A stretch of 64,000 bases of DNA from NCBI RefSeq assembly GCF_001025215.1, contig NZ_AP012330.1, forward strand, positions 248,001-312,000, written 5' to 3'. The position numbers and the translations under genes are program-made. The DNA is from Bifidobacterium pseudocatenulatum DSM 20438 = JCM 1200 = LMG 10505 (GTDB taxonomy: Bacteria; Actinomycetota; Actinomycetes; Actinomycetales; Bifidobacteriaceae). The notes under the pieces were generated by a model. That model did no database searches. It saw only the letters and a list, made by a program, of their open reading frames with translations, and was not told the origin of the DNA. Shown here in pieces: positions 1 to 64,000 of this stretch (its first letter is position 1; each line of letters opens with the position of its first letter).

Positions 1-115
1 TGGGGCATCTTCTGACGCGTTGGGGAAGTCCGTCGATGGCGCGGCTCATGCCCAGCATGGTGTTGTAAGGATTGGTGGCTGCGATCATCGGGTCAATTAG
101 CTGCAGGATGTTCAT
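1..115 (-). CDS. 5' end of an unidentified gene, cut by the window edge
   Basis: An open frame starts at an ATG (113-115) on the minus strand and runs without a stop for 38 codons to the window edge, beginning MNILQLIDPMIAATNPYN. Its codons are GC-rich like those of neighbouring genes, which favours a real gene divergent from gltX. No clear Shine-Dalgarno sequence precedes the ATG. Too little protein is visible to name a family, so it could also be a chance frame. Confidence 0.35.
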   Translation of the reverse strand, partial: MNILQLIDPMIAATNPYNTMLGMSRAIDGLPQRVRRCP

Positions 116-183
116 GACCGCGAAAAGCGAGTTGGTGCGTGGGACTGGATGGCACGTCCGGTTTGCGGGGCACAATGGAGCTT

Positions 184-1704
184 ATGACTGAAGCTGAAAA
201 CACCAAACCAGAACTTCCTGAGCATGTTCGCGTGCGTTTCTGCCCGTCCCCGACCGGCATTCCGCACGTCGGCATGGTCCGCACCGCACTGTTCAACTGG
301 GCTGAGGCCCGCCATACCAAGGGCACGTTCGTGTTCCGTATTGAAGATACGGACGCCCAGCGCGACTCCGAGGAAAGCTACAACCAGATCATCGAAGCCC
401 TGAATTGGCTGGGCATCGACTGGGACGAGGGCATCAACGTGGGTGGCCCCGACGGCCCGTACCGCCAGTCCGAGCGTGGCGACATCTACAAGGATGTCGC
501 AGCCAAGCTGCTTGAAGCCGGCTATGCATACGAATCCTTCTCCACTCCGGAAGAAATCGAAGCCCGCAACGTGGCCGCCGGCCGCCCGAAGGCTTTCGGT
601 TACGACGGCTACGACCGTGATCTCACCGAAGAGCAGAAGGCCGCCTTCCGTGCCGAAGGCCGCAAGCCTGCCCTGCGTATCCGCATGCCCGATGAGGATG
701 TCGCGTTCGACGATCTGATCCGTGGCCGCATCGAGTTCAAGGCTGGTTCCGTGCCGGATTACGTAATCGTGCGCCCGAACGGCGATCCGCTGTACACGTT
801 GACCAACCCGGTCGACGACGCCATGATGAACATCAACGTGGTGCTGCGCGGCGAGGACCTGCTGAGCTCCACCCCGCGTCAGATCGTGCTCTACCGTTAC
901 CTGATCGAGCTGGGCGTGGCCAAGGAAATGCCGCTGTTCGGCCACATGCCGTACGTGATGGGCCAGGGCAACAAGAAGCTTTCCAAGCGTGACCCGGAAT
1001 CCAATCTGTTCCTGCATCGCGACAACGGTTTCATTCGCGAAGGCCTGCTGAACTACCTGGCGCTGCTGGGTTGGTCCATCGCCGCCGACCGCGACGTGTT
1101 CTCCATGGAAGAAATGATCGAAAAGTTCGACGTGCGTGACGTCAAGGCCAATCCGGCCCGTTTCGACCTCGACAAGGCCATTTCCATCAACGCCGAGCAC
1201 ATCCGTATGCTTGAGCCGCAGGACTTCCTGAACCGTGCCGTGCCGTACCTGAACCGCGATGGCGTGGTCTCCGCCGATTCCTGGGATGCGCTGACCGATC
1301 GCGAGCGTGAGGTGCTGTCCGCTTCCGTGGAGCTCGTGCAGCCGCGCGTGCGCCTGCTGGGCGAGGTCGCCGGCATGGTGGGCTCGCTGCTCTCCACCGA
1401 GGGCTACATCGAGCCTGATGATGACGCCAAGAAGCAGTTGAAGGATTCCGCTCCGGCAGTGCTCGACGCCGCCATTGCGGCGCTTTCCGACGTTGCTGAA
1501 GATGATTGGAAGACCGACTTCCTGCATGAGACACTGAACAAGTCGCTGATCGAAGATGGCGGTTACAAGCCGCGTCTGGCGTTCGGTCCGGTGCGTGTGG
1601 CCATGAGCGGCCGTCGCGTGTCTCCGCCACTGTTCGAATCCATGGAGATTGTTGGCAAGGAGATCACCGTCGCACGCTTGCAGGGCTTGCGCGAGCACCT
1701 GTGA
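184..1704 (+). CDS. gltX: glutamyl-tRNA synthetase
   Basis: Charges tRNA with glutamate in the cytoplasm. The 506-residue protein has the class I HIGH-type signature ([11 protein letters not shown]) near residue 20 and the KMSKS-type loop as KLSKRD in the middle, followed by the helical anticodon-binding C-terminal half. Length is normal for bacterial GluRS. The ATG at 184 is preferred because orthologues start MTEAEN. An in-frame ATG at 175 (MELMTEAEN), with GCGGGG four bases upstream, is possible, and the frame stays open to 139. A hairpin terminator follows the stop, and tRNA-Glu and tRNA-Gln genes lie 200-320 bases downstream. If the genome lacks a glutaminyl-tRNA synthetase, this enzyme would also have to charge tRNA-Gln, which cannot be decided here. 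Confidence 0.96.
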
Positions 1705-1743
1705 TGCGCTGATGGTGTGATTTTGCCGATCGCATGACTGTCG

Positions 1744-1782
1744 ACCCGCTGGAATGTTCCGTTCCAGCGGGTTTGTTGTTCT
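1744..1782 (+). terminator. rho-independent terminator of gltX
   Basis: An 11-bp perfect stem (ACCCGCTGGAA at 1744-1754 with TTCCAGCGGGT at 1762-1772) closes a 7-base loop and is followed by a T-rich stretch, about 40 bases after the gltX stop. Confidence 0.8.
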
Positions 1783-1828
1783 GGGATGCTGTTTAAGAAT
1801 GGCGGAAAATGGCGCGACACGCCGTGAC

Positions 1829-1857
1829 TTGCGCACTCCTACGGATTCGCGTATATT
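1829..1857 (+). promoter_or_regulatory. sigma70-type promoter of the tRNA pair
   Basis: TTGCGC (1829-1834) and TATATT (1852-1857) are separated by exactly 17 bases. They lie about 50 bases before the mature end of tRNA-Glu, downstream of the gltX terminator, as expected for the promoter of the two tRNA genes. Confidence 0.6.
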
Positions 1858-1908
1858 TATCACTCGTTGCGGTTCGCGGCTCAGCTGAGAATCACAGCAA
1901 TAACTCAA

Positions 1909-1981
1909 GCCCCCGTCGTCTAGCGGTCTAGGACTACGCCCTCTCACGGCGCCAACACCGGTTCAAATCCGGTCGGGGGTA
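1909..1981 (+). tRNA. tRNA-Glu (anticodon CTC)
   Basis: The 73-base cloverleaf has acceptor arm GCCCCCG/CGGGGGT with a G-U first pair, anticodon loop CTCTCAC giving anticodon CTC, and T arm ACCGG-TTCAAAT-CCGGT. The top pair of the anticodon stem reads A-C, a mismatch. The discriminator base is A and the 3' CCA is not encoded. It stands between gltX and tRNA-Gln and probably shares one transcript with the latter. Confidence 0.93.
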
Positions 1982-2019
1982 CGACGGACAACTTTTCGAA
2001 GTTGCCACGCCTGCCAAAT

Positions 2020-2094
2020 TGGGATGTGGTGTAATTGGCAACACAGCTGATTCTGGTTCAGCCATTCTTGGTTCGAGTCCAGGCATCCCAGCCA
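2020..2094 (+). tRNA. tRNA-Gln (anticodon CTG)
   Basis: The acceptor arm is TGGGATG/CATCCCA. The anticodon stem GCTGA/TCAGC encloses TTCTGGT, giving anticodon CTG, and the T loop is TTCGAGT. An encoded CCA occupies 2092-2094, unlike in the upstream tRNA-Glu. It lies 38 bases after tRNA-Glu and is followed directly by a terminator. Confidence 0.94.
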
Positions 2095-2098
2095 ATGA

Positions 2099-2126
2099 CC
2101 CTCGCAGATGCGAGGGTTTTTTGTTT
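2099..2126 (+). terminator. rho-independent terminator of the tRNA pair
   Basis: CCCTCGC (2099-2105) pairs with GCGAGGG (2110-2116) around a 4-base loop and is followed by a strong T tract (2117-2126). Confidence 0.85.
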
Positions 2127-2185
2127 TTCGCAAGCATGTCTGCCAGTACAACATAGTCCAAGAAAATTGCACTACCCTAGGAAGC

Positions 2186-3709
2186 ATGACTGAATTGCAG
2201 AACGCAGCAAAAGCCGCCGCCACGCGACCGCGCATCCAACCGGCGGAAGAAGGCGACGATCGCCCGCTTTCCGTATCCGCGCGACTGGGACGATTGCAAT
2301 TCCACCAATCCGGCAAATTCCGCGTTCTGCAGCTTGCCGACATTCAAGACGGGCCGAAAGTCAGCAAAGACACCGTCAAACTCATCGAAGCGTCACTGGA
2401 TGCCACAAGGCCGGATATCGTCATCTTCACCGGCAATCAGATCGCAGGATATGATCCCGCATACGCGCAAACCACGCGCAAACGTCGTTGGAGCGCTGCC
2501 GCGGGGATTTCCTCCAAAACCGCTTCATCCAAGTCTTCCGAAGCGTCAGAACGGTTCGAAGCTGCGCTGGAACGCACCTGCGCATCCGTGCGCGCCACTG
2601 TCGAACAGCTCGTGCGTCCGCTTGCCGATCGCGGCATTCCGTGGGCGGTGACATTCGGCAACCACGATTTTCAATGCGGGCTCAGCAATGCGGAAATCGA
2701 AAGCATTTGCAGGGAATTTCCCGGATGCGTGAACCCTGAGCCTACGGGAGGCGAGAGCGGCCTCGGGGGCGCAAATTCTGCAAATTCTGTGGGAAGCATG
2801 GATTCTGCGGAAGATGCAGGTTTCGTGCAACTCCGGGCGGAATCGTATTTGCCGAATCAGCGCGTATTCGCTTGCGAGCCGGGCACCTTCGCATTGCCGG
2901 TTGCCGATGTGGACCATACGATGTCCGTGCTGGGCTTGGTATTGCTGGATTCAGGCGATTACGCACGTTCCGGCGGGTACGGAAGCCCGTCCGCGGAGGC
3001 GTTGCGATTTCTTGCCGAAGTGCCGGAAATGATGGCCACGCAATCTCAGAAACAGGCAGGATCGCACGAAACCGCGCAATCGCAGGAAAAGGCAGTGCCG
3101 TGCATGGTATTTCAGCATTTTCCGGTGCAACAGTATTACCAACTGTTGAAGCCGACTGCGGCGAATGCGGCGCGTGCGATTGAAGGCTACCGCAATTTCG
3201 CTGGAAAACATTACGTTTTGGATGAGGAAAAAACGCTTCCCGGCAGTTATCTGGGGGAGGGTGTCAGCTGCCCGGATGCCGACAGCGGTGAATTCGCGAT
3301 ATTGGAACAGCATGACTATTTTGCGATTTCCGCGGGGCATGATCACCGCAACGCATTCGTTGGAACAGTGCCGGTTTCGCGAGAAATGGCCTCGGCTGAT
3401 GCGCAGACGGCGGCTTCGCCAGGCAAGGTTGGCGGTCTGACGATGATCGCGTCGCCCACCAGCGGTTTCGGATCGTATGGTCCGGTGCCGCAGAAGCGGG
3501 CCGCGCGGCTGATCGAGTTCGACATCCGCCATCCGTACGAGCCGCGTACGCAGCTGCTTGAATACGGCGAATTAGTGGGCAAACCGAGCGCGGGCAAGGC
3601 GTACGCGTACGGCATGACCAGTGAATCGAAGCCCGAATCCGAAGGCGTGGATCTGCTGCATCGGCCGACATGGTGGAGCAAACTGTTGACTTGGCTGCGT
3701 AAGAAGTAG
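2186..3709 (+). CDS. metallophosphoesterase (calcineurin-like, Icc/Dcr2-type)
   Basis: Putative metal-dependent phosphatase of 507 residues; substrate unknown. The motif order of calcineurin-like phosphoesterases is present: LQLADIQDG (motif I), FTGNQIAG (motif II), FGNHDF (motif III), FQHFP (motif IV) and SAGHDHRN (motif V). Motif I has Gln where many family members have His, and motif II has Asn for the usual Asp, so the metal site is non-standard or uses other ligands. Two Ser/Ala/Gln-rich inserts (about residues 192-212 and 285-310) interrupt the domain. No signal peptide is seen, so it is probably cytoplasmic. The start at 2186 has AGGAAGC directly upstream; the frame stays open further upstream but would run into the tRNA terminator. 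Confidence 0.85.
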   Translation: MTELQNAAKAAATRPRIQPAEEGDDRPLSVSARLGRLQFHQSGKFRVLQLADIQDGPKVSKDTVKLIEASLDATRPDIVIFTGNQIAGYDPAYAQTTRKRRWSAAAGISSKTASSKSSEASERFEAALERTCASVRATVEQLVRPLADRGIPWAVTFGNHDFQCGLSNAEIESICREFPGCVNPEPTGGESGLGGANSANSVGSMDSAEDAGFVQLRAESYLPNQRVFACEPGTFALPVADVDHTMSVLGLVLLDSGDYARSGGYGSPSAEALRFLAEVPEMMATQSQKQAGSHETAQSQEKAVPCMVFQHFPVQQYYQLLKPTAANAARAIEGYRNFAGKHYVLDEEKTLPGSYLGEGVSCPDADSGEFAILEQHDYFAISAGHDHRNAFVGTVPVSREMASADAQTAASPGKVGGLTMIASPTSGFGSYGPVPQKRAARLIEFDIRHPYEPRTQLLEYGELVGKPSAGKAYAYGMTSESKPESEGVDLLHRPTWWSKLLTWLRKK

Positions 3710-3829
3710 CTGAAAAGAGCGAAATGACAAATCCTGCAAGGAAATGGCAAAACTTGCGGAAGGCAGGAAATAGCAAAACCGTGTCCTGCATGCATCGCGG
3801 AACACGGTTGAGAGGCTGTATATTGCCCG

Positions 3830-4651
3830 TCAGCGACCGGAAGAAGCCTTAATCAAGGCGTCGGTCAAATACTTGCCGGCAGCCATAACCAGCGGGGCGT
3901 AACGGCGTCCGGGATTGGACCCCATACGACCGTCCGGGCCGGAAATCGAAATTGCGGCAATCACCTGACCGGAAGCATTGCGAATCGGCGCGGAAATCGA
4001 GCATACGCCCTCATCGCGCTCGTTGACCGACTCGGCCCAACCGCGCTTGCGCACGGCGGTAAGCTTGGCCGCGGTGAACTTGGCGTGACGCAACCCCTGA
4101 TGCAGGCGTTCGGAATCCTCCCAAGCCAGCAAAATCTGGGCCGCGGAACCGGCCTCCATCGACAGCATCGCACCGACCGGAATGGAATCACGCAAACCGG
4201 AAGCGCGCTCCACGGCGGCGATGCACACGCGCATATCGCCCTGACGGCGGTAAATCTGCGCGGATTCGCCAGTGCGATCCAGCAACGTCTGCAAAATCGG
4301 CGCGGCTGCGGTCAGCAAACGATCCTCGCCGGCAGCAGCGGCCAATTCCGCAAAACGCGAGCCAAGCACGAAACGACCATGCTGATCACGCAACACAAAA
4401 CGGTGACGCTCCAACGCAATCGCCAGTCGATGCGCGGTCGGTCGGGCCAAGCCCGTCGAGGAAACCAGCTGTCCGAGCGTTGCCGGACCGGATTCAAGCG
4501 CGTCAAGGATTTTGACGGTCTTGTCAAGCACACCCACACCGGAATGAATCTCATTGCTTTGAGAAGACGTCGTGTGGTGGGTCTCAGCTGGAAGCTCAGT
4601 CTCATCCGACTGCGATTCAGGCATGGTGGTGCTTGTATTCGAAGAAGTCAT
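3830..4651 (-). CDS. IclR-family transcriptional regulator (NdgR/LtbR-like)
   Basis: DNA-binding regulator of 273 residues. After a Ser/Thr-rich N-terminal tail of about 40 residues comes the IclR winged helix-turn-helix (VGVLDKTVKILDALESGP, then helix-turn-helix residues TGLARPTAHRLA), followed by the IclR effector domain ending in ISISGPDGRM. The gene is divergent from leuC. In Corynebacterium and Streptomyces the orthologues LtbR and NdgR hold this same position and control leuCD and other amino-acid genes, so control of leuCD is a strong inference from context. The long tail makes the exact start uncertain; later in-frame ATG codons exist. Confidence 0.9.
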   Translation of the reverse strand: MTSSNTSTTMPESQSDETELPAETHHTTSSQSNEIHSGVGVLDKTVKILDALESGPATLGQLVSSTGLARPTAHRLAIALERHRFVLRDQHGRFVLGSRFAELAAAAGEDRLLTAAAPILQTLLDRTGESAQIYRRQGDMRVCIAAVERASGLRDSIPVGAMLSMEAGSAAQILLAWEDSERLHQGLRHAKFTAAKLTAVRKRGWAESVNERDEGVCSISAPIRNASGQVIAAISISGPDGRMGSNPGRRYAPLVMAAGKYLTDALIKASSGR

Positions 4652-5000
4652 AAGAGGGATTATGCCATCTCACATATTGAAATGCAAAATGTACGCAATG
4701 TCGGACTGCGGTAGAGCAGGTATTTTAATCTTTACTCAGTTATGGAAAAAGCTGGAAAAAAATCTGAATTTTCAACGATTTTGTAGGTACATACGGGGAG
4801 ATATGCCACAATCGCGGCGATTTTGACATGATCTGGAGTGAACTTGGCGCATATGTGATGTGTGCGTTGCATGCAAGTATCTCATATACCGGCATAAACG
4901 CGTTCGAACCAGGCTCGAACACCATAGGCTTATAGCACGAACAACGCGGGTTGGCAATACCGCGAGGAAAAAGCGAGGAAAAATTCGAGGAGGTCCCACA
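4652..5000. promoter_or_regulatory. divergent IclR-leuC control region
   Basis: This 349-base gap separates the regulator gene from leuC. An interrupted inverted repeat TCTCA-n5-TGAAA lies at 4668-4682, only 17 bases before the regulator start. A perfect palindrome TTGCATGCAA lies at 4867-4876, and a hairpin GTTCGA/TCGAAC at 4902-4920. The leuC leader carries a tandem 11-mer (GCGAGGAAAAA at 4962 and 4973) before the true ribosome site GAGGAGG (4987-4993). Which palindrome is the operator cannot be settled by eye. No small gene is evident. Confidence 0.45.
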
Positions 5001-6404
5001 ATGGGAACGACATTGGCCGAGAAGGTCTGGGCCGATCATTTGGTACGCAAGGGTAGCGATGGGGCTCCCGACTTGCTGTACATTGATCTGATGCTCATGC
5101 ACGAAGTCACCAGTCCGCAGGCGTTCGAAGGCTTGCGACTGGCCGGACGCAAGCCACGTCACCTTGACCAGCTGATCGCAACGGAAGATCACAACACGCC
5201 GACTGCCGACATCGACCGCCCGAATCCGGATAAGATCTCCGCGCTGCAGCTAAGCACGCTCGAAAAGAACTGCAAGGATTTCGGCGTACGTCTGTGCCCG
5301 CTGGGAGACGCCGATCAGGGCGTGGTGCACGCGTTCGCGCCGGTGCTGGGCCTGACGCAGCCGGGCATGACGATCGTGTGCGGTGACTCGCACACCTCCA
5401 CGCACGGCGCGTTCGGTGCCATGGCCATCGGCATCGGCACCTCCGAAGTCGAACATGTTATGGCAACGCAGACCCTGAGCCTGAAGCCGTTCAAGACCAT
5501 GGCCGTGAATATCGAAGGTGAACTGCCGAAGGGCGTCACCGCAAAAGACATTATTCTTGCGATTATCGCGAAGATCGGCACCGGTGGCGGCCAAGGGCAC
5601 GTCATTGAATATCGTGGTGAGGCCATCAAGAAACTGTCGATGGACGCACGCATGACCATCTGCAACATGTCGATCGAAGCGGGCGCTCGCGCCGGCATGA
5701 TCGCGCCGGACGAAGTGACGTTCGAATATCTGAAGGGACGCCCGCACGCGCCGGAAGGTGAAATGTGGGACAAGGCCATCGAATACTGGAAGACGCTGAA
5801 AACCGATGACGACGCCGTATTCGACAAGGAAGTGACCATCAAGGCCGAAGATCTCGAGCCGTATGTGACGTGGGGCACCAACCCGGGTCAGGGCATCAAG
5901 ATTTCCGGCGTGGTGCCGGATCCGGCTTCGTTCAACGATGAAACCGAGCGCACCGCGGCCGAGCGTGCCATTGCCTACATGGGCTTGACGCCGGGCATGC
6001 GCATCAAAGACATTGCCGTGGATACCGTGTTCATCGGCTCCTGCACCAACGGACGTCTCGAGGATCTGCGTGTGGCCGCTTCCATTATGAAGGGGCATCA
6101 CAAGGCCGAAAACATTCACCGCGTGCTCGTGGTGCCGGCCTCCTCTCGCGTGCGTTTGCAGGCGGAAAAGGAAGGACTTGACAAGATCTTCAAGGACTTC
6201 GGTGCCGAATGGCGTAACGCAGGCTGCTCCATGTGCCTGGGCATGAACCCCGACAAGATGGTGGCCCGCGAACGTTCCATCTCCACTTCGAACCGCAATT
6301 TCGAAGGTCGACAGGGCAAGGGGTCGCGTACGCATCTGGCGTCGCCGGCGGTCGCCGCCGCAACGGCCATCCGCGGTACCATCTCGTCTCCGGCTGATCT
6401 GTGA
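5001..6404 (+). CDS. leuC: 3-isopropylmalate dehydratase large subunit
   Basis: With LeuD it interconverts 2- and 3-isopropylmalate in leucine synthesis, using a [4Fe-4S] cluster. The 467-residue protein keeps the three cluster cysteines: Cys348 in GSCTNG and Cys409/Cys412 in [11 protein letters not shown], matching the positions in the E. coli enzyme. The ATG at 5001 is chosen because GAGGAGG stands 7 bases upstream and the protein then begins [10 protein letters not shown], as in the family; the longer open frame from 4860 covers the leader. leuD follows after 80 bases, so the two form an operon. An IclR regulator is divergent. Confidence 0.97.
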
Positions 6405-6484
6405 ATCGTTGAGAATGCTTGAAAACCTGAGAAATCTTGGATTTCCGGCATTCTGTGAATCGTTACATCGAAAGAAATAGTGAA

Positions 6485-7174
6485 ATGGAAAAACTGACTA
6501 CTCTTACCGGCGTGGCCGTGCCGCTTCGCCGTTCCAATGTCGATACTGACCAGATTATTCCAGCCGTGTTCTTGAAGCGCGTGCAGAAGTCCGGTTTCGA
6601 CGACGCGCTGTTCTATGCGTGGCGTCGCGATCCGGAATTCGTGCTCAACCAGCCGGAATACAAGCGGGGCAAGATTCTCGTTGCCGGACCGGATTTCGGT
6701 ATCGGATCTTCTCGTGAACATGCCGTGTGGGCATTGCATGATTACGGCTTCCGCGTGGTGATTTCGTCTCGTTTCGCCGACATTTTCTACGGCAACACCG
6801 CGAAGAACGGCGTGCTGGCTGCGATTATGCCGCAGGAGTCCGTTGAGTTGCTGTGGAAGCTGCTTGACGAGGAGCCGGGCCGTGATATGACGGTGAGCCT
6901 GGAGGATCGCACGGTGACGTGCGGCGACGTGACGCTGCCGTTCGAAGTGAACGACTATACCCGTTGGCGCCTGATGAACGGCTATGACGATATCGATCTG
7001 ACGTTGCAGTATGAAGACGATATTGTGACATACGAGAAGATGCGTGCCGAAAAGTTCCCGTTCAAGCCGAAGACGCTGCCGGCGAAGCGTGAGCCGGAGC
7101 AGTTGATCGCGTCCGCGCGCGAAGGCGAATACCCGGATTGGCAGGGCCCGCTTGCCGATCGCGGCATCATCTGA
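6485..7174 (+). CDS. leuD: 3-isopropylmalate dehydratase small subunit
   Basis: Swivel-domain partner of LeuC in the second step of leucine synthesis. The 229-residue protein has the family signatures [10 protein letters not shown] near the N-terminus and [11 protein letters not shown] in the middle, the latter being the substrate-binding loop. The ATG at 6485 gives the expected [13 protein letters not shown] start; only weak AG-rich sequence precedes it, in keeping with translation from the leuC transcript. The C-terminus keeps the usual aromatic-rich tail. No hairpin terminator follows directly; a repeat array begins about 30 bases downstream. Confidence 0.96.
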
Positions 7175-7204
7175 GTTGGCGTCTGGCTAGGTGCGCGGGC
7201 TGTT

Positions 7205-7520
7205 TGCGGGGTGATTCCTCCAGTGGGTGGAAGGAACACCCCGCTTGCGTTGTTGCGCGGGCTGTTTGCGGGAGGATTTTTCCAGTGGGTGGAAGAATTG
7301 GGACGTCGGGATGATTGTTTGCGGGAGGATTCTTCCAGTGACTGGAAGGATTGGGATGTTATGTGATGCGTGAGCGGGAGGATTCTTCCAGTAGGTGGAT
7401 GTTTTTGGACTTTGAGACGGTCCGTAGCGGGGTGATTCCTCCACTGGGTGGAGGTTTTGGGACGATTAGGGGACTCATATTGTCCGGATTCTTCCAGTGA
7501 CTGGAAGGATTGGGACGTTG
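7205..7520 (+). repeat. family A palindrome array 1 (six units, 53-bp spacing)
   Basis: Fills most of the 442-base gap between leuD and the next gene. Six imperfect palindromes of the type CTTCCA-n5-TGGAAG are centred near 7225, 7287, 7340, 7393, 7446 and 7499. The last five are exactly 53 bases apart. Units share flanks such as GGGAGGAT before and GATTGGGA after the core. All units point the same way. Arms vary in matched pairs, for example CTTCCA/TGGAAG at 7491-7507 and CCTCCA/TGGAGG at 7438-7454. No gene is supported in the gap. Confidence 0.85.
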
Positions 7521-7616
7521 GGATTGCTGATTATGTGAGATTTGCGCGGGTTTTGCATATGAGACGCGCTATGGTGGGCTTATTGTTTCGTGCTTTCGTA
7601 GCTTTCGGAGAGAAAA

Positions 7617-8795
7617 ATGAGCCAGGGTTTTGCGCCGTTTTATGATGTCAATCGCACGTATGAAGACAACTATTTGCAAGGGCCGTTCGGCGCGTTTGCC
7701 GAAGTGTTGCGGGCTGATGCGTCCGATTCTGCGGGATCGGTCACGTCTGTTGTTGCTGAGGTTGCGTCCGATTCCTCCAGTGAGGTTCAGGGCGTTCAGA
7801 CCATTCAGGCCGCTCAAGCGCAGGAATTCCTTGGTTTTCGTGTGAATCTGCCGTTCGGTATTCCAGCTGGTCCGCTGCTGAATGAGCGTTTCACCACGGC
7901 CGCTTTCCGTATGGGCTTCGATCTGGCGGTATACAAGACGGTTCGTTCCCGCGCATGGGGCTGCAATGCGTTCCCGAACGTGCTGGCCGTGCATCCGCGG
8001 AATGCCGATGGTTCGCTGGTTCCGGGCAGTGCCGAACTTGACGAGGGTGTGCTTGCCGATACCCGTTATGAGCTTCCGATTTCGATTTCCAACAGTTTCG
8101 GCGTTCCCTCCCGTGATCCCGACGAATGGCAGCCGGACATGCAGAAGGCAATCGCCGCAGCCGGTGACGGCCAGCTGCTGGTGCCGAGCTTCCAAGGCTC
8201 CCGCGTGGAGGGCATGGATCGTGAAGCGTATATCGCCGATCATGTCACCACCGCGCATTTGGTTGCCGAAACTGGCGCTGGCCTGATGGAAATGAACACC
8301 AGCTGCCCGAATGAGGGACATAATCGTCTGTTGTGCCACGATCCGCATTTGGTCGGCGAGATTACGGAAGCGGTGAAGAACGAAATCGGCGATCGTCCGC
8401 TGATCGTGAAGCTCGCATACATTCCGAATGATGCCGATCTGGAAATTATGGTGAAGGAAACCGCCGGCCATGGCGCGGTGCAGGGTTTCTCCACCATTAA
8501 CACAATCTCCGCGAAGCTGGTGGATGCGAACGGCAATCAGGCATTGCCAGGCGCGGGGCGTGACCGTTCGGGCGTATGTGGCAATGCGATTCGTGGTGCA
8601 GGTCTCGATATGGTTGGCCGCCTGAATGCGATTCGCGAGAAGCTGGGTCTTGATTTTGCGATCGTTGGCGTGGGCGGTGTGATTCGTCCGGAAGATTACA
8701 AGGCGTACCGCGAGGCTGGTGCAAACGCGGTGATGAGCGCTACGGGTGCCATGTGGAACGCCCGTTTGGCGCAAGACATTAAAGCCGCACTGTAG
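7617..8795 (+). CDS. dihydroorotate dehydrogenase-family flavoprotein
   Basis: FMN-dependent TIM-barrel enzyme of 392 residues, of the dihydroorotate/dihydropyrimidine dehydrogenase family. Visible signatures are LPFGIPAGPL near residue 78, the substrate-binding loop EMNTSCPNEG near residue 226 (with Cys230 available as catalytic base), and the phosphate-binding GVGGVIRPEDYKAY near the C-terminus. An Ala/Ser/Val/Gln-rich stretch of about 40 residues (near 30-70) has no counterpart in typical PyrD. It stands alone between two repeat arrays rather than in a pyr operon, so it may be a second, specialised paralogue; its substrate is not certain. GGAG lies 6 bases before the ATG. Confidence 0.85.
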   Translation: MSQGFAPFYDVNRTYEDNYLQGPFGAFAEVLRADASDSAGSVTSVVAEVASDSSSEVQGVQTIQAAQAQEFLGFRVNLPFGIPAGPLLNERFTTAAFRMGFDLAVYKTVRSRAWGCNAFPNVLAVHPRNADGSLVPGSAELDEGVLADTRYELPISISNSFGVPSRDPDEWQPDMQKAIAAAGDGQLLVPSFQGSRVEGMDREAYIADHVTTAHLVAETGAGLMEMNTSCPNEGHNRLLCHDPHLVGEITEAVKNEIGDRPLIVKLAYIPNDADLEIMVKETAGHGAVQGFSTINTISAKLVDANGNQALPGAGRDRSGVCGNAIRGAGLDMVGRLNAIREKLGLDFAIVGVGGVIRPEDYKAYREAGANAVMSATGAMWNARLAQDIKAAL

Positions 8796-8847
8796 TCACA
8801 GGTTCAATTGCGCCTGATTTGCGCTCTGTTGCGTTTCACCGTCCTTT

Positions 8848-9085
8848 TTTTCCCATTCGCTGGAAGGATTAGTGCAGCACGGGGGTAGCTGTCCGTCCTG
8901 ATTCTTCCAGTGACTGGAGGGTTTTGCCCGCTGAGATGCAGTTTGGTGGGATGATTCTTCCAGTGACTGGAGGTTTTTGGACGGTGGAGGGGCTTGTATC
9001 GGGAGGATTCTTCCACCGACTGGAAGTTTTTGCCCGCTGGGATGCGGTTTGGCGGGTGGATTGTTCCAGTGGCTGGGAATTTTGG
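8848..9085 (+). repeat. family A palindrome array 2 (five units, 53-bp spacing)
   Basis: Occupies the 423-base gap before murA. Palindromic cores are centred near 8858, 8912, 8965, 9018 and 9071, that is 54, 53, 53 and 53 bases apart. They have the same orientation and flanking words as array 1, including ATTCTTCCAGTGACTGGA. The last unit is degraded. The remaining 130 bases up to murA hold no recognised gene or clear hairpin. Confidence 0.85.
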
Positions 9086-9218
9086 TCGAAAGTCGAACGA
9101 AATTGGGAGACACTGCGCTGAACGCGGCATTTCACGAGCCCACTACATGCCTTATGGCAAACTGAGGGTTAGTGTGTTTCAAGCTTGAACCGTATAAGGG
9201 AAGCGAAAGAGGTTGAGC

Positions 9219-10544
9219 GTGTCTGACAACAACAACGACATTCTGCACGTCGAAGGTGGCAAGCCGCTGAACGGCACCATCAAGGTGCGTGGCGCGAAGA
9301 ACTTCGTGAGCAAGGCCATGGTGGCGGCGCTGCTCGCCCCGGGTACGTCCGTGTTGAAGAATGTTCCGGAGATTCGCGACGTGCATGTGGTCTCCGACTT
9401 GCTGCGTCTGCATGGCGTGGACGTTACGGTGGATGGCGATCACGGCGTGGTCACGATCGACGCCACGAATGTGCAGCTTGCCGATGTGGCCGACGTGGAT
9501 ACGCTGTCTGGTTCGTCGCGTATTCCGATTCTGTTCTCCGGCCCGCTGCTGCACCGTTTGGGTGAGGCGTTCATTCCGGCTCTCGGCGGATGCAATATTG
9601 GCGGTCGTCCGATTGATTTCCACCTGGAAACGTTGCGCAAGTTGGGTGCCAACGTCGATAAGGAACATAAGGACGGCATTCATATCACCGCTCCGAACGG
9701 TTTGCATGGCGCGAAGATTCACCTGCCGTACCCGTCGGTGGGCGCTACCGAGCAGACGTTGCTTGCCGCCGTGCTTGCTGAGGGCAAGACGGAGCTTTCC
9801 GGCGCTGCCACCGAACCTGAAATCATGGATTTGGTGTGCGTGCTGCAGAAGATGGGCGCGATCATTTCCGTGGATGTGGACCGTACGTTCCGCATCGAGG
9901 GTGTGAAGGAGCTGAAGGGCTATACGCACACTTCGCTGACCGACCGCATCGAGGCCGCTTCCTGGGCTTCCGCGGCATTGGCCACGCATGGCGACATTTT
10001 CGTCAAGGGTGCTACGCAGCCTGAAATGATGACGTTCCTGAACGTGTTCCGCAAGATTGGTGGTGAGTTCGACATTACCGATAACGGCATTCGTTTCTGG
10101 CATCCGGGCGGCGATTTGAAGCCGGTCGCGATCGAAACCGACGTGCATCCGGGCTTCATGACTGACTGGCAGCAGCCGTTGGTAGTGGCGTTGACGCAGG
10201 CGAAGGGCCTGTCGATCGTGCATGAAACGGTGTATGAGAATCGTTTCGGTTTCACGAAGCCACTGGTGCAGATGGGTGCCACGATTCAGCTGTATCGCGA
10301 ATGCCTCGGATCGCTGCCATGCCGTTTCCAGCAGCGCAATTACAAGCATTCCGCGGTTATTTTCGGACCGACCCCGCTGACCGGCCGCGATATTGACGTG
10401 CCGGATCTGCGTGGCGGCTTCAGCCATCTGATTGCCGCGTTGGCGGCAAAGGGCCCGTCCAATGTGCAGGGCATTTCGCTGATTGACCGCGGTTATGCCG
10501 ATTTCCGTGGCAAGCTCGAAGCTCTCGGCGCAGATTTCGACTGA
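9219..10544 (+). CDS. murA: UDP-N-acetylglucosamine 1-carboxyvinyltransferase
   Basis: First committed step of peptidoglycan synthesis: transfers enolpyruvyl from phosphoenolpyruvate to UDP-GlcNAc in the cytoplasm. The 441-residue protein shows the family start (GTIKVRGAKN), the active-site loop GGCNIGGRPID with Cys125 at the position of the catalytic and fosfomycin-target cysteine, and the late DLRGGFSHLIAALAA segment. Length is slightly above typical. The GTG at 9219 is chosen because AGAGG lies 6 bases upstream; a TTG at 9213 abuts that site directly and is unlikely. Murein and phospholipid genes follow: plsC, gpsA, ddl. Confidence 0.94.
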   Translation: MSDNNNDILHVEGGKPLNGTIKVRGAKNFVSKAMVAALLAPGTSVLKNVPEIRDVHVVSDLLRLHGVDVTVDGDHGVVTIDATNVQLADVADVDTLSGSSRIPILFSGPLLHRLGEAFIPALGGCNIGGRPIDFHLETLRKLGANVDKEHKDGIHITAPNGLHGAKIHLPYPSVGATEQTLLAAVLAEGKTELSGAATEPEIMDLVCVLQKMGAIISVDVDRTFRIEGVKELKGYTHTSLTDRIEAASWASAALATHGDIFVKGATQPEMMTFLNVFRKIGGEFDITDNGIRFWHPGGDLKPVAIETDVHPGFMTDWQQPLVVALTQAKGLSIVHETVYENRFGFTKPLVQMGATIQLYRECLGSLPCRFQQRNYKHSAVIFGPTPLTGRDIDVPDLRGGFSHLIAALAAKGPSNVQGISLIDRGYADFRGKLEALGADFD

Positions 10545-10590
10545 TTTGTTGCTTGATTTATCGCTGATATAGCTTGATTGGCTTGGTAAG

Positions 10591-10625
10591 GCCGGTGTTC
10601 ACAACAGTGGGCACCGGCTTTTTGC
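10591..10625 (+). terminator. terminator of murA
   Basis: GCCGGTG (10591-10597) pairs with CACCGGC (10612-10618) and runs into TTTTT, 47 bases after the murA stop. Confidence 0.8.
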
Positions 10626-10700
10626 TTACATATTGCCGTTGCTCGTTCTCAAAAACTTAGTAATTCAGTGTATAAATTATTGAACTTAATTTAGGGGGTT

Positions 10701-10838
10701 ATGGCGCATAATAGTGATGCAAAAAGTTTTATTGTTTTTGAAAATAATGTCGATTTTCGGCAGAGATTCTTTCGGAATGGCATTATGATTGTCGATATCG
10801 AATGGCGTTTGCAACGAGGTGAACAGCCGAAGATATAA
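10701..10838 (+). CDS. possible 45-residue small protein
   Basis: Within the 489-base gap between murA and plsC an ATG-started frame encodes MAHNSDAKSFIVFENNVDF and further to a TAA at 10836. It is preceded by TTAGGGGG two to three bases upstream and, about 30 bases earlier, by an extended -10-like TGTATAAAT. The composition is protein-like but AT-rich compared with neighbours. No family is recognised, and a 74-codon frame on the opposite strand overlaps it. The rest of the gap holds the murA terminator and otherwise nothing clear. Confidence 0.25.
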   Translation: MAHNSDAKSFIVFENNVDFRQRFFRNGIMIVDIEWRLQRGEQPKI

Positions 10839-11033
10839 GGGTTTCCCTCATCGTTATTGTGTTTACTGCATGTCCAGACGGATTCTAGGGATAGTCGCAA
10901 CATCTTCGTCGTCAATCGTCCTCCAGCCTATCCACCAGTTCCGCCTTTTTCGTATATTCCGTGTTTTTGTATTTCGTGTGTGCGTCGTGCATGAGCGCAA
11001 TCGTTCCAACCAAGCGGAATGGGTGGTGGCAGA

Positions 11034-11924
11034 ATGGAACGCATGGCATCCAAAGGAAAACCCTCGCCGCGTTCCGCGGTCAAACCGTTAAGCGACGAAC
11101 AAGTCGCAAAGCTCGCACAGCGTCACCATCTCGTTGACCCAACCCACGACTTTCCATGCGGGCCGCGCAAAGCCAATGAAGCCGAAATCGCGGCGCAGAA
11201 TCCGAAAGCGACCCATCGTCTGCTCACCGGATGCGACATCGTATTCCGCAACCGCACCAAACTCAAGGCGTGGGGCATCGAACACGTGCCGGAAACCGGT
11301 CCGTTCATCACCGCGGCCACGCACGTCACCATGTTTGACGTGTTCGTGCCCATGATCTCCATGTTCCATCAAGGCCGCCGTCCGCGCTACATGGCCAAAG
11401 CCGAAATGGCCTCGTGGCCGCTGATCGGCAAATGGTTCCAACTGGTAGGCATGCAGCCCGTGCAACGCCGTTCGGGCAAGGCGAAAGCCATCGAGGAAAC
11501 CTCCGTGGAAATCCTTACCTCCGGCCGACCCCTAACCGTATGGCCGGAAGGCACGGTAACGCGCGATCCGCAGAAATGGCCGATGAGCATGAAAAACGGC
11601 GTGGGCATGATCGCGCTTGAGGCTTCGCGCCGACTCGGCTACCAGATTCCGCTGTATTGCGCGGTAACGTGGGGCGCGGCAAGCATCAACCATTGGTGGC
11701 CGTGGCCGCGTAAAAACGTGGTCATGTGCTACGACGAGGCGCTTGATTATGCGGATCTGCTCGCCGATTGCGATTCCTGGGGTGAGGAAGTGCCGGAGGA
11801 TCTCGCCAACGAACTTACCCGACGCATCCGCGTGCGTATGACCGAAGTCATGGCCGAAATCCGCGGCGAACAAGCCCCCGATGGATATTGGGATTATCGT
11901 ACGATGAGCCGAGTGAAGGACTGA
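11034..11924 (+). CDS. plsC: 1-acyl-sn-glycerol-3-phosphate acyltransferase family protein
   Basis: Acylates lysophosphatidate (or a related acceptor) to make phospholipid precursors at the inner face of the membrane. The 296-residue protein has the acyltransferase block I HxxxxD as THVTMFD near residue 95, block III as WPEGTVTRD near residue 170, and a Pro-containing block IV (YQIPLYCAVTWG). The N-terminal 60 residues are basic. Three in-frame ATG codons (11019, 11034, 11043) compete; 11034 follows GGTGGTGG, but the choice is weak. gpsA lies downstream, so phosphatidate synthesis steps are clustered here. The exact acyl acceptor is not shown. Confidence 0.88.
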   Translation: MERMASKGKPSPRSAVKPLSDEQVAKLAQRHHLVDPTHDFPCGPRKANEAEIAAQNPKATHRLLTGCDIVFRNRTKLKAWGIEHVPETGPFITAATHVTMFDVFVPMISMFHQGRRPRYMAKAEMASWPLIGKWFQLVGMQPVQRRSGKAKAIEETSVEILTSGRPLTVWPEGTVTRDPQKWPMSMKNGVGMIALEASRRLGYQIPLYCAVTWGAASINHWWPWPRKNVVMCYDEALDYADLLADCDSWGEEVPEDLANELTRRIRVRMTEVMAEIRGEQAPDGYWDYRTMSRVKD

Positions 11925-12128
11925 ATCGAAGAAGGCCGAATCGAAAAAGACCGCACACGCGATTGCTGAAATGCGGTAATCGAAATACTGCCAGCCGATT
12001 GCGCATACGTATGGCGCGTATTGCGGCATATATCGCGGTGTGCGTAGCCGGCGGTAGCATAGGAAAAGCAATTTTTGAGCCAAGACTCCGGGTTATGAAT
12101 GATGCCCGGAGTAATGCAAGGAGCAAAT

Positions 12129-13127
12129 ATGACGAACGTGACGGTACTGGGCGCAGGAGCTTGGGGAACCGCTTTCGGTCAGGTGCTTGCCGATGCAGGC
12201 AACAATGTGACTATGTGGGCCATCGAACCGGAGATTGTGGAAGGCATTCGCGACCACCATCACAACGGTGTTCGCCTGCCCAGCGTGAAAGTGCTGCCAA
12301 GCAACATGACCGCCACCGGCGACCGTGCCGAAGCCGTAGCCAACGCCGACATTGTGATCGTGGCCATCGCCGCACAGTTCGCCCGCGTCGCGCTCGTCGA
12401 ATTCAAGGACCTGATTCCCGAAACCGCACTCGTCGCCTCGCTGATGAAAGGCATCGAACGCACCACCGGCAAGCGCATGGATGAAGTCGTTATGGAAACG
12501 CTTGACCTGCCGGCCGACCGCTTCGCCGCGATTTCCGGACCGAACCTGAGCAAGCAGATCGCTGACCGCGAGCCGGCCGCAACCGTGGTCGCCTGCGAAA
12601 ATCTCGACAATGCGCGCAAGATCGCAGCCGCTTGCACCACCGACTATTTCCGTGCGTTCGTAACCCGCGACGTGATCGGCTTGGAAATGTGTGGATCGCT
12701 GAAGAATGTGGTCGCGCTGGCCGTGGGCATGGCCCGCGGCGCCGGCTACGGCGAAAATACCGCCGCCATGATCGAAACCCGTGGCCTGGCCGAACTGACC
12801 GCCCTGGGCGAGGCGGCAGGCGCCGATCCGAAGACGTTCGCCGGTTTGGCTGGCGTGGGCGACCTGATCGCCACCTGCGGATCCCCGTTGAGCCGCAACT
12901 ACACGTTCGGATCCAACTTGGGCAAGGGATTGAGCGTTGAGGAAGCCACCAAGGTGAGCAACGGCGTGGCCGAAGGCGTGCCGACCACCGATGCGGTGGT
13001 GGCGCTCGGCAAGCAGTACGGCGTGCCCACGCCGCTCGCCACGGCCATGAGCCACGTGCTTTCCGATGGCATCTCCTGCGCGCAGATGCTGTCCGAACTT
13101 TTCGGCGAAGGCATCAGCGAAGAATAA
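12129..13127 (+). CDS. gpsA: glycerol-3-phosphate dehydrogenase [NAD(P)+]
   Basis: Reduces dihydroxyacetone phosphate to sn-glycerol 3-phosphate for phospholipid synthesis. The 332-residue protein starts with the nucleotide-binding loop VLGAGAWGTAFG, has the substrate-binding segment SGPNLSKQIA near residue 137 and the catalytic region CGSLKNVVALAVGMARG followed by GYGENTAAMIETRGL. The ATG at 12129 has a good AAGGAG five bases upstream; the open frame extends to 12099 without support. It lies about 200 bases after plsC and ends in a strong terminator. Confidence 0.96.
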   Translation: MTNVTVLGAGAWGTAFGQVLADAGNNVTMWAIEPEIVEGIRDHHHNGVRLPSVKVLPSNMTATGDRAEAVANADIVIVAIAAQFARVALVEFKDLIPETALVASLMKGIERTTGKRMDEVVMETLDLPADRFAAISGPNLSKQIADREPAATVVACENLDNARKIAAACTTDYFRAFVTRDVIGLEMCGSLKNVVALAVGMARGAGYGENTAAMIETRGLAELTALGEAAGADPKTFAGLAGVGDLIATCGSPLSRNYTFGSNLGKGLSVEEATKVSNGVAEGVPTTDAVVALGKQYGVPTPLATAMSHVLSDGISCAQMLSELFGEGISEE

Positions 13128-13154
13128 GCTTTCCGCAACATCGCGATTGCAGAT

Positions 13155-13190
13155 AAGACCGCACTTTCAGGTGCGGTCTTTTTATTTTTC
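13155..13190 (+). terminator. terminator of gpsA
   Basis: AAGACCGCAC (13155-13164) pairs with GTGCGGTCTT (13171-13180) around a 6-base loop and is followed by TTTATTTTT. Confidence 0.9.
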
Positions 13191-13599
13191 GAGGCATGCG
13201 ATTGCGTAAAACGTCAATCGGAATGTGTCAATCGTCAATCGCCATATATTTCGGCAATAATAGTAAATCTGTATAAAAATAGTCTAATCGTGATTAGACA
13301 AAGCGATTAAGCTCGGTTTTTTCAGGTTGCAATCGCATCATTCCAACGTTTGATTCCGTATTCTATGATTCATGAAAATAGGACATGAGTGACGGGCGTG
13401 TGTAATTATGGTTCGTCGTGTGTGGGCTGTGGGGTGCGGTTTGTATACTGAACTGCGATATTGCGAATGCGTGGTATCGCGGGCGAACAGAAGTGCGAAC
13501 CGGCGCGATATTGCGAAGACAGACAGTACAGACAGTATTGGCAGACGGTATTGGGCGCGCGTGCGTTCAACGGACCAACTGATGGAGCATAAGACAAAG
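13191..13599. promoter_or_regulatory. AT-rich upstream region of ddl with an 18-bp palindrome
   Basis: This stretch lies between the gpsA terminator and ddl. It contains a perfect palindrome GTCTAATCGTGATTAGAC (13282-13299), just after an AT-rich segment, and several copies of the GCGATTG/CAATCGC word. The open frame leading into ddl from 13408 has no ribosome site and unusual composition, and is treated as leader. A TATACT at about 13445 could be a -10 box, but no good -35 stands 16-18 bases before it. Confidence 0.4.
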
Positions 13600-14736
13600 A
13601 TGGCAAAACAGCGCATTGTGGTGATGTATGGCGGCAAAGCCGACGAGCATTCGATTTCCTGCATCTCTGCGGCGGGCGTGCTGCGCGCGTTGGATACTGA
13701 CAAGTTCGAAGCCATTGAGGTGGGAATCACCAAGAACGGCGAGTGGATCGTAGGCGGCGAGGATCCACGCAAGTGGAACATGAGCGAAGGCCTGCCGATG
13801 GTGGAGAAGACGGATTCCTCCAAAGATGTGGTGCTGGATGTGGCACTCGGCCAGGATGGTTTCTTCGCTCGTGAAGATGACGGCACGCTGACTTCGCTTG
13901 GCCACGTGGACGCCGTGCTTCCGGTATTGCATGGTCCGTACGGTGAGGATGGCACGATTCAGGGCCTGTTCGAAATGATGAACGTGCCGTACGTTGGCTG
14001 CGGTGTGCTCGCTTCCGCCGCTTGCATGGACAAGCATTATACGAAGGTATTGCTGGCTGCGGCCGGTATTCCCGTGGCTCCAGGCATCACGTTGGATGTG
14101 CGCGATTATGATGCCGCTTCCGAATTCGCCGCCGAGGCGGACGAGATGCTTGCCGCGGTGCAGCAGGCCGGATTGCAGTACCCGCTGTTCGTGAAGCCGT
14201 CCCGCGCCGGTTCCAGCTTCGGCGTGACCAAGGTCGAACATGAGGGCGATGCGGCCGAGCTTGCCGCCGCAGTGTTCGAAGCGTCCCACCATGATTGGCG
14301 TGTGCTCGTGGAACAGGGCATCGACGCGCGCGAAATCGAATGCGCCGTGCTCTGCCCGAAGGCCGGCGAGGCTCCGCAGGCCAGCTGGCCGGGCGAAATC
14401 GTGCTTGACAAGCGTGCCGAGGGCGACGACCAGTTCTATGATTTCGACAGCAAGTACGTGAACTCCGACGCAAGCCATGTGGAAGTGCCCGCAAGCCTGC
14501 CGGAAGAAACTCTGAACCGCGTGCGCGAAACCGCCAAAAAAGCGTTCATCGCAGTCGACGGCGCCGGCCTGAGTCGTGTCGACACCTTCGTGACGGCCGA
14601 CGGCGAAGTGATGGTCAACGAAATCAACACCATGCCGGGCTTCACCCCGATTTCCATGTATCCCAAGGCATGGGAGGCAACCGGCGTGAGCTACACCGAT
14701 CTGATCACCACGCTGATCGAGGGCGTGCTGCGCTGA
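13600..14736 (+). CDS. ddl: D-alanine--D-alanine ligase
   Basis: ATP-grasp enzyme making D-Ala-D-Ala for the peptidoglycan stem peptide. The 378-residue protein begins RIVVMYGGKADEHSISC, the N-terminal signature, followed by HGPYGEDGTIQG, the ATP-grasp loop PSRAGSSFGV, and the C-terminal VNEINTMPGFTPISMYPK with metal- and substrate-binding residues. The ATG at 13600 gives the expected start; GGAG lies 12 bases before it, rather far. An upstream ATG at 13582 in the same frame lacks a site. murA lies four genes upstream, so cell-wall steps cluster here. Confidence 0.95.
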   Translation: MAKQRIVVMYGGKADEHSISCISAAGVLRALDTDKFEAIEVGITKNGEWIVGGEDPRKWNMSEGLPMVEKTDSSKDVVLDVALGQDGFFAREDDGTLTSLGHVDAVLPVLHGPYGEDGTIQGLFEMMNVPYVGCGVLASAACMDKHYTKVLLAAAGIPVAPGITLDVRDYDAASEFAAEADEMLAAVQQAGLQYPLFVKPSRAGSSFGVTKVEHEGDAAELAAAVFEASHHDWRVLVEQGIDAREIECAVLCPKAGEAPQASWPGEIVLDKRAEGDDQFYDFDSKYVNSDASHVEVPASLPEETLNRVRETAKKAFIAVDGAGLSRVDTFVTADGEVMVNEINTMPGFTPISMYPKAWEATGVSYTDLITTLIEGVLR

Positions 14737-14783
14737 TTTCGATTGGGTGGTTGCTCGCTTTAGTCTGATTCGATTTGCATGAG

Positions 14784-14835
14784 ACTGGCATCAATGCTGA
14801 CACTGCGTTGGTGCCAGTTGACATATTTCACCAAT
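14784..14835 (+). terminator. hairpin after ddl, probable terminator
   Basis: A 14-bp stem with two G-U pairs (14784-14797 with 14805-14818) and a 7-base loop lies about 50 bases after the ddl stop. Only a broken T-rich tail follows (TGACATATTTC), so termination may be incomplete. Confidence 0.5.
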
Positions 14836-14840
14836 TTACC

Positions 14841-14885
14841 TGCAGTTTGGGAAAATTTAGTTTTTCCGATTCAAAATAAACTGCA
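14841..14885 (+). promoter_or_regulatory. nested inverted repeat before the ABC importer
   Basis: TGCAGTTT (14841-14848) pairs with AAACTGCA (14878-14885). Inside it GGAAAA (14850-14855) pairs with TTTTCC (14862-14867). The structure lies about 90 bases before the substrate-binding protein gene in AT-rich DNA, a likely place for an operator or leader element. Confidence 0.4.
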
Positions 14886-14975
14886 TATTTACTGTAAGGT
14901 CAGTATCGCGTTGATTTGAGGGCTTATCTTCTTTCTTGTTGTTATGAACAAGGCATAAGAAAGATATTGATTTCC

Positions 14976-16139
14976 ATGATTTCTCTGCGCAAACTGGCTG
15001 CCGGCTCCCTTGCTGCCGTTCTGGCTTTCTCCATGGCCGCCTGCGGATCGGACAGCACGGATTCCTCAGCTGATTCCACTTCCGGCAAGGCCGTAAAGGT
15101 TGATGAAAAGTCCGCAAAGGCTACTTCCTTGGCTGATTTCGGTACGATGGACGATTTGGTTGCCGCCGCCGAAAAGGAAGGCCAGCTTAACGTCATCGCA
15201 CTTCCTCACAACTGGTCCAACTATGGTGAGGTCATCAACGGCTTCAAGAAGAAGTATCCGAACATTAAGATCAACGAGCTGAACCCGAACGCCTCCTCCA
15301 AGGAAGAAGTGGACGCAGCCAAGACTAACAAGGGCACCGACGCTGCCCCCGACGTGTTCGACCTCGGCTTGGCCGTGGCTTCCACCAGCACCGACAACTT
15401 CGCCTCCTACAAGGTGCAGGCCTGGGATAAGATTCCGGATTCCGTGAAGAATGCTGACGGCAAGTATTACGCCGACTACACCGGCATCATGTCGATCGGT
15501 TGGAACGCCGACAAGTACGGCGACATCAACAGCCTTGACGATCTGATGGATCCGAAGTTCGCCGGCACCGTGGCGCTGAACGGCAAGCCTGCCGAAGCCG
15601 GCGCCGCATTCAACGGTTACCTCATGATCAACCAGCTCGCAGGTGGTGACATCAACGACTTGCAGCCGGGCCTCGACTACTTCAAGAAGCTCAAGGATGC
15701 TGGCAACCTCACCACCGTTGACGTGACCGACGGAACCATCGATTCCGGCCAGACCGGCGTGGTGATGGACTGGAGCTACAACCAGGCCTCCTATCAGAAG
15801 AGCCTCAAGGAGAAGGGCGTGAACTGGAAGTTCAAGACCTTCAAGAACGCCCAGGTGGTCAGCTACTACAACCAGGCCATCAACGTGGACGCTCCGCACC
15901 CGGCCGCAGCACGCCTGTGGGAGGAATACTTGTACACCGCCGATGCTCAGAACGAATGGTTCAAGGGCGGCGCCAATCCGGTGCTCCTCGACTCCATGAA
16001 GGAGGACGGCACGGTTGACCAGGACACCCTGAAGACCGCCATCACCATCGAGGGCGATCCGGTGACCTATACAAACGATGATTCCACTCGCATCACCGAA
16101 TGGCTCCAGAACAACTGGGACAAGACCATCGGCAACTGA
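14976..16139 (+). CDS. ABC transporter substrate-binding lipoprotein (iron/polyamine type)
   Basis: Extracytoplasmic solute receptor of 387 residues. The N-terminus has a basic start (MISLRKL), a hydrophobic core and a lipobox ending SMAAC, so the protein should be lipid-anchored on the outer membrane face, followed by a Ser/Asp/Thr linker. The mature part resembles periplasmic-binding family II proteins of the AfuA/PotD kind, with the GYLMINQLAGG and VVMDWSYNQA segments. It heads a four-gene importer with two permeases and an ATPase. The substrate (ferric iron, polyamine, phosphonate or other) cannot be deduced. The start at 14976 lacks a strong ribosome site, but longer starts would spoil the signal peptide. 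Confidence 0.88.
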   Translation: MISLRKLAAGSLAAVLAFSMAACGSDSTDSSADSTSGKAVKVDEKSAKATSLADFGTMDDLVAAAEKEGQLNVIALPHNWSNYGEVINGFKKKYPNIKINELNPNASSKEEVDAAKTNKGTDAAPDVFDLGLAVASTSTDNFASYKVQAWDKIPDSVKNADGKYYADYTGIMSIGWNADKYGDINSLDDLMDPKFAGTVALNGKPAEAGAAFNGYLMINQLAGGDINDLQPGLDYFKKLKDAGNLTTVDVTDGTIDSGQTGVVMDWSYNQASYQKSLKEKGVNWKFKTFKNAQVVSYYNQAINVDAPHPAAARLWEEYLYTADAQNEWFKGGANPVLLDSMKEDGTVDQDTLKTAITIEGDPVTYTNDDSTRITEWLQNNWDKTIGN

Positions 16140-16199
16140 TTGGCAACCGCTCGCAAGCAACGCAAACGAGCTGGATCGCAATCGAAAATAATGCAATCT

Positions 16200-16272
16200 A
16201 AGGCCGGTAGACCGGCGGACACGACGGGCTGAAGCAAGTTCCCCGACGTCTTCTGCCGTAACAACCGGCCTT
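16200..16272 (+). promoter_or_regulatory. inverted repeat between binding-protein and permease genes
   Basis: The 217-base gap after the binding-protein gene contains AAGGCCGGT (16200-16208) and ACCGGCCTT (16264-16272), able to form a stem with a large, partly structured loop and no T tract. Such elements often make the receptor gene more expressed than its permeases; that role is inferred only from position. Confidence 0.3.
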
Positions 16273-16356
16273 GAAGCATGTCTCCCGCAATAGCGGAATC
16301 CCACAATCCTATGCAATCTCACCGCATATCAATCGTATGAAAGCACGCATGCAACC

Positions 16357-17310
16357 ATGACTGCAGCAATCACCCCCAAAGCGGGAGTCATCGGCGGGCG
16401 TAACGCACGCGAAGCCCGCGGAACTCGAGGAAACGGCCCCTCCGCAACCTCCGATTTCGCCACGCATCGCCGCGAAATCGGTACATTCGTCGTGACCATC
16501 CCGTTCTTCGCCTACACCGCCTGCTTCCTGCTTGCGCCTACCGTTATCGTGATTGTCGGCGCATTCCGGAACGTCGACGGCGGATTTACCCTCAACAACT
16601 TCAGCAAACTCTTCGAAGCGAACACCATCGCCGCGTTCGCCACCTCCATTCTCGTTTCCGTGATCTCCGCACTCATTGGCGCGGTCGTGGGTGCGGTTGC
16701 CTCGTATGCGCTGGTGATTGGCAGCAAACCGAACGGACTGCTGCGCCGCATGGTCAGTGCCATTTCGTCGGTGCTCGCACAGTTCGGCGGCGTGATGCTC
16801 GCTTTCGCCTTCATCGCCACCATCGGTATCAACGGCGTCGGCACCATGCTGATCCGTCAGCTGACCGGACTGACCGTCAATCCGAACTGGTTGAGCTCCC
16901 TGCCTGGCCTAATCACGGTCTACTGCTACTTCCAGATTCCGTTGATGATTATCATCTTCCTGCCTGCGGTCGATTCGATTCGTCCGCAGTGGCGTGAGGC
17001 TTGCGAATCGCTCGGCGGTAACACATTCCAGTATTGGACGCGCGTTGCGGGGCCGATACTGGTTCCGCGTTTCATTTCCGCATTGCTGTTGCTGTTCGCC
17101 AGCGCGTTCTCCGCATATGCGACGGCCGCCGCATTGTTCTCACAGCGTTCGATTCTGGTGCCGCTTATGATTCAGGGCGCCATGCGCAACGAAATGGATC
17201 CGAATCAGCAGGGATTCGCGCAAGTGCTCGCCTTCGCGATGATCATCGTGGTTGCTCTGGTGATGATGCTGAGCCACGCTGTGGAAAAGAAGGCCGGACA
17301 ATGGCAGTGA
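16357..17310 (+). CDS. ABC transporter permease 1
   Basis: Inner-membrane subunit of 317 residues for the importer. After a 45-residue cytoplasmic, Arg-rich N-terminus come about six hydrophobic helices, starting FVVTIPFFAYTACFLL. The cytoplasmic EAA loop that docks on the ATPase reads EACESLGGNTFQYWTRVAGP near residue 214. It overlaps the next permease gene by 10 bases, showing translational coupling. It belongs to the PotB/ThiP/FbpB-like half-permeases. Confidence 0.9.
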   Translation: MTAAITPKAGVIGGRNAREARGTRGNGPSATSDFATHRREIGTFVVTIPFFAYTACFLLAPTVIVIVGAFRNVDGGFTLNNFSKLFEANTIAAFATSILVSVISALIGAVVGAVASYALVIGSKPNGLLRRMVSAISSVLAQFGGVMLAFAFIATIGINGVGTMLIRQLTGLTVNPNWLSSLPGLITVYCYFQIPLMIIIFLPAVDSIRPQWREACESLGGNTFQYWTRVAGPILVPRFISALLLLFASAFSAYATAAALFSQRSILVPLMIQGAMRNEMDPNQQGFAQVLAFAMIIVVALVMMLSHAVEKKAGQWQ

Positions 17311-18164
17311 ATCATACTGAAGCAATGCCCCCGCAGCTGCGTGCCGCCCGCGTGCGCAAGCAGCGCGTGATCAAGGCGATTATTCTCACGTTCACGCTGC
17401 TGTTCCTGTTCGTGCCACTGGTGTCTATGTTTGTGTTCACCATTCGACACCCGCTTTCCGGCAAGTGGAGTTTGGATCCGTGGATTGCGATTCTCACCGG
17501 CGATGGCAGCGCGCTTGGTGCTGACTTGTCCACATTGTGGAGCGGTCTTGGATCGTCCATGGGATTGTGTGTGGTGACTGTGGTCATCATGCTGCTGCTC
17601 ATGGTACCCACCATGGTGATCGTGCACATTCGCTCCAAGCAGCTGGAACGCGCCATCGAATGGGTGGCCACCCTGCCGCTGACCATCCCCGCCATCGTGC
17701 TCGTAGTCGGCCTGGGGCCGATTTACCGTTGGCTCAGCGCCGACGTGCTCAGCACCAACCCGATCTGGCTGTGCTTCGCGTACGTTATTCTGGTGATGCC
17801 ATTTGCATTCCGCGCGCTCGCTGTGGGCCTCAACTCCATTGACGTGAAAACGCTGTGCGAAGCATCCCGCTCGCTCGGAGCCTCCTGGCCGCGAGTGTTC
17901 TTCCGTGTGCTCATCCCCAACCTGTGGCAGTCGATCCTCTCTGCATCGTTCATCTCCATCGCCGTGGTGCTGGGCGAATACACCGTCGCATCGCTGCTTG
18001 GACGCATGAACCTGCAGGTGGCGCTCTACCAGCTTGGCCAATCCAACTCCCAAATCTCCACCGCCATGTCGCTGCTGGCACTACTGTTCGGCGTGATCCT
18101 GCTGGTAGCCCTCGATCTTATTTCCGACGCACTGCGTAAATCCAAAGAAAGCAACGAATCATGA
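17301..18164 (+). CDS. ABC transporter permease 2
   Basis: Second inner-membrane subunit, 287 residues and about six hydrophobic segments, starting after a basic N-terminus near VIKAIILTFTLLFLFVPL. The EAA-type loop is EASRSLGASWPRVFFRVLIP near residue 190. The ATG at 17301 lies inside the last codons of permease 1, and the stop overlaps the ATPase start (ATGA at 18161-18164), so the three genes are tightly coupled. The open frame upstream of 17301 lies out of frame within permease 1 and is discarded. Confidence 0.9.
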   Translation: MAVNHTEAMPPQLRAARVRKQRVIKAIILTFTLLFLFVPLVSMFVFTIRHPLSGKWSLDPWIAILTGDGSALGADLSTLWSGLGSSMGLCVVTVVIMLLLMVPTMVIVHIRSKQLERAIEWVATLPLTIPAIVLVVGLGPIYRWLSADVLSTNPIWLCFAYVILVMPFAFRALAVGLNSIDVKTLCEASRSLGASWPRVFFRVLIPNLWQSILSASFISIAVVLGEYTVASLLGRMNLQVALYQLGQSNSQISTAMSLLALLFGVILLVALDLISDALRKSKESNES

Positions 18165-19342
18165 CTCTCGCTGATCAGAAAGCAACCATCGCACGCACTT
18201 CGGAAGCGTTCGTAAACGCCAATCCGAGCGCCGAAACCGTAACCCGAGCCGCACGCGAAGTCCTCAACGACTCCGCGGAACGCGGCGGCGGCGTGCAAAT
18301 GCTTAATGTAGACAAAATCTACCCAGGAGCCACCAACAAGGCGCTCGACAACTTCAACCTAGAAATCAATCCTGGTGAAATGGTCGTGCTGCTCGGCGGC
18401 TCCGGCTGCGGCAAATCCACCGCGCTGCGTTCCCTCGCAGGCTTGGAAGACATCCAGGCCGGCCGTATTCTCGTCGGCGGCCAAGATGTGACTGGCGTGC
18501 CCGTCAACAAGCGAAACATGGCCATGGTGTTCCAGGCGTACTCGCTGTTCCCACACATGACCGCTCTGCAGAACGTGGAATTCGGGTTGGAAATCCGCGG
18601 CATGGGCAAGACGGAACGCCGTAAGCAGGCCATGGAGAAGCTGGAACTCGTAGGTCTTGCCGATCAGGCTGGCAAATACACGCAGCAGATGTCTGGCGGT
18701 CAGCAGCAGCGTGTGGCGCTCGCCCGCGCACTGGCCGTGAACCCCCGAGTGCTCCTGCTCGACGAGCCGCTTTCCGCACTTGACGCCAAAGTTCGTGTGC
18801 AGCTGCGCGACGAAATCCGCCGCATCCAGCTCGAAGCCGGCACCACCACCGTGTTCGTGACCCACGATCAGGAAGAAGCGCTCACCGTTGCCGACCGCAT
18901 CGGCGTGATGAACCACGGATGTATCGAACAGATCGCCGACCCGCAGACACTGTACCGCCGTCCGGGCAGCGAATACGTGGCCACCTTCATTGGCCTGACC
19001 AACCGACTCCCAGGCATCACGAATGGTGAGGAAGCCGTGGTGTTTGGCCAGCGCGTGCCGTTGCTCGAAGCCTCCAAGCGCGACGCCTCCACCGTGCTCG
19101 TGCGACCGGAAAACCTTGTGATCACTCTAGCCGCAAACGATGGCAACATGGTAGGCGAGCATGGTCGCGTCGACATGGTGCACTTCCTCGGTGCGCTCGC
19201 CCGCGTTGACTTGACGGTTGCCGCAGGTGTGGGCCACCTGCCCGTCACCGTGCAGCTGCCGGCCAATGAGCTTCCTGCCGGCCTGACGGTTGGATCCGAA
19301 GTGGTGGTGGCTCCGCGTCCGATCGCCGCGCTCGCCGTATGA
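18161..19342 (+). CDS. ABC transporter ATP-binding protein (PotA/FbpC-like)
   Basis: ATPase of the importer, 393 residues. It carries Walker A GGSGCGKSTALR near residue 78, a Q-loop in VFQAYSLFPHM, the signature MSGGQQQRVALARAL, Walker B LLLDEPLSALD and the switch His in FVTHDQEEAL. After the nucleotide domain a C-terminal region of about 110 residues with RPENLVI resembles the TOBE regulatory domain of the CUT1/polyamine group. The first 45 residues before the ABC domain are extra. The start overlaps the stop of permease 2. A strong hairpin follows the gene. Confidence 0.93.
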   Translation: MTLADQKATIARTSEAFVNANPSAETVTRAAREVLNDSAERGGGVQMLNVDKIYPGATNKALDNFNLEINPGEMVVLLGGSGCGKSTALRSLAGLEDIQAGRILVGGQDVTGVPVNKRNMAMVFQAYSLFPHMTALQNVEFGLEIRGMGKTERRKQAMEKLELVGLADQAGKYTQQMSGGQQQRVALARALAVNPRVLLLDEPLSALDAKVRVQLRDEIRRIQLEAGTTTVFVTHDQEEALTVADRIGVMNHGCIEQIADPQTLYRRPGSEYVATFIGLTNRLPGITNGEEAVVFGQRVPLLEASKRDASTVLVRPENLVITLAANDGNMVGEHGRVDMVHFLGALARVDLTVAAGVGHLPVTVQLPANELPAGLTVGSEVVVAPRPIAALAV

Positions 19343-19387
19343 GCTGTTTCGTTGCGGACGCCCATGACGACGGTCATGAGATTGTAA

Positions 19388-19436
19388 GCTGATATTCAGC
19401 ATTCCTGTACTAAGGTGCTGAATATCAGCATTTTCG
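19388..19436 (+). terminator. hairpin after the ABC importer operon
   Basis: GCTGATATTCAGCA (19388-19401) pairs perfectly with TGCTGAATATCAGC (19416-19429), a 14-bp stem. Only ATTTTC follows, so the T tract is short; the stem also ends about 40 bases before the next gene and could protect or regulate that message. Confidence 0.6.
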
Positions 19437-19472
19437 TATATGCACCCCGTGCACGTCGTCGCAAAGGCAAAT

Positions 19473-20588
19473 ATGACGTTTCCGCAGTACCCCCAATATC
19501 CGCAGCGGCCGCAACAACCGCATACGCAGCAGAATCCACAACAGCCATCCCAATATCAGCAACAACCGCAGTATCCGCAGCCACAAGCCAATCCCTACGA
19601 ACTGTGGCTCAGGCGCGTGAAAAGCGTGTTCTCCCGCATCGGCGCAGGCATGTGCCTGATGGTGGTGATCTGGTATGCGCTTGCAACGGTGCTTTCCGGC
19701 ATGCTCTATCAGGTACTGCACACCACGAATCTGCCGAATTGGGCGGTGTATGTGGCATCGGATACCCCTTTGTATCTCGTGGCCATGCCGCTCGCGGTAC
19801 TGATTATGGGCAAATCGTCGGTCATTGAAACACGCAAGTTCGACATGAAGCCGGGCCAATTCTTCAAACTGCTGGTCATGTGCTTCCCGCTCATGTATGT
19901 GGGCAGTCTCATCGGCAATATGTTGGCGTCGCTGCTGTCCGGAGGCAAAGCCAGCAATTCGGTGAGCGATCTGGCCATGCAATTCGACGTGTGGAACGTG
20001 GTGTTCCTCGTAATTCTCGGACCGTTGTTCGAAGAATGGATCTTCCGCAAGGAACTCATCAGCCGCACGCGCAAATACGGCGAAAAAACCGCGATCGTGT
20101 TCTCCGCGCTGTTCTTTGCTCTGGTGCACATGAACCTGTTCCAGTTCTTCTACGCATTCGCATTGGGTCTTATGTTCGGCTACGTGTACGTGCGCACCAG
20201 CAAACTGCGTTATTCGGTGGCCATGCACATGATCGTCAACTTCATGGGTGGCGTGGTTGCGCCGTGGGTGGTGACGAACATTGACATCGACAGTCTGATG
20301 AACGTGCTGACCAGTGCGGAAAACGGCGACGGAACGGCCATGATGCAGTGGATGGGCCAGAATGCGACGGGAATGATGATATTCGGCATCTATATGCTGC
20401 TATATTACGGTCTGATCATCGCGGGCATAGTGTTGCTTATCCGCAATCGCAAGAACTTTGAATTCTATACCGCACCGGAAGAACTGCCTCGCGGCGTTCG
20501 CACGAGCACGGCAATACTGAACGTCGGTGTAGTTACTTACATTGTAGTGACGGTTATTATTACGTCAATCAATCTAATGATGCAATAA
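19473..20588 (+). CDS. CPBP-family intramembrane metalloprotease
   Basis: Predicted membrane protease (CAAX/ABI type) of 371 residues. The N-terminal 45 residues are almost only Pro, Gln and Tyr (repeats of QYPQ type), followed by about eight hydrophobic segments. The active-site motifs are present: EEWIFRKEL (the EExxxR motif), FFALVHMNL (FxxxH) and MHMIVNF (H near an Asn). The role in bifidobacteria is unknown; relatives process peptides or protect against bacteriocins. The ATG at 19473 has AAAGG five bases upstream. It converges on the mscS-type gene, with a shared terminator between. Confidence 0.88.
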   Translation: MTFPQYPQYPQRPQQPHTQQNPQQPSQYQQQPQYPQPQANPYELWLRRVKSVFSRIGAGMCLMVVIWYALATVLSGMLYQVLHTTNLPNWAVYVASDTPLYLVAMPLAVLIMGKSSVIETRKFDMKPGQFFKLLVMCFPLMYVGSLIGNMLASLLSGGKASNSVSDLAMQFDVWNVVFLVILGPLFEEWIFRKELISRTRKYGEKTAIVFSALFFALVHMNLFQFFYAFALGLMFGYVYVRTSKLRYSVAMHMIVNFMGGVVAPWVVTNIDIDSLMNVLTSAENGDGTAMMQWMGQNATGMMIFGIYMLLYYGLIIAGIVLLIRNRKNFEFYTAPEELPRGVRTSTAILNVGVVTYIVVTVIITSINLMMQ

Positions 20589-20600
20589 TTTCAGTATAAA

Positions 20601-20640
20601 AAAGTGCCGCATGTGGACTACTGCATGCGGCACTTTATAT
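20601..20640. terminator. bidirectional terminator between CPBP protease and MscS genes
   Basis: AAAGTGCCGCATG (20601-20613) pairs with CATGCGGCACTTT (20624-20636), a perfect 13-bp stem lying between two convergent genes, with A and T runs on its flanks. Confidence 0.85.
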
Positions 20641-20678
20641 ATATGGGTCAACCGCGATTTCTTATGTTCGCGAGGATA

Positions 20679-21506
20679 TTACGATTCTTTGTTAATGGCG
20701 CGATTCTCAAGAAAATCAGCATTGGCGATGGAACGTGCCACGGCGTTGATCATGTCGGGAAGCAACGATTCCGGCTTGGCGTACGCGCACACTTCGACAT
20801 TGATGCCGTAAGGGGAGTAGCCGGTCAGTCTTACTTTCGGAGGGAAGCGCGGATCGGCCAAATCGGCGGTATCGCGCTGCACGGCCTGAACCACCTGACG
20901 GGTCATCTCGTCGATGTCGGTACCGGCCTTGGCGGTAAACGGCACACGAACCAGCATTTCGTTGGACGGATTGAGTTTTTCCAGTGACGCGGTGTTCAGA
21001 ATCGAATTCGGAATGATCTTGATGTTGCCATTGCGCTCGCGCACTACGGTCTGACGCCAGTTGATATCTTCGACCACGCCATCGGTGCCCGCCACATTCA
21101 CCAGATCGCCCGGCTGGATTACACGGCCAAGCATCAGACCGAAACCGCCGATGATGTTCGCGATCGTATCTTTCATACCGAGCGACACCGCAAGACCACC
21201 AATGCCGAGCGCGGTGAAAATCGTGGTCGGATTAATGCCGAACACCGGCTGCAGCACAGTGCCCACAGCCAACGTCCACACCACCGCGCGCAGAATATTG
21301 ATGAAAATCGAAGCGTTCGGCACTTGCGAACGGTCCAGCACTTTACTCACGATTCGGGTAAGCGCCTTGTCGATAACGGCCGCAAGCAGTGCAACGACAA
21401 TGAGCAGAATGATTTTTCCGGAATTGGTTTTCAGCCAATCCACAACGATTCCAATCGGTTCCATAGTGTTCTGAAGCGTCCCTTCATAAGTTTGATTCGC
21501 ATGCAT
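20679..21506 (-). CDS. mscS: small-conductance mechanosensitive channel, MscS family
   Basis: Membrane channel that releases solutes on osmotic downshock. The 275-residue protein has a first hydrophobic helix (IILLIVVALLAAVI), a second (ILRAVVWTLAVGTVL), and the pore helix region with ALGIGGLAVSLGMKDTIANI, typical of MscS TM3. The beta domain follows, with QPGDLVNVAGTDGVVEDINW and RNGNIKIIPNS. Either of two in-frame ATG codons (21506, or 21464 giving MEPIGIV) may be the start; neither has a strong ribosome site. The gene is divergent from the DUF2974 pair. Confidence 0.92.
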   Translation of the reverse strand: MHANQTYEGTLQNTMEPIGIVVDWLKTNSGKIILLIVVALLAAVIDKALTRIVSKVLDRSQVPNASIFINILRAVVWTLAVGTVLQPVFGINPTTIFTALGIGGLAVSLGMKDTIANIIGGFGLMLGRVIQPGDLVNVAGTDGVVEDINWRQTVVRERNGNIKIIPNSILNTASLEKLNPSNEMLVRVPFTAKAGTDIDEMTRQVVQAVQRDTADLADPRFPPKVRLTGYSPYGINVEVCAYAKPESLLPDMINAVARSIANADFLENRAINKES

Positions 21507-21689
21507 TACTGGTGCGCGCGACTTGCGTTCGCTGCGTCTGCGATGCGTGTTCGCAACTTGTGTTCGCACATATCCTACAGTGCGTGGCTGAGTCGGTTTG
21601 AGCGTGGGTGTGCGGGGGCGTGCGCGAGAACATGTGGGAATGCGCGTGGTGACATGTGTCCGGAGCCGTGAACGGACTAAAGTTGAGGC

Positions 21690-22916
21690 ATGGGCAATGT
21701 TGTGGATTATGTGCGCCGCGAGTTCCGCGGGTTTGGCGAATTGGCGTTCAGCAATGTCGATTCCTTGGTGCTTTCCGAGCTTTCCTACATGCGATTGCCG
21801 GGCTTGGTTCCAGCATTCGGCGAGGCCAAGTCGGTGGCGACCGTGCCGATCCGTGACTTGCTGCGCGCCGAAAGCTACGATGAGATGTTTGTTTCGAATT
21901 CCTCTGAAATGAATGATTATCGGCTTTCGTTGCTGCGCGCGGTTTGCGAATCGCCGCGATTCCGCGGGTTGCGGGTGGGGGAGTATGACGAACGTTTGGA
22001 TGAGGGCGAGCAGCAGCAATTCGCTGCGATGACCTTCGATTTGGGTGCCGATTTCGGCTTATATGTTGCGTTCCGTGGCACTGACGGCACGCTCGTCGGT
22101 TGGAAAGAGGATTTTAATATGGCGGTGCGCTGCCCAGTGCCGTCGCAAGAATCGGCATATCGATATGCGGACTCGATTCTGGACAGGACGGAACGTTTCC
22201 TCTCGGCGAAAAAATCACCCGACATTATGATCGGCGGGCATTCCAAAGGCGGCAATATGGCGGTATATGCGGCCATGCAAATCACGCAAAGCGATATTGA
22301 AGCGACCGACGAACGCGCGCAACGGCTCGGACTGCTGCCGGCGCTCGGAGGAAGCGTGCCGGGACGCAACTGCAGAATCTCCCGCATCTTCTCGCATGAC
22401 GGTCCTGGAATGTCTCAAGTCATGGTGCATAGCCGCGCATATCAGGCAATCGCGGCACGAATCGACAAAACCGTGCCGGAATCCTCCATTATCGGCATGC
22501 TGTTGCAATCGCAAATCAAACCAACCTTCGTCAAAGCCGACGCCATAAGCATTCTGCAGCATATGGGATCAAGCTGGCAAGTGACGCAATCCGGCGAATT
22601 CGAGCAGGCAAGCGAGCTGACAGGCGGTGCGCAACTCATCGGCAAAACCATTGACGGATGGTTCGACCGCGTAAGCCAGGAACAACGGGAACGGGCCATC
22701 AACCAGATATACGACATCTTCGCAGCCGCGGGGTACGGTAATATCGCTGATCTGGTGGCGCATTGGACGGATTCGCTGCCGAAAATCGTGGCAGCCGCCA
22801 GAGGTACCGACGTGCAAACGCGCGAACTCATCAAAGACGTGTTCAAGGCGATTCCAGCCAGTGCGGCGAAAGTCGCTGTCGGGGAACTGCGCAACGACAA
22901 GGAGGGGGATGCGTGA
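21690..22916 (+). CDS. DUF2974 alpha/beta-hydrolase, first paralogue
   Basis: Predicted lipase-like hydrolase of 408 residues, function unknown. The nucleophile elbow reads GGHSKGGN with Ser185. The likely acid is Asp237 in SHDGPGM and the likely base His291 in LQHMGSSWQV, giving a complete Ser-Asp-His set. Also conserved is FRGTDGTLVGWKEDFNM before the elbow, typical of Mbeg1-like DUF2974 proteins. No signal peptide is seen. The next gene encodes a paralogue that overlaps its stop codon (TGATG), so the pair is co-translated. The upstream gene, mscS-like, is divergent. Confidence 0.85.
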   Translation: MGNVVDYVRREFRGFGELAFSNVDSLVLSELSYMRLPGLVPAFGEAKSVATVPIRDLLRAESYDEMFVSNSSEMNDYRLSLLRAVCESPRFRGLRVGEYDERLDEGEQQQFAAMTFDLGADFGLYVAFRGTDGTLVGWKEDFNMAVRCPVPSQESAYRYADSILDRTERFLSAKKSPDIMIGGHSKGGNMAVYAAMQITQSDIEATDERAQRLGLLPALGGSVPGRNCRISRIFSHDGPGMSQVMVHSRAYQAIAARIDKTVPESSIIGMLLQSQIKPTFVKADAISILQHMGSSWQVTQSGEFEQASELTGGAQLIGKTIDGWFDRVSQEQRERAINQIYDIFAAAGYGNIADLVAHWTDSLPKIVAAARGTDVQTRELIKDVFKAIPASAAKVAVGELRNDKEGDA

Positions 22917-24121
22917 TGGGCAATATTATTGACTATGCGCGCACGGAAACGCGCAGTTTCGAGGCATTGCCGTTCCGCGAGGCCGACGCATTGGTGTTGG
23001 CGCAGCTTTCGTACGACGAAGTACCGGAATGCGTGCTGCGATTGGACGATTTGGTAGCGAAATACGGTACGTTGCAGGCGCGTGCGAAGCAATTCGATAT
23101 TCGGCGTCCGATCGCATCGTTGCGTATGCTGCGCAAGCCCCCGTTTGGCGGCGTGACGATTGCGCGTGCCGATGACGAGCTGAACCACGACAAGCCCGTG
23201 GCCGACCATGATGTGGAGAACGTGGGATTGGTCGATCCGCAGGTGACGCACGACTTCTACCATGCTGTGGCGGCGAATCCGCGGTTTTCCGACGTTGAGA
23301 TGAGCGCGTATTGCGAGCAGTTCGATGGTGGTGCGCAAACGCAGTTCGCGGCAGTGACTTTCCGGCTGCCGTCGGGAACGCTGGTTGTGGCGTTTCGGGG
23401 TACTGATGATTCGCTGGTCGGATGGAAGGAAGACTTCAACATGGCCTTCCAATACCCGGTTCCAGCACAGGTTTCCGCAGCTGAATACCTGAAAAAAGTC
23501 GCCTCGCTGTGGGATGGGCCGATACTGCTGACCGGTCACTCCAAAGGTGGTAATCTGGCCGTATATGCGGCCATGAACGCCGAAGACGAGATCAAGGACC
23601 GCGTTGAACGCATTTACTCGCTCGACGGGCCGGGTTTCCCCGAAGAAGTGGTGAAAAGTTTCGAATATGCGAGCGTGAGCGACCGCATTGTGAAAATCGT
23701 GCCGGACTCCTCGGTGGTGGGCATGGTGTTTGAAACCCCCGAACGTTGCGTGGTGGTGAAATCCGACGTGGACGGCATCATGCAGCATTTCGCCTTCTCG
23801 TGGCAGATGCACGGGGGTGAATTCGCCAAGGCCGAAGATGTGGCCGACAGTTCGGTGGTGTTCAACAAGTCGCTGAACGGCTGGCTTGCGGGACTTTCCA
23901 AAGAACAGCGTGAGCATGCGGTCGACGCGCTGTTCTCCGTGCTTGAGGCTTCCGGGGCGGGCAGTATTTCTGCGATCGTGGCGGCCGGTCCGAAAGTGAT
24001 TCCTGAAATGCTCGGCACATATGTTGGCTTGAGCAGTGCGGATCGGCGCAACATCAATCAGGCGTTGGTGATTCTGTTGCAGGCGGCGCTCGCTCGCAAT
24101 CCGAAAGTTCAGCGAAAGTGA
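22916..24121 (+). CDS. DUF2974 alpha/beta-hydrolase, second paralogue
   Basis: Second member of the pair, 401 residues, clearly homologous to the upstream protein along its whole length. Both begin MGN(V/I)(V/I)DY, share FRGTDDSLVGWKEDFNMAF, the elbow TGHSKGGNLAVYAAM with Ser209, Asp237 in SLDGPGF and His291 in MQHFAFSWQM. An insert of about 25 residues near position 75-100 sets it apart. The ATG at 22916 shares its A with the previous stop and follows a strong AAGGAGGGGG, arguing for coupled expression and perhaps a heteromer. Substrate unknown. Confidence 0.85.
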   Translation: MGNIIDYARTETRSFEALPFREADALVLAQLSYDEVPECVLRLDDLVAKYGTLQARAKQFDIRRPIASLRMLRKPPFGGVTIARADDELNHDKPVADHDVENVGLVDPQVTHDFYHAVAANPRFSDVEMSAYCEQFDGGAQTQFAAVTFRLPSGTLVVAFRGTDDSLVGWKEDFNMAFQYPVPAQVSAAEYLKKVASLWDGPILLTGHSKGGNLAVYAAMNAEDEIKDRVERIYSLDGPGFPEEVVKSFEYASVSDRIVKIVPDSSVVGMVFETPERCVVVKSDVDGIMQHFAFSWQMHGGEFAKAEDVADSSVVFNKSLNGWLAGLSKEQREHAVDALFSVLEASGAGSISAIVAAGPKVIPEMLGTYVGLSSADRRNINQALVILLQAALARNPKVQRK

Positions 24122-24290
24122 AGCGCGAATGAGGCGTGAGTACTGTGCGAACGTGGGCGGGCACTGTTCGCGTAGCGTACTTGTGTTGTAAGCGTGAATT
24201 CGTATACGACATTTGCCGAAATTCGGTCTAGACAACTTGTACAATAAAACGTGGTTATGAGGCAACATGACTAATTATTAGGGGGTACTG

Positions 24291-24965
24291 ATGCCACGAC
24301 CACGTAGGGATTCGGAAATCCTGCCAGCAAAAGATCGTCTCGAAAACGCCTTCTGGGAGCTGCTTTCGGAACGCGAGTACAACAAAATCACCGTCACCGA
24401 CATCGTGCGCACGGCCGACGTGAATCGCAATTCCTTCTACTATCATTTCTCCGGACTGCCGGAATTGGCCGACTCCGCCATTCTGCACGCCGTCGAAGAC
24501 ACGCCAATGCCGGGCGTGCCAGGGCGGGATTTCAATCCTGACACCGAATGGCGCAAGCACGTCACCGCGTTGCTGCGCGATCCCGAACAGCGTCAGCGTC
24601 TCGACCGATTGGCCTTGCTGGCAGGTCCGCACAGCTCGCCGGAACTCGTTTCGTCACTCAAGGAATTCGGGCGACTCACCATGATTTCCGTACTTGGACT
24701 GGATGCCGACAACCTCGATCTGAAAACCGATCTCATGCTCGATTTCACCGTCGGAGGCATGCTGGCCGTACTGCAGCGCTGGCCGAAACTGCATGAAAAA
24801 CTGCCGCTCGACACCGTATTCAACGAGGACGTCGCCGTACTCGCGGCGGGCATGTTCATGTCAATGTCGAAAGCGGACATGCTCGAATACTGGCGCAGGA
24901 TCTTCAGCGAAGGATTCGTACCCGGCATGGCGATTTCGCAACAGCAGCCGCCGTCTACCAAGTGA
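24291..24965 (+). CDS. TetR-family transcriptional regulator
   Basis: DNA-binding regulator of 224 residues. The N-terminal helix-turn-helix is typical: NKITVTDIVRTADVNRNSFYY near residues 30-50, followed by YHFSGLPEL. The C-terminal ligand domain is not recognisable as a known subfamily. The ATG follows AGGGGGTACTG. An aminotransferase gene follows 118 bases downstream on the same strand, so it may control it or itself. The upstream region contains TTGTACAA (24237-24244), a short palindrome inside a likely promoter, which is a candidate operator. Confidence 0.9.
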   Translation: MPRPRRDSEILPAKDRLENAFWELLSEREYNKITVTDIVRTADVNRNSFYYHFSGLPELADSAILHAVEDTPMPGVPGRDFNPDTEWRKHVTALLRDPEQRQRLDRLALLAGPHSSPELVSSLKEFGRLTMISVLGLDADNLDLKTDLMLDFTVGGMLAVLQRWPKLHEKLPLDTVFNEDVAVLAAGMFMSMSKADMLEYWRRIFSEGFVPGMAISQQQPPSTK

Positions 24966-25083
24966 CCGTCGAAAGCCGGCTGTGATAATCCAGTGGTAGA
25001 AACGATATAGCGGCGTTTTTCCGCGGATTGTTCCGTGGAAAAACGCGAACGTGCGAAATGAACGAACGACGGGGAGGTTGTCC

Positions 25084-26274
25084 ATGATCAACGAAGCTTA
25101 CAAGGCCATGCTCGGCGGAAAATCCGTGATCCGCGAGCTGAGCGAATACGCGACCGCGCGCGGTGCCGAAATCGGCTACGAGAACGTGTTCGACTATTCG
25201 TTGGGCAATCCGAGCGTGCCCTGCCCGCAAAGCTTCACCGACGAAATGATCGCCCTGTACCAAGAGGCGGAACCGGTCGCGTTGCACGGATACTCGCCGT
25301 CGCTGGGCATTACCTCGGTGCGCACGGCCATTGCGGAAAGCCTCAACCGCCGTTTCGACATGGACTATACGACCGACTACATCTTCCCGACCACGGGTGC
25401 GGCCGGTGCGCTGGCCCACGCACTGCGCGTGGTGACCAAGCCTGGAGACGAAGTCATCACCTTTGCCCCCTACTTCCCTGAGTACCAGCCGTATGTCAAC
25501 GGAACCGGCGCGCACCTGACCGTGGTGCCGGCCGACACCGAAAACTTCCAAATCAACTTCGAAGCGTTCGAACATGCGCTGAACCCGGGAACCGCGGCGG
25601 TGCTCATCAACACGCCGAACAATCCTTCCGGAGCCGTCTATTCCGCCGAAACGCTGACCCGACTGGCTGAAATCCTGCGCGCCAAGCAGGTCGAATACGG
25701 GCACGACATCTTCCTGATTTCCGACGAACCATACCGTGAAATCGTGTTCGATGGGGGTGTGCAGCCGTACCCGAGCAAGTTCTACGACAACACGCTCTCG
25801 TGCTACTCGTACTCCAAGTCGCTGTCGCTGCCGGGCGAGCGCATCGGCTACGTGGCGGTGAACCCGCGCGCTACCGATGCCGAACTGATCGTGCCGATGT
25901 GCGGGCAGATCAGCCGCGGAACCGGCCACAACTGCCCAGGATCCAGCGTGCAGCTGGCCGTGGCCAAGGTGGTGGACGAAACCAGCGATCTTTCCGTGTA
26001 CGAGAAGAACATGAACCTCTTGTATGACGCGCTGGTGCGCCTCGGATTCGACGTGGTGCGCCCGGGAGGCACGTTCTACATCTTCCCGAAGGCGCTTGAG
26101 GATGATGCGAATGCGTTCTGCATGAAGGCCAAGGATTACGACCTGATTCTCGTGCCATCCGACAGTTTCGGCGTGCCCGGCTACTTCCGTATGGCGTACT
26201 GCATCGATACGGAAAAGGTGGAGCGTTCCATCGCCGCATTCGAAAAGTTCGTGCACGAAGTCTACGGCCGCTGA
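25084..26274 (+). CDS. class I/II aminotransferase (aspartate aminotransferase-like)
   Basis: PLP-dependent aminotransferase of 396 residues; the amino-acid pair used is not certain. Fold-type I features are a GNPSVP substrate loop near residue 43, INTPNNPSGAVYS near residue 175 (PLP-binding Asn), LISDEPYREIVF (PLP-binding Asp), and the Schiff-base Lys245 in YSYSKSLSLPGERIGY, with a final Arg in FRMAYCID. GGGGAGG lies 6 bases before the ATG. It is preceded by a TetR regulator gene and followed by a complex hairpin region without further genes. Related Lactobacillales and bifidobacterial enzymes are annotated as aspartate aminotransferases. Confidence 0.9.
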   Translation: MINEAYKAMLGGKSVIRELSEYATARGAEIGYENVFDYSLGNPSVPCPQSFTDEMIALYQEAEPVALHGYSPSLGITSVRTAIAESLNRRFDMDYTTDYIFPTTGAAGALAHALRVVTKPGDEVITFAPYFPEYQPYVNGTGAHLTVVPADTENFQINFEAFEHALNPGTAAVLINTPNNPSGAVYSAETLTRLAEILRAKQVEYGHDIFLISDEPYREIVFDGGVQPYPSKFYDNTLSCYSYSKSLSLPGERIGYVAVNPRATDAELIVPMCGQISRGTGHNCPGSSVQLAVAKVVDETSDLSVYEKNMNLLYDALVRLGFDVVRPGGTFYIFPKALEDDANAFCMKAKDYDLILVPSDSFGVPGYFRMAYCIDTEKVERSIAAFEKFVHEVYGR

Positions 26275-26320
26275 GCCCTGTGTGCGCTCGCTGGAGGAAT
26301 TCGGACGCAAATAAGCCAAA

Positions 26321-26360
26321 GGGGTGTGTATCTGCCTTATATATGGCAGAAACACACCCC
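26321..26360. terminator. two-part hairpin after the aminotransferase gene
   Basis: GGGGTGTGT (26321-26329) pairs with ACACACCCC (26352-26360), and inside it CTGCC (26332-26336) pairs with GGCAG (26345-26349). No T tract follows, so it may be a weak terminator or part of the neighbouring repeat, with which it shares the 13-mer TTATATATGGCAG. Confidence 0.5.
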
Positions 26361-26369
26361 TGTCCGGAG

Positions 26370-26471
26370 CTATCTCGCTTATATATGGCAGGTCGGTTGG
26401 CTAAAACAGCCAAAAACGTACCCCCGAAGTGCTGTTTTGCTGAGGACGTCTGCCATATATAAGCGAGATAG
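26370..26471. repeat. 102-bp element bounded by perfect 22-bp inverted repeats
   Basis: The arms at 26370-26391 and 26450-26471 are exact reverse complements over 22 bases. The 58-base interior forms alternative stems: TTGGCT/AGCCAA (26397-26413) and AAAACAGC/GCTGTTTT (26403-26438). It lies in non-coding DNA between two genes, after a further copy of the TTATATATGGCAG core at 26337. The form suggests a miniature inverted-repeat element or a long structured RNA hairpin. No target-site duplication was recognised. Confidence 0.75.
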
Positions 26472-26492
26472 GCGTTCTTAAGCTGTGTGGAG

Positions 26493-26618
26493 TGTCCGTT
26501 TCTGCAGAATCGGACGTTCATAGGCTGGTTTTTGGTGTTTGGATGTCCGTTTCCGGTGAATCGGACAGTTGGGCTGCTGTTTTTGGGTTCTGTTTGTCCG
26601 TTTCTGTGGAATCGGACA
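26493..26618. repeat. family B palindrome array 1 (three units, 51-bp spacing)
   Basis: Three 22- to 24-base imperfect palindromes with arms TGTCCG and CGGACA start at 26493, 26544 and 26595, exactly 51 bases apart, between the aminotransferase and gnd genes. Units 2 and 3 and the spacer between them are repeated almost identically at 29140-29214. No coding role is supported, although a 51-base period keeps reading frames open. Confidence 0.85.
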
Positions 26619-26630
26619 TTCAAAGCACTC

Positions 26631-27524
<894 letters not shown>

Positions 27525-27722
27525 GATGTTCTTCTTTCTACGGTTTTGTTTGATATGGAATTTGATTGGGATTGGTGCCATCCACCCGCTTTCAGCATCT
27601 TCCGCAACGCAGAAAAGAAGATGCGGAAAACGAATGGACGGCAAGTTTTTTGTATTTCAGATATGTTTTTTCAGATATGATGCGCGCGAATCGCAATCGC
27701 AATTCGTGTGCGAAGTGTTGCG

Positions 27723-29051
27723 TCAAAGCACCAGCGAAAGCAGCATGACGCAACCCAAGCCGGTGACCGACAGAATCGTTTCCATCAGCGACCAGGTCTT
27801 CAATGTCTGACCGACGGTCATACCGAAGTATTCCTTGACCAGCCAGAATCCTGCATCATTCAGGTGCGAGAAGAATACGGAACCTGCGCCGATGGCGAGC
27901 ACCAGCATCGCCAGATGCGTCGGGCTCATGCCGGTGGCGAGCGGCACCATAATGCCGGATGCGGTGACGGTGGCGACGGTTGCGGAGCCGGTTGCCAGGC
28001 GGATGAGCACGGCGACCAGCCAGCCTGCGATCAGCGGATTCATGGCGGATTCGGTGATCGAATTGGCGATCACGTCGCCAATGCCGGAATCGACAAGCGT
28101 CTGCTTGAAACCACCGCCGGCGGCGACGATCAGAATAATGCCGGCGACGGAGCTGAACGACTGCCCGACCATGCCATTGACCGCGTCGCGAGTGAACTTC
28201 TGCATGTAGCCGAGCACAACCATCGCGAAAATCGTGGTGATGAGCAGAGCCACCAGCGGAGTGCCGATGAAGGCGAGCGCGCGTCCCCACACGGTTTCGC
28301 TCTGGCCGGTCAGATCCACGATGGAAGATGCGAGCATAAGCACGACCGGCAGCAGGATGACGGCGATTGCGGAAGTGAAAGACGGGCGGTTTTCCGCGGA
28401 TTTCGGGGCTTCTGCCTCAGCAGTGTTTTCTGGGGCCGCGATCGGCACCCACTTGGCGGCGAGCTTGCCGAACAGCGGGCCGGAGATGATCACGGTCGGA
28501 ATGGCGACGATCAGGCCGAGCGCCAGGGTGATGCCAAGGTTTGCGTTCAGTGCGCCGATGGCGGTCAGCGGGCCGGGGTGCGGCGGCACGAATGCGTGCA
28601 GGGTGGACAGGCCTGCGAGGGCTGGAATGCCCAGCAGTACGACCGGAGCTTTGGCGCGGCGGGCGGCGAAGAGCACCACCGGAATGAGAATGACCACGCC
28701 GACTTCGAAGAACATCGGAATGCCGACGATGAACGCGATCAGTGCCATGGCCCACGGCAGACGCTGCAACGGCGTCTTGGACATGATGGTGTCGACGATG
28801 GTGTCGGCGCCGCCCGACTTGAACAGGATCGTGCCGATGATCGAGCCGAATGCGATAAGCAGGCCGACGTTGGCGATGGTGGAACCGACGCCGGACGTGA
28901 AACTGTCGAATGCCTTGTCGTATTCCACGCCCGCGCACACGGCCATCGCGAATGAGCCGGCAAGCAGGGAAAGGAACGGATGCACTTTGCATACCGCGAT
29001 AAGGAGAACGATGATGGCGATGCCGATGATCGCCGCAGCAATAAGGTTCAT
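27723..29051 (-). CDS. gntP: gluconate:H+ symporter, GntP family
   Basis: Cytoplasmic membrane transporter of 442 residues for gluconate or a related sugar acid. About 12-14 hydrophobic segments are visible; family signatures include HAFVPPHPGPLTAIGALNAN near residue 158 and LPVVLMLASSIVDL. The ATG at 29051 follows a good GAGGAGG. It lies between gntK and gnd, all on the minus strand, though a 237-base gap with a repeat array separates it from gntK, and about 200 featureless bases separate it from gnd. Expression probably depends on the divergent GntR regulator. Confidence 0.95.
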   Translation of the reverse strand: MNLIAAAIIGIAIIVLLIAVCKVHPFLSLLAGSFAMAVCAGVEYDKAFDSFTSGVGSTIANVGLLIAFGSIIGTILFKSGGADTIVDTIMSKTPLQRLPWAMALIAFIVGIPMFFEVGVVILIPVVLFAARRAKAPVVLLGIPALAGLSTLHAFVPPHPGPLTAIGALNANLGITLALGLIVAIPTVIISGPLFGKLAAKWVPIAAPENTAEAEAPKSAENRPSFTSAIAVILLPVVLMLASSIVDLTGQSETVWGRALAFIGTPLVALLITTIFAMVVLGYMQKFTRDAVNGMVGQSFSSVAGIILIVAAGGGFKQTLVDSGIGDVIANSITESAMNPLIAGWLVAVLIRLATGSATVATVTASGIMVPLATGMSPTHLAMLVLAIGAGSVFFSHLNDAGFWLVKEYFGMTVGQTLKTWSLMETILSVTGLGCVMLLSLVL

Positions 29052-29088
29052 GAATCCTCCTCGATTCATGGGGTTGGCTTGCTAGATT

Positions 29089-29264
29089 TGTCCGATTCTG
29101 GAGATTCGGACATATGGAAGCCCATTTTGGGTGCGTACATGTCCGTTTCCGGTGAATCGGACAGTTGGGCTGCTGTTTTTGGGTCCTGTTTGTCCGTTTC
29201 TGTGGAATCGGACAAACATGCACCGGTTTTGGGTTTTGTCTGTCCGTTTCTGCCGAATCGGACA
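29089..29264. repeat. family B palindrome array 2 (four units, 51-bp spacing)
   Basis: Four palindromes with TGTCCG/CGGACA arms start at 29089, 29140, 29191 and 29241 (spacings 51, 51, 50), filling the gap between gntK and gntP. The interval 29140-29214 matches 26544-26618 at all but one of 75 positions, in the same orientation. The array sits inside a presumed operon, so it would be transcribed with gntK. Confidence 0.87.
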
Positions 29265-29287
29265 CATGCGGACTGGGGAATGGTGGG

Positions 29288-29839
29288 TTAGGCGGCCTGG
29301 GTTGCGGTTTGGGCGGCTACCGTCGCGGCTACGGTTGTCGCGTAGGCGTTCAGCGCTTTGATGGCACGGTCGACCATTTCGTCGACGCTGCCTTCGATGG
29401 AGATTTCCACGCCGTTCTCTTCGGGGGCAAGCGGCTCAAGAATGGCGAACTGGCTTGGTAGTAGCGCGGGCGGCATGAAATGGCCCTTGCGTTCGCTGAG
29501 CCTCTGCTGAATGAGCTTGTGGCTGCCGTTGAGGTGAATGAAGAATGTGGGCACGTCTTTGGCGAGTACCTCGCGGTAGCTGCGCTTTAACGCGGAGCTG
29601 GACACCACGGTGTTTTCGCCGAGCGCCTCGCGTGCCACCATCCAGGAGTTGATGACGTTCAGCCATGGCCAGCGGTCCTCATCGGTGAGTGGAATGCCGG
29701 CTGACATTTTGTCGATATTTGCCTGCGGGTGGAAGTCGTCGCCTTCCGCGTACACGTATCCGAGTCGTTCATGGATGGCTTCTGCGACGGTGGATTTGCC
29801 GCATCCTGCAACGCCCATCACCACTACGTGAATGCTCAT
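29288..29839 (-). CDS. gntK: gluconokinase
   Basis: Phosphorylates gluconate to 6-phosphogluconate with ATP. The 183-residue protein has the P-loop GVAGCGKSTVAEA at the N-terminus, EGDDFHP near residue 33, and SSSALKRSYRE and HFMPPALLPSQF, all characteristic of thermoresistant-type gluconokinases. The C-terminal 20 residues are an Ala/Thr/Val tail. The ATG at 29839 has AAGGAGAG four bases upstream; the long frame beyond it is leader DNA. A consensus-like promoter lies 55-85 bases upstream. Confidence 0.96.
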   Translation of the reverse strand: MSIHVVVMGVAGCGKSTVAEAIHERLGYVYAEGDDFHPQANIDKMSAGIPLTDEDRWPWLNVINSWMVAREALGENTVVSSSALKRSYREVLAKDVPTFFIHLNGSHKLIQQRLSERKGHFMPPALLPSQFAILEPLAPEENGVEISIEGSVDEMVDRAIKALNAYATTVAATVAAQTATQAA

Positions 29840-29890
29840 GTTGCTCTCCTTGCTATTGACGATCCTGTGCCGCTCCGCACCAGGAATAAG

Positions 29891-29923
29891 ACTACTATAA
29901 ACCGTAAAAGTAGTATCAGTCAA
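29891..29923 (-). promoter_or_regulatory. gntK promoter with a candidate GntR operator
   Basis: On the minus strand TTGACT (29918-29923) and TATAGT (29894-29899) are spaced by 18 bases, each one base from consensus. An inverted repeat ACTACT (29891-29896) / AGTAGT (29909-29914) covers the -10 box and part of the spacer. A repressor bound there would block transcription, which fits the adjacent GntR-type regulator. Confidence 0.55.
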
Positions 29924-30115
29924 ATAAAAAGTACTATGAATTGGAAAAATCGTGTGACTTGCTATGCTGAAGATAGTGCAAAATGGCGGTAAATCACGCA
30001 ATCGCAGATACGCAATCATCTGCGATTGGTGATTGCCGTGCGTGTCGCAGAATACGTGAAACATACCGTGAAACAAAGCAGGCATGGTGTGAAGTGGACA
30101 AGGGAGGAGCGATCG

Positions 30116-30850
30116 ATGGCTGAAGGCACGGTAATCGCAGAAAATACCGTCGGTGAGCTGATGCAGGATTCGGTGAGTCGAACGCTCGCCATCGAAATGC
30201 TTGACGGCGTGTGGAAGGCTGGCGAAAGCCTTACGTTGGAAGCCTTGCAAAGTCGTTTCGGTATTTCCAGAACCGTGGCGCGAGAAGTCGCGAAAACACT
30301 GGAATCCATGAATGCGGTACTCGTCAAACGTCGCATCGGACTTGTTGCACGTCCATTCGGCGAATGGCAGGCGCTCAACCATCAGGTGATCGAATGGCGT
30401 CTCCACTCCACGCAACGCGAACGGCAGCTGTCATCCCTCACTGAGCTGCGACTGGCCGTCGAACCGGCTGCAGCAGCTTCCGCCGCACGTCTTGCCCCCC
30501 TCGACGTCAAGGCGAAATTCCCCGTGTATGCGGCGCGAATGCGGCAGATCGCCGAAGCCAACGAGGAAGGCGAAGCCGGGCTTGCGCAATTCCATGATCT
30601 TGACGTGGAATTCCATACGCTGATTCTGCATGAAAGCGGCAATGAGCTGTTCGCCGCGCTTTCCGACACCATCGCCACCGTGCTGCGTGGTCGCGTGGAA
30701 CTCGGCAAATACCCGATGAAGCCGAAGTCCGACGCACTTGACGCGCATGATGCCGTAGCCGACGCGATCGCCAAGGGGGAGCCTGAACGTGCACGCAGCG
30801 CCATGCTCGACATCGTCGACGAAGTGGCACGTGCCCTCAATTTCTTCTGA
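30116..30850 (+). CDS. GntR-family (FadR subgroup) regulator, probable gluconate regulator
   Basis: Transcription regulator of 244 residues. The winged helix-turn-helix spans about residues 20-80 (LEALQSRFGISRTVAREVAK), followed by an all-helical FCD ligand domain with the metal-binding pattern FHDLDVEFHTLIL and a late DAHDAVADAI. The ATG at 30116 follows AGGGAGGAGC. It is divergent from gntK, gntP and gnd, so gluconate or 6-phosphogluconate is the likely effector; this is inference from position. No enzyme gene follows on its own strand. Confidence 0.92.
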   Translation: MAEGTVIAENTVGELMQDSVSRTLAIEMLDGVWKAGESLTLEALQSRFGISRTVAREVAKTLESMNAVLVKRRIGLVARPFGEWQALNHQVIEWRLHSTQRERQLSSLTELRLAVEPAAAASAARLAPLDVKAKFPVYAARMRQIAEANEEGEAGLAQFHDLDVEFHTLILHESGNELFAALSDTIATVLRGRVELGKYPMKPKSDALDAHDAVADAIAKGEPERARSAMLDIVDEVARALNFF

Positions 30851-30883
30851 TTTTCGCGCCAAACTTGCTTTCTTCAGTGAAAA

Positions 30884-30899
30884 AATCGCAATTGCGATT
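30884..30899. promoter_or_regulatory. perfect 16-bp palindrome AATCGCAATTGCGATT
   Basis: The palindrome lies 34 bases after the stop of the GntR-type gene, in the 297-base gap before the MFS transporter gene, which runs toward it. It is built from two copies of a word common across the window. It may be an operator, a terminator core or a chance product of that word; the rest of the gap shows nothing clear. Confidence 0.35.
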
Positions 30900-31147
30900 A
30901 CTATGCGGCCGACTCTTGCCATGCGCGACTTTTCAGACGTAAGGCGACATCGGAAATACGGCATGAAGGCAGCTCTGCCAACGTTTCTTTCGGTGAATAT
31001 GAAGATGCCGGGGAATGCCCCCGGCGGCTTGGAGCCTTCCTTGTTGCCAAGAGAAAGCTTCACTATTGCAGCAAAATTCGCATGCAGAATCAATCAGTCT
31101 TGGTGATTGGATTTGCATGCGCAGTTGCAAGCAAGTGTTACTTTACG

Positions 31148-32476
31148 CTACTTGCGGGTGGGGTCTTTTTGCAGGAGAAGGAAGATGAGGGCGACGATCA
31201 GCAGGATTGCGATCGAAAGCACGCCCACCGAAGCGTTGCCGGTCAGCGACGTGGTGGTCGCAACGAGGAAGGTGCCGATAATCGAAGCGGTCTTGCCGAA
31301 AATATCATAGAAACCGTAATATTCGTTGGCACGATTCTTTGGAATGATCTTGCCGTAATACGAGCGCGACAACGCCTGAATACCGCCTTGGAACAGGCCT
31401 ACGAGAATCGCAAGAATCCAGAATTCCGTTGCGGAACGCAAGAAGAACGCGGCGAACAACACAATGCAGATATAGGCGACCACAGCCGTGGTGATCATGG
31501 TTTTCGCGCCGAAACGACCGGCAAGCTTGCCATACGCGATCGCGCTCGGGAATGCCACGAACTGCGTGACCAGCAGCGCCATTACCAGATGCGTAGAGTC
31601 GATGCCCAGCTGCGTGCCGTATGAGGTGCTCATGGAAATCACCGTGTTCACCGCGTCTATATAGAAGAAGAACGCAATCATGAACATCCACAACGGCTTG
31701 TTCCTGCGGATTGCACGAAAAGTGGAGCCGAGCTCTGCGAATGTGCCGCGGATGGCCTCACCGGTCTGACCCGCGGTAGCGCGGTAGTGCACCTGCTTAT
31801 AGCTGGTGAGCAGCGGAATGGTGAACGCCACCCACCACAATGCGGTGATTACGAACGAAGCGCGCGTGCATGCCACCGTGGACCATCCAAGCAACGACGG
31901 ACCGCCGAAAATCAGCGCGATACAGGCGATAAACGGAATCGTGGAGCCAATATAGCCCCATGCGAAACCATGCGAGGACACGCGGTCCATACGTTCATTC
32001 GACGTGATATCGACCAGCATGGAATCGTAGAACGTGAGCGAACCGTTCAGGCCGACCGTGGCGAGAATGCACACCACCAAGAAAACGAGCCAGCTGAGCG
32101 GCAACGCCATCGCACAGCAGGCGACCACGCCCGTCAGGAAGAATCCGGTAAAGAACTTCACCTTCATGCCCTGCACGTCGGCCATGGATCCAAGCACAGG
32201 CATCATCACCGCGATGATCAGCGACGCGATGGTCTGCGCGTACCCCCATGTCGACACGATATTCGATTGGCCGGCGGACTGCAGCAGCGAGTTTGCGTAG
32301 ATTGGCACGACTGCGGTCGACAGCATCACGAATGCGGAATTGCCGACATCGTAGACGATCCACTTCTTTTCGCGGGTGGTAAGTTTTGCGTTGGGGTCCG
32401 GCATATGCTCTGGGGCAGTCTCTGAGGCCATGTCGGACGTAGGTGCGGATGCGGGCGCTGTTGCGCGTTCGGACAT
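31148..32476 (-). CDS. MFS transporter, UMF1 family
   Basis: Membrane transporter of 442 residues with 12 predicted helices, related to the UMF1/Atg22-like group of the major facilitator superfamily. The N-terminal 40 residues are cytoplasmic and rich in Ala, Pro and Thr. Recognisable segments are KKWIVYDVGNSAFVML at the first helix, GSMADVQGMKVKFF in the loop after helix 2, and NRANEYYGFYDIFGKTA, typical of the family. The substrate is unknown. The start at 32476 is preceded by AAAGAGTC; upstream codons are not protein-like. It is divergent from the TPR-protein gene. Confidence 0.88.
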   Translation of the reverse strand: MSERATAPASAPTSDMASETAPEHMPDPNAKLTTREKKWIVYDVGNSAFVMLSTAVVPIYANSLLQSAGQSNIVSTWGYAQTIASLIIAVMMPVLGSMADVQGMKVKFFTGFFLTGVVACCAMALPLSWLVFLVVCILATVGLNGSLTFYDSMLVDITSNERMDRVSSHGFAWGYIGSTIPFIACIALIFGGPSLLGWSTVACTRASFVITALWWVAFTIPLLTSYKQVHYRATAGQTGEAIRGTFAELGSTFRAIRRNKPLWMFMIAFFFYIDAVNTVISMSTSYGTQLGIDSTHLVMALLVTQFVAFPSAIAYGKLAGRFGAKTMITTAVVAYICIVLFAAFFLRSATEFWILAILVGLFQGGIQALSRSYYGKIIPKNRANEYYGFYDIFGKTASIIGTFLVATTTSLTGNASVGVLSIAILLIVALIFLLLQKDPTRK

Positions 32477-32860
32477 GATTGTTGACTCTTTCGAATAAAC
32501 CGTCAATTCACTATTGTATATATTACAGTTCATCTTAAGCGGCTGTAAGGGGAGCGCTCTGCCGTTACGCATGAACATTGCATGAACATTGCGACTGATG
32601 TGTGATCGACATAAAAAATCTGAAATATCGAAATGCTGCAAATAATACTGGGAATACTGAAATGACGGAGATGAACATGTGCAGATTGTAGATTGCACCA
32701 TCTGTATGTTGATGTCGTATGTTGATGTCGTGAAAAACGTTCGCAGAACGGTATATTGGAACGTGTCAAAATACTGGGAAAACACGAACTAAGTTTGCTG
32801 TGTGTGACTGCCGCCGCGCTGTTGCGTCGGCATATTTCTGCGAAGAGTCGAGGAGTCTGT
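32477..32860. other. divergent gap with short tandem repeats
   Basis: The 384-base region between the MFS and TPR-protein genes is AT-rich. It contains two tandem copies of a 12-mer (GCATGAACATT plus one base, near 32570-32592) and two tandem copies of GTATGTTGATGTC (32704-32716 and 32717-32729). AATACTG also occurs twice near 32648. No gene is seen; the repeats are candidate binding sites. Confidence 0.45.
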
Positions 32861-34861
32861 ATGAGTGGGGAAGTTCCGGACATGCTTGGTGCGAACGCTG
32901 AAATATTGCGCTCGATATTGAGCCAGCCATTGCCTGACACGCTTGACATGATCATCTGGCGTGGCGTCACGAACTCCGCGCAAGCGTCGCCATTCGAACG
33001 ATTCGCGGCACGACTTTTGGTGGAAGCCGGTGCTGCGGGCATCCGAGACATTGCTGCCGAAAACGATTTTGATGTGATCCGACTGAGCACGACGAAACGA
33101 TTCTGGCTGCGCTGCAACGGCAACGATCTTTCCAATGAACAATTCAATGTTGTGCAGGCGGTCGAATCGGCGCTTAACCGCATCGACTATGCCGACGACG
33201 AAGCGCGCAGGGCGGTGCACGGAGGTATGCCGGAAGCGTGCATCGACGAAAACTTCTATATTGCGAAATCGCAACAGTATCTGCGAAACGTGTCGGGTGC
33301 GATCGTGGCAATCGACGGTCTGCAGGAAGGTGAAAACAACTTCCGTAGAATGAGGGGTACGGAAGGGGCGCGCGGCGGAAATTGGGATATCAGCACCAGA
33401 TTCGCCAATGTTTGCGAAAATCTCGAATTGCCTTTCCGCTTGCATTACCGATTTGACGTCGATGCGTCCAGCGGCGTGATGGTAGTGCGTTTCAGCATAC
33501 CGAACACGGCGATCATGCCGGTTGCGTCGCAATATCGCGACGGATTCGCCTCCGCGTATGCCGTGCGATTGGCGGGCATGCTTGCGTGGGCGGCGTTCTC
33601 GTCAAGCGTACGACTGACGCAAGTCGATCTGACCGGTTGCGTGGGGGATGCTGACGGCATTCCCGTGATTTCCATGGGATTCGATCGCGTGCCATTCATG
33701 ATGGGTGCGCTGCCTGCCATGAAAAACGGACAATGCGACGTGGTTCCGTTGGATGTCGATCCGCTGGCGCTGCTCAATTTGCTGCGCCCGGTGCGTTATG
33801 TGGGTTTCTTTGATGGGAACCGTGCCCTGACGCCAATCACACCGCTGGCAACGTCAGCCGTATTCTTGGAGAAACGTGTTTCCGAATGGCAGGATCAACG
33901 TGCGCTGCCTGAAGGATTGCGGGGATTCCTACGTGCCGACCGTGCCTGCGAACTTGACGTGATGCATGACGAATCGCCGGTTTCCACCGATGATGTGAAC
34001 GCGATCATGGAAGAAAACGAAGGATCCCCCATGGTCGCCGAACTCCAATTGGAAGCCGCGTTGGCGCAACTTGGCGAAAGCGGTGAAGCAGGTGGGGTGT
34101 GCGAAGCGGGCGGAACTGACGAGACAGGCGTAGCGAAAATTGGCGAAAATGGCGAAATTCCGCTCTACTGCAGCCGTCCAGGCGTGCGACTCATCATCTC
34201 CCTGCTAGACGGCGACGAACACACGCGCTACTGGAAACTGCCGGATGCTGTAGTCGACGTACACCAGAATCTTGGGGAACTCGCCAAAAACAATGGCGAC
34301 TATGAGCGCGCGGAACGTGAGCTGCGCGCCTGCATCAAACTTGCCCCAACCAGCGTACGTTTCTACGAGGAACTATCGCAGGTATACGCAAGAACCGACG
34401 AATACGGCAAAGCGGCCGACGTGCTCATCGGCGCGTTGAAAATCGCAGTGCTGCCTATCGATTGCGAAGTACTCTACTATCGACTTGGCTACGCATTGTG
34501 GCAGTTGGGACGTCTGCCGGAAGCGCTCGCCTGCTATGCGATGATGGTCAACGGCGGCACGCCATTCCGTACGGCCGCGCGCGATGAGGCCGAAGAAGTG
34601 AGTAGGCAGATGGGATTGCCTTCGCCGGATATGAAATATGGGGATGCGTGCGATGCGCTGCGATCCGGCGGCGTGCCGGTTGCGCCGGAAGGCAAGGTGT
34701 TAGATACGATTGCCCGCGCCGCGATTTGCCTGACGGATGCTGGTTTCCCGCTACTGGCTCAGGATGCGGCTTGGATGCTTGGAATGCGCGATGGCGGTGA
34801 TGTGATCGGCGCGGTTGCGATGAGCCTGCGTTTTGGAGCCGAAGGGCGTTCGAAGAACTAG
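32861..34861 (+). CDS. large TPR-containing protein of unknown function
   Basis: A 666-residue protein not recognised as a member of a named family. The first 430 residues are alpha/beta-like, with no signal peptide and no membrane segment. A Gly/Glu-rich linker of about 30 residues follows (near 405-435). The C-terminal part has TPR-like helices: LGELAKNNGDYERAERELRA, then LSQVYARTDEYGKAADVLIG and LGYALWQLGRLPEALACYAM, so it probably binds other proteins. GAGGAG lies 5 bases before the ATG at 32861; the open frame upstream is leader. It is monocistronic and divergent from a transporter. Confidence 0.75.
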   Translation: MSGEVPDMLGANAEILRSILSQPLPDTLDMIIWRGVTNSAQASPFERFAARLLVEAGAAGIRDIAAENDFDVIRLSTTKRFWLRCNGNDLSNEQFNVVQAVESALNRIDYADDEARRAVHGGMPEACIDENFYIAKSQQYLRNVSGAIVAIDGLQEGENNFRRMRGTEGARGGNWDISTRFANVCENLELPFRLHYRFDVDASSGVMVVRFSIPNTAIMPVASQYRDGFASAYAVRLAGMLAWAAFSSSVRLTQVDLTGCVGDADGIPVISMGFDRVPFMMGALPAMKNGQCDVVPLDVDPLALLNLLRPVRYVGFFDGNRALTPITPLATSAVFLEKRVSEWQDQRALPEGLRGFLRADRACELDVMHDESPVSTDDVNAIMEENEGSPMVAELQLEAALAQLGESGEAGGVCEAGGTDETGVAKIGENGEIPLYCSRPGVRLIISLLDGDEHTRYWKLPDAVVDVHQNLGELAKNNGDYERAERELRACIKLAPTSVRFYEELSQVYARTDEYGKAADVLIGALKIAVLPIDCEVLYYRLGYALWQLGRLPEALACYAMMVNGGTPFRTAARDEAEEVSRQMGLPSPDMKYGDACDALRSGGVPVAPEGKVLDTIARAAICLTDAGFPLLAQDAAWMLGMRDGGDVIGAVAMSLRFGAEGRSKN

Positions 34862-35041
34862 CGCGACGACGCCGGGTGGGGTGTGCTGGGCGGTTTGACT
34901 GGCTGGCGGCTCGGGCTATGACTGGCTGGCGGCGTCTATGCGCGGGGCAAATGGTGGTTTGGATGTGCTGTCTGCCGACCTGACGCATGTTGACCAGACA
35001 GCGGCATTCCGGGGAATTTAAGGCGATTGCTATCCACAAAT

Positions 35042-35070
35042 TTGCGATTGGCTGGGGCTGGTTGTATAGT
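35042..35070 (+). promoter_or_regulatory. promoter of rpmB
   Basis: TTGCGA (35042-35047) and TATAGT (35065-35070) are separated by exactly 17 bases, about 90 bases before the rpmB start. The 297-base gap before it also holds a direct repeat TGACTGGCTGGCGGC at 34896 and 34919. Confidence 0.65.
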
Positions 35071-35158
35071 TGAGAAGTTGTGTGTTCTGCCTTGCATTCA
35101 GTTGCGGGGCATCGAACGCGCAGACTTGCAAGTCAATAGTAATTATAGGGAGTCCATT

Positions 35159-35353
35159 ATGGCAGCTCGTTGCGCAGTGTGCGGCAAGGGACCGCAGACC
35201 GGTTTCACCGTTTCGCACTCACATATTCGCAATAAGCGCACCTTCCGCCCGAACCTGCAGCCGGTTCGCACCACCATCGACGGCGAGAACGTTCGCGTTC
35301 GCGTTTGCGTCAAGTGCATCAAGGCTGGCAAGGTTCAGCGCGTTGAAGCGTGA
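35159..35353 (+). CDS. rpmB: 50S ribosomal protein L28
   Basis: Large-subunit ribosomal protein of 64 residues. It carries CAVCGKGP at the N-terminus and [10 protein letters not shown] near the C-terminus: two CxxC pairs, so this is the zinc-binding form. The middle [17 protein letters not shown] is the family signature. AGGGAG lies 6 to 7 bases before the ATG. It is monocistronic, with its own promoter and terminator. Confidence 0.97.
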
Positions 35354-35372
35354 ATCGCGAAATAACAGCTTG

Positions 35373-35411
35373 AAACCCCGGTAGACCAATGGTCACCGGG
35401 GTTTTGCTTTA
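35373..35411 (+). terminator. terminator of rpmB
   Basis: AAACCCCGGT (35373-35382) pairs with ACCGGGGTTT (35395-35404), extended by an inner GACC/GGTC pairing, and followed by a T-rich tail. Confidence 0.88.
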
Positions 35412-35439
35412 TCTTGATCCCGCCAGGGCTTTAAGCGTT

Positions 35440-35680
35440 CGGATTTCTCCACTCGATGGAGAAATCTTCCCGCTTACAGTGGCGTTTGCGTCCGTATTCC
35501 TCCAGTAGGTGGAGGAATACTCCCATTGGTTGGCTGGTTTGCGTCCTGATTTCTCCAGCGACTGGAGCTTTTTGCCCGCTAAGGGGCTTGTGGACGGGGT
35601 GATTTCTCCAGTGGGTGGAGGTTTTTGCCCGCTGAGGGGCTGGTTTGCGTCCGTATTCCTCCAGCGAGTGGGGAATTTGG
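35440..35680 (+). repeat. family A palindrome array 3 (five units, 53-bp spacing)
   Basis: Occupies the 393-base gap between rpmB and recG. Cores are centred at 35454, 35507, 35560, 35613 and 35666, all exactly 53 bases apart. Arms are perfect but differ in sequence: TTTCTCCA/TGGAGAAA (35444-35464), TTCCTCCA/TGGAGGAA (35497-35517), CTCCAG/CTGGAG (35553-35567). The orientation is the same as in arrays 1 and 2. Confidence 0.88.
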
Positions 35681-35746
35681 GCGGTTTGAGTCGTACCCAG
35701 TGGTAGAAGCCGCATCTGTCGGCATAACTGGGGAGAATGGTGCGTT

Positions 35747-38437
35747 ATGAGCACCACACTGGAAACACCGATTTCATCAATCGAGAGCAACCGCCGCAGA
35801 GTCGGCGCGCTGAAATCGCTTGGTGTGGTGTCAGTTGGCGACGCCCTGACCTATTATCCGTTCCGCGTAACCGATCCGGTTCCTGCGCGCTCACTGCATG
35901 AAGCGAAAATCGGGGAGAAAATGGCGTTCGCCGCGCATGTGCTCGAAACGCGCGTTTTCCCCATGGCACGTCGAGGCTTCCGCCTGATCGCAACAGTCAC
36001 GGACGACGATTTCGCAGCGCGTCGCAACACCCCAAAATCGTTGGCGTCGCTGGTCTTCTTTTCGTATCGCAAATCGTATGTTGACTGGGTGCAGCGCAAA
36101 CTGCACGCGGGAGCGCTGCTCGTCGTCGCAGGCGAGCCAAGCGTGTACGACAATCGTCTGCAATTCACGCATCCCGACCTGCTCACCATCAATCCCGTGC
36201 AATCGCAGTCGGAAAACGGGGAATGGAACGACGGTTTCGGCGATCCTGCGAATCCGCCTCTCGGCAATCTGAAATACGATGCGCAAACGATCGACGAAGC
36301 GCTGAAACGAGTTTGCCGTCCACGACCGGTATATCATGCAACTTCGCGAATTTCCAGCGAACATATTCATGAATCGGTATTGAAATATATGGATGCGTTG
36401 CGCGGAGCCGAATATTTGGTAACGCAAAATGCAGGGAATTTCTTAGATAATCCTACGCAAGAAGGGGATTTTGATATTCCCCAAATTGATCGAGAAATAC
36501 AGATTAAAGTACTCGGTAATGCTATTCCCGATATTATTCCGGAAGATTTTCGTGAGGAATATGGGCTTATGCATCGTGCTGAGGCATTCATGGCGATTCA
36601 TGATCCGGTTGATCGCAAGAATTTCGATAACGCCTTGCAAACGTTGCGATATGAGGAAGCGCTGATCTGCCAGACCGCGCTCGTCAAATCACGCGATGCA
36701 TCGCGCAAATCCAAGGCTACCGCATGCCCTGAAACGCGGTTGAAAGACGATTTCATCGCGTCGCTGCCATTCGCCCTTACGAACGGCCAACAGCAGGTCA
36801 TCGCCGATATTTCCGCCGATATGGCGCACGATTACCCCATGCAACGATTGCTGCAAGGCGAGGTCGGTTCCGGTAAGACCGTGGTCGCGGTTGCTGCCAT
36901 GATGCAGGCCGTCGGATCAGGCGGCCAGGCCGTGCTTGTAGCGCCAACGCAGGTTCTTGCCGAACAGCATTATGCGAGCATTTCCACAATGGTATCCAAA
37001 CTGGGAAAAAGCGACGCAAATTCGAGTGATAATCAGAAAAATCTAGATGATGCCAATGCGCGGCGAAGCAATAAACGGTCCGCGCAAAGTTCGAAAGATG
37101 GGGAATTCGACGCAAAAACAATTCACAATAATGCTGTGGATAAAGGTGTACAACTTGCAGACCTTCTTGATTTGGCCGCATCTGATGATGTGGAAACCGG
37201 ATTTTCCGGCAAAGGAAACGATATATTTGGCACAAAAGATGGGGAGATTCCTGTATTTCTTCTCACGGGAAGTATGCGACTTGCCGAACGTCGTCGCGTG
37301 CTCGCAGCAGCCGCATCGGGCATGCCCTGTATCGTCGTGGCGACGCACGCCGCATTTTCCAAGAGTTTCCAGGCGCCAAACCTCACCTTGGCGGTGATCG
37401 ACGAACAGCACCGCTTCGGTGTGGAACAGCGCGAATCGTTGAATTCCAAGGGTTCTACGGCGCCTCATCTGTTGGTCATGACGGCCACGCCGATTCCGCG
37501 CACCGCAGCCATGACCTGGTTCGGCGATCTCGACATTTCCTCGCTGACCGAACTTCCCGGCGGCCGCAAGCCGATTCGCACATTCGTGGTGCCGGAAGAC
37601 AATGCGTCGTTGATGGGTGAAATGTTTGCCCTGATTCGCAAGCGCATCGACGCGGGGGAACGTGCCTACGTGGTCTGCCCGCGCATTGACGCCGATGCCG
37701 AAGATGCGGACGGCGCGCTGGCGGCGTCAGCGGCTTCAGGCTCGGAAACCGCAGGTTCGTCGGCCGCGGCTTTTGACGACGCCTACGATCTTGGCGAAGA
37801 CGACGACCGGCGCGCACAACGCCCCCCGTTGCATTCCGTGGCGGAAATCGTGGAGCGTCTGCAATCGCTGCCGCAGTTCAAAGGCATTCGATTCGCCACG
37901 TTGACCGGGCGTGACGATGACACCACAAAATCGCAGGTCATGGCCGATTTTGAATCCGGCATAACGCCGATTCTGGTGGCGACCACGGTGATCGAGGTCG
38001 GCGTGGACGTGGCGAAAGCCAGCTGCATCGTGATTTTCGATGCGGACCGGTATGGGCTTTCGCAATTGCACCAGTTGCGTGGGCGCGTCGGCCGAGGCGG
38101 CACCGATTCGGGGGCTTTCCTGATTTCGCGTGCGCCCGCGGACAGTGATGCCGCCCGCCGTCTTGACGTGATTCAGGGCACGTTGGATGGTGCCGAAATA
38201 GCGCAGGCCGATTTGGAATTCCGCGGCGCCGGCGACGTGCTCGGCGACGCGCAATCTGGCGGAAAGTCAGGTTTGAAGCTGCTTCGTGTGGTTAAGGATG
38301 TGAAGATTATTGAGCATGCGCGGGTTGAGGCTACGAGGCTTGTCGCTCAGGATCCTGATTTACTCGAACATGTGCAGTTGGCCGGGGCGGTGCTTGATTT
38401 CACGCGCGGCAATGAAACGTTCCTGACCAGTAATTAG
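35747..38437 (+). CDS. recG: ATP-dependent DNA helicase RecG
   Basis: Remodels stalled replication forks and Holliday junctions. The 896-residue protein is longer than typical RecG (about 680-750). An N-terminal wedge/OB region is followed by helicase motifs: Walker A GEVGSGKTVVA near residue 371, the DExH box VIDEQHRFGVEQR near 551, MTATPIPRT, and late motifs VATTVIEVGVDV and QLRGRVGRGGTDSG. Extra length comes from an AT-rich, Ser/Asp/Asn/Lys insert of about 80 residues between motifs I and II (near 418-499) and an acidic Ala/Ser insert near 650-690. GGGGAG lies about 11 bases before the ATG. rsmD follows 44 bases later. Confidence 0.94.
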   Translation: MSTTLETPISSIESNRRRVGALKSLGVVSVGDALTYYPFRVTDPVPARSLHEAKIGEKMAFAAHVLETRVFPMARRGFRLIATVTDDDFAARRNTPKSLASLVFFSYRKSYVDWVQRKLHAGALLVVAGEPSVYDNRLQFTHPDLLTINPVQSQSENGEWNDGFGDPANPPLGNLKYDAQTIDEALKRVCRPRPVYHATSRISSEHIHESVLKYMDALRGAEYLVTQNAGNFLDNPTQEGDFDIPQIDREIQIKVLGNAIPDIIPEDFREEYGLMHRAEAFMAIHDPVDRKNFDNALQTLRYEEALICQTALVKSRDASRKSKATACPETRLKDDFIASLPFALTNGQQQVIADISADMAHDYPMQRLLQGEVGSGKTVVAVAAMMQAVGSGGQAVLVAPTQVLAEQHYASISTMVSKLGKSDANSSDNQKNLDDANARRSNKRSAQSSKDGEFDAKTIHNNAVDKGVQLADLLDLAASDDVETGFSGKGNDIFGTKDGEIPVFLLTGSMRLAERRRVLAAAASGMPCIVVATHAAFSKSFQAPNLTLAVIDEQHRFGVEQRESLNSKGSTAPHLLVMTATPIPRTAAMTWFGDLDISSLTELPGGRKPIRTFVVPEDNASLMGEMFALIRKRIDAGERAYVVCPRIDADAEDADGALAASAASGSETAGSSAAAFDDAYDLGEDDDRRAQRPPLHSVAEIVERLQSLPQFKGIRFATLTGRDDDTTKSQVMADFESGITPILVATTVIEVGVDVAKASCIVIFDADRYGLSQLHQLRGRVGRGGTDSGAFLISRAPADSDAARRLDVIQGTLDGAEIAQADLEFRGAGDVLGDAQSGGKSGLKLLRVVKDVKIIEHARVEATRLVAQDPDLLEHVQLAGAVLDFTRGNETFLTSN

Positions 38438-38481
38438 TTTGGTGCGATTAATTAATCGCCTGGCACGCTAGAGTGGTGCGT

Positions 38482-39084
38482 ATGCGCGTAATTTCAGGAC
38501 GATTCAAAGGCGTTGCATTGACCACGCCGAAAGCGGGCACTCGACCGACCACCGATCGCACCAAAGAGGCGATTTTCTCGCATCTCGATTCATGGGGAGT
38601 GTTGGACGATGCCCGCGTGCTCGATTTGTTTGCAGGAACCGGCGCTTTGGGCATCGAAGCATTGAGCCGTGGCGCACGAGAGCTGGTGGCGGTGGAATCA
38701 TCCGCTCCGGCGGCCGCATTGATCGCGCAGACGCTGACCGCGTTGAAACATAACCGTTCGTGGGAACATGGCATGAGTGCCCGCGTGGTGAAGGCGCGCG
38801 CGGAAAAATACGCGGCTTCAGCTTCGGCCGTTGAACCGTTCGACATGGTGTTCATCGACCCGCCGTACGCCTTCGAAACGAATGATTGCAACCATCTGCT
38901 CGCCGATCTTGCCAGCCGTGAACTGACTTCCAGCAACACGGTGATCATGCTGGAACGATCCACCCGTTCCGAAGAGCCCACGGCTCCAGAAAACTGGGAA
39001 ATCACCGATCGGCGCGATTATGGCGAAACCGCCGTCTACTACATTGAACCCAGCGAGCCAATCTCAGATAACGGTCAGCAATAA
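38482..39084 (+). CDS. rsmD: 16S rRNA (guanine966-N2)-methyltransferase
   Basis: S-adenosylmethionine-dependent methylation of G966 of 16S rRNA. The 200-residue protein shows the start MRVISGRFKG, RPTTDRTKEAIFSHL, the AdoMet loop LDLFAGTGALGIEALSRGA and the catalytic motif IDPPYAF. Tandem GTG codons at 38473 and 38476 lie in frame upstream, but the ATG at 38482 gives the standard start. The pairing with recG is seen in other actinobacteria. The stop codon falls inside the hairpin shared with trmD. Confidence 0.93.
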   Translation: MRVISGRFKGVALTTPKAGTRPTTDRTKEAIFSHLDSWGVLDDARVLDLFAGTGALGIEALSRGARELVAVESSAPAAALIAQTLTALKHNRSWEHGMSARVVKARAEKYAASASAVEPFDMVFIDPPYAFETNDCNHLLADLASRELTSSNTVIMLERSTRSEEPTAPENWEITDRRDYGETAVYYIEPSEPISDNGQQ

Positions 39085-39120
39085 TCGCAAGAAAAAACTT
39101 GCGATTATTCCGCGTAAAAA
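39080..39120. terminator. bidirectional terminator between rsmD and trmD
   Basis: AATAATCGCAAG (39080-39091) pairs perfectly with CTTGCGATTATT (39098-39109) around six A residues. It overlaps the rsmD stop codon (39082-39084) and lies between convergent genes; T tracts are weak in both directions. Confidence 0.55.
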
Positions 39121-39134
39121 CAAGCGTTTAAAAG

Positions 39135-40019
39135 CTAGCGTTTGCGCGGATGGGCGGCGGAAACCTCCCAACCGAGCGCCATCAAGGTCTTGCGATCGGC
39201 CTTGTCGAGCTTGGCGCAATCCAACGCTTCGATCAGGTCGGGACGCAACTCATTGGTTTTCTCGAGCGCCTCATCGCGGCGGAAACGATCCACTTTCGCA
39301 TGATTGCCGGAAAGCAGCACGTCCGGAACCTTGATGCCACGCCATTCCGCGGGCTTCGTGTACTGTCGGTGCTCCAACAGCGCGTTCTCGCCCGTATACG
39401 ATTCCTCAACAATCGAAGCGGCATTGCCCATAAAACCGGGCAGCAGCCGCGTGATCGCCTCCAACATGACCGACACTGCGACCTCGCCGCCGTTCAACAC
39501 GTAATCGCCGATCGAATATTCGCGCACGTCAATGCCTTGCGCGCGGTAATACTGCGGAATGCGCGCGTCATACCCTTCGTAACGGCCGCAGCCGAACAGC
39601 AGATGATCGGCATGGCTCAGTTCCGTCGCATCCTGTTGTGTGAACAGCGGGGCGGAAGGATTCGGAAAAATCAGCACAGGACCTGCGGAAGATTGTGCAG
39701 TGTCGGAATCTGCAGTATCGCAAGAATCGCCAGTATCGAAGGAATCCGCAGAATCCTCAATATTTTCCGTATTTTCGATTACCGCAGGCTCAAGCTGCAG
39801 CAGCTCGTCGAGGCATTCGCTCCACACTTCCGGCTTCATCACCATGCCTGCGCCACCGCCGACAGGAGTGTCGTCGACGGAATGATGTACGTCGTGCGTC
39901 CAGTCGCGCAGATTGTGCGCGGTAACCTCCACAAGCCCTTTCGACTGCGCTTTGCCGAGCAGACTGAGGTTCAGCACTTCAAAATATTCCGGGAAAACAG
40001 ACACGATATCGATCTTCAT
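39135..40019 (-). CDS. trmD: tRNA (guanine37-N1)-methyltransferase
   Basis: Methylates G37 next to the anticodon with AdoMet, preventing frameshifts. The 294-residue protein starts [16 protein letters not shown] and has the trefoil-knot motifs [12 protein letters not shown] and [14 protein letters not shown], then [19 protein letters not shown]. An acidic Ser/Asp/Thr insert of about 35 residues (positions 77-112) separates the early domain from the knot and makes the protein longer than usual. No clear ribosome site precedes the ATG. A terminator-like hairpin and a perfect stem CCTGCCA/TGGCAGG (40041-40056) lie between it and rimM. Confidence 0.95.
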
Positions 40020-40059
40020 AATGTTCAGAATACCGGGATGCCTGCCAAGTGGCAGGAAA

Positions 40060-40094
40060 CATAAAAAGTGGGCACTGGATTCCAATGCCCACTT
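40060..40094 (-). terminator. terminator-like hairpin after rimM, before trmD
   Basis: On the minus strand AAGTGGGCA (complement of 40086-40094) pairs with TGCCCACTT (complement of 40066-40074) and is followed by TTTTTAT. It lies 58 bases after the rimM stop, upstream of trmD. It would limit read-through within the rpsP-trmD cluster. Confidence 0.7.
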
Positions 40095-40152
40095 GAATGG
40101 ATATGTGATCGAAAGCGCGTAATCATGAATGCTTACGCAGGATCGCAAACGA

Positions 40153-40752
40153 TCACAGTCCCGGAATAAGACCTCCAGGCGGATCGAGGGTCAGATAGCC
40201 CTCTTCGAGGTCGATGTCCGGCACGAGCTCGTCCACGAATGGCACAAGCGCGCTGTTCTCAACCACAACGCCGTCGGCATCCTTCACCGGATTGGCGAGA
40301 CGAATCTTCAGCAGCCATTGGGCCACTTCTATCACGTCAACGACTTTGCCGACCACCACGCCCGGTTCGAGACCAAGCATATTGTCTTCAGCCAGTCGCG
40401 CCTCAAGACCGATGAGGTCTTTCGGATACCACTCGTCGGCTTCAAGCATGTCTTCCGGATCGTCCGCCTCGCCATACAGCACAATGCCGTTGGCTGCTTC
40501 GGACTGGTCGCGGTTGTCAATGCCTTCGAACTTGATAATCCAACGGTTTTTGAAGGTACGGGAGTTCTCCACCACATACTCTTCTTCGCCGTCTTTCGTG
40601 TACAACACAGCACCGGGAGCGAACCGGTATTCCGGTTCGTCCGTAAAGATCTGCACGGTGACTTCGCCTTTGAGCCCCTGCGCACGCCCGATACGACAGA
40701 CCCTCAGCAGCTCGGGCTGTTGAGGGTCGTCAGAATGCATATCACGCACCAC
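40153..40752 (-). CDS. rimM: 16S rRNA processing protein RimM
   Basis: Assembly factor for the head of the 30S subunit, 199 residues. The N-terminal RimM domain begins [19 protein letters not shown], and the C-terminal PRC-barrel contains DLIGLEARL and [18 protein letters not shown]. The frame opens with two GTG codons (40752), and an ATG at 40740 is also possible; neither has a strong ribosome site. It lies 9 bases after the khpA stop and belongs to the rpsP-khpA-rimM-trmD cluster usual in actinobacteria. Confidence 0.95.
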
Positions 40753-40761
40753 GCTAGGATC

Positions 40762-40995
40762 TCACCTGCGCACGTCCATGATGTCGACGCGCACCTTGTG
40801 GTCGGACAGTGCCTGCACCACGGCACGAATCGCATTTGCCGTGCGTCCGCTGCGTCCGATGACGCGACCGATGTCTTCCGGGTTGACGCGCACGCGAATG
40901 AGTTCGCCACGCGCGTTCTCATGGGACTTCACCGAAACGTCGTCGGGAAAATCGACGATGTTCTTAATCAGATGTTCCACAGCCTGGGCGAGCAT
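40762..40995 (-). CDS. khpA: KH-domain RNA-binding protein KhpA
   Basis: Small RNA-binding protein of 77 residues that in other Gram-positives partners KhpB and acts on cell-length and RNA stability. The type II KH motif is visible as DIGRVIGRSGRTANAIRAVV, with the GxxG loop GRSG. The ATG at 40995 gives the usual MLAQAVEHL start; a GTG at 41001 overlapping the rpsP stop (GTGA) is an alternative. Position directly between rpsP and rimM is conserved widely. Confidence 0.95.
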   Translation of the reverse strand: MLAQAVEHLIKNIVDFPDDVSVKSHENARGELIRVRVNPEDIGRVIGRSGRTANAIRAVVQALSDHKVRVDIMDVRR

Positions 40996-40997
40996 GA

Positions 40998-41447
40998 TCA
41001 CTCAGCTTCCGCAGCCGGCTCTTCAGCCGGAGCTTCCTCGGTAGCGGCGGCTTCGGCTTCAGCCTTGGCCTTGGCGTCAGCTTCGGACTTTGCAGCCTTC
41101 AGCTTCTGAGCCTGAGCCTCAACGGCCTCAACGCGAGCGGCGGCATCCGGGCCGGCCTCAACGGTCTTCAGGGTGCCTTCAGCACCGTCAAGGCCCTTGA
41201 ACTTCTGCCAGTCACCGGTGATCTTCAGCAGGTTCAGCACCTGCTCGGTCGGCTGAGCGCCAACGCCGAGCCAGTACTGAGCGCGCTCGGAATCGATAAC
41301 GATGGTCGAAGGCTGGGTGTTCGGATTGTAGGTACCGATCTCTTCGATGGCGCGGCCATCACGCTTGGTACGGGAATCCATGATCACCACGCGGTAGAAC
41401 GCGTAGAACTTCTTACCCATGCGCTTCAGACGAATCTTGGTTGCCAA
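40998..41447 (-). CDS. rpsP: 30S ribosomal protein S16
   Basis: Small-subunit ribosomal protein of 149 residues. The first 85 residues are classical S16 ([28 protein letters not shown]). The rest is an Ala/Glu/Lys extension of about 60 residues, common in actinobacteria and possibly helical. No ATG gives the family start. A TTG at 41447 follows AGGAG by seven bases and yields [11 protein letters not shown], so a TTG start is assigned. First gene of the khpA-rimM cluster. Confidence 0.94.
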
Positions 41448-41875
41448 AATGGCTCTCCTTGTATAACTAGGGGTGTGCGTTTCGTTTTCTGTGTGGGGCA
41501 CGGAATCCGAAACCCACATGTTCCTCACGTCACGCGATAGTTAGAGGGCCTCGCGCGCGCGAATAACTTACCAAGTATAACCGTGGGGTACGGACGGATG
41601 GGTCTTAGGATGTTTCCCGCTCTATGCGACTTTCCGAATCCGTGCAAAACCGGGAAGTCGTTTGTCTGATTCTGCGGAAACGGTCAATTATGCGGCGAAT
41701 GTGATGCCTTGAATGACCGAATCGGCAGAATCGGACATTTGCTGGCATTCGTGAGATGTTTGCGTGGGTCTACATGGCGGAATCGTCGGAATCAGGCAGG
41801 CTGGCTACACTTGGAGGTTCCGAGTTTGCGTATGTCCGTTCGGAGTGAACGGTTTGCATAGGGGGAGTTGCCTGA
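41448..41875. other. gap between rpsP and the EEP-family gene, with a decayed family B pair
   Basis: This region must hold the rpsP promoter, though no convincing boxes were found. Two degenerate family B units begin at 41663 (TGTCTGATTCTG) and 41714 (ending GAATCGGACA at 41737), again 51 bases apart. The 20 bases near 41551-41570 are almost only G and C. No gene is supported. Confidence 0.5.
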
Positions 41876-42910
41876 ATGATTATCGCGCTTTGGATTGCGT
41901 TGATTATTTGCGTTGTATGGATTGCGCTTGGCGAGATGCCGGCTGGTTGGGATGGCCATTTGCCGCTGCCGTACTTGATTGCGTTGATTCCGTTGCTGTG
42001 GATTCCGACGCTTGTGATCGCCGTCGCCGGTTTCGCGTTGCATGAGTCGGCTCTCGGGGGAGTCGCTGCGGTGGTCTGTCTTGCGTCGCTGCTGCGCAAA
42101 ATCGCATATTGGATGGAAAATCTTAATTCTCCCAATACTGCGCAGAGGGTTGCCGAAAAACTTGCGGAAAAGCGTGAAACATCTCGTGAAACAGGCAATG
42201 AAGCTGTTACGGAATCCGCGAAACATGGCCGTTTCCGTGTGATGACGCTGAACTGCCGATTTGGTCGCGCCAACGCTGCGGCAATCGTCAGTGCGGTCAA
42301 AAAACATGATATTGCAGTACTTGCATTGCAGGAATTGACGGACGATCTGGTTGCGCAATTGGACGCTTCGGGATTGTCTGATTTGCTTCCGTACCGTCAG
42401 TTGGGGGAGAGCAAGGGAACGGACAATGGCGGATTCAACGGTGTGTGGATTCGTATTGAACCAAGCGACATGTCTCCGGTCACTGCGGTGATTCCCGCGG
42501 CCGACGTGCCGGGCGTGTGCTTCCCGATCGATTCGATGCGCGGCATCACGTTTGTTTCGGCACATCCGAAGTCTCCGATGCGCGGATGCAGGGAATGGTC
42601 CGCCGGCATCATCGGTTTGGGGGAGTTGGCGACCACTCAGAAGCAGGGCGACATCACCGTTGTGTTGGGTGATTTGAATTCCGGTACCGATCATCCAAGC
42701 TTCCGCAAGCTGCTGAATGCGGGCTTCAAGGATGCGGCCTTGTGCGAGGCGAAGGGCCGTCATGCCACGTTCCCATCATGGCTGCCGTGGCCGCGCATCA
42801 TTCTCGACCATGTGCTTTTCACCAAGGGATTGGACGCTTCCGACGTGAGTTCGTTCTGCGTTGAAGGTAGCGATCATCTTGCGCTTGCTGCCACGTTGAC
42901 GTTGAAGTAG
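41876..42910 (+). CDS. endonuclease/exonuclease/phosphatase-family membrane protein
   Basis: A 344-residue protein with two or three N-terminal hydrophobic helices (MIIALWIALIICVVWIAL and LIALIPLLWIPTLVIAVAGF), then a linker and an EEP domain facing, by inference, outside. EEP motifs seen are MTLNCRFGRAN, ALQELTD (metal Glu), VSAHPKSP, VVLGDLNSG and the final GSDHLALAATL (catalytic Asp-His). The substrate is unknown; relatives are nucleases or phospho- and sphingomyelinase-like hydrolases. GGGGGAG lies 8 bases before the ATG. It stands alone and converges on ffh. Confidence 0.87.
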   Translation: MIIALWIALIICVVWIALGEMPAGWDGHLPLPYLIALIPLLWIPTLVIAVAGFALHESALGGVAAVVCLASLLRKIAYWMENLNSPNTAQRVAEKLAEKRETSRETGNEAVTESAKHGRFRVMTLNCRFGRANAAAIVSAVKKHDIAVLALQELTDDLVAQLDASGLSDLLPYRQLGESKGTDNGGFNGVWIRIEPSDMSPVTAVIPAADVPGVCFPIDSMRGITFVSAHPKSPMRGCREWSAGIIGLGELATTQKQGDITVVLGDLNSGTDHPSFRKLLNAGFKDAALCEAKGRHATFPSWLPWPRIILDHVLFTKGLDASDVSSFCVEGSDHLALAATLTLK

Positions 42911-42965
42911 TTGATGGCGATTATAAGGTAGTCGATTCAGCTGAAAACAGCTGATTGGAGTACGC

Positions 42966-43008
42966 AAAAAGGGGATGCGATTCGTCTTGAATCACATCCC
43001 CTTTTTAT
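42966..43008. terminator. bidirectional terminator between the EEP-family gene and ffh
   Basis: AAAAAGGGGATG pairs with CATCCCCTTTTT (42966-43006), with an inner GATTC/GAATC stem. A and T runs on each side suit both convergent genes. Confidence 0.88.
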
Positions 43009-43034
43009 ACGTTACCGTTTTCGCGTCGCTTGCT

Positions 43035-44684
43035 TTAGTGCAGCAAGCCGGACAGTCCGCCGCCAAAGTTCGGCGGCAGCTCACCGGCATCGCCCATCAA
43101 GTCTTGCAATCCGGCGGGAAGTGCAGGATTCTGCGGCTTCTTGGCAAAAGCGGAACCGCCGGAAGACTTACCGTCGGAGTTCTTGCCGGCAAGCTTGTCG
43201 CGCAATGCCTTCTCTTCAGCCTCGCGCTTCATCGGATTGCCGGACTTACCGCCCTTCTTCTTGCCCTTCTTGCCTTTACCCTTGCCTTTGCCCCCGCCCA
43301 TGGCAGGGCCGCCAAAGCCAGGCATGCCAGCGCCGGCCTTGTTGCTCATACGCTTCATCATCTTCGCGGCCTGCTCGAAACGCTGCAACAGCGCGTTCAC
43401 CTGCGAAACGGTCACGCCGGAACCGTAAGCGATACGAGCTCGACGAGAACCGTCAATAATCGAAGGATCACGACGTTCCGCAGGAGTCATCGAACGAATA
43501 ATGGCCTCAGTACGATCGATTTCCCTCTCGTCGAACTGCTCAAGTTCTTTACGATGCGCGGCCATACCCGGAATCATGCCAAGCAGATTCTTCATCGGAC
43601 CAAGCTTGCGCACCTGCTGCAGCTGATCGAGGAAATCATCCAAACCAAAGGAACCATCGGAAATCTTGATGGCGGCCTTACGAGCCTCTTCCTCATCGAA
43701 CTGCTTCTGCGCCTGCTCGATCAGGGTAAGAATATCGCCCATATCGAGAATGCGGGAAGCCATACGATCCGGGTGGAAAACCTCGAAATCCTTCAGACCT
43801 TCGCCAGTGGAAGCGAACAGAATCGGCTTGCCGGTAACGGAGGCGACCGAAAGCGCGGCACCGCCACGGGCGTCGCCATCAAGCTTCGAAAGCACCACGC
43901 CGGTGAAGTCCACGCCCTCATCGAACGCCTTCGCCGTCTGCACGGCATCCTGACCGATCATCGCGTCGATTACGAACAGGATTTCGTTCGGCTGCACGGC
44001 GTCGCGAATATCGCGAGCCTGCTTCATCAGCTCTTCGTCAACGCCGAGACGGCCTGCGGTATCGATGATGACCGTGTCGTACAGCTTCTGCTTGGCCAGC
44101 GCAACAGCGTCACGCGCCACCTTCACCGGATCGCCGGTGGTCAGACCCGGGGAAGCAACGGCTTCGCCACCGTCGGACTGCACGCCCTTTTCCGGAGCGT
44201 ACACGGGCACGCCTGCACGTTCGCCAACCACCTGCAGCTGCGTCACTGCGTTCGGACGCTGCAAATCGGCCGCGACCAACAGCGGAGTGTGGCCGGAATC
44301 CTTCAGCCAGTAGCCGAGTTTGCCTGCGAGGGTGGTTTTACCAGCACCCTGAAGACCGGCGAGCATGATGACGGTCGGCGGATTCTTCGCAAAATTCAGC
44401 GGTCGGTCAACGCCAGCGCCAAGCACGGCCGTCAACTCTTCGTTGACGATCTTCACGACCTGCTGGGCCGGATTCAGCGCCTGGGAAACCTCGGTGCCGA
44501 GCGCACGCTCGCGGATTCGGCCGGTGAAGGAACGCACCACGTCGAGCGCCACGTCGGCGTCGAGCAGCGCGCGGCGGATTTCGCGGATCGTACCATCGAT
44601 ATCAGCCTCGGAAAGCTTGCCTTTGCTCTTCAGATGCTTGAACGCATTCGAGAGCCTATCTGTCAAAGAACTAAATGCTGCCAT
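43035..44684 (-). CDS. ffh: signal recognition particle protein Ffh
   Basis: GTPase that with 4.5S RNA delivers nascent membrane proteins to FtsY. The 549-residue protein has an N domain starting AFSSLTDRLSNAF, the G domain with LAGLQGAGKTTLAGKL near residue 113, DTAGRLGVDEELM, TKLDG-equivalent SKLDGDARGG, and a Met-rich M domain (MKRMSNKAGAG). The C-terminal tail, with Gly/Lys runs, is longer than usual. GAGGG lies 5 bases before the ATG at 44684. cysS lies upstream on the same strand, separated by a hairpin. Confidence 0.96.
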   Translation of the reverse strand: MAAFSSLTDRLSNAFKHLKSKGKLSEADIDGTIREIRRALLDADVALDVVRSFTGRIRERALGTEVSQALNPAQQVVKIVNEELTAVLGAGVDRPLNFAKNPPTVIMLAGLQGAGKTTLAGKLGYWLKDSGHTPLLVAADLQRPNAVTQLQVVGERAGVPVYAPEKGVQSDGGEAVASPGLTTGDPVKVARDAVALAKQKLYDTVIIDTAGRLGVDEELMKQARDIRDAVQPNEILFVIDAMIGQDAVQTAKAFDEGVDFTGVVLSKLDGDARGGAALSVASVTGKPILFASTGEGLKDFEVFHPDRMASRILDMGDILTLIEQAQKQFDEEEARKAAIKISDGSFGLDDFLDQLQQVRKLGPMKNLLGMIPGMAAHRKELEQFDEREIDRTEAIIRSMTPAERRDPSIIDGSRRARIAYGSGVTVSQVNALLQRFEQAAKMMKRMSNKAGAGMPGFGGPAMGGGKGKGKGKKGKKKGGKSGNPMKREAEEKALRDKLAGKNSDGKSSGGSAFAKKPQNPALPAGLQDLMGDAGELPPNFGGGLSGLLH

Positions 44685-44797
44685 AATGTCCCTCAGTCTA
44701 GCCGTCCCGCGGGAAATTTCGCATTCCAATTAATGGTGTTGATGATGTTCGGTTGATATTCGGTGAGATGCTTGATGCTATTTGCATGAGAAATGAC

Positions 44798-44835
44798 AAT
44801 CCCGTCTCTTCCAATAGGAGAAGACGGGATTATTG
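44798..44835. terminator. hairpin between cysS and ffh
   Basis: AATCCCGTCT (44798-44807) pairs with AGACGGGATT (44822-44831), with an inner CTTCC/GGAG pairing. It lies just downstream of the cysS stop on the minus strand; T-rich sequence follows weakly. Confidence 0.65.
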
Positions 44836-44855
44836 CTTATTAAGAGCGCTGCGGA

Positions 44856-46499
44856 TTATTTGAGGGTCCAGGTGGGACCCTGGGGAGTGTCTTCGATGGC
44901 GATTCCGGCTGCGCCCAAGGCATCACGAATGGCGTCGGCGCGGGCGAAATCCTTGGCCTTGCGGGCTTCGGCACGCTCCTCCAACTGTTCGGAAACCAAA
45001 CGGTCAAGCGCAGTATGCTCAGCGGAATCGGCACCGGCTCCGGCGGTGCCGCCGGCCGCACCCTCGCTTACCCACGGTTCCGCCAACGGATCCAAACCAA
45101 GCGTATCGAGCATCGCACGCACATTCACCAAAACAGCGCGAACTTCATCCTTCGCAACATCCGAATCAACACGATCGGCAAGCTTCGAAAGCAACGTGTT
45201 GCCAGAACGAATCGCCGTGAAAATCGCAGCGGAGGCGCCGGAAACATTAATATCGTCATTCATTGCGGCGACGAAATCAGCCGGCAGCTCATCGGCGGAA
45301 ACCGAAACGATCTCCTCACGGGACGGCTGCCCGCCAACGGCGGCACCGGCACGTTCGATGAAATTCGACACACGATCGTACGCGGACTGAGCCTCGGTCA
45401 ACGTCTGATCCGACCATTCCAACATGGAACGATACTGCACGGAACCAAGCGCGTAACGTACCACCCAAGCGGAATTTTCCGCCAAAACCGCCGGCACGGA
45501 CAAGCCGTTGCCCAGCGACTTCGACATCTTCTCACCCTTGGCGGTAACCCATGCGGAATGCATCCAACGAGCCGCCGAATCGTAACCGGCGGCACGAGTC
45601 TGCGCCATTTCGTTCTCATGGTGCGGGAAACGCAAGTCCAGCCCGCCGCCATGAATGTCGAACATATCCTTCAAATAGCGGTGGCTCATCGCCGAGCATT
45701 CAATATGCCAACCCGGGCGACCCGTGCCGAACGGAGTATTCCAACGCGCGTCAAGCGGATCGGAATCCTTCGGAGCCTTCCACAATGCGAAATCACGCGG
45801 ATCATGCTTGTCTTCCGACATGTCCGCAGGATCAACCGGATTGTATTTGTCGTTGCCCGTATTGTCGACCGACGGACCCATGGCATCGGCCACTTCGGAA
45901 GCGGCATCAGCCACAGCGGTCTGCTTCTGATGCGTCAACTCGCCATAATGAGGCCAGCTGGCAACGTCGAAATACACGTTGCCGGTCGGATTGCCGTTCT
46001 CGTCAGTCACCACGTAGCCGTGGCCGTTGTCGATGATCTGCTTGATCAGATCGATCATGTCGATCATGTGGCCGGTCGCACGCGGCTCATATGTAGGAGG
46101 CTCAACACCCAACGTGTTGTAAGCCTCAGTGAATTCACGCTCGTAAATGTACGCACGCTCCCACCACTGCTGACCGGCGGCCGCAGCCTTATCGAGAATC
46201 TTGTCGTCGATATCGGTGACATTGCGCACGAACGTGACCTTGTAGCCCAAACGCTCGAACCAGCGACGCACCACGTCAAACGCGACAGCCGCACGAATAT
46301 GGCCGATATGCGGCGAGCTCTGCACGGTGGCGCCACACACGTACATGCCGACCTGACCAGGCTTGATCGGCGTGAAATTCGACACGGCGTGCGATGCGGT
46401 GTCGTACAGCTTCAGATCGGCAGCGGCGCTCGCCACTGCGTCAACTGCGGTTGCGGCGCTAGAAATGTTGATATTCTGCGGTTCTTGCGTGTTCGTCAT
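44856..46499 (-). CDS. cysS: cysteinyl-tRNA synthetase
   Basis: Charges tRNA-Cys. The 547-residue protein has the zinc-site Cys in GMYVCGATVQ, the class I HIGH motif as SPHIGHIRAAV near residue 66, FVRNVTDIDDKIL, GWHIECSAM, and the KMSKS motif as GEKMSKSLGN near residue 324. The first 35 residues before KLYDTAS are an Asn/Ala-rich extension. An insert near 200-235 (DAMGPSVDNTGNDKYN) is also unusual. The ATG at 46499 is preferred; another at 46529 (MSDSGNTL) is possible. It is divergent from the amidotransferase gene. Confidence 0.96.
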   Translation of the reverse strand: MTNTQEPQNINISSAATAVDAVASAAADLKLYDTASHAVSNFTPIKPGQVGMYVCGATVQSSPHIGHIRAAVAFDVVRRWFERLGYKVTFVRNVTDIDDKILDKAAAAGQQWWERAYIYEREFTEAYNTLGVEPPTYEPRATGHMIDMIDLIKQIIDNGHGYVVTDENGNPTGNVYFDVASWPHYGELTHQKQTAVADAASEVADAMGPSVDNTGNDKYNPVDPADMSEDKHDPRDFALWKAPKDSDPLDARWNTPFGTGRPGWHIECSAMSHRYLKDMFDIHGGGLDLRFPHHENEMAQTRAAGYDSAARWMHSAWVTAKGEKMSKSLGNGLSVPAVLAENSAWVVRYALGSVQYRSMLEWSDQTLTEAQSAYDRVSNFIERAGAAVGGQPSREEIVSVSADELPADFVAAMNDDINVSGASAAIFTAIRSGNTLLSKLADRVDSDVAKDEVRAVLVNVRAMLDTLGLDPLAEPWVSEGAAGGTAGAGADSAEHTALDRLVSEQLEERAEARKAKDFARADAIRDALGAAGIAIEDTPQGPTWTLK

Positions 46500-46613
46500 A
46501 ACCACGAGAGTATTGCCAGAATCGGACATGCATGCGAGATGAAAATGAACGGCAAAACGGTTTTTGTTGGATTTGTGAACATCGTTTACGTAGGTGATGC
46601 AACAATAGAACGT

Positions 46614-47354
46614 ATGACGCAATCGCAGGTGCTGATTTTGCAACACGTTCCGTGGGAGAGACCGGGACGCATTTTAGACAGTCTGGATGATTTGGGACTG
46701 CAGTATCAAATCATCAATGTCGCCAAGCAGAAGAAACCGGATTTGCCTGATTTTGGCGAGGTTTCCGGCGTGGTGATCATGGGCGGCCCGATGGGTGCGC
46801 TCGACTACGACAAGTATCCGGGATTAAAGGCCGAGGCCAAGCTCGCGCGGGCTGCGGTCAGCGTTGGCAAGCCGGTGTTGGGCGTGTGCCTGGGACATCA
46901 GATCATCGCCACCGCGCTGGGGGCGAAGCTGAAGTCGGGAGATGCTCCGGAAATCGGTTTTGCGCCGATTAAATGCATCGACAAGCATGATTATTTCTCG
47001 ATGTGGAACAAAACCGTGGATGTGCTGCACTGGCATAACGACGTGGTGTCGTTGCCGGAGGGCGCGCAGCCATTGGCACGATCCGCGAAGACCAAGGTGC
47101 AGGCGTTCCGTTTTGGTTCCGCTCTGGGCATGCAGTTCCACTTGGAGGTTACCCCTACTCTGTTGGAGGAGTGGCTTGACGAGTCAAGCATGGTCAAGGA
47201 TCTCAAGGCTGCCGGCGGGTCGAAATCGCAGTTGCGCGAGGCGTTCGCCGAATATAATCCGCAGTTGCAGCCGCTTGCGGATCAGGTGTTTTCGAGTTTT
47301 GCCGCTCGTTGTAATTCGTATGGGCAGAATTTGGCTCAGTCGCAGCAGGGCTGA
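46614..47354 (+). CDS. class I glutamine amidotransferase (GMP synthase-like)
   Basis: Glutaminase-domain protein of 246 residues with the catalytic set complete: Cys92 in GVCLGHQ, His176 and Glu178 in MQFHLEVT, and the oxyanion loop MGGPMGALD. It resembles stand-alone GuaA-like amidotransferases (YfeJ type), not the full GMP synthase, and no synthetase gene is adjacent, so its ammonia acceptor is unknown. Some relatives are gamma-glutamyl hydrolases. The ATG at 46614 has no strong ribosome site. The open frame from 45015 runs antisense over cysS and is not real. Confidence 0.88.
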   Translation: MTQSQVLILQHVPWERPGRILDSLDDLGLQYQIINVAKQKKPDLPDFGEVSGVVIMGGPMGALDYDKYPGLKAEAKLARAAVSVGKPVLGVCLGHQIIATALGAKLKSGDAPEIGFAPIKCIDKHDYFSMWNKTVDVLHWHNDVVSLPEGAQPLARSAKTKVQAFRFGSALGMQFHLEVTPTLLEEWLDESSMVKDLKAAGGSKSQLREAFAEYNPQLQPLADQVFSSFAARCNSYGQNLAQSQQG

Positions 47355-47460
47355 TCGCCGAGTTGCGTGCGGCTCCGATTGCTGCGTAGCGCTGGTGGCG
47401 ATTCGCAAGTTGCGGCATTGCCTGCAGGTTTGGGAGATGTTCCCGCTACATTGGTGACTT

Positions 47461-49641
47461 ATGCCGACTTATGATTTGGGACTTGAACACGTTTCGCTTG
47501 CTTTTGCGACCAAGAATATTTTCAACGATGTAACGCAGGGTGTTTTTGAAGGCGACCGCATCGGCATCGTCGGTAAGAACGGCGACGGCAAGTCCACGTT
47601 GCTGCATTTGTTCAAAGGCACGCAGGAGCCGGACTCCGGTCGCGTGACCATTCGCGGCGGGCTTACGCTCGGCATGCTCGACCAGCGTGACCCGCTCGAC
47701 GACAACGCCACCGTGCGCGAAGCTGCGCTCGAAGGCCGTGAAGACTACGAATGGGCTGCGGAAACCAAGTCGCGCGAAATCGTCGAAGCATTGCTTGGCG
47801 GCATCAGCTTGGAAGCGAAAATCGGTTCGCTTTCCGGCGGTCAGCGTCGCCGCGCCGATTTGGCACGCCTGTTGCTCAAGGATTGGGATATTCTCGCACT
47901 CGACGAGCCTACAAACCATTTGGATGTGGTGACCATTCACTGGCTGGCGGAACATTTGAAGAACCGTTGGCCGGCCGGATCCGGCGCGCTGCTGCTCGTC
48001 ACCCATGACCGTTGGTTCCTCGACGAAGTGTGCGAATCCATGTGGGAGGTGCATGACGGCGAAATCGAGCCGTTTGAAGGCGGCTATTCCGCATACATGC
48101 TGCAGCGCGTGGAACGCGATCGCCAAGCCGACGTGCGTGAAACGAAACGTCGCAATCTGGCTCGTAAGGAACTTGCCTGGCTTACCCGCGGTGCCCGCGC
48201 CCGTTCCACCAAGCAGAAATTCCATGTGAAGGCCGCGCGTGAGCTCATCGCCGACGTGCCTCCGGTGCGCAATACGCTGGAATTGAAGCAAATGGCCACA
48301 TCCCGCTTGGGCAAGCAGGTGGTTGACCTGATCGACGTGACGCAGATTTTCGAACATGTGCAAGGCGAGGCCGATATCGATCCTGACGTTGCCGACATGG
48401 AAGCGTCGGCATCGCGCGTCGATGTGGTGCCGGCCATGTATGCCGAGCCGCAAGTGCATGGTTCCGTGGAAGTTGCCGTCGACGATCTGACTGATCCGCG
48501 ATTGGTGGATGCCGGTGTTGCAGCGGCGCAAGTTGCTGCAGCTGCGAAAGAATCGCAAGAAATTCAGGAATCGCAAGAAAATAATACTGATGATTCTGCA
48601 GAAGAAATTACTTCTGCAGCGCAAAAAATTACTGTTACCGGTCGTAAGATTCTTGACGACGTGACATGGCTGATTGGGCCGGGCGATCGTTTCGGCATCG
48701 TCGGCGCGAACGGTGCCGGAAAATCGACGTTATTGAAGATTCTTGACGGCACGATCACCCCCACTGTAGGTCATGTGAATATCGGCAAAACCGTGAAATT
48801 CGCGGTGCTTTCACAGCGTCTCGACGAATTGGAGAAGCTCGGTAAATACAAGATCAAGGAAGTGCTGAGCCGTTACAAGCCGAGCTATATCGTGGACGGC
48901 AAGGAAACCACGCCGGGGCAGATGATGGAGCGTCTCGGATTCGAGTCGGCGCAGCTGATGACGCCGATCAAGGACCTATCGGGTGGTCAGAAGCGTCGTA
49001 TGCAGTTGCTGCTGATCCTACTGGACGAGCCGAACGTGCTCATCATGGATGAGCCCGGCAATGATCTCGACACCGACATGCTCGCCGTGATGGAGGATCT
49101 GCTCGACACTTGGCCGGGAACTCTGATCGTCGTCTCCCATGACCGGTATCTGCTCGAACGCGTCACCGATCAGCAGTTCGCGCTGATCGGCGGCAAGGTG
49201 CGCCACCTGCCCGGTGGCGTGCAGGATTATCTGGACATGACTGAGGCCATCAAGAACGGCAAGAATCCGTTTGCGGACGAAAAGGCAGGTGCCGGCAAAG
49301 GCAAGAGGGGCGGTTCCGCTGGGACTGCCGGTTCCACGACCGAAGGCACCGCAGGCAACTCCGCAAGTGGGTCTGCGACTGCTGAAACCGCATCTTCCGC
49401 GCCTTCTACGCCGAAACTTTCCGGCAAGGCCTTTCACGAAGCCTCCAAGCGCGTATCGGCAATCGAGCGCAAACTCGCCAAACTCGAAGAGCAGAAAGCC
49501 GATCTTGAGCAGCAAATGGCCGCGCACGACCCCAGCGACTACGAGGGCCTAGGCAAGCTCAACGACCAGCTTCAAGCCGTCACCGACGAGTCCGAAGAAC
49601 TTGAACTCGAATGGATGGAACTCTCCGAACAGCTCGAGTAG
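47461..49641 (+). CDS. ABC-F family ATPase (Uup-like)
   Basis: Cytoplasmic protein of 726 residues with two ABC domains and no membrane part; ABC-F proteins act on the ribosome. Domain 1 has Walker A GIVGKNGDGKST near residue 38 and LSGGQRRRADLARLL near 123. Domain 2 has GIVGANGAGKST near 415 and LSGGQKRRMQLL near 506. Between them a Glu/Gln/Ser/Asp/Asn linker of about 30 residues (near 363-389) is encoded by AT-rich DNA. A Gly/Ala/Ser/Thr stretch (600-650) leads to a C-terminal coiled coil of the Uup type. The ATG at 47461 starts MPTYDLGLEHVSLAF. Confidence 0.93.
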   Translation: MPTYDLGLEHVSLAFATKNIFNDVTQGVFEGDRIGIVGKNGDGKSTLLHLFKGTQEPDSGRVTIRGGLTLGMLDQRDPLDDNATVREAALEGREDYEWAAETKSREIVEALLGGISLEAKIGSLSGGQRRRADLARLLLKDWDILALDEPTNHLDVVTIHWLAEHLKNRWPAGSGALLLVTHDRWFLDEVCESMWEVHDGEIEPFEGGYSAYMLQRVERDRQADVRETKRRNLARKELAWLTRGARARSTKQKFHVKAARELIADVPPVRNTLELKQMATSRLGKQVVDLIDVTQIFEHVQGEADIDPDVADMEASASRVDVVPAMYAEPQVHGSVEVAVDDLTDPRLVDAGVAAAQVAAAAKESQEIQESQENNTDDSAEEITSAAQKITVTGRKILDDVTWLIGPGDRFGIVGANGAGKSTLLKILDGTITPTVGHVNIGKTVKFAVLSQRLDELEKLGKYKIKEVLSRYKPSYIVDGKETTPGQMMERLGFESAQLMTPIKDLSGGQKRRMQLLLILLDEPNVLIMDEPGNDLDTDMLAVMEDLLDTWPGTLIVVSHDRYLLERVTDQQFALIGGKVRHLPGGVQDYLDMTEAIKNGKNPFADEKAGAGKGKRGGSAGTAGSTTEGTAGNSASGSATAETASSAPSTPKLSGKAFHEASKRVSAIERKLAKLEEQKADLEQQMAAHDPSDYEGLGKLNDQLQAVTDESEELELEWMELSEQLE

Positions 49642-49834
49642 CATTCGTATCGCCCGCGTCAATTACCGGACAGGGTGTGCATGTTGTGGCGGCGGCGCAG
49701 CTCCTCCAGCGTTTCCGGTGAATGTTGGCCATTCGTGCGACAGCGATGCGTGGCATTCCATGTGCCAATGTCATATTCTTGTTATTGCAGGAAACCTTAG
49801 CTGTTCTTGTCGGAGAGACCAATGGAGGTGCCTT

Positions 49835-50374
49835 ATGAATCAAGTGATGCGAAGAAGCGCCTGTTGCTTGTTGTCCAGCTTGTTGTTGTGGTCATGCGTT
49901 GGCTGCACGAAAGCTGCACATGAAAGTTTCGGTGATGGCTCCGTACAGAGCGGCAGCGAGCATGATGATGCCGCAAAACAGGCATATAAAGCATTTACTG
50001 TGGACGCTCTGGATCGTGTCGCCGTCGATGATCTCAATAGCTCGGGCAAACTGGTTCTAGTAAACAAGTTGGGTGCGAAATCCGTACATGGCGATGATGC
50101 TATTTCATTTACAAAAACAGTTGATGACAGCAATATGTATTATGTCATCTCCATGTGTAAGCAGAAGGAGCAGGCTCCTTATTCGTTTGTTCTCTACAAA
50201 GATGGACAGCCACACACCCTAACCACTAGGGAGGCCTGTACATCTAACGGAATAGAAACGATCTCTCTCCCGGCGAAGAATTTCCCAGATGCCACCTCAT
50301 TGTCCATTATCAATATCGGCAATACGGATCTTGTTGTTTCCGTATATGAAGTAAAGGAACCCCATCATGAATAA
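49835..50374 (+). CDS. small putative lipoprotein of unknown function
   Basis: A 179-residue protein not recognised. The N-terminus MNQVMRRSACCLLSSLLLWS is a clear signal-peptide pattern, followed by CVGC, where a cysteine could be lipidated although the lipobox is poor. The mature part has the periodic look of a small beta-sandwich (DAISFTKTVDDSNMYYVISM, PYSFVLYKDGQPHTL). GGAGG lies 6 bases before the ATG. Codon use is more AT-rich and less bifidobacterial than in neighbours, which suggests transfer. It converges on an ORF remnant and ilvBN. Confidence 0.7.
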   Translation: MNQVMRRSACCLLSSLLLWSCVGCTKAAHESFGDGSVQSGSEHDDAAKQAYKAFTVDALDRVAVDDLNSSGKLVLVNKLGAKSVHGDDAISFTKTVDDSNMYYVISMCKQKEQAPYSFVLYKDGQPHTLTTREACTSNGIETISLPAKNFPDATSLSIINIGNTDLVVSVYEVKEPHHE

Positions 50375-50444
50375 TTTCAGTCATAATGCTCCCTGTCGTC
50401 CTGCCATCATCATAGTTTGTGACATCACAATGAATGCTACTGGG

Positions 50445-50667
50445 CTAGTTGTTGCAAAACTGGCTCAGTAGGTAGATGGGGTAGTAGGTAATATTGTGGT
50501 TGGTTTCGATGTTGCCGGGGCCGAAAACTAATCCTTGGTGAAGGTGATAACTTTCCTCTGCCAACACATTATTAAGCGCTCGATGAACCTTGTTTGATAT
50601 CTTCTTGCGCCTGGCGAACGTCTATGAGACTGTTGTTTTGCGCAAAAGATGCTACTGCAGCTGGCAT
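50445..50667 (-). pseudogene. possible remnant of a small secreted-protein gene
   Basis: In the 400-base gap before ilvN, on the minus strand, an ATG at 50667 opens 31 codons beginning MPAAVASFAQNNSLIDVRQA to a TAA at 50572; codons just before the ATG read RKYLIIGV, together resembling a signal peptide. A second frame, open from 50621 to a TAG at 50445, overlaps its end and reads ARRRKKISNKVHRALNNV, then GLVFGPGNIETNHN. A shift of one frame would join the two. No start codon suits the second part. This may be a frameshifted gene or chance. Confidence 0.3.
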
Positions 50668-50711
50668 GACTCCAATGATCAGATATTTTCTGAATATCGC
50701 AGATCTGACAA

Positions 50712-50748
50712 CAAAAAGGGCTTTCCCGCGTTGAAACGGGAAAGCCCT
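50712..50748 (-). terminator. terminator of ilvN
   Basis: AGGGCTTTCCCG (complement of 50737-50748) pairs with CGGGAAAGCCCT (complement of 50717-50728) around 8 bases and, read on the minus strand, is followed by TTTTTGTTG. Confidence 0.9.
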
Positions 50749-50774
50749 GTAGGTTTGGGATTAGGCTGATTGGA

Positions 50775-51323
50775 TCAGCGACCGGTGATTTCGGAGCCGA
50801 GCACCTTTTCGCTCAAGGCCTTCGGACCGCGCGTCACTGCGACCGCGCCGGAACGAACCAGCTCGATAATGCCGTAATGCTCCAAAAGCCCCAGCAGCGC
50901 ATCAATCTTGCCTTCGGCACCGGTGGCTTCGATGGTCAGCGATTCCGGATTCACATCGACCACGCGCACGCGGAACAGACGCACGATCTCAAGCACGTCG
51001 GAACGGTTGGATTCGTCGGCAGTTACCTTGATAAGCACCAGTTCGCGCTCCACAGTGGTGTTCGGATCCAAATCCACGATTTTCAACACATGCAGCAGCT
51101 TGTTGAGCTGCTTGATGATCTGCTCGAGCGGCACCTCATCCACATCGGCGGTCACCGTGACACGCGAAATGTCAGGACGCTCGGTGGGGGAGACGGACAG
51201 CGAGTTGATGTTGAACGCACGACGGGCGAACAGGCCGGCAATACGCGCCAGCACGCCCGGACGGTTCTCTACGAGCACGGAAAGCGTATGGCGCTTGGAA
51301 CCCGGCTGAGATGCAGGATACAT
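50775..51323 (-). CDS. ilvN: acetolactate synthase small (regulatory) subunit
   Basis: Regulatory subunit giving valine feedback control to acetolactate synthase. The 182-residue protein starts with an ACT domain (HTLSVLVENRPGVLARIAGLF, then RAFNINSLSV) and has a C-terminal ferredoxin-like half with ELVLIKV. AGGAAGGG lies 8 bases before the ATG. It follows ilvB after 37 bases in an ilvBN operon and ends at a strong terminator. ilvC is not in the window. Confidence 0.95.
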   Translation of the reverse strand: MYPASQPGSKRHTLSVLVENRPGVLARIAGLFARRAFNINSLSVSPTERPDISRVTVTADVDEVPLEQIIKQLNKLLHVLKIVDLDPNTTVERELVLIKVTADESNRSDVLEIVRLFRVRVVDVNPESLTIEATGAEGKIDALLGLLEHYGIIELVRSGAVAVTRGPKALSEKVLGSEITGR

Positions 51324-51360
51324 TGGTAGACCCTTCCTTACTACTTACTCGTTTGCTCGT

Positions 51361-53232
51361 TTACTCGTTGTCGGCAGCGGCCTTCGGGCGCTGCAGCGGC
51401 TTGATTCCGGGCATATAGGTGACATTGTCGTTGGAATCGCCAGCTGCGACCATCGGCCACACCATAGCGTCCTTCCACACGCGGAAGTCGATAAGCACCG
51501 GGCGATCGTTGATTTCGTTGGCCTTCTTGATCGCCTCAATGGCTTCTTCTTCCGTGAACGCACGCATGCCGATGCAACCGTACGCTTCGGCAAGCTTCAC
51601 GAAATCAGGAACATCCACGATTTCCGGCGTATTCTCTCCATCCATCAGATTGGTGGCGGAATAATGCTCGCCGTAGAACAGGGTCTGCCACTGACGAACC
51701 ATGCCATACACGGAATTGTTCAGCAGCGCGATCTTGACTGGCGTGTGATCGTGGAACGCGGTCGCCAGCTCTTCAGACGTCATCTGGAAGGAACCGTCAC
51801 CGTCAATCAGCCACACCGGCTTCTCGCCCTCATGGAAACGTTCGGAACCGACACGAGCGCCGATGGCGGCCGGCAGTCCGTAACCCATGGTGCCAAGGCC
51901 GCCGGAGCTCAGCCAAGAATGCGGCTTCTCGAAATCGATGAGCTGCGTGGCCCACATCTGATGCTGGCCCACACCGGTAACCCAAATCGTGTCAGAATCA
52001 GCCAGGTCGGAAAGCTGCTTGATGACCCACTGCGGAGCGAGCGAACCATCGGTCGGCTCGTCCCACTTGATCGGGTACTTTTCACGCCAATCGTTGATGA
52101 TCTCCCACCAATGCGAAGTGTCAGGCTTGCCATGCACGGCCTGCTCGCGCTTGATTTCCGGAATGAGATCCTTCAGCACGGTTGCCACATCGCCAACGAT
52201 CGGCACATCCGGCTGACGGTTCTTGCCGATTTCCGCCGGATCGATATCAATGTGAATCACACGCGCACCCGGAGCGAAAGCGTCAAGCTTGCCGGTTACA
52301 CGATCGTCGAAACGAGCGCCGATCGCAACAAGCAGATCGCAACGCTGCACGGCACCGGTAGCGGCAATCGTGCCATGCATGCCAAGCATGCCAAGCACCT
52401 TCGGATCGGAATCAGGCACAACACCGCGTGCGGGCAGCGTGGTGACGATCGGAGCGTTCGTGACTTCCGCCAGCTCCTGCACGAGCTTGCCGGCATCGGA
52501 ACGTGCCGCGCCGCCGCCCACATACAGCACCGGACGGTACGACTGCTCGAACAGCTTCGCAGCGTCGGAAAGCACACGGCCGTGCGCCTTCGTGGTGGGA
52601 TTGTAGCCGGGCAGAATCATGCGCTGCGGCCACGAATAGTACATATCGCCGGTCTGCGCGGTTTTGGTGACGTCGACCACCACCGGACCAGGGCGGCCGG
52701 AACGTGCCACATAGTGCGCTTCAGCCAGCACACGCGGAATGTCCTGCGCACGCGTGACCAGATAGGAGTGCTTGACCACCGGGTAGGTTGCGCCGACGAT
52801 ATCGGCTTCCTGGAAGGCGTCGGTGCCAATGGCGTTCACGCCGACCTGGCCGGTGATGACCACCATCGGCACGGAATCCATGTTCGCGTCGGCGATCGGG
52901 GTGATCATGTTCGTGGCGCCCGGGCCGGACGTGACGATGCACACGCCGACCTGACCGGTCGATACGGCATAGCCTTCAGCCGCATGACCTGCGGCCTGTT
53001 CGTGGCGCATCAGCACAAAACGGAAGCTGGTTTCATCATTGATTGCATCGTATACCGGCAGAATCGCGCCGCCTGGAACGCCGAAAACATCCTTGACGCC
53101 CAGATCTTCCAGCGAACGTACCAGCGCTTCGGCGCCGGTCATCTTCTCGCCGTCAACAATGGTCTGCTTTTCAGTGGTTGCGGCTGCCTTGGGCATGCCG
53201 CTGAATGCCTGCAGGGGCGTAGGTAACACCAT
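51361..53232 (-). CDS. ilvB: acetolactate synthase large (catalytic) subunit
   Basis: Thiamine-diphosphate enzyme that makes acetolactate and acetohydroxybutyrate, the first common step to branched-chain amino acids. The 623-residue protein has the catalytic Glu in FVLMRHEQAAGHAAEGYA, a middle FAD-binding domain with VHIDIDPAEIGKN, and the TDP motif WLIDGDGSFQMTSEEL ending in NN. The start MVLPTPLQ at 53232 is chosen because GAGAGGG lies 4 bases upstream; the open frame begins 21 codons earlier without support. ilvN follows. The upstream 258 bases show no clear attenuator peptide. Confidence 0.95.
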   Translation of the reverse strand: MVLPTPLQAFSGMPKAAATTEKQTIVDGEKMTGAEALVRSLEDLGVKDVFGVPGGAILPVYDAINDETSFRFVLMRHEQAAGHAAEGYAVSTGQVGVCIVTSGPGATNMITPIADANMDSVPMVVITGQVGVNAIGTDAFQEADIVGATYPVVKHSYLVTRAQDIPRVLAEAHYVARSGRPGPVVVDVTKTAQTGDMYYSWPQRMILPGYNPTTKAHGRVLSDAAKLFEQSYRPVLYVGGGAARSDAGKLVQELAEVTNAPIVTTLPARGVVPDSDPKVLGMLGMHGTIAATGAVQRCDLLVAIGARFDDRVTGKLDAFAPGARVIHIDIDPAEIGKNRQPDVPIVGDVATVLKDLIPEIKREQAVHGKPDTSHWWEIINDWREKYPIKWDEPTDGSLAPQWVIKQLSDLADSDTIWVTGVGQHQMWATQLIDFEKPHSWLSSGGLGTMGYGLPAAIGARVGSERFHEGEKPVWLIDGDGSFQMTSEELATAFHDHTPVKIALLNNSVYGMVRQWQTLFYGEHYSATNLMDGENTPEIVDVPDFVKLAEAYGCIGMRAFTEEEAIEAIKKANEINDRPVLIDFRVWKDAMVWPMVAAGDSNDNVTYMPGIKPLQRPKAAADNE

Positions 53233-53490
53233 GTTCCCTCTCATATTCGCTCGTGGAACTTTCTTACAGGGGTATGCTGCCGCGTTTCGGTGCACGCAAT
53301 CAGCCGAACCCCATCATCGGAAAGCGGCGCAATCGCTTGTGGCGACTTGCGAATCGCAATCCTTCGCTAGTAATCAGTCTATGCTATCGGCTGACAGGAG
53401 AATATGCCGGATTCGTGCCATATTCTGGCGTATTGCGTTCCGCGGCGGTATGAGAGGGCGGATTCGTAGCTGCTTTTTATCTACCTGCGA

Positions 53491-54318
53491 CTACTTACTG
53501 GTGTTTTCGCCGTTGCTGCCGTTACTTTCGTTGCCGCTGTGCTTGTGATGATGTTTGCGATGCTTACGGACGTTTTGTGCTTCAGGCTTGCGATTGTCCA
53601 GTGCCTTCCAACCTTCTTCGGCTGCGGCGAGTTGCGCCTTGCGTTTGCTGGTGCCTGTGCCGGTGCTGATGATTTCGTCGCTTTCGCCCAGCATGACGTT
53701 CGCAGTGAACACTTGCGCATATTCCGGACCGGAAACCGACATCTGGTAGCGCGGTTCGCCGAAGCCCATGCCATGCGCTTTGACGGTAAGCGAGGTTTTC
53801 CAATCGAGAGCTGGGCCTTCCGTCGCGACTTCCGCAAGCGTTTCGTCAACAAGATGATGCACAACGCGACGTGCCTCGTCAATGCCATGCTGAATGAACG
53901 TCGCACCGATCAACGATTCGACGATATCGCACAGAATCGAGCTTTTATCAGCGCCGCCCTGATCGCTTTCGCCATGACCGAGCAGAATGTACGGGCCTGC
54001 ATTGAGCTTTTCGCGAGCGATTTTGCTCAAGGATTCCTCGGAAACGGCTTTCGCGCGCATTTTCGCAAGCTGCCCCTCGTTCATGTCGGGGTGTGCCTTG
54101 TACAGGGTTTCCGTGGAGACGAGCTCAAGCACGGCGTCGCCAAGGAATTCCAAACGTTCGTAGTTTTTTGCGCCCGGATTCTCGTGCGAGAAGGAGCGGT
54201 GGGTGAGCGCTTCGACCAGCAGGTCGGGTTCGAGCGTGGTGCCGAGCGCTTCAAGCAGTGCGTTGGCGGTCATCTCGCCTTCGGAAACGGCGGATGCGTC
54301 GGCGTTGTTCTGGGTCAT
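53491..54318 (-). CDS. rnc: ribonuclease III
   Basis: Cuts double-stranded RNA in rRNA and mRNA processing. The 275-residue protein has the catalytic signature YERLEFLGDAVLELV near residue 55 and a second acidic site DIVESLIGA, then a dsRNA-binding domain ending GTGTSKRKAQLAAAEEGWKAL. The last 35 residues form a basic, His- and Ser/Asn-rich tail (RKHRKHHHKHSGNES), unusual in length. GAGG lies 7 bases before the ATG at 54318; the longer frame upstream is leader. It lies downstream of rpmF in the same direction, though a terminator stands between. Confidence 0.95.
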   Translation of the reverse strand: MTQNNADASAVSEGEMTANALLEALGTTLEPDLLVEALTHRSFSHENPGAKNYERLEFLGDAVLELVSTETLYKAHPDMNEGQLAKMRAKAVSEESLSKIAREKLNAGPYILLGHGESDQGGADKSSILCDIVESLIGATFIQHGIDEARRVVHHLVDETLAEVATEGPALDWKTSLTVKAHGMGFGEPRYQMSVSGPEYAQVFTANVMLGESDEIISTGTGTSKRKAQLAAAEEGWKALDNRKPEAQNVRKHRKHHHKHSGNESNGSNGENTSK

Positions 54319-54580
54319 AATCGTCCTCGGTTTCGTAGTGGGTATGCGACGGCGAAGCTCGCCGCGCTGTTCGGGACGTTGCGTACGTGGCAACAAGCCA
54401 GCGAATCTGGCCGATTGCTATGCAAACAACGATCCCGTTCAGTCTACTCTCCACCCATGTCGAGGCGGAAATGCAGGGAAATGCGCGGATACTAGGTGGA
54501 TGCGATACTTGGCGGATGCGAGGTGAGATGGTCGGGTGCATACGAATGCATATGGCCAAGTGCGCAGCCTGAAATATACA

Positions 54581-54610
54581 AAACCCTGCCACCCGTCGAT
54601 GGCAGGGTTT
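54581..54610 (-). terminator. terminator of rpmF
   Basis: AAACCCTGCCA and TGGCAGGGTTT (54581-54591 and 54600-54610) form an 11-bp stem; on the minus strand it is followed by TGTATATTTC. Confidence 0.82.
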
Positions 54611-54640
54611 CAATGCTTCATGCCGTTACTCGGCAGCCAC

Positions 54641-54835
54641 TCACTTGGTGTGGATGGAGCGGACAGCCTCGCGGTACACGCGGCCGCGGTAGGCGCCGCA
54701 GCTCGGGCAGGCCATGTGCGGCAGCGCCGGAGCGCCACAGTTCGGGCAGGTAACGGTCTGGGCGGCCTTGGCCTTCCAGTTTGCGCGGCGAGAATGAGTA
54801 TTCGCGCGCGAGGTCTTGTACTTAGGCAGTGCCAT
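54641..54835 (-). CDS. rpmF: 50S ribosomal protein L32
   Basis: Large-subunit ribosomal protein of 64 residues. The start [17 protein letters not shown] is the family signature, and two CxxC pairs (CPNCG and CPSCG) form a zinc ribbon. GAGGAAACACA precedes the ATG. The upstream DUF177 gene is the widely conserved neighbour of rpmF and lies 116 bases away on the same strand. Confidence 0.97.
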
Positions 54836-54951
54836 TGTGTTTCCTCTGTTTCGTTCGAACGATTGAGCTTAAGCGTTCAGTATCTTAACTTGTGCTCCGT
54901 ACAAATTGCAAAACCCAAGCAAAATCAGCCCTGCCAGCACCCGGATGAACC

Positions 54952-55578
54952 TTACTCGTTGCCTTCCAGCCGGGCCTTCAAGCCTTCCAAAGCGGCGAAA
55001 CGAATATCGGTCACATCGTGATGATGGTCCGGATCCTCGTTCAGATCGGCGCCGCACTGAGAGCACAATCCCAAGCAATCAGGCTTGCACAGCGGCTGCA
55101 ACGGCAGTTCCTCGACCAACGTGTCGCGCAGAAGCGTCTCAATATCGGCCCAGGATCCGCCTTCAAGCAGCGGATACGAATCCTCCGACTCGTCTTCGCC
55201 GGCGATAATGTCGACTTCCTCTTCCTTGACGCCGCCCTTGCCGTTTTTGCCGCCCTTGCCGGACGCAACGCTTGCGGACTTGTCTTCATATGGGAAGAAC
55301 GAAGTGACGTTCACCGTCCAATCGCGCTTGATCGGTTTCAGACAGCGGGTGCATTCGGCGTGCACGGGGGCACTGATGCGGGCGTTGAAAATCAGGCCGT
55401 CGACAATGGAGTCGAACGAGCCGACAACGGTCACATCCGCACCCTCCTCAACGCCGACGATCTCATCGCCGATGCCGCTCGGTGCGGGGAACGTTGCGTC
55501 GATCTCCTTGCTTTGCCCGGCTCGCGAGGCGACTTGCGCCACGGAAATCGCCCACGGGGAATCTTCGATACGTGCCAT
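54952..55578 (-). CDS. DUF177 (YceD-like) protein
   Basis: A 208-residue protein of the DUF177/YceD family, encoded next to rpmF in many bacteria and linked to 23S rRNA metabolism in plants and bacteria. It has a first CxxC in AECTRCLKPIKRD, and a second group CKPDCLGLCSQCGADLN near the C-terminus, likely a zinc site. A Lys/Gly-rich stretch (SGKGGKNGKGG) near residue 105 is followed by an acidic run. GGAAGG lies upstream of the ATG. It follows the coiled-coil gene after a 14-base gap. Confidence 0.9.
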   Translation of the reverse strand: MARIEDSPWAISVAQVASRAGQSKEIDATFPAPSGIGDEIVGVEEGADVTVVGSFDSIVDGLIFNARISAPVHAECTRCLKPIKRDWTVNVTSFFPYEDKSASVASGKGGKNGKGGVKEEEVDIIAGEDESEDSYPLLEGGSWADIETLLRDTLVEELPLQPLCKPDCLGLCSQCGADLNEDPDHHHDVTDIRFAALEGLKARLEGNE

Positions 55579-55592
55579 GTTCAGCCTTCCAT

Positions 55593-56366
55593 TCAGCTTT
55601 CCGGATAGTCGTTTGCGTCAAGATGCGGCACATGCGTGCTTGCTTCGCGCTGGCGATCATACAGTACGTTCAATCCCGCCTGCACGTCGTTGCCAAGCTT
55701 GCCGAGCTGCTGTTGCAGCGTTTCCATCACCGTGGTGCAGTATTTGTCAGCTCCCTGCGTGAGATGGTCGGCCCTGGCTTGCGCTTGGTCGAGAATAGCA
55801 CGCGCCTTCTGCCGAGCCAGTTCGGTCACGTTTTCCTGCCCGGCGAGGAATTGCGCCTGCTCGTTGGCCTCACGTATCGTGTCTGCCGCACGCGATTGCG
55901 CCGAAGCGACGATGGCGTTGGCTTGCGTTTGCGCGCTTTCCAAACGTCGTTCCGACTCACGCATCAACGCCGAGGCGCGTTCCAGCTGCACCGGCATCAT
56001 TTTCTTCAACTGGTCGAGCTGTTCGGTGAATTCGTCGCGGTCGACGCGCACGCTGCCGGGGAAGAACAGTATCGGTTTCGCTTCGTCCAATGCCGATTCG
56101 AGTTTGTCGATAATGTCGTACACGGTGGTGAATTCGTCGCGGCTCAAATCGTTGGAATCGTCCAGCGGCGCGTTGGGATTGAACGTGTTGCGTAAATCCG
56201 GCAGATCAGACATGGAAATCAACGGTTTGACCGGCTCGGCGGCGCGTGCCGTGGCTTGTGCCTTCTGACCGGATTGGGCCGCCCGATCGGTCGGGCGTTC
56301 GGCGGTCACGTCGTCGTCAAACTGGCTGCCGGCCGGATCGTACGCATTCGTTTCTTCACCCATCAT
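55593..56366 (-). CDS. coiled-coil protein, DivIVA-like
   Basis: A 257-residue protein without membrane segments. The first 95 residues are disordered and acidic. From about 100 to 235 it is one long helical coiled coil ([49 protein letters not shown]). Actinobacterial proteins at this place, between coaD and rpmF, are annotated as DivIVA- or ATPase-B-like cell-division proteins. Its start overlaps the coaD stop (ATGA at 56363-56366), so the two are coupled. A role in polar growth is inferred only from similarity of form. Confidence 0.78.
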
Positions 56367-56857
56367 GCCCTCTTTTCATTATTGAGCGCTTCTCCGAGTA
56401 GCGGAATCACGCAATCAGGCACCATGCCGGTCACATCGCCGCCGTGACGTGCCACATCTTTCACGATCGAACTGGAGATATGTTCCAAATCGGGCGCCGC
56501 CGGCAAAAACAGCGTTTCCACGTCGGCAAGCTTGCGATTGACCAGCGCCATACCCAACTCGGCTTCATAATCGCCATTCTGCCGAAGCCCCTTCACGATA
56601 ACCGTCGCACCGACCTTCTTGCAATAGTCGGTAATCAGTCCGGTTGTTGAAGCAACCTTGATATTGCGGCAATTCCGCTCTTCAAGCGCCTTACGGATAA
56701 TCTCAACGCGGGTCTCTTCGGAAAACATCGGTGTTTTCGCCGCGTTCACCGCCACTACGACATGCACTTCATCGAAAAAACGCGCGCAACGTTCGATGAC
56801 GTCCAAATGTCCGGCGGTCACTGGGTCGTACGACCCGGGGCAAACTGCAATTGTCAT
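56363..56857 (-). CDS. coaD: phosphopantetheine adenylyltransferase
   Basis: Fourth step of coenzyme A synthesis: adds AMP to 4'-phosphopantetheine. The 164-residue protein has [18 protein letters not shown] at the N-terminus (nucleotidyltransferase HxGH motif as TAGH), [16 protein letters not shown] and the ISSS-type motif [18 protein letters not shown]. Length is normal. It is the first gene of a coaD - coiled-coil - DUF177 - rpmF group on the minus strand. Confidence 0.96.
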
Positions 56858-56974
56858 AGCCTCAAGCGTACCGCGATTGCGTGAAATTACGCGAAGTGTC
56901 GGCGAATATGTGGGTTTTCATGGCTATGATGGAGGCAGTGGTGCCGCGGTTGCGGCGTATTTGAGGAGTTGATT

Positions 56975-57301
56975 ATGGCATGTTCGATATTCGATGATCG
57001 CGACGGCTTCATTGACGAGGCCGACCCGGTCTCGCCGCTTTCCAATCCCGACGCGGGTACCGGCACTGCGGTGCTGGAACGCCCCGAAGAGGAGACGAAG
57101 CTTGATGATGGCGGCAACGGCGATGCGGATCGTTTCGCCCATTATGTGTCGCGCGATCGCATTGCCGAGTCCCGTCGCACCGGCCGACCGGTGGTGGCGT
57201 TGTGCGGCAAGGTGTGGGTGCCGAAGCGTGATCCTTCGCAGTTCCCGGTATGTCCGGATTGCAAGCGTATCTACGACGAAATGATGAATTCCAATTTCTA
57301 A
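56975..57301 (+). CDS. DUF3039 small protein
   Basis: A 108-residue actinobacterial protein of unknown function. The N-terminal half is acidic and poorly conserved in form. The C-terminal half carries RPVVALCGKVWVPKRDP and FPVCPDCKRIYDE, a Cys and CxxC arrangement that probably binds zinc. GAGGAG lies 6 bases before the ATG at 56975. It stands alone, divergent from coaD, with a long bidirectional terminator after it. Confidence 0.85.
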   Translation: MACSIFDDRDGFIDEADPVSPLSNPDAGTGTAVLERPEEETKLDDGGNGDADRFAHYVSRDRIAESRRTGRPVVALCGKVWVPKRDPSQFPVCPDCKRIYDEMMNSNF

Positions 57302-57381
57302 TCGTTTTTTATCTCTTTCATCGTATGGTGATCTTGGAATTTCGTTGAAATTTCTGAAGATTGCCGAAAGTGATTACATAT

Positions 57382-57456
57382 AAAAAATCTGCCGAGACAA
57401 TCTCAATCATCGAAAAATAATTTCGATATAGAGACCATCTCGGCAGATTTTTTATT
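57382..57456. terminator. long bidirectional terminator
   Basis: AAAAAATCTGCCGAGA (57382-57397) pairs perfectly with TCTCGGCAGATTTTTT (57438-57453), a 16-bp stem with A and T runs built in. The loop holds a smaller stem ATCGAAA/TTTCGAT. It separates the convergent DUF3039 and aldo/keto reductase genes. Confidence 0.9.
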
Positions 57457-57491
57457 GTTGTTGCGTCTTATATCTGCTGATATATCCGCGT

Positions 57492-58502
57492 TTAGCGCAA
57501 CGAAATTTCGTCGATGCGACGCAATTCCTCATCGCTGAACGTGGTGTTCTTCAACGCGCCGATATTGTCGAGCAGCTGCTGCGGGCGGGAAGCGCCGACA
57601 AGCACGGAGGTCACGTAACCGTCGTGCAGCAGCCAGGCGAGCGCCATTTCGGCAAGCGTCTGCCCGCGTTCGGCGGCAAGATCGTTCAGGTCGCGGATCT
57701 GCTGCAGGCGTTCCGGCGTCAACGCGCTTTCTTTGAGGAAGCGGCCGTCGTGCGCGATGCGGCTGTCTGCGGGCACGCCGTTGAGATAGCGGTTCGTGAG
57801 CAGACCCTGTTCGAGCGGCGAGAACGTGATAAGACCTTTGCCAAGCTTTTTGGCGGTTTTCTTCAATCCGTTGCGTTCCACGGTGCGGTCGAAAATGCTG
57901 TAACGGTTCTGGTTGATGATGAACGGCACATGCAGCTCATCGAGGATCGCGGTGGCCTTTTCCAGCGTCGGACCATCGTAATTGCTCAGGCCCACGTAGA
58001 GTGCCTTGCCGCTTTGCACGGCGGTTGCCAACGCGCCCATGGTTTCTTCGAGCGGCGTGGAGGAATCCATGTGGTGATGGTAGAAAATGTCGACATAGTC
58101 GAGACCGAGGCGTTCGAGGCTTTGGTCGAGCGAGGCGAGTAGATATTTGCGGCTGCCGAGATCACCGTAGGGGCCGAGCCACATTTCGTAGCCGGCTTTG
58201 GTGCTGATGATCAGTTCGTCGCGATGATGATGGAAATATTCGCGCAGCAGACGGCCGCAGTTCTTTTCCGCACTGCCCGGCTCGGGACCGTAATTGTTGG
58301 CGAGATCGAAATGTGTGATGCCGTTGTCGAATGCGGTGAACACGATGTCACGCATAGTGGCGTACGGCGTGATATCGCCGAAATTATGCCAAAAGCCGAG
58401 CGAAACCGCTGGAAGTTTCAGGCCGCTCTCGCCCACATGATTGTAGGTCATGGAATCGTATCGAGCGGGTGACGGCGTGTAGACGGTGGTCGGTTCAAGC
58501 AT
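57492..58502 (-). CDS. aldo/keto reductase (YghZ/Kv-beta-like)
   Basis: NADPH-dependent oxidoreductase of 336 residues. TIM-barrel aldo/keto reductase features are DLANNYGPEPGSAEKN (catalytic Asp and Tyr), STKAGYEMW (Lys), DIFYHHHMDSSTPLEE (His) and SVLVGASRPQQLLDN near the C-terminus for NADPH binding. The substrate is unknown; YghZ relatives act on methylglyoxal and glyceraldehyde phosphate. AAGGAGG lies 4 bases before the ATG at 58502. A MerR regulator is divergent, with several palindromes in the shared gap. Confidence 0.93.
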   Translation of the reverse strand: MLEPTTVYTPSPARYDSMTYNHVGESGLKLPAVSLGFWHNFGDITPYATMRDIVFTAFDNGITHFDLANNYGPEPGSAEKNCGRLLREYFHHHRDELIISTKAGYEMWLGPYGDLGSRKYLLASLDQSLERLGLDYVDIFYHHHMDSSTPLEETMGALATAVQSGKALYVGLSNYDGPTLEKATAILDELHVPFIINQNRYSIFDRTVERNGLKKTAKKLGKGLITFSPLEQGLLTNRYLNGVPADSRIAHDGRFLKESALTPERLQQIRDLNDLAAERGQTLAEMALAWLLHDGYVTSVLVGASRPQQLLDNIGALKNTTFSDEELRRIDEISLR

Positions 58503-58576
58503 GGTTCCTCCTTGAAAACTCTGCGTATTCCGCTGTGCGCTGTGTTGTTTGAGTTGGCGCATGTCGTAAGTTTGTC

Positions 58577-58628
58577 GACGATACTATCGTCGCACTTCAA
58601 GTAAACTTGAATGCAAGTATCGTCGATA
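58577..58628. promoter_or_regulatory. operator region between the reductase and MerR genes
   Basis: A perfect palindrome TTCAAGTAAACTTGAA (58596-58611) is flanked by GACGATACTATCGTC (58577-58591, perfect) and TATCGTCGATA (58618-58628). The outer arms also pair with each other, GACGATACT with AGTATCGTC. The symmetrical centre resembles MerR-type operators. Confidence 0.6.
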
Positions 58629-58710
58629 GTGTGTTTTCCGATGATTGACAATCGCAAGGAATCGCAAAATCGCTAGAAAAACCTAGAAAATCGTAGAAAT
58701 GAGAAGGGGA

Positions 58711-59145
58711 ATGGCAACATATACGATTCGTGAAGTCGCGCAACGATTCCATGTGCAGACGTCAACCTTGCGCTATTACGAGGATCAGGGGCTGCTGTGC
58801 GACGTGGAGCGCGACGATGCGGGGCGACGCGTGTACACCGACTCGCATATCGGGCGGCTCGAGGCGATCGCCTGCTTCAAACATGCGGGCATGAGCATCG
58901 ATGAACTCAAACGCTTCTTCGCATACGAAAAAGACGAGCGTGCGCACATTGCGGACATGCTGGAATTGTTGGAATCGCGGCATCAAGCGATTTTGAAACA
59001 GCGGGCCGCGCTGGAAGAGGCGTACATGCATGTGTTGCGCAAACTGCACTTGTATCGCGATATTCAGCACAGCATCGAAACGGGGGCGCCATACCCGGAT
59101 TGGGCGAATTATGATGGCAAGGATTTTCGCGCCGACGATCAGTGA
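58711..59145 (+). CDS. MerR-family transcriptional regulator
   Basis: DNA-distorting regulator of 144 residues. The N-terminal domain reads YTIREVAQRFHVQTSTLRYYEDQGLL, the MerR helix-turn-helix with RYYE signature, followed by a wing and a long dimerisation helix with EKDERAHIADMLELLESRHQ. No cysteine set for metal binding is present, so a small organic or redox-independent signal is likely. The divergent aldo/keto reductase gene is the probable target. The ATG at 58711 is close to AGAAGGGG; an ATG at 58699 is also in frame. Confidence 0.92.
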   Translation: MATYTIREVAQRFHVQTSTLRYYEDQGLLCDVERDDAGRRVYTDSHIGRLEAIACFKHAGMSIDELKRFFAYEKDERAHIADMLELLESRHQAILKQRAALEEAYMHVLRKLHLYRDIQHSIETGAPYPDWANYDGKDFRADDQ

Positions 59146-59225
59146 AGTTCGGTGGACTGACGAAGATCAGTGAAGACTGGTTGGCGAAGGGCGGTGACGC
59201 CCAGTTGGCGAAAAAGCGGAAAATA

Positions 59226-59264
59226 AAAGGTGTGGAACCGCAAACTACGGTTCCACACCTTTAG
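59226..59264. terminator. bidirectional terminator between MerR and rdgB genes
   Basis: AAAGGTGTGGAACCG (59226-59240) pairs perfectly with CGGTTCCACACCTTT (59248-59262) around a 7-base loop, between convergent genes. Confidence 0.88.
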
Positions 59265-59312
59265 AACACCTAGCAGAACGTCTAATAGAGACTGCTGCGA
59301 CTCGTTTCAGCC

Positions 59313-59987
59313 CTACTTCAGCAGAGTGGCCACGGATGGCAGCAGGGCGCGCAACGCCTTGCCGCGATGGGAGATGGCGTTCTTTTCGGCCGGTTCCATC
59401 TGCGCGGACGTGAGCTTCTCGCCGGCTTCGACGGCACGCGCCGGCTGATCGTCGGGCACGAACAGCGGGTCGTAGCCGAAGCCATGCTCGCCATGAGGCT
59501 CATGCAGCAGCACGCCCGGCATTTCGCCGGTTTCCACGATTTCCTGAGCGATCGCATAACGACCATCGGCGCCTGCGCCTGCTTCGGTTTGCGGCACCAC
59601 CAGCGCGGCCGCGCAACGGAAACGCGCGGTACGCTTGGCATCCGGAATGTCGGCGATCTGCGCGAGCAGCAGCGCGTTGTTGGCTTTGTCATCGCCATGC
59701 TTGCCCGCCCAACGTGCGGAAAGAATGCCGGGGGCATTGCCCATCACGTCCACAATCAGACCGGAATCGTCGGCGATTGCCGGGCAGCCCGTACGTGCGG
59801 CCACATCACGGGCCTTGAGCAGCGCGTTCTCTTGGAAGGTCACGCCATCTTCCACCGGATCCGGCAGATTCAGCGAACCGGCCGACACCAGCTCCACCTG
59901 ATCTGCGTCCACACCCAGGCAATCTTCCAGAATGCGGTTGATTTCAACGAGTTTGCCCTCGTTATGCGTTGCGACGATGATTCTCAC
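59313..59987 (-). CDS. rdgB: non-canonical purine NTP pyrophosphatase (RdgB/HAM1)
   Basis: Hydrolyses ITP, dITP and XTP to monophosphates, cleaning the nucleotide pool. The 224-residue protein begins IIVATHNEGKLVEIN, has FQENALLKARDVAARTG, the catalytic ADDSGLIVDVMG with the SARWAG loop, and GFGYDPLFVP; the end SHRGKALRALL is typical. The start is GTG at 59987, with AAAGGA 8 or 9 bases upstream. It follows rph, as in many actinobacteria, with a 139-base gap that holds only weak direct repeats of TGACGTGC/TGACTTGC type. Confidence 0.95.
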   Translation of the reverse strand: MRIIVATHNEGKLVEINRILEDCLGVDADQVELVSAGSLNLPDPVEDGVTFQENALLKARDVAARTGCPAIADDSGLIVDVMGNAPGILSARWAGKHGDDKANNALLLAQIADIPDAKRTARFRCAAALVVPQTEAGAGADGRYAIAQEIVETGEMPGVLLHEPHGEHGFGYDPLFVPDDQPARAVEAGEKLTSAQMEPAEKNAISHRGKALRALLPSVATLLK

Positions 59988-60126
59988 GTTCCGATTCCTT
60001 TCGTTGCTGTTCGTTGCTTCGTTGATGTCGGCTTGCCTGACGTGCGTTTGACGTGCCCTGACTTGCCTAACCTACGATTGGTTTGCGAGGCCAGCCTGCG
60101 GTCGGCTTACGTCCGACTTGCAGCCT

Positions 60127-60888
60127 TCAGTCCTGTGCGAGCGCGGACTGCTGTGCGGCCTGCAGTTCCTTGTTGCCCTTTTCCGCCAGGTCAAGCAGCG
60201 CGTTCAACTCGGCGCGGTTGAACGGGCGGTGTTCGGCAGTGCCCTGAATTTCAATGAATTCGCCGGAACCGGTCATGGCCACGTTCATGTCGGTCATGGC
60301 CTTGCTGTCTTCGATGTACGGCAGGTCAAGCATCGGTGTGCCATCGATCACGCCTACAGACACGGCGGAAACGCTGTCTTTGATCACGCGCTCGGCGGAC
60401 CTGATGTGCTTGTGCTTCTCGGCCCAGCGCATGGCGTCCACGAGCGCCACATATGCGCCGGTGATCGACGCTGTTCGGGTGCCGCCGTCGGCCTGCAGCA
60501 CGTCGCAGTCGATCTGCACCTGGTTTTCGCCGAGTGCCTTCATGTCGACCACGCCACGCAGGCAGCGACCGATCAGTCGGCTGATCTCATGCGTGCGTCC
60601 GCCGATCTTGCCGCGCACGGATTCACGATCGGTGCGGTCTGCAGTGGCTCGCGGCAGCATCGCATATTCCGCGGTGACCCAGCCCAAGCCGGAGTCCTTG
60701 CGCCAACGTGGCACGCCTGCGGTGAACGTGGCCGTGCACATCACTCGCGTATTGCCGCATTCCACAAGCACGGATCCTTCCGGAACATCCGTGAAATGAC
60801 GGGTGATGCGCACCGGACGCAGCTCATCCACCTTGCGTCCGTCCGTACGAATCATCGTTTCGCCCAACAAGTCTTTAATCGCTACCAT
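60127..60888 (-). CDS. rph: ribonuclease PH
   Basis: Phosphorolytic 3' exonuclease that trims tRNA precursors. The 253-residue protein has [17 protein letters not shown] at the N-terminus, [27 protein letters not shown], the phosphate-site [16 protein letters not shown] and the catalytic [19 protein letters not shown]. Length is normal and residues look intact, so the gene is functional in appearance, unlike the truncated rph of E. coli K-12. AGAGAAG lies 7 bases before the ATG. Confidence 0.96.
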
Positions 60889-61174
60889 CGCTGACTTCTC
60901 TGCTTTCGATTGATCACACGATCAACAATCGTTTGTATTTTCCGAAAAAACAGTATCACCAGCCGAAAACCCGTCTTTCCGTCTTGAACTCGCCTCTTGC
61001 TGCACCTCAATTTGCCTATCCCAATTTGCGTCGTGCCCGAATTTGCGCGCATCTCACGTTTGTCTCACGTAATACAGGCATGTAAGCACGTATGATGGAA
61101 CGAAAACCTGTGCTTGGCCACGGCGAGGCCTACACTTATGGTCAGTTTCACCAAAAGTCAGAAAGGCTTTGGAA

Positions 61175-62497
61175 ATGCTGGATTATTCACCTGCACTCAT
61201 GACCGACATGTACGAATACACCATGCTTGACGCGTGCCTGAGGGACGGCACCGCCAATCGCAAGTGCGTATTCGAGATTTTCACCCGTCATCTGCCGCTT
61301 GGCCGCCACTATGGGGTGGCCGCCGGCCAAGGTCGTATTCTTGACGCGCTTGAAAATTTCCATCTTGACGATAATGATCTGAAATTCCTTGCAGATCGCA
61401 AAGTAGTGGGCCCCGAAACTATCAAATGGCTTGAGAATTTCCATTTTTCCGGTTCGATCAAGGGATATCGCGAAGGTGAGATGTTCTTCCCGAATTCGCC
61501 GATTCTGCAAGTCGAAGGCACGTTCGGCGAGTGCACGCTGCTGGAAACGCTGTTGCTGAGCATTCTGAATTACGATTCCGCGGTCGCGTCGGCCGCGTCC
61601 CGCATGGTCAGCGCCGCGAAGGATCGCCCGTGCATGGATATGGGCGGGCGCCGTACGAACGAGTGGGCCGCCGTTGCCGCTGCCCGTGCTGCGGTAGTGG
61701 GCGGATTCAAGGGCACGGCCAATCTGCTGGCCGCGCAAATGTATGGCTTGAATGCCATCGGCACGGCCGCGCACTGCTTCACGCTGGTGCATGATGATGA
61801 GCGCAGCGCGTTTGAATCGCAGATTGCCGCGCTCGGCAAGAACACCACACTGTTGGTTGACACGTACAACATTGAAGAGGCCGTGAAGACAGCTGTTGAC
61901 GTGGCCGGACCAGAATTGGGCGGCGTGCGCATCGATTCCGGCGATCTGGCGTCGTTGGCGCAGCGCGTGCGCAACCAGCTGGATGCGTTGGGCGCTACCA
62001 ACACGAAGATCACCGTTACCAACGATTTGGACGAGTATGCGCTCGCTTCGCTGCAGACCGCGCCGGTCGATTCGTATGGCGTGGGCACCATGCTCGTCAC
62101 CGGATCGGGCGCTCCGACCTGTGCGATGGTGTACAAGCTGACTGAACGCGAGAATTCCGCTGGTGACATGCAGCCGGTGGCCAAGAAGTCGAAAGACAAG
62201 GCCACGGTTCCGGGCCGCAAGCTCGCCTTCCGTTCGTACGAGTATGCGCTGGCCGACTGCGAACATGTGATTTCCGGCTCCGAAGAGCAGCTGGCCGCCT
62301 ATCAGCCGGAAGAAGGCTGGAAGGATCTGCTGGTCGGCTACGTGAGCAACGGCGAAATCAACTCCGATTATCAGGGCCACGAAGCCATCGTCAACGCGCA
62401 TAATTACCGCGCCCAGGCGCTGGCCGAACTGCCGATCGGCGCGCAAAGCCTCATGAAGGGCGACCCGGTAATCCCTACCGAAATCACCGTCCTTTGA
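61175..62497 (+). CDS. pncB: nicotinate phosphoribosyltransferase
   Basis: Makes nicotinate mononucleotide from nicotinate and PRPP in NAD salvage. The 440-residue protein has LMTDMYEYTML at the N-terminus, FEIFTRHLP, SRMVSAAKDRPCMDMGGRRTNEWAA with active-site His replaced by context typical of the actinobacterial type, LLVDTYNIEEAV, and VRIDSGDLASLAQ near residue 250. The ATG at 61175 is preferred because GAAAGG lies 8 bases upstream; a TTG at 61169 is too close. It stands alone between rph and the FemAB-type gene. The 286-base upstream gap shows no known riboswitch. Confidence 0.92.
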   Translation: MLDYSPALMTDMYEYTMLDACLRDGTANRKCVFEIFTRHLPLGRHYGVAAGQGRILDALENFHLDDNDLKFLADRKVVGPETIKWLENFHFSGSIKGYREGEMFFPNSPILQVEGTFGECTLLETLLLSILNYDSAVASAASRMVSAAKDRPCMDMGGRRTNEWAAVAAARAAVVGGFKGTANLLAAQMYGLNAIGTAAHCFTLVHDDERSAFESQIAALGKNTTLLVDTYNIEEAVKTAVDVAGPELGGVRIDSGDLASLAQRVRNQLDALGATNTKITVTNDLDEYALASLQTAPVDSYGVGTMLVTGSGAPTCAMVYKLTERENSAGDMQPVAKKSKDKATVPGRKLAFRSYEYALADCEHVISGSEEQLAAYQPEEGWKDLLVGYVSNGEINSDYQGHEAIVNAHNYRAQALAELPIGAQSLMKGDPVIPTEITVL

Positions 62498-62510
62498 CTC
62501 GTGCTACCAT

Positions 62511-62555
62511 CATGCTGGTTGCGTACGGCAATCAATCTCGTAATCAACCAGCATG
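62511..62555 (+). terminator. inverted repeat between pncB and the FemAB-type gene
   Basis: CATGCTGGTTG (62511-62521) pairs perfectly with CAACCAGCATG (62545-62555), 14 bases after the pncB stop and 15 bases before the next start. No T tract follows. The ribosome site AAGGGG of the next gene begins directly at the stem's end, so folding could influence its translation as well as the end of pncB mRNA. Confidence 0.5.
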
Positions 62556-62570
62556 AAGGGGTAGGATTAC

Positions 62571-63839
62571 ATGCGAGCATTTTCTCTGGTTACGTTGAGT
62601 CCGGAGGCGTTTGACGATTTTTCCGCACATCACGCGGACGGCAACTTTCAACAGACCTCTGCCGCAGGCCGTCTGCGTGCCGGCCAAGGGATCGAAGTGG
62701 AATACCTTGGCGTTCAAGAAAACGGCACAATCGTTGCGGGAGCGCTGTTCGAAACGCATCGCAGCCGCCTTTCCACCTTCAGTGTGGTGCACGACGGCCC
62801 CTTATGTGACTATCGCGATCGCGAATTGACCGAATATTTCATGACCCAACTCAAGCAGCACGCGAAGGCGAAAGGTTCCGCACAGATGGAAATCGTGCCG
62901 GAAATGCCATACTGCCTGCATGACTCGCGTGGCGGCGAACTGCCAGCCGACCAAGGTGGTGCTCCTGCTGATGATGCCGTGGAAACGTTGAAAAACCTCG
63001 GCTTCATGCATGACGGCTTCACCATCGGCTACACTGCGGTGCCGCGCTGGCGTTACCTGAAAGACCTGACTGGCATTACCGACGAAAAGTCACTGCTCAA
63101 GTCGTATGACAAGCGCACACAGTGGAGCGTGAAACGTGCCGCATCCATGGGCGTGCATGTGCGCGAGCTAGGCGAAGACGAGCTGCAGGTGTTTGCCGAC
63201 ATCGAGCAGGCCACCGCCGAACGCCGTAATTTCGAATATCGCGGTGAAGCCTACTTCCGCAAGTTCAAGCAAGCTTACGGCAGTAAAGCCCACTTCATGG
63301 TGGCGCAGATTCACATCGGCGAATACATTGCCGACATGGAATCCAAGTGTGACGCCTTGCGGAAGAAGGTCGATGTGCTGCAGGCCAAGTACGACGAGCA
63401 TCCGACCACCAAAACGGAACGCCAGCTAGGGGAGGAGTCCCGAAACTTGGCGGCGGCGGAAAAACGTTTGACCGAGGCGGCCGAGTACGCCAAAGACGGT
63501 GACGTGCTTCCGGCGGCAGCATCCCTATTCGTGGAACACGCTCGTGAAACGGTGTATCTGTTCTCAGGCAGTGTGGAAAAGTACAAGCCGTTCTACGCTT
63601 CCGCGCTCATTCAACATGATGCCATGCTGCATTTGTGTGTGGAACGCGGTGTGACCCGCTACAACTTCTACGGCATCAACGGCGTGTTCGACGATCCGGA
63701 AGATGAGGGTCGTGGCGTACTCGAATTCAAGCAAGGCTTCAACGGGTACGTCGAGGAACTCATGGGCTCATTCGTGCTTCCCGTACGCCCGCTGACCTTC
63801 AAACTCAAGACCGCCCTCCGCGAACTCCTGCGCCACTAG
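62571..63839 (+). CDS. FemAB-family peptidoglycan bridge aminoacyltransferase
   Basis: Predicted to add amino acids from aminoacyl-tRNA to the peptidoglycan stem Lys or Orn at the inner membrane face, building the cross-bridge (FemX/MurM-like). The 422-residue protein begins with the N-terminal GNAT-like half (FSAHHADGNFQQTSAAGRL, the FemAB start), and has RTQWSVKRAASMGVHVREL before the second half. Residues about 255-305 form a coiled-coil arm (DMESKCDALRKKVDVLQAKY), as in FemA. The end NFYGINGVFDDPEDEGRGVL with FKQGFNGYVEELMGSF is diagnostic. Which amino acid is added is unknown. Confidence 0.93.
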   Translation: MRAFSLVTLSPEAFDDFSAHHADGNFQQTSAAGRLRAGQGIEVEYLGVQENGTIVAGALFETHRSRLSTFSVVHDGPLCDYRDRELTEYFMTQLKQHAKAKGSAQMEIVPEMPYCLHDSRGGELPADQGGAPADDAVETLKNLGFMHDGFTIGYTAVPRWRYLKDLTGITDEKSLLKSYDKRTQWSVKRAASMGVHVRELGEDELQVFADIEQATAERRNFEYRGEAYFRKFKQAYGSKAHFMVAQIHIGEYIADMESKCDALRKKVDVLQAKYDEHPTTKTERQLGEESRNLAAAEKRLTEAAEYAKDGDVLPAAASLFVEHARETVYLFSGSVEKYKPFYASALIQHDAMLHLCVERGVTRYNFYGINGVFDDPEDEGRGVLEFKQGFNGYVEELMGSFVLPVRPLTFKLKTALRELLRH

Positions 63840-64000
63840 CTATTAGCTCACCTTCCGCTTGGAGGATTCTGGGTGGGGGCTTATAGGTGCGCGAGGGTTA
63901 TGTGAACGCTGTTGACGGCGACTGTAGGCCGGACTAGGTTATCGCTTTTGGTGAAAAGGGATTTTAGCCAGTTGGGATAGTGAAAGGTAGTTACGGATCG
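63840..64000. other. non-coding end of the window
   Basis: No gene, hairpin or recognised repeat is seen in the last 161 bases. Confidence 0.5.

Follow-up and report, generated by a model that had tools for sequence, protein, structure and literature searches.

Arrays of 53-bp-period palindromes between genes of Bifidobacterium, possibly read as DNA

Introduction

What holds a row of palindromes at a nearly fixed spacing in the gap between two bacterial genes, and are such palindromes read as RNA or as DNA? This question is raised by an array at positions 7206 to 7518 of the window, by which we mean the whole 64,000-nucleotide stretch of DNA that was analyzed. The window corresponds to bases 248001 to 312000 of the source genome (G000), which consists of one contig of 2,313,752 bases. 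A preliminary description, made from the sequence of the window, had proposed that the arms of these palindromes change in pairs, and that the units either are bound by a dimeric protein or form a chain of RNA hairpins. Here we examine the family to which these units belong, called family A below, across Bifidobacterium genomes.

Results

Three palindrome arrays in the window

The array consists of six palindromes in one intergenic gap, with dyad centers at 7225, 7287, 7340, 7393, 7446 and 7499 and center-to-center steps of 62, 53, 53, 53 and 53. It is flanked by a gene for an Aconitase_C protein, which we take to be leuD-like, and by a DHO_dh gene. Two companion arrays lie in the same window. 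In the following list, unit limits are columns -9 to 29 of the unit alignment.

6485..7174, + strand: upstream neighbor of the 7206-7518 array, Aconitase_C domain (PF00694)
7206..7244, no strand assigned: unit 1, center 7225, GCG...CCTCCA-GTGGG-TGGAAG...CGC, with unit 2 following 62 bp on
7268..7306, no strand assigned: unit 2, center 7287
7321..7359, no strand assigned: unit 3, center 7340
7374..7412, no strand assigned: unit 4, center 7393
7427..7465, no strand assigned: unit 5, center 7446
7480..7518, no strand assigned: unit 6, center 7499
7617..8795, + strand: downstream neighbor of the 7206-7518 array, dihydroorotate dehydrogenase family (PF01180)
8839..9090, no strand assigned: second array, 5 units, centers 8858, 8912, 8965, 9018 and 9071
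35435..35685, no strand assigned: third array, 5 units, centers 35454, 35507, 35560, 35613 and 35666

The first unit of the second array (center 8858) is degenerate, and this array is flanked by the DHO_dh-like gene and by a gene of the EPSP_synthase family. A RecG-like gene lies downstream of the third array. At up to three mismatches, a 21-base core pattern matches the window 15 times, compared with 0.01 expected from dinucleotide-preserving shuffles. Tandem Repeats Finder independently reports a period of 53 at 7263-7392, 8900-9076 and 35484-35671. The preliminary description had placed the last five centers of the first array 53 bases apart, and all five of the positions it gave are exact; its count of 16 units in three arrays (6 + 5 + 5) is likewise correct.

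Family size and distribution

Within the stretches that were fetched from the source genome, we called 85 units in 20 arrays of at least two units each. One or two of these units are doubtful, and one sits 64 bp from its neighbor. Two further near-identical arrays are present at 2276 and 2278 kb, beyond the 20. Arrays and open reading frames (ORFs) match between approximately 2251.6-2253.9 kb and 2276.0-2278.3 kb (L046 and L047) with a displacement that is always 24,388 bases, which points to segmental duplication or to a repeat of the assembly.

Family A is intergenic: among the 20 arrays, no overlap with a called gene exceeds 45 bp, which is the overlap that was allowed. With a cruder ORF picker, several of the longest ORFs ran across arrays. 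The prospect, raised in the preliminary description, that units would be found equally inside genes is thus not borne out for family A, although it is for the possible sister family B described below.

A sequence-only model (R1) was built from 76 units, among which the seven of an array at 1996 kb had been given the less likely direction; R1 is flawed to that extent, whereas the pairing test described below is symmetric. R1 matches at an E value of 0.01 or better occur in 18 of 112 Bifidobacterium genomes. Ten genomes (G000, G006, G019, G020, G028, G030, G038, G041, G052 and G069) have at least 10 matches, G083 has seven, and the other seven have one or two each. Across 161 genomes of the bacterial family, 14 have a match at 0.001, two of these being single weak matches in other genera. 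The family A pattern matches one viral contig (one core match, L186) and one family B pattern matches none, and a plasmid search found no match to the array. Two unannotated fecal phage records (MT837080.1 and MT837411.1) carry partial array matches. Host DNA at contig ends is a possible source of the phage and viral-contig matches.

Unit anatomy and symmetry

The 53-bp unit is a long dyad of the form GCG[GG|TC]..ATTCYTCCA-N5-TGGARGAAT..[CC|GA]CGC. In the 82 units first collected, CC at positions 5-6 and TGG at 13-15 are invariant, A at position 7 is present in 80, and the five central bases vary. Exact CCA and TGG are present in 320 of 338 called units from seven genomes, a conservation that is favored by the use of a search pattern containing the core. 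CCA-N5-TGG is also the site recognized by the restriction enzyme PflMI. The outer arms exist in two states (GCGGG or GCGTC), with GG or TC at -6 and -5 and GA or CC at 25 and 26. These states are coupled locally and are nearly independent across the dyad.

Dyad symmetry extends to the linker. When 74 called arrays were scored against letter-shuffled controls, the position-specific linker signal reached a mean z score of 5.14 in the forward and 5.02 in the reverse direction. Half-unit matrices correlate at 0.92 overall and at 0.77 in the linker part, compared with at most 0.31 when shifted. Because the linker scores equally both ways once composition is controlled, the element is symmetric, and half-units of roughly 26.5 bp alternate in orientation along an array.

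Apparent direction follows the replichore

The symmetry of the linker bears on the preliminary statement that all units point the same way, since the lean that gave this impression follows replichore and base composition. In the six genomes for which positions were available (G038, which is without positions, was left out), a plain matrix calls “+” for 19 of 19 right-arm arrays and for 3 of 40 left-arm arrays. The + strand GC skew is positive in 19/19 and 2/40 of these arrays, respectively, and the TA skew in 19/19 and 3/40. The origin was placed at base 1, which is supported for G000, where the contig starts with dnaA, dnaN and a RecF-like gene, and was assumed for the other five genomes. We rejected a fixed unit orientation as called by the plain matrix in these six genomes, because the call rests on composition.

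The skew is stronger inside arrays (GC 0.25, TA 0.29) than in neighboring non-ORF DNA (0.11 and 0.04; 13 other loci). For the three arrays of the window, GC skews are 0.42, 0.28 and 0.18 and TA skews are 0.27, 0.35 and 0.39. A G/T bias of the leading strand, at positions where either of two letters is tolerated, would give the units their apparent direction.

Arm pairing does not exceed column composition

Paired arm changes were central to the preliminary description, and we found none beyond what column composition provides. Over 17 arm pairs in 76 units, 70.4% are paired, compared with 71.8% after shuffling, and 492 of 500 shuffles are at least as high. Versions of the pair structure slid out of register reach at most 50.1%; the true register is higher, as is expected for any dyad. 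No symmetric column pair in the 76 units has a P(WC) below 0.10, and the strongest couplings are between neighboring columns. The 7206-7518 array itself includes both matched arms (CCTCCA/TGGAGG in unit 5, CTTCCA/TGGAAG in units 3 and 6) and mismatched arms (CCTCCA/TGGAAG in unit 1, CTTCCA/TGGATG in unit 4). The claim that pairing is conserved rather than sequence is not supported, since arm pairing is not above that of shuffles and it is the sequence of the CCA/TGG core that is conserved.

The inner stem TCCA/TGGA is paired in nearly all 76 units, and the outer arms are unpaired in 44 and 49 of the 76 at two pairs. An apparent anti-pairing of outer arms (pooled odds ratios of 0.33 and 0.13) was rejected, because it disappears once states are shuffled within arrays and is thus a mixture effect. 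With states shuffled within 45 arrays, the outer arms of a unit show a weak excess of the same state (65/173, 0.376 versus 0.337, P = 0.046), which hints weakly at pairing or symmetry, and a weak same-state deficit is seen across linkers (44/153, P = 0.043).

Both strands of the array are predicted to fold as RNA better than shuffled sequences (z scores of -7.26 and -7.81). Such folding is expected, because any palindrome array gives it without selection on RNA. No Rfam match to the array was found, the only matches in the window at gathering thresholds being two tRNAs, and a search for terminators and promoters in 7100-7700 returned none.

Constraint, spacing and change in unit number

Among 50 orthologous unit pairs, which are not independent, CCA/TGG carries 0 substitutions in 300 positions, compared with 118 in 2,650 overall. 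Spacing is exactly 53 bp in 217 of 259 cases and 52-54 bp in 253; some spacings are 52, 54 or 55, and those of G006 are mostly 52 bp. The preliminary description had asked whether the spacing is kept in other genomes, and indeed dyad symmetry and 52-54 bp spacing recur across seven genomes, both in orthologous and in unrelated arrays. A comparison of 11 orthologous array pairs gave 241 substitutions and 0 internal gaps within arrays versus 143 and 6 in flanks (P = 0.003). In one array pair, length has stayed constant despite 29% divergence (73/254). Shared descent and conversion between units can be alternative keepers of the core and the period.

Array sites are common to several species at many loci. 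At these fixed sites, unit number changes mostly in 53-bp steps, with 5/5/2/1, 5/8/6/2 and 5/5/5/2/2 units at three orthologous sites and 5/5/5 versus 1/1 at the site of the third window array. No fixed array size seems to be needed, because unit number varies freely down to one. Array ends are sharp, in that 0 of 148 positions one period outside resemble decayed units.

Other sites are more restricted. A search of up to 1,500 bases downstream of leuD, with three mismatches allowed, found the array in only one of 26 other genomes (G038). At the nagB site, examined as a candidate empty site, 10 of 20 genomes searched gave no match. No clean empty site with a target duplication was found. By eye, a different repeat of about 150 bases lies at the leuD stop codon in L092, L095, L096, L099 and L111, and in L096 the end sequence of leuD is repeated behind it.

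A possible sister family

A second set of palindromes, family B, has the form GTCCGWTTC-N4-GAAWCGGAC and a period of 51. A possible relationship between families A and B rests on a common GTCC(N)GATTC element. Three stretches of the window contain family B.

26494-26617: 51-bp-period palindromes
29090-29263: 51-bp-period palindromes
41664-41736: 51-bp-period palindromes

A long inverted repeat (ctatctcgcttatatatggcag ... ctgccatatataagcgagatag), noticed by eye at approximately 26370-26471, adjoins one family B array. In addition, B-like sequence occurs at 7721-7742 and 7764-7785, where the DHO_dh-family gene (7617-8795) encodes its variable N terminus.

G000 has 68 forward family B matches at up to three mismatches versus one for a reversed-pattern control; most of the matches fall at 34-160 kb, and further ones are near 274-290 kb and 1905 kb. 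At up to two mismatches, 16 of 112 genomes have at least 15 matches. Fifty-one bases equal 17 codons, and 14 of 29 family B groups lie inside ORFs as delineated by a simple caller, reading S-D-S-x-E-S-D. B-like units are in frame within an aldo/keto reductase gene (PF00248; G000 121421-122494, L182), which carries two units in G000, G019 and G020 and one in G001, G006, G028 and G030. The gene lacks them in eight other aligned genomes, and G071 and G046 were not alignable. Family B arms show no compensation either: the variable pair is A-T in 32, T-T in 18 and A-A in 4 of 54 units.

Comparison with known repeats

MIRU-VNTR loci consist of intergenic tandem units of similar size whose copy number varies at fixed sites. 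Family A resembles them in that unit number varies at fixed sites, but its units are dyads that diverge strongly within an array. CRISPR arrays share the regular spacing of palindromic repeats, whereas the units of family A are not identical and its linkers have a consensus. The CRISPR of B. pseudocatenulatum has 33-bp repeats and spacers of 32-37 bp (PMC4121622).

The closer parallels are REP sequences and BIMEs, the latter being regularly spaced palindrome copies of alternating orientation (PMC2817692). Like these, family A consists of intergenic palindromes in many dispersed copies, with regular copies alternating in orientation; it differs in its strict 53-bp period and in showing no arm covariation. 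The two REP super-families are recognized by an unpaired tag, GTAG or CGTC, lying outside a stem (PMC3733652). Family A has CGTC only inside the dyad, on both sides, as one outer-arm state. Seven of the 112 genomes have the REP transposase family (PF01797), three of them array-rich (out of 10) and four not (out of 102), and the family does not track the arrays. G000 is among the seven, and its PF01797 gene may be of either the RAYT or the IS200 type. In the text that was searched, neither PMC3733652 nor the REP survey PMC12306157 mentions Bifidobacterium.

For Rickettsia palindromic elements (RPEs), which are palindromic repeats in protein-coding genes, the proteins that bear them have been tabulated (PMC2635572). 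Family B resembles these elements in that it also occurs in frame within genes, but family A is absent from called genes and has a period, 53, that is not divisible by 3. A search of open full text, the scope of which excludes subscription papers, found no description of a bifidobacterial repeat of this 53-bp palindrome kind.

Discussion

We tentatively propose, with confidence somewhat short of even, that the units are read as DNA by a putative dimeric binder at five-turn spacing, and that they constitute a BIME/REP-like bifidobacterial family. Each dyad would be a binding site in which the dimer touches the CCA and the GCG patch of either half without reference to the other. With a period of 52-54 bp, or about five turns, dimers bound in succession would lie on the same side of the DNA, and unit number would change through recombination between units. 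This proposal retains one part of the preliminary description, in which a dimeric protein was suggested at a spacing of about five turns. The kept dyad symmetry and the 52-54 bp spacing fit that suggestion.

A serious but doubtful alternative is that the arrays are selfish palindromic elements whose half-units owe their spread to a mobilizing enzyme that acts on single strands or through recombination, as for REP/BIME or RPE sequences. CCA-N5-TGG would then be the signal of this enzyme, and the host would gain nothing. Such an origin would suit the dispersal of copies, the BIME-like alternation of half-units, the sharp array ends, the species-limited sites (as seen for the leuD-site array) and the occurrence of the possible sister family in frame within genes, with presence and absence between species. 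Strand polarity by replichore could also be given by single-strand transposition. However, no mobilizing gene was found (PF01797 does not track the arrays), many sites are old and common to several species, and a clean empty site with target duplication did not emerge. A hairpin substrate would also predict pairing, yet there is no covariation.

The same absence of covariation weighs on an RNA hairpin array, in which transcribed units would stabilize or end messages of the flanking operon. The folding z scores and the nearly constant pairing of the inner stem are compatible with it, and several arrays are flanked by codirectional called genes, but the outer arms are often unpaired, several arrays are oriented against called genes or lie where such genes converge, and neither a terminator-like site near the first array nor an Rfam match was found. 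Given that arm pairing is no higher than in shuffles, although both strands fold well, the chain of RNA hairpins offered in the preliminary description is not supported, and we regard such a role as unlikely. A neutral tandem repeat, in which likeness between units comes from slippage and conversion without recognition, is very unlikely. Copy number does vary by whole units, and units inside an array turn over faster than those at its edges; nevertheless, substitution is uneven and spares the core, length stayed constant in the array pair with 29% divergence, and the family is dispersed with one consensus.

A more far-reaching version of the DNA reading, which we consider quite improbable, is that the arrays serve as address marks with a polarity along the chromosome. 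Filaments of a nucleoid or segregation protein would form on the five-turn dyads, with direction set by the leading-strand choice of half-site, and separate territories would be marked by the 51-bp family B, which in G000 lies mostly 34-160 kb from the origin, and by the 53-bp family A, which is mostly outside.

If our proposal that the units are read as DNA is true, common gut bifidobacteria hold about twenty multi-site targets for a putative protein. Because these targets lie at fixed sites with natural variation in unit number, the function of interspersed palindromes would be directly testable. Furthermore, the strand dependence of the two interchangeable half-site forms would document, in nature, how leading-strand bias acts on a site under constraint.
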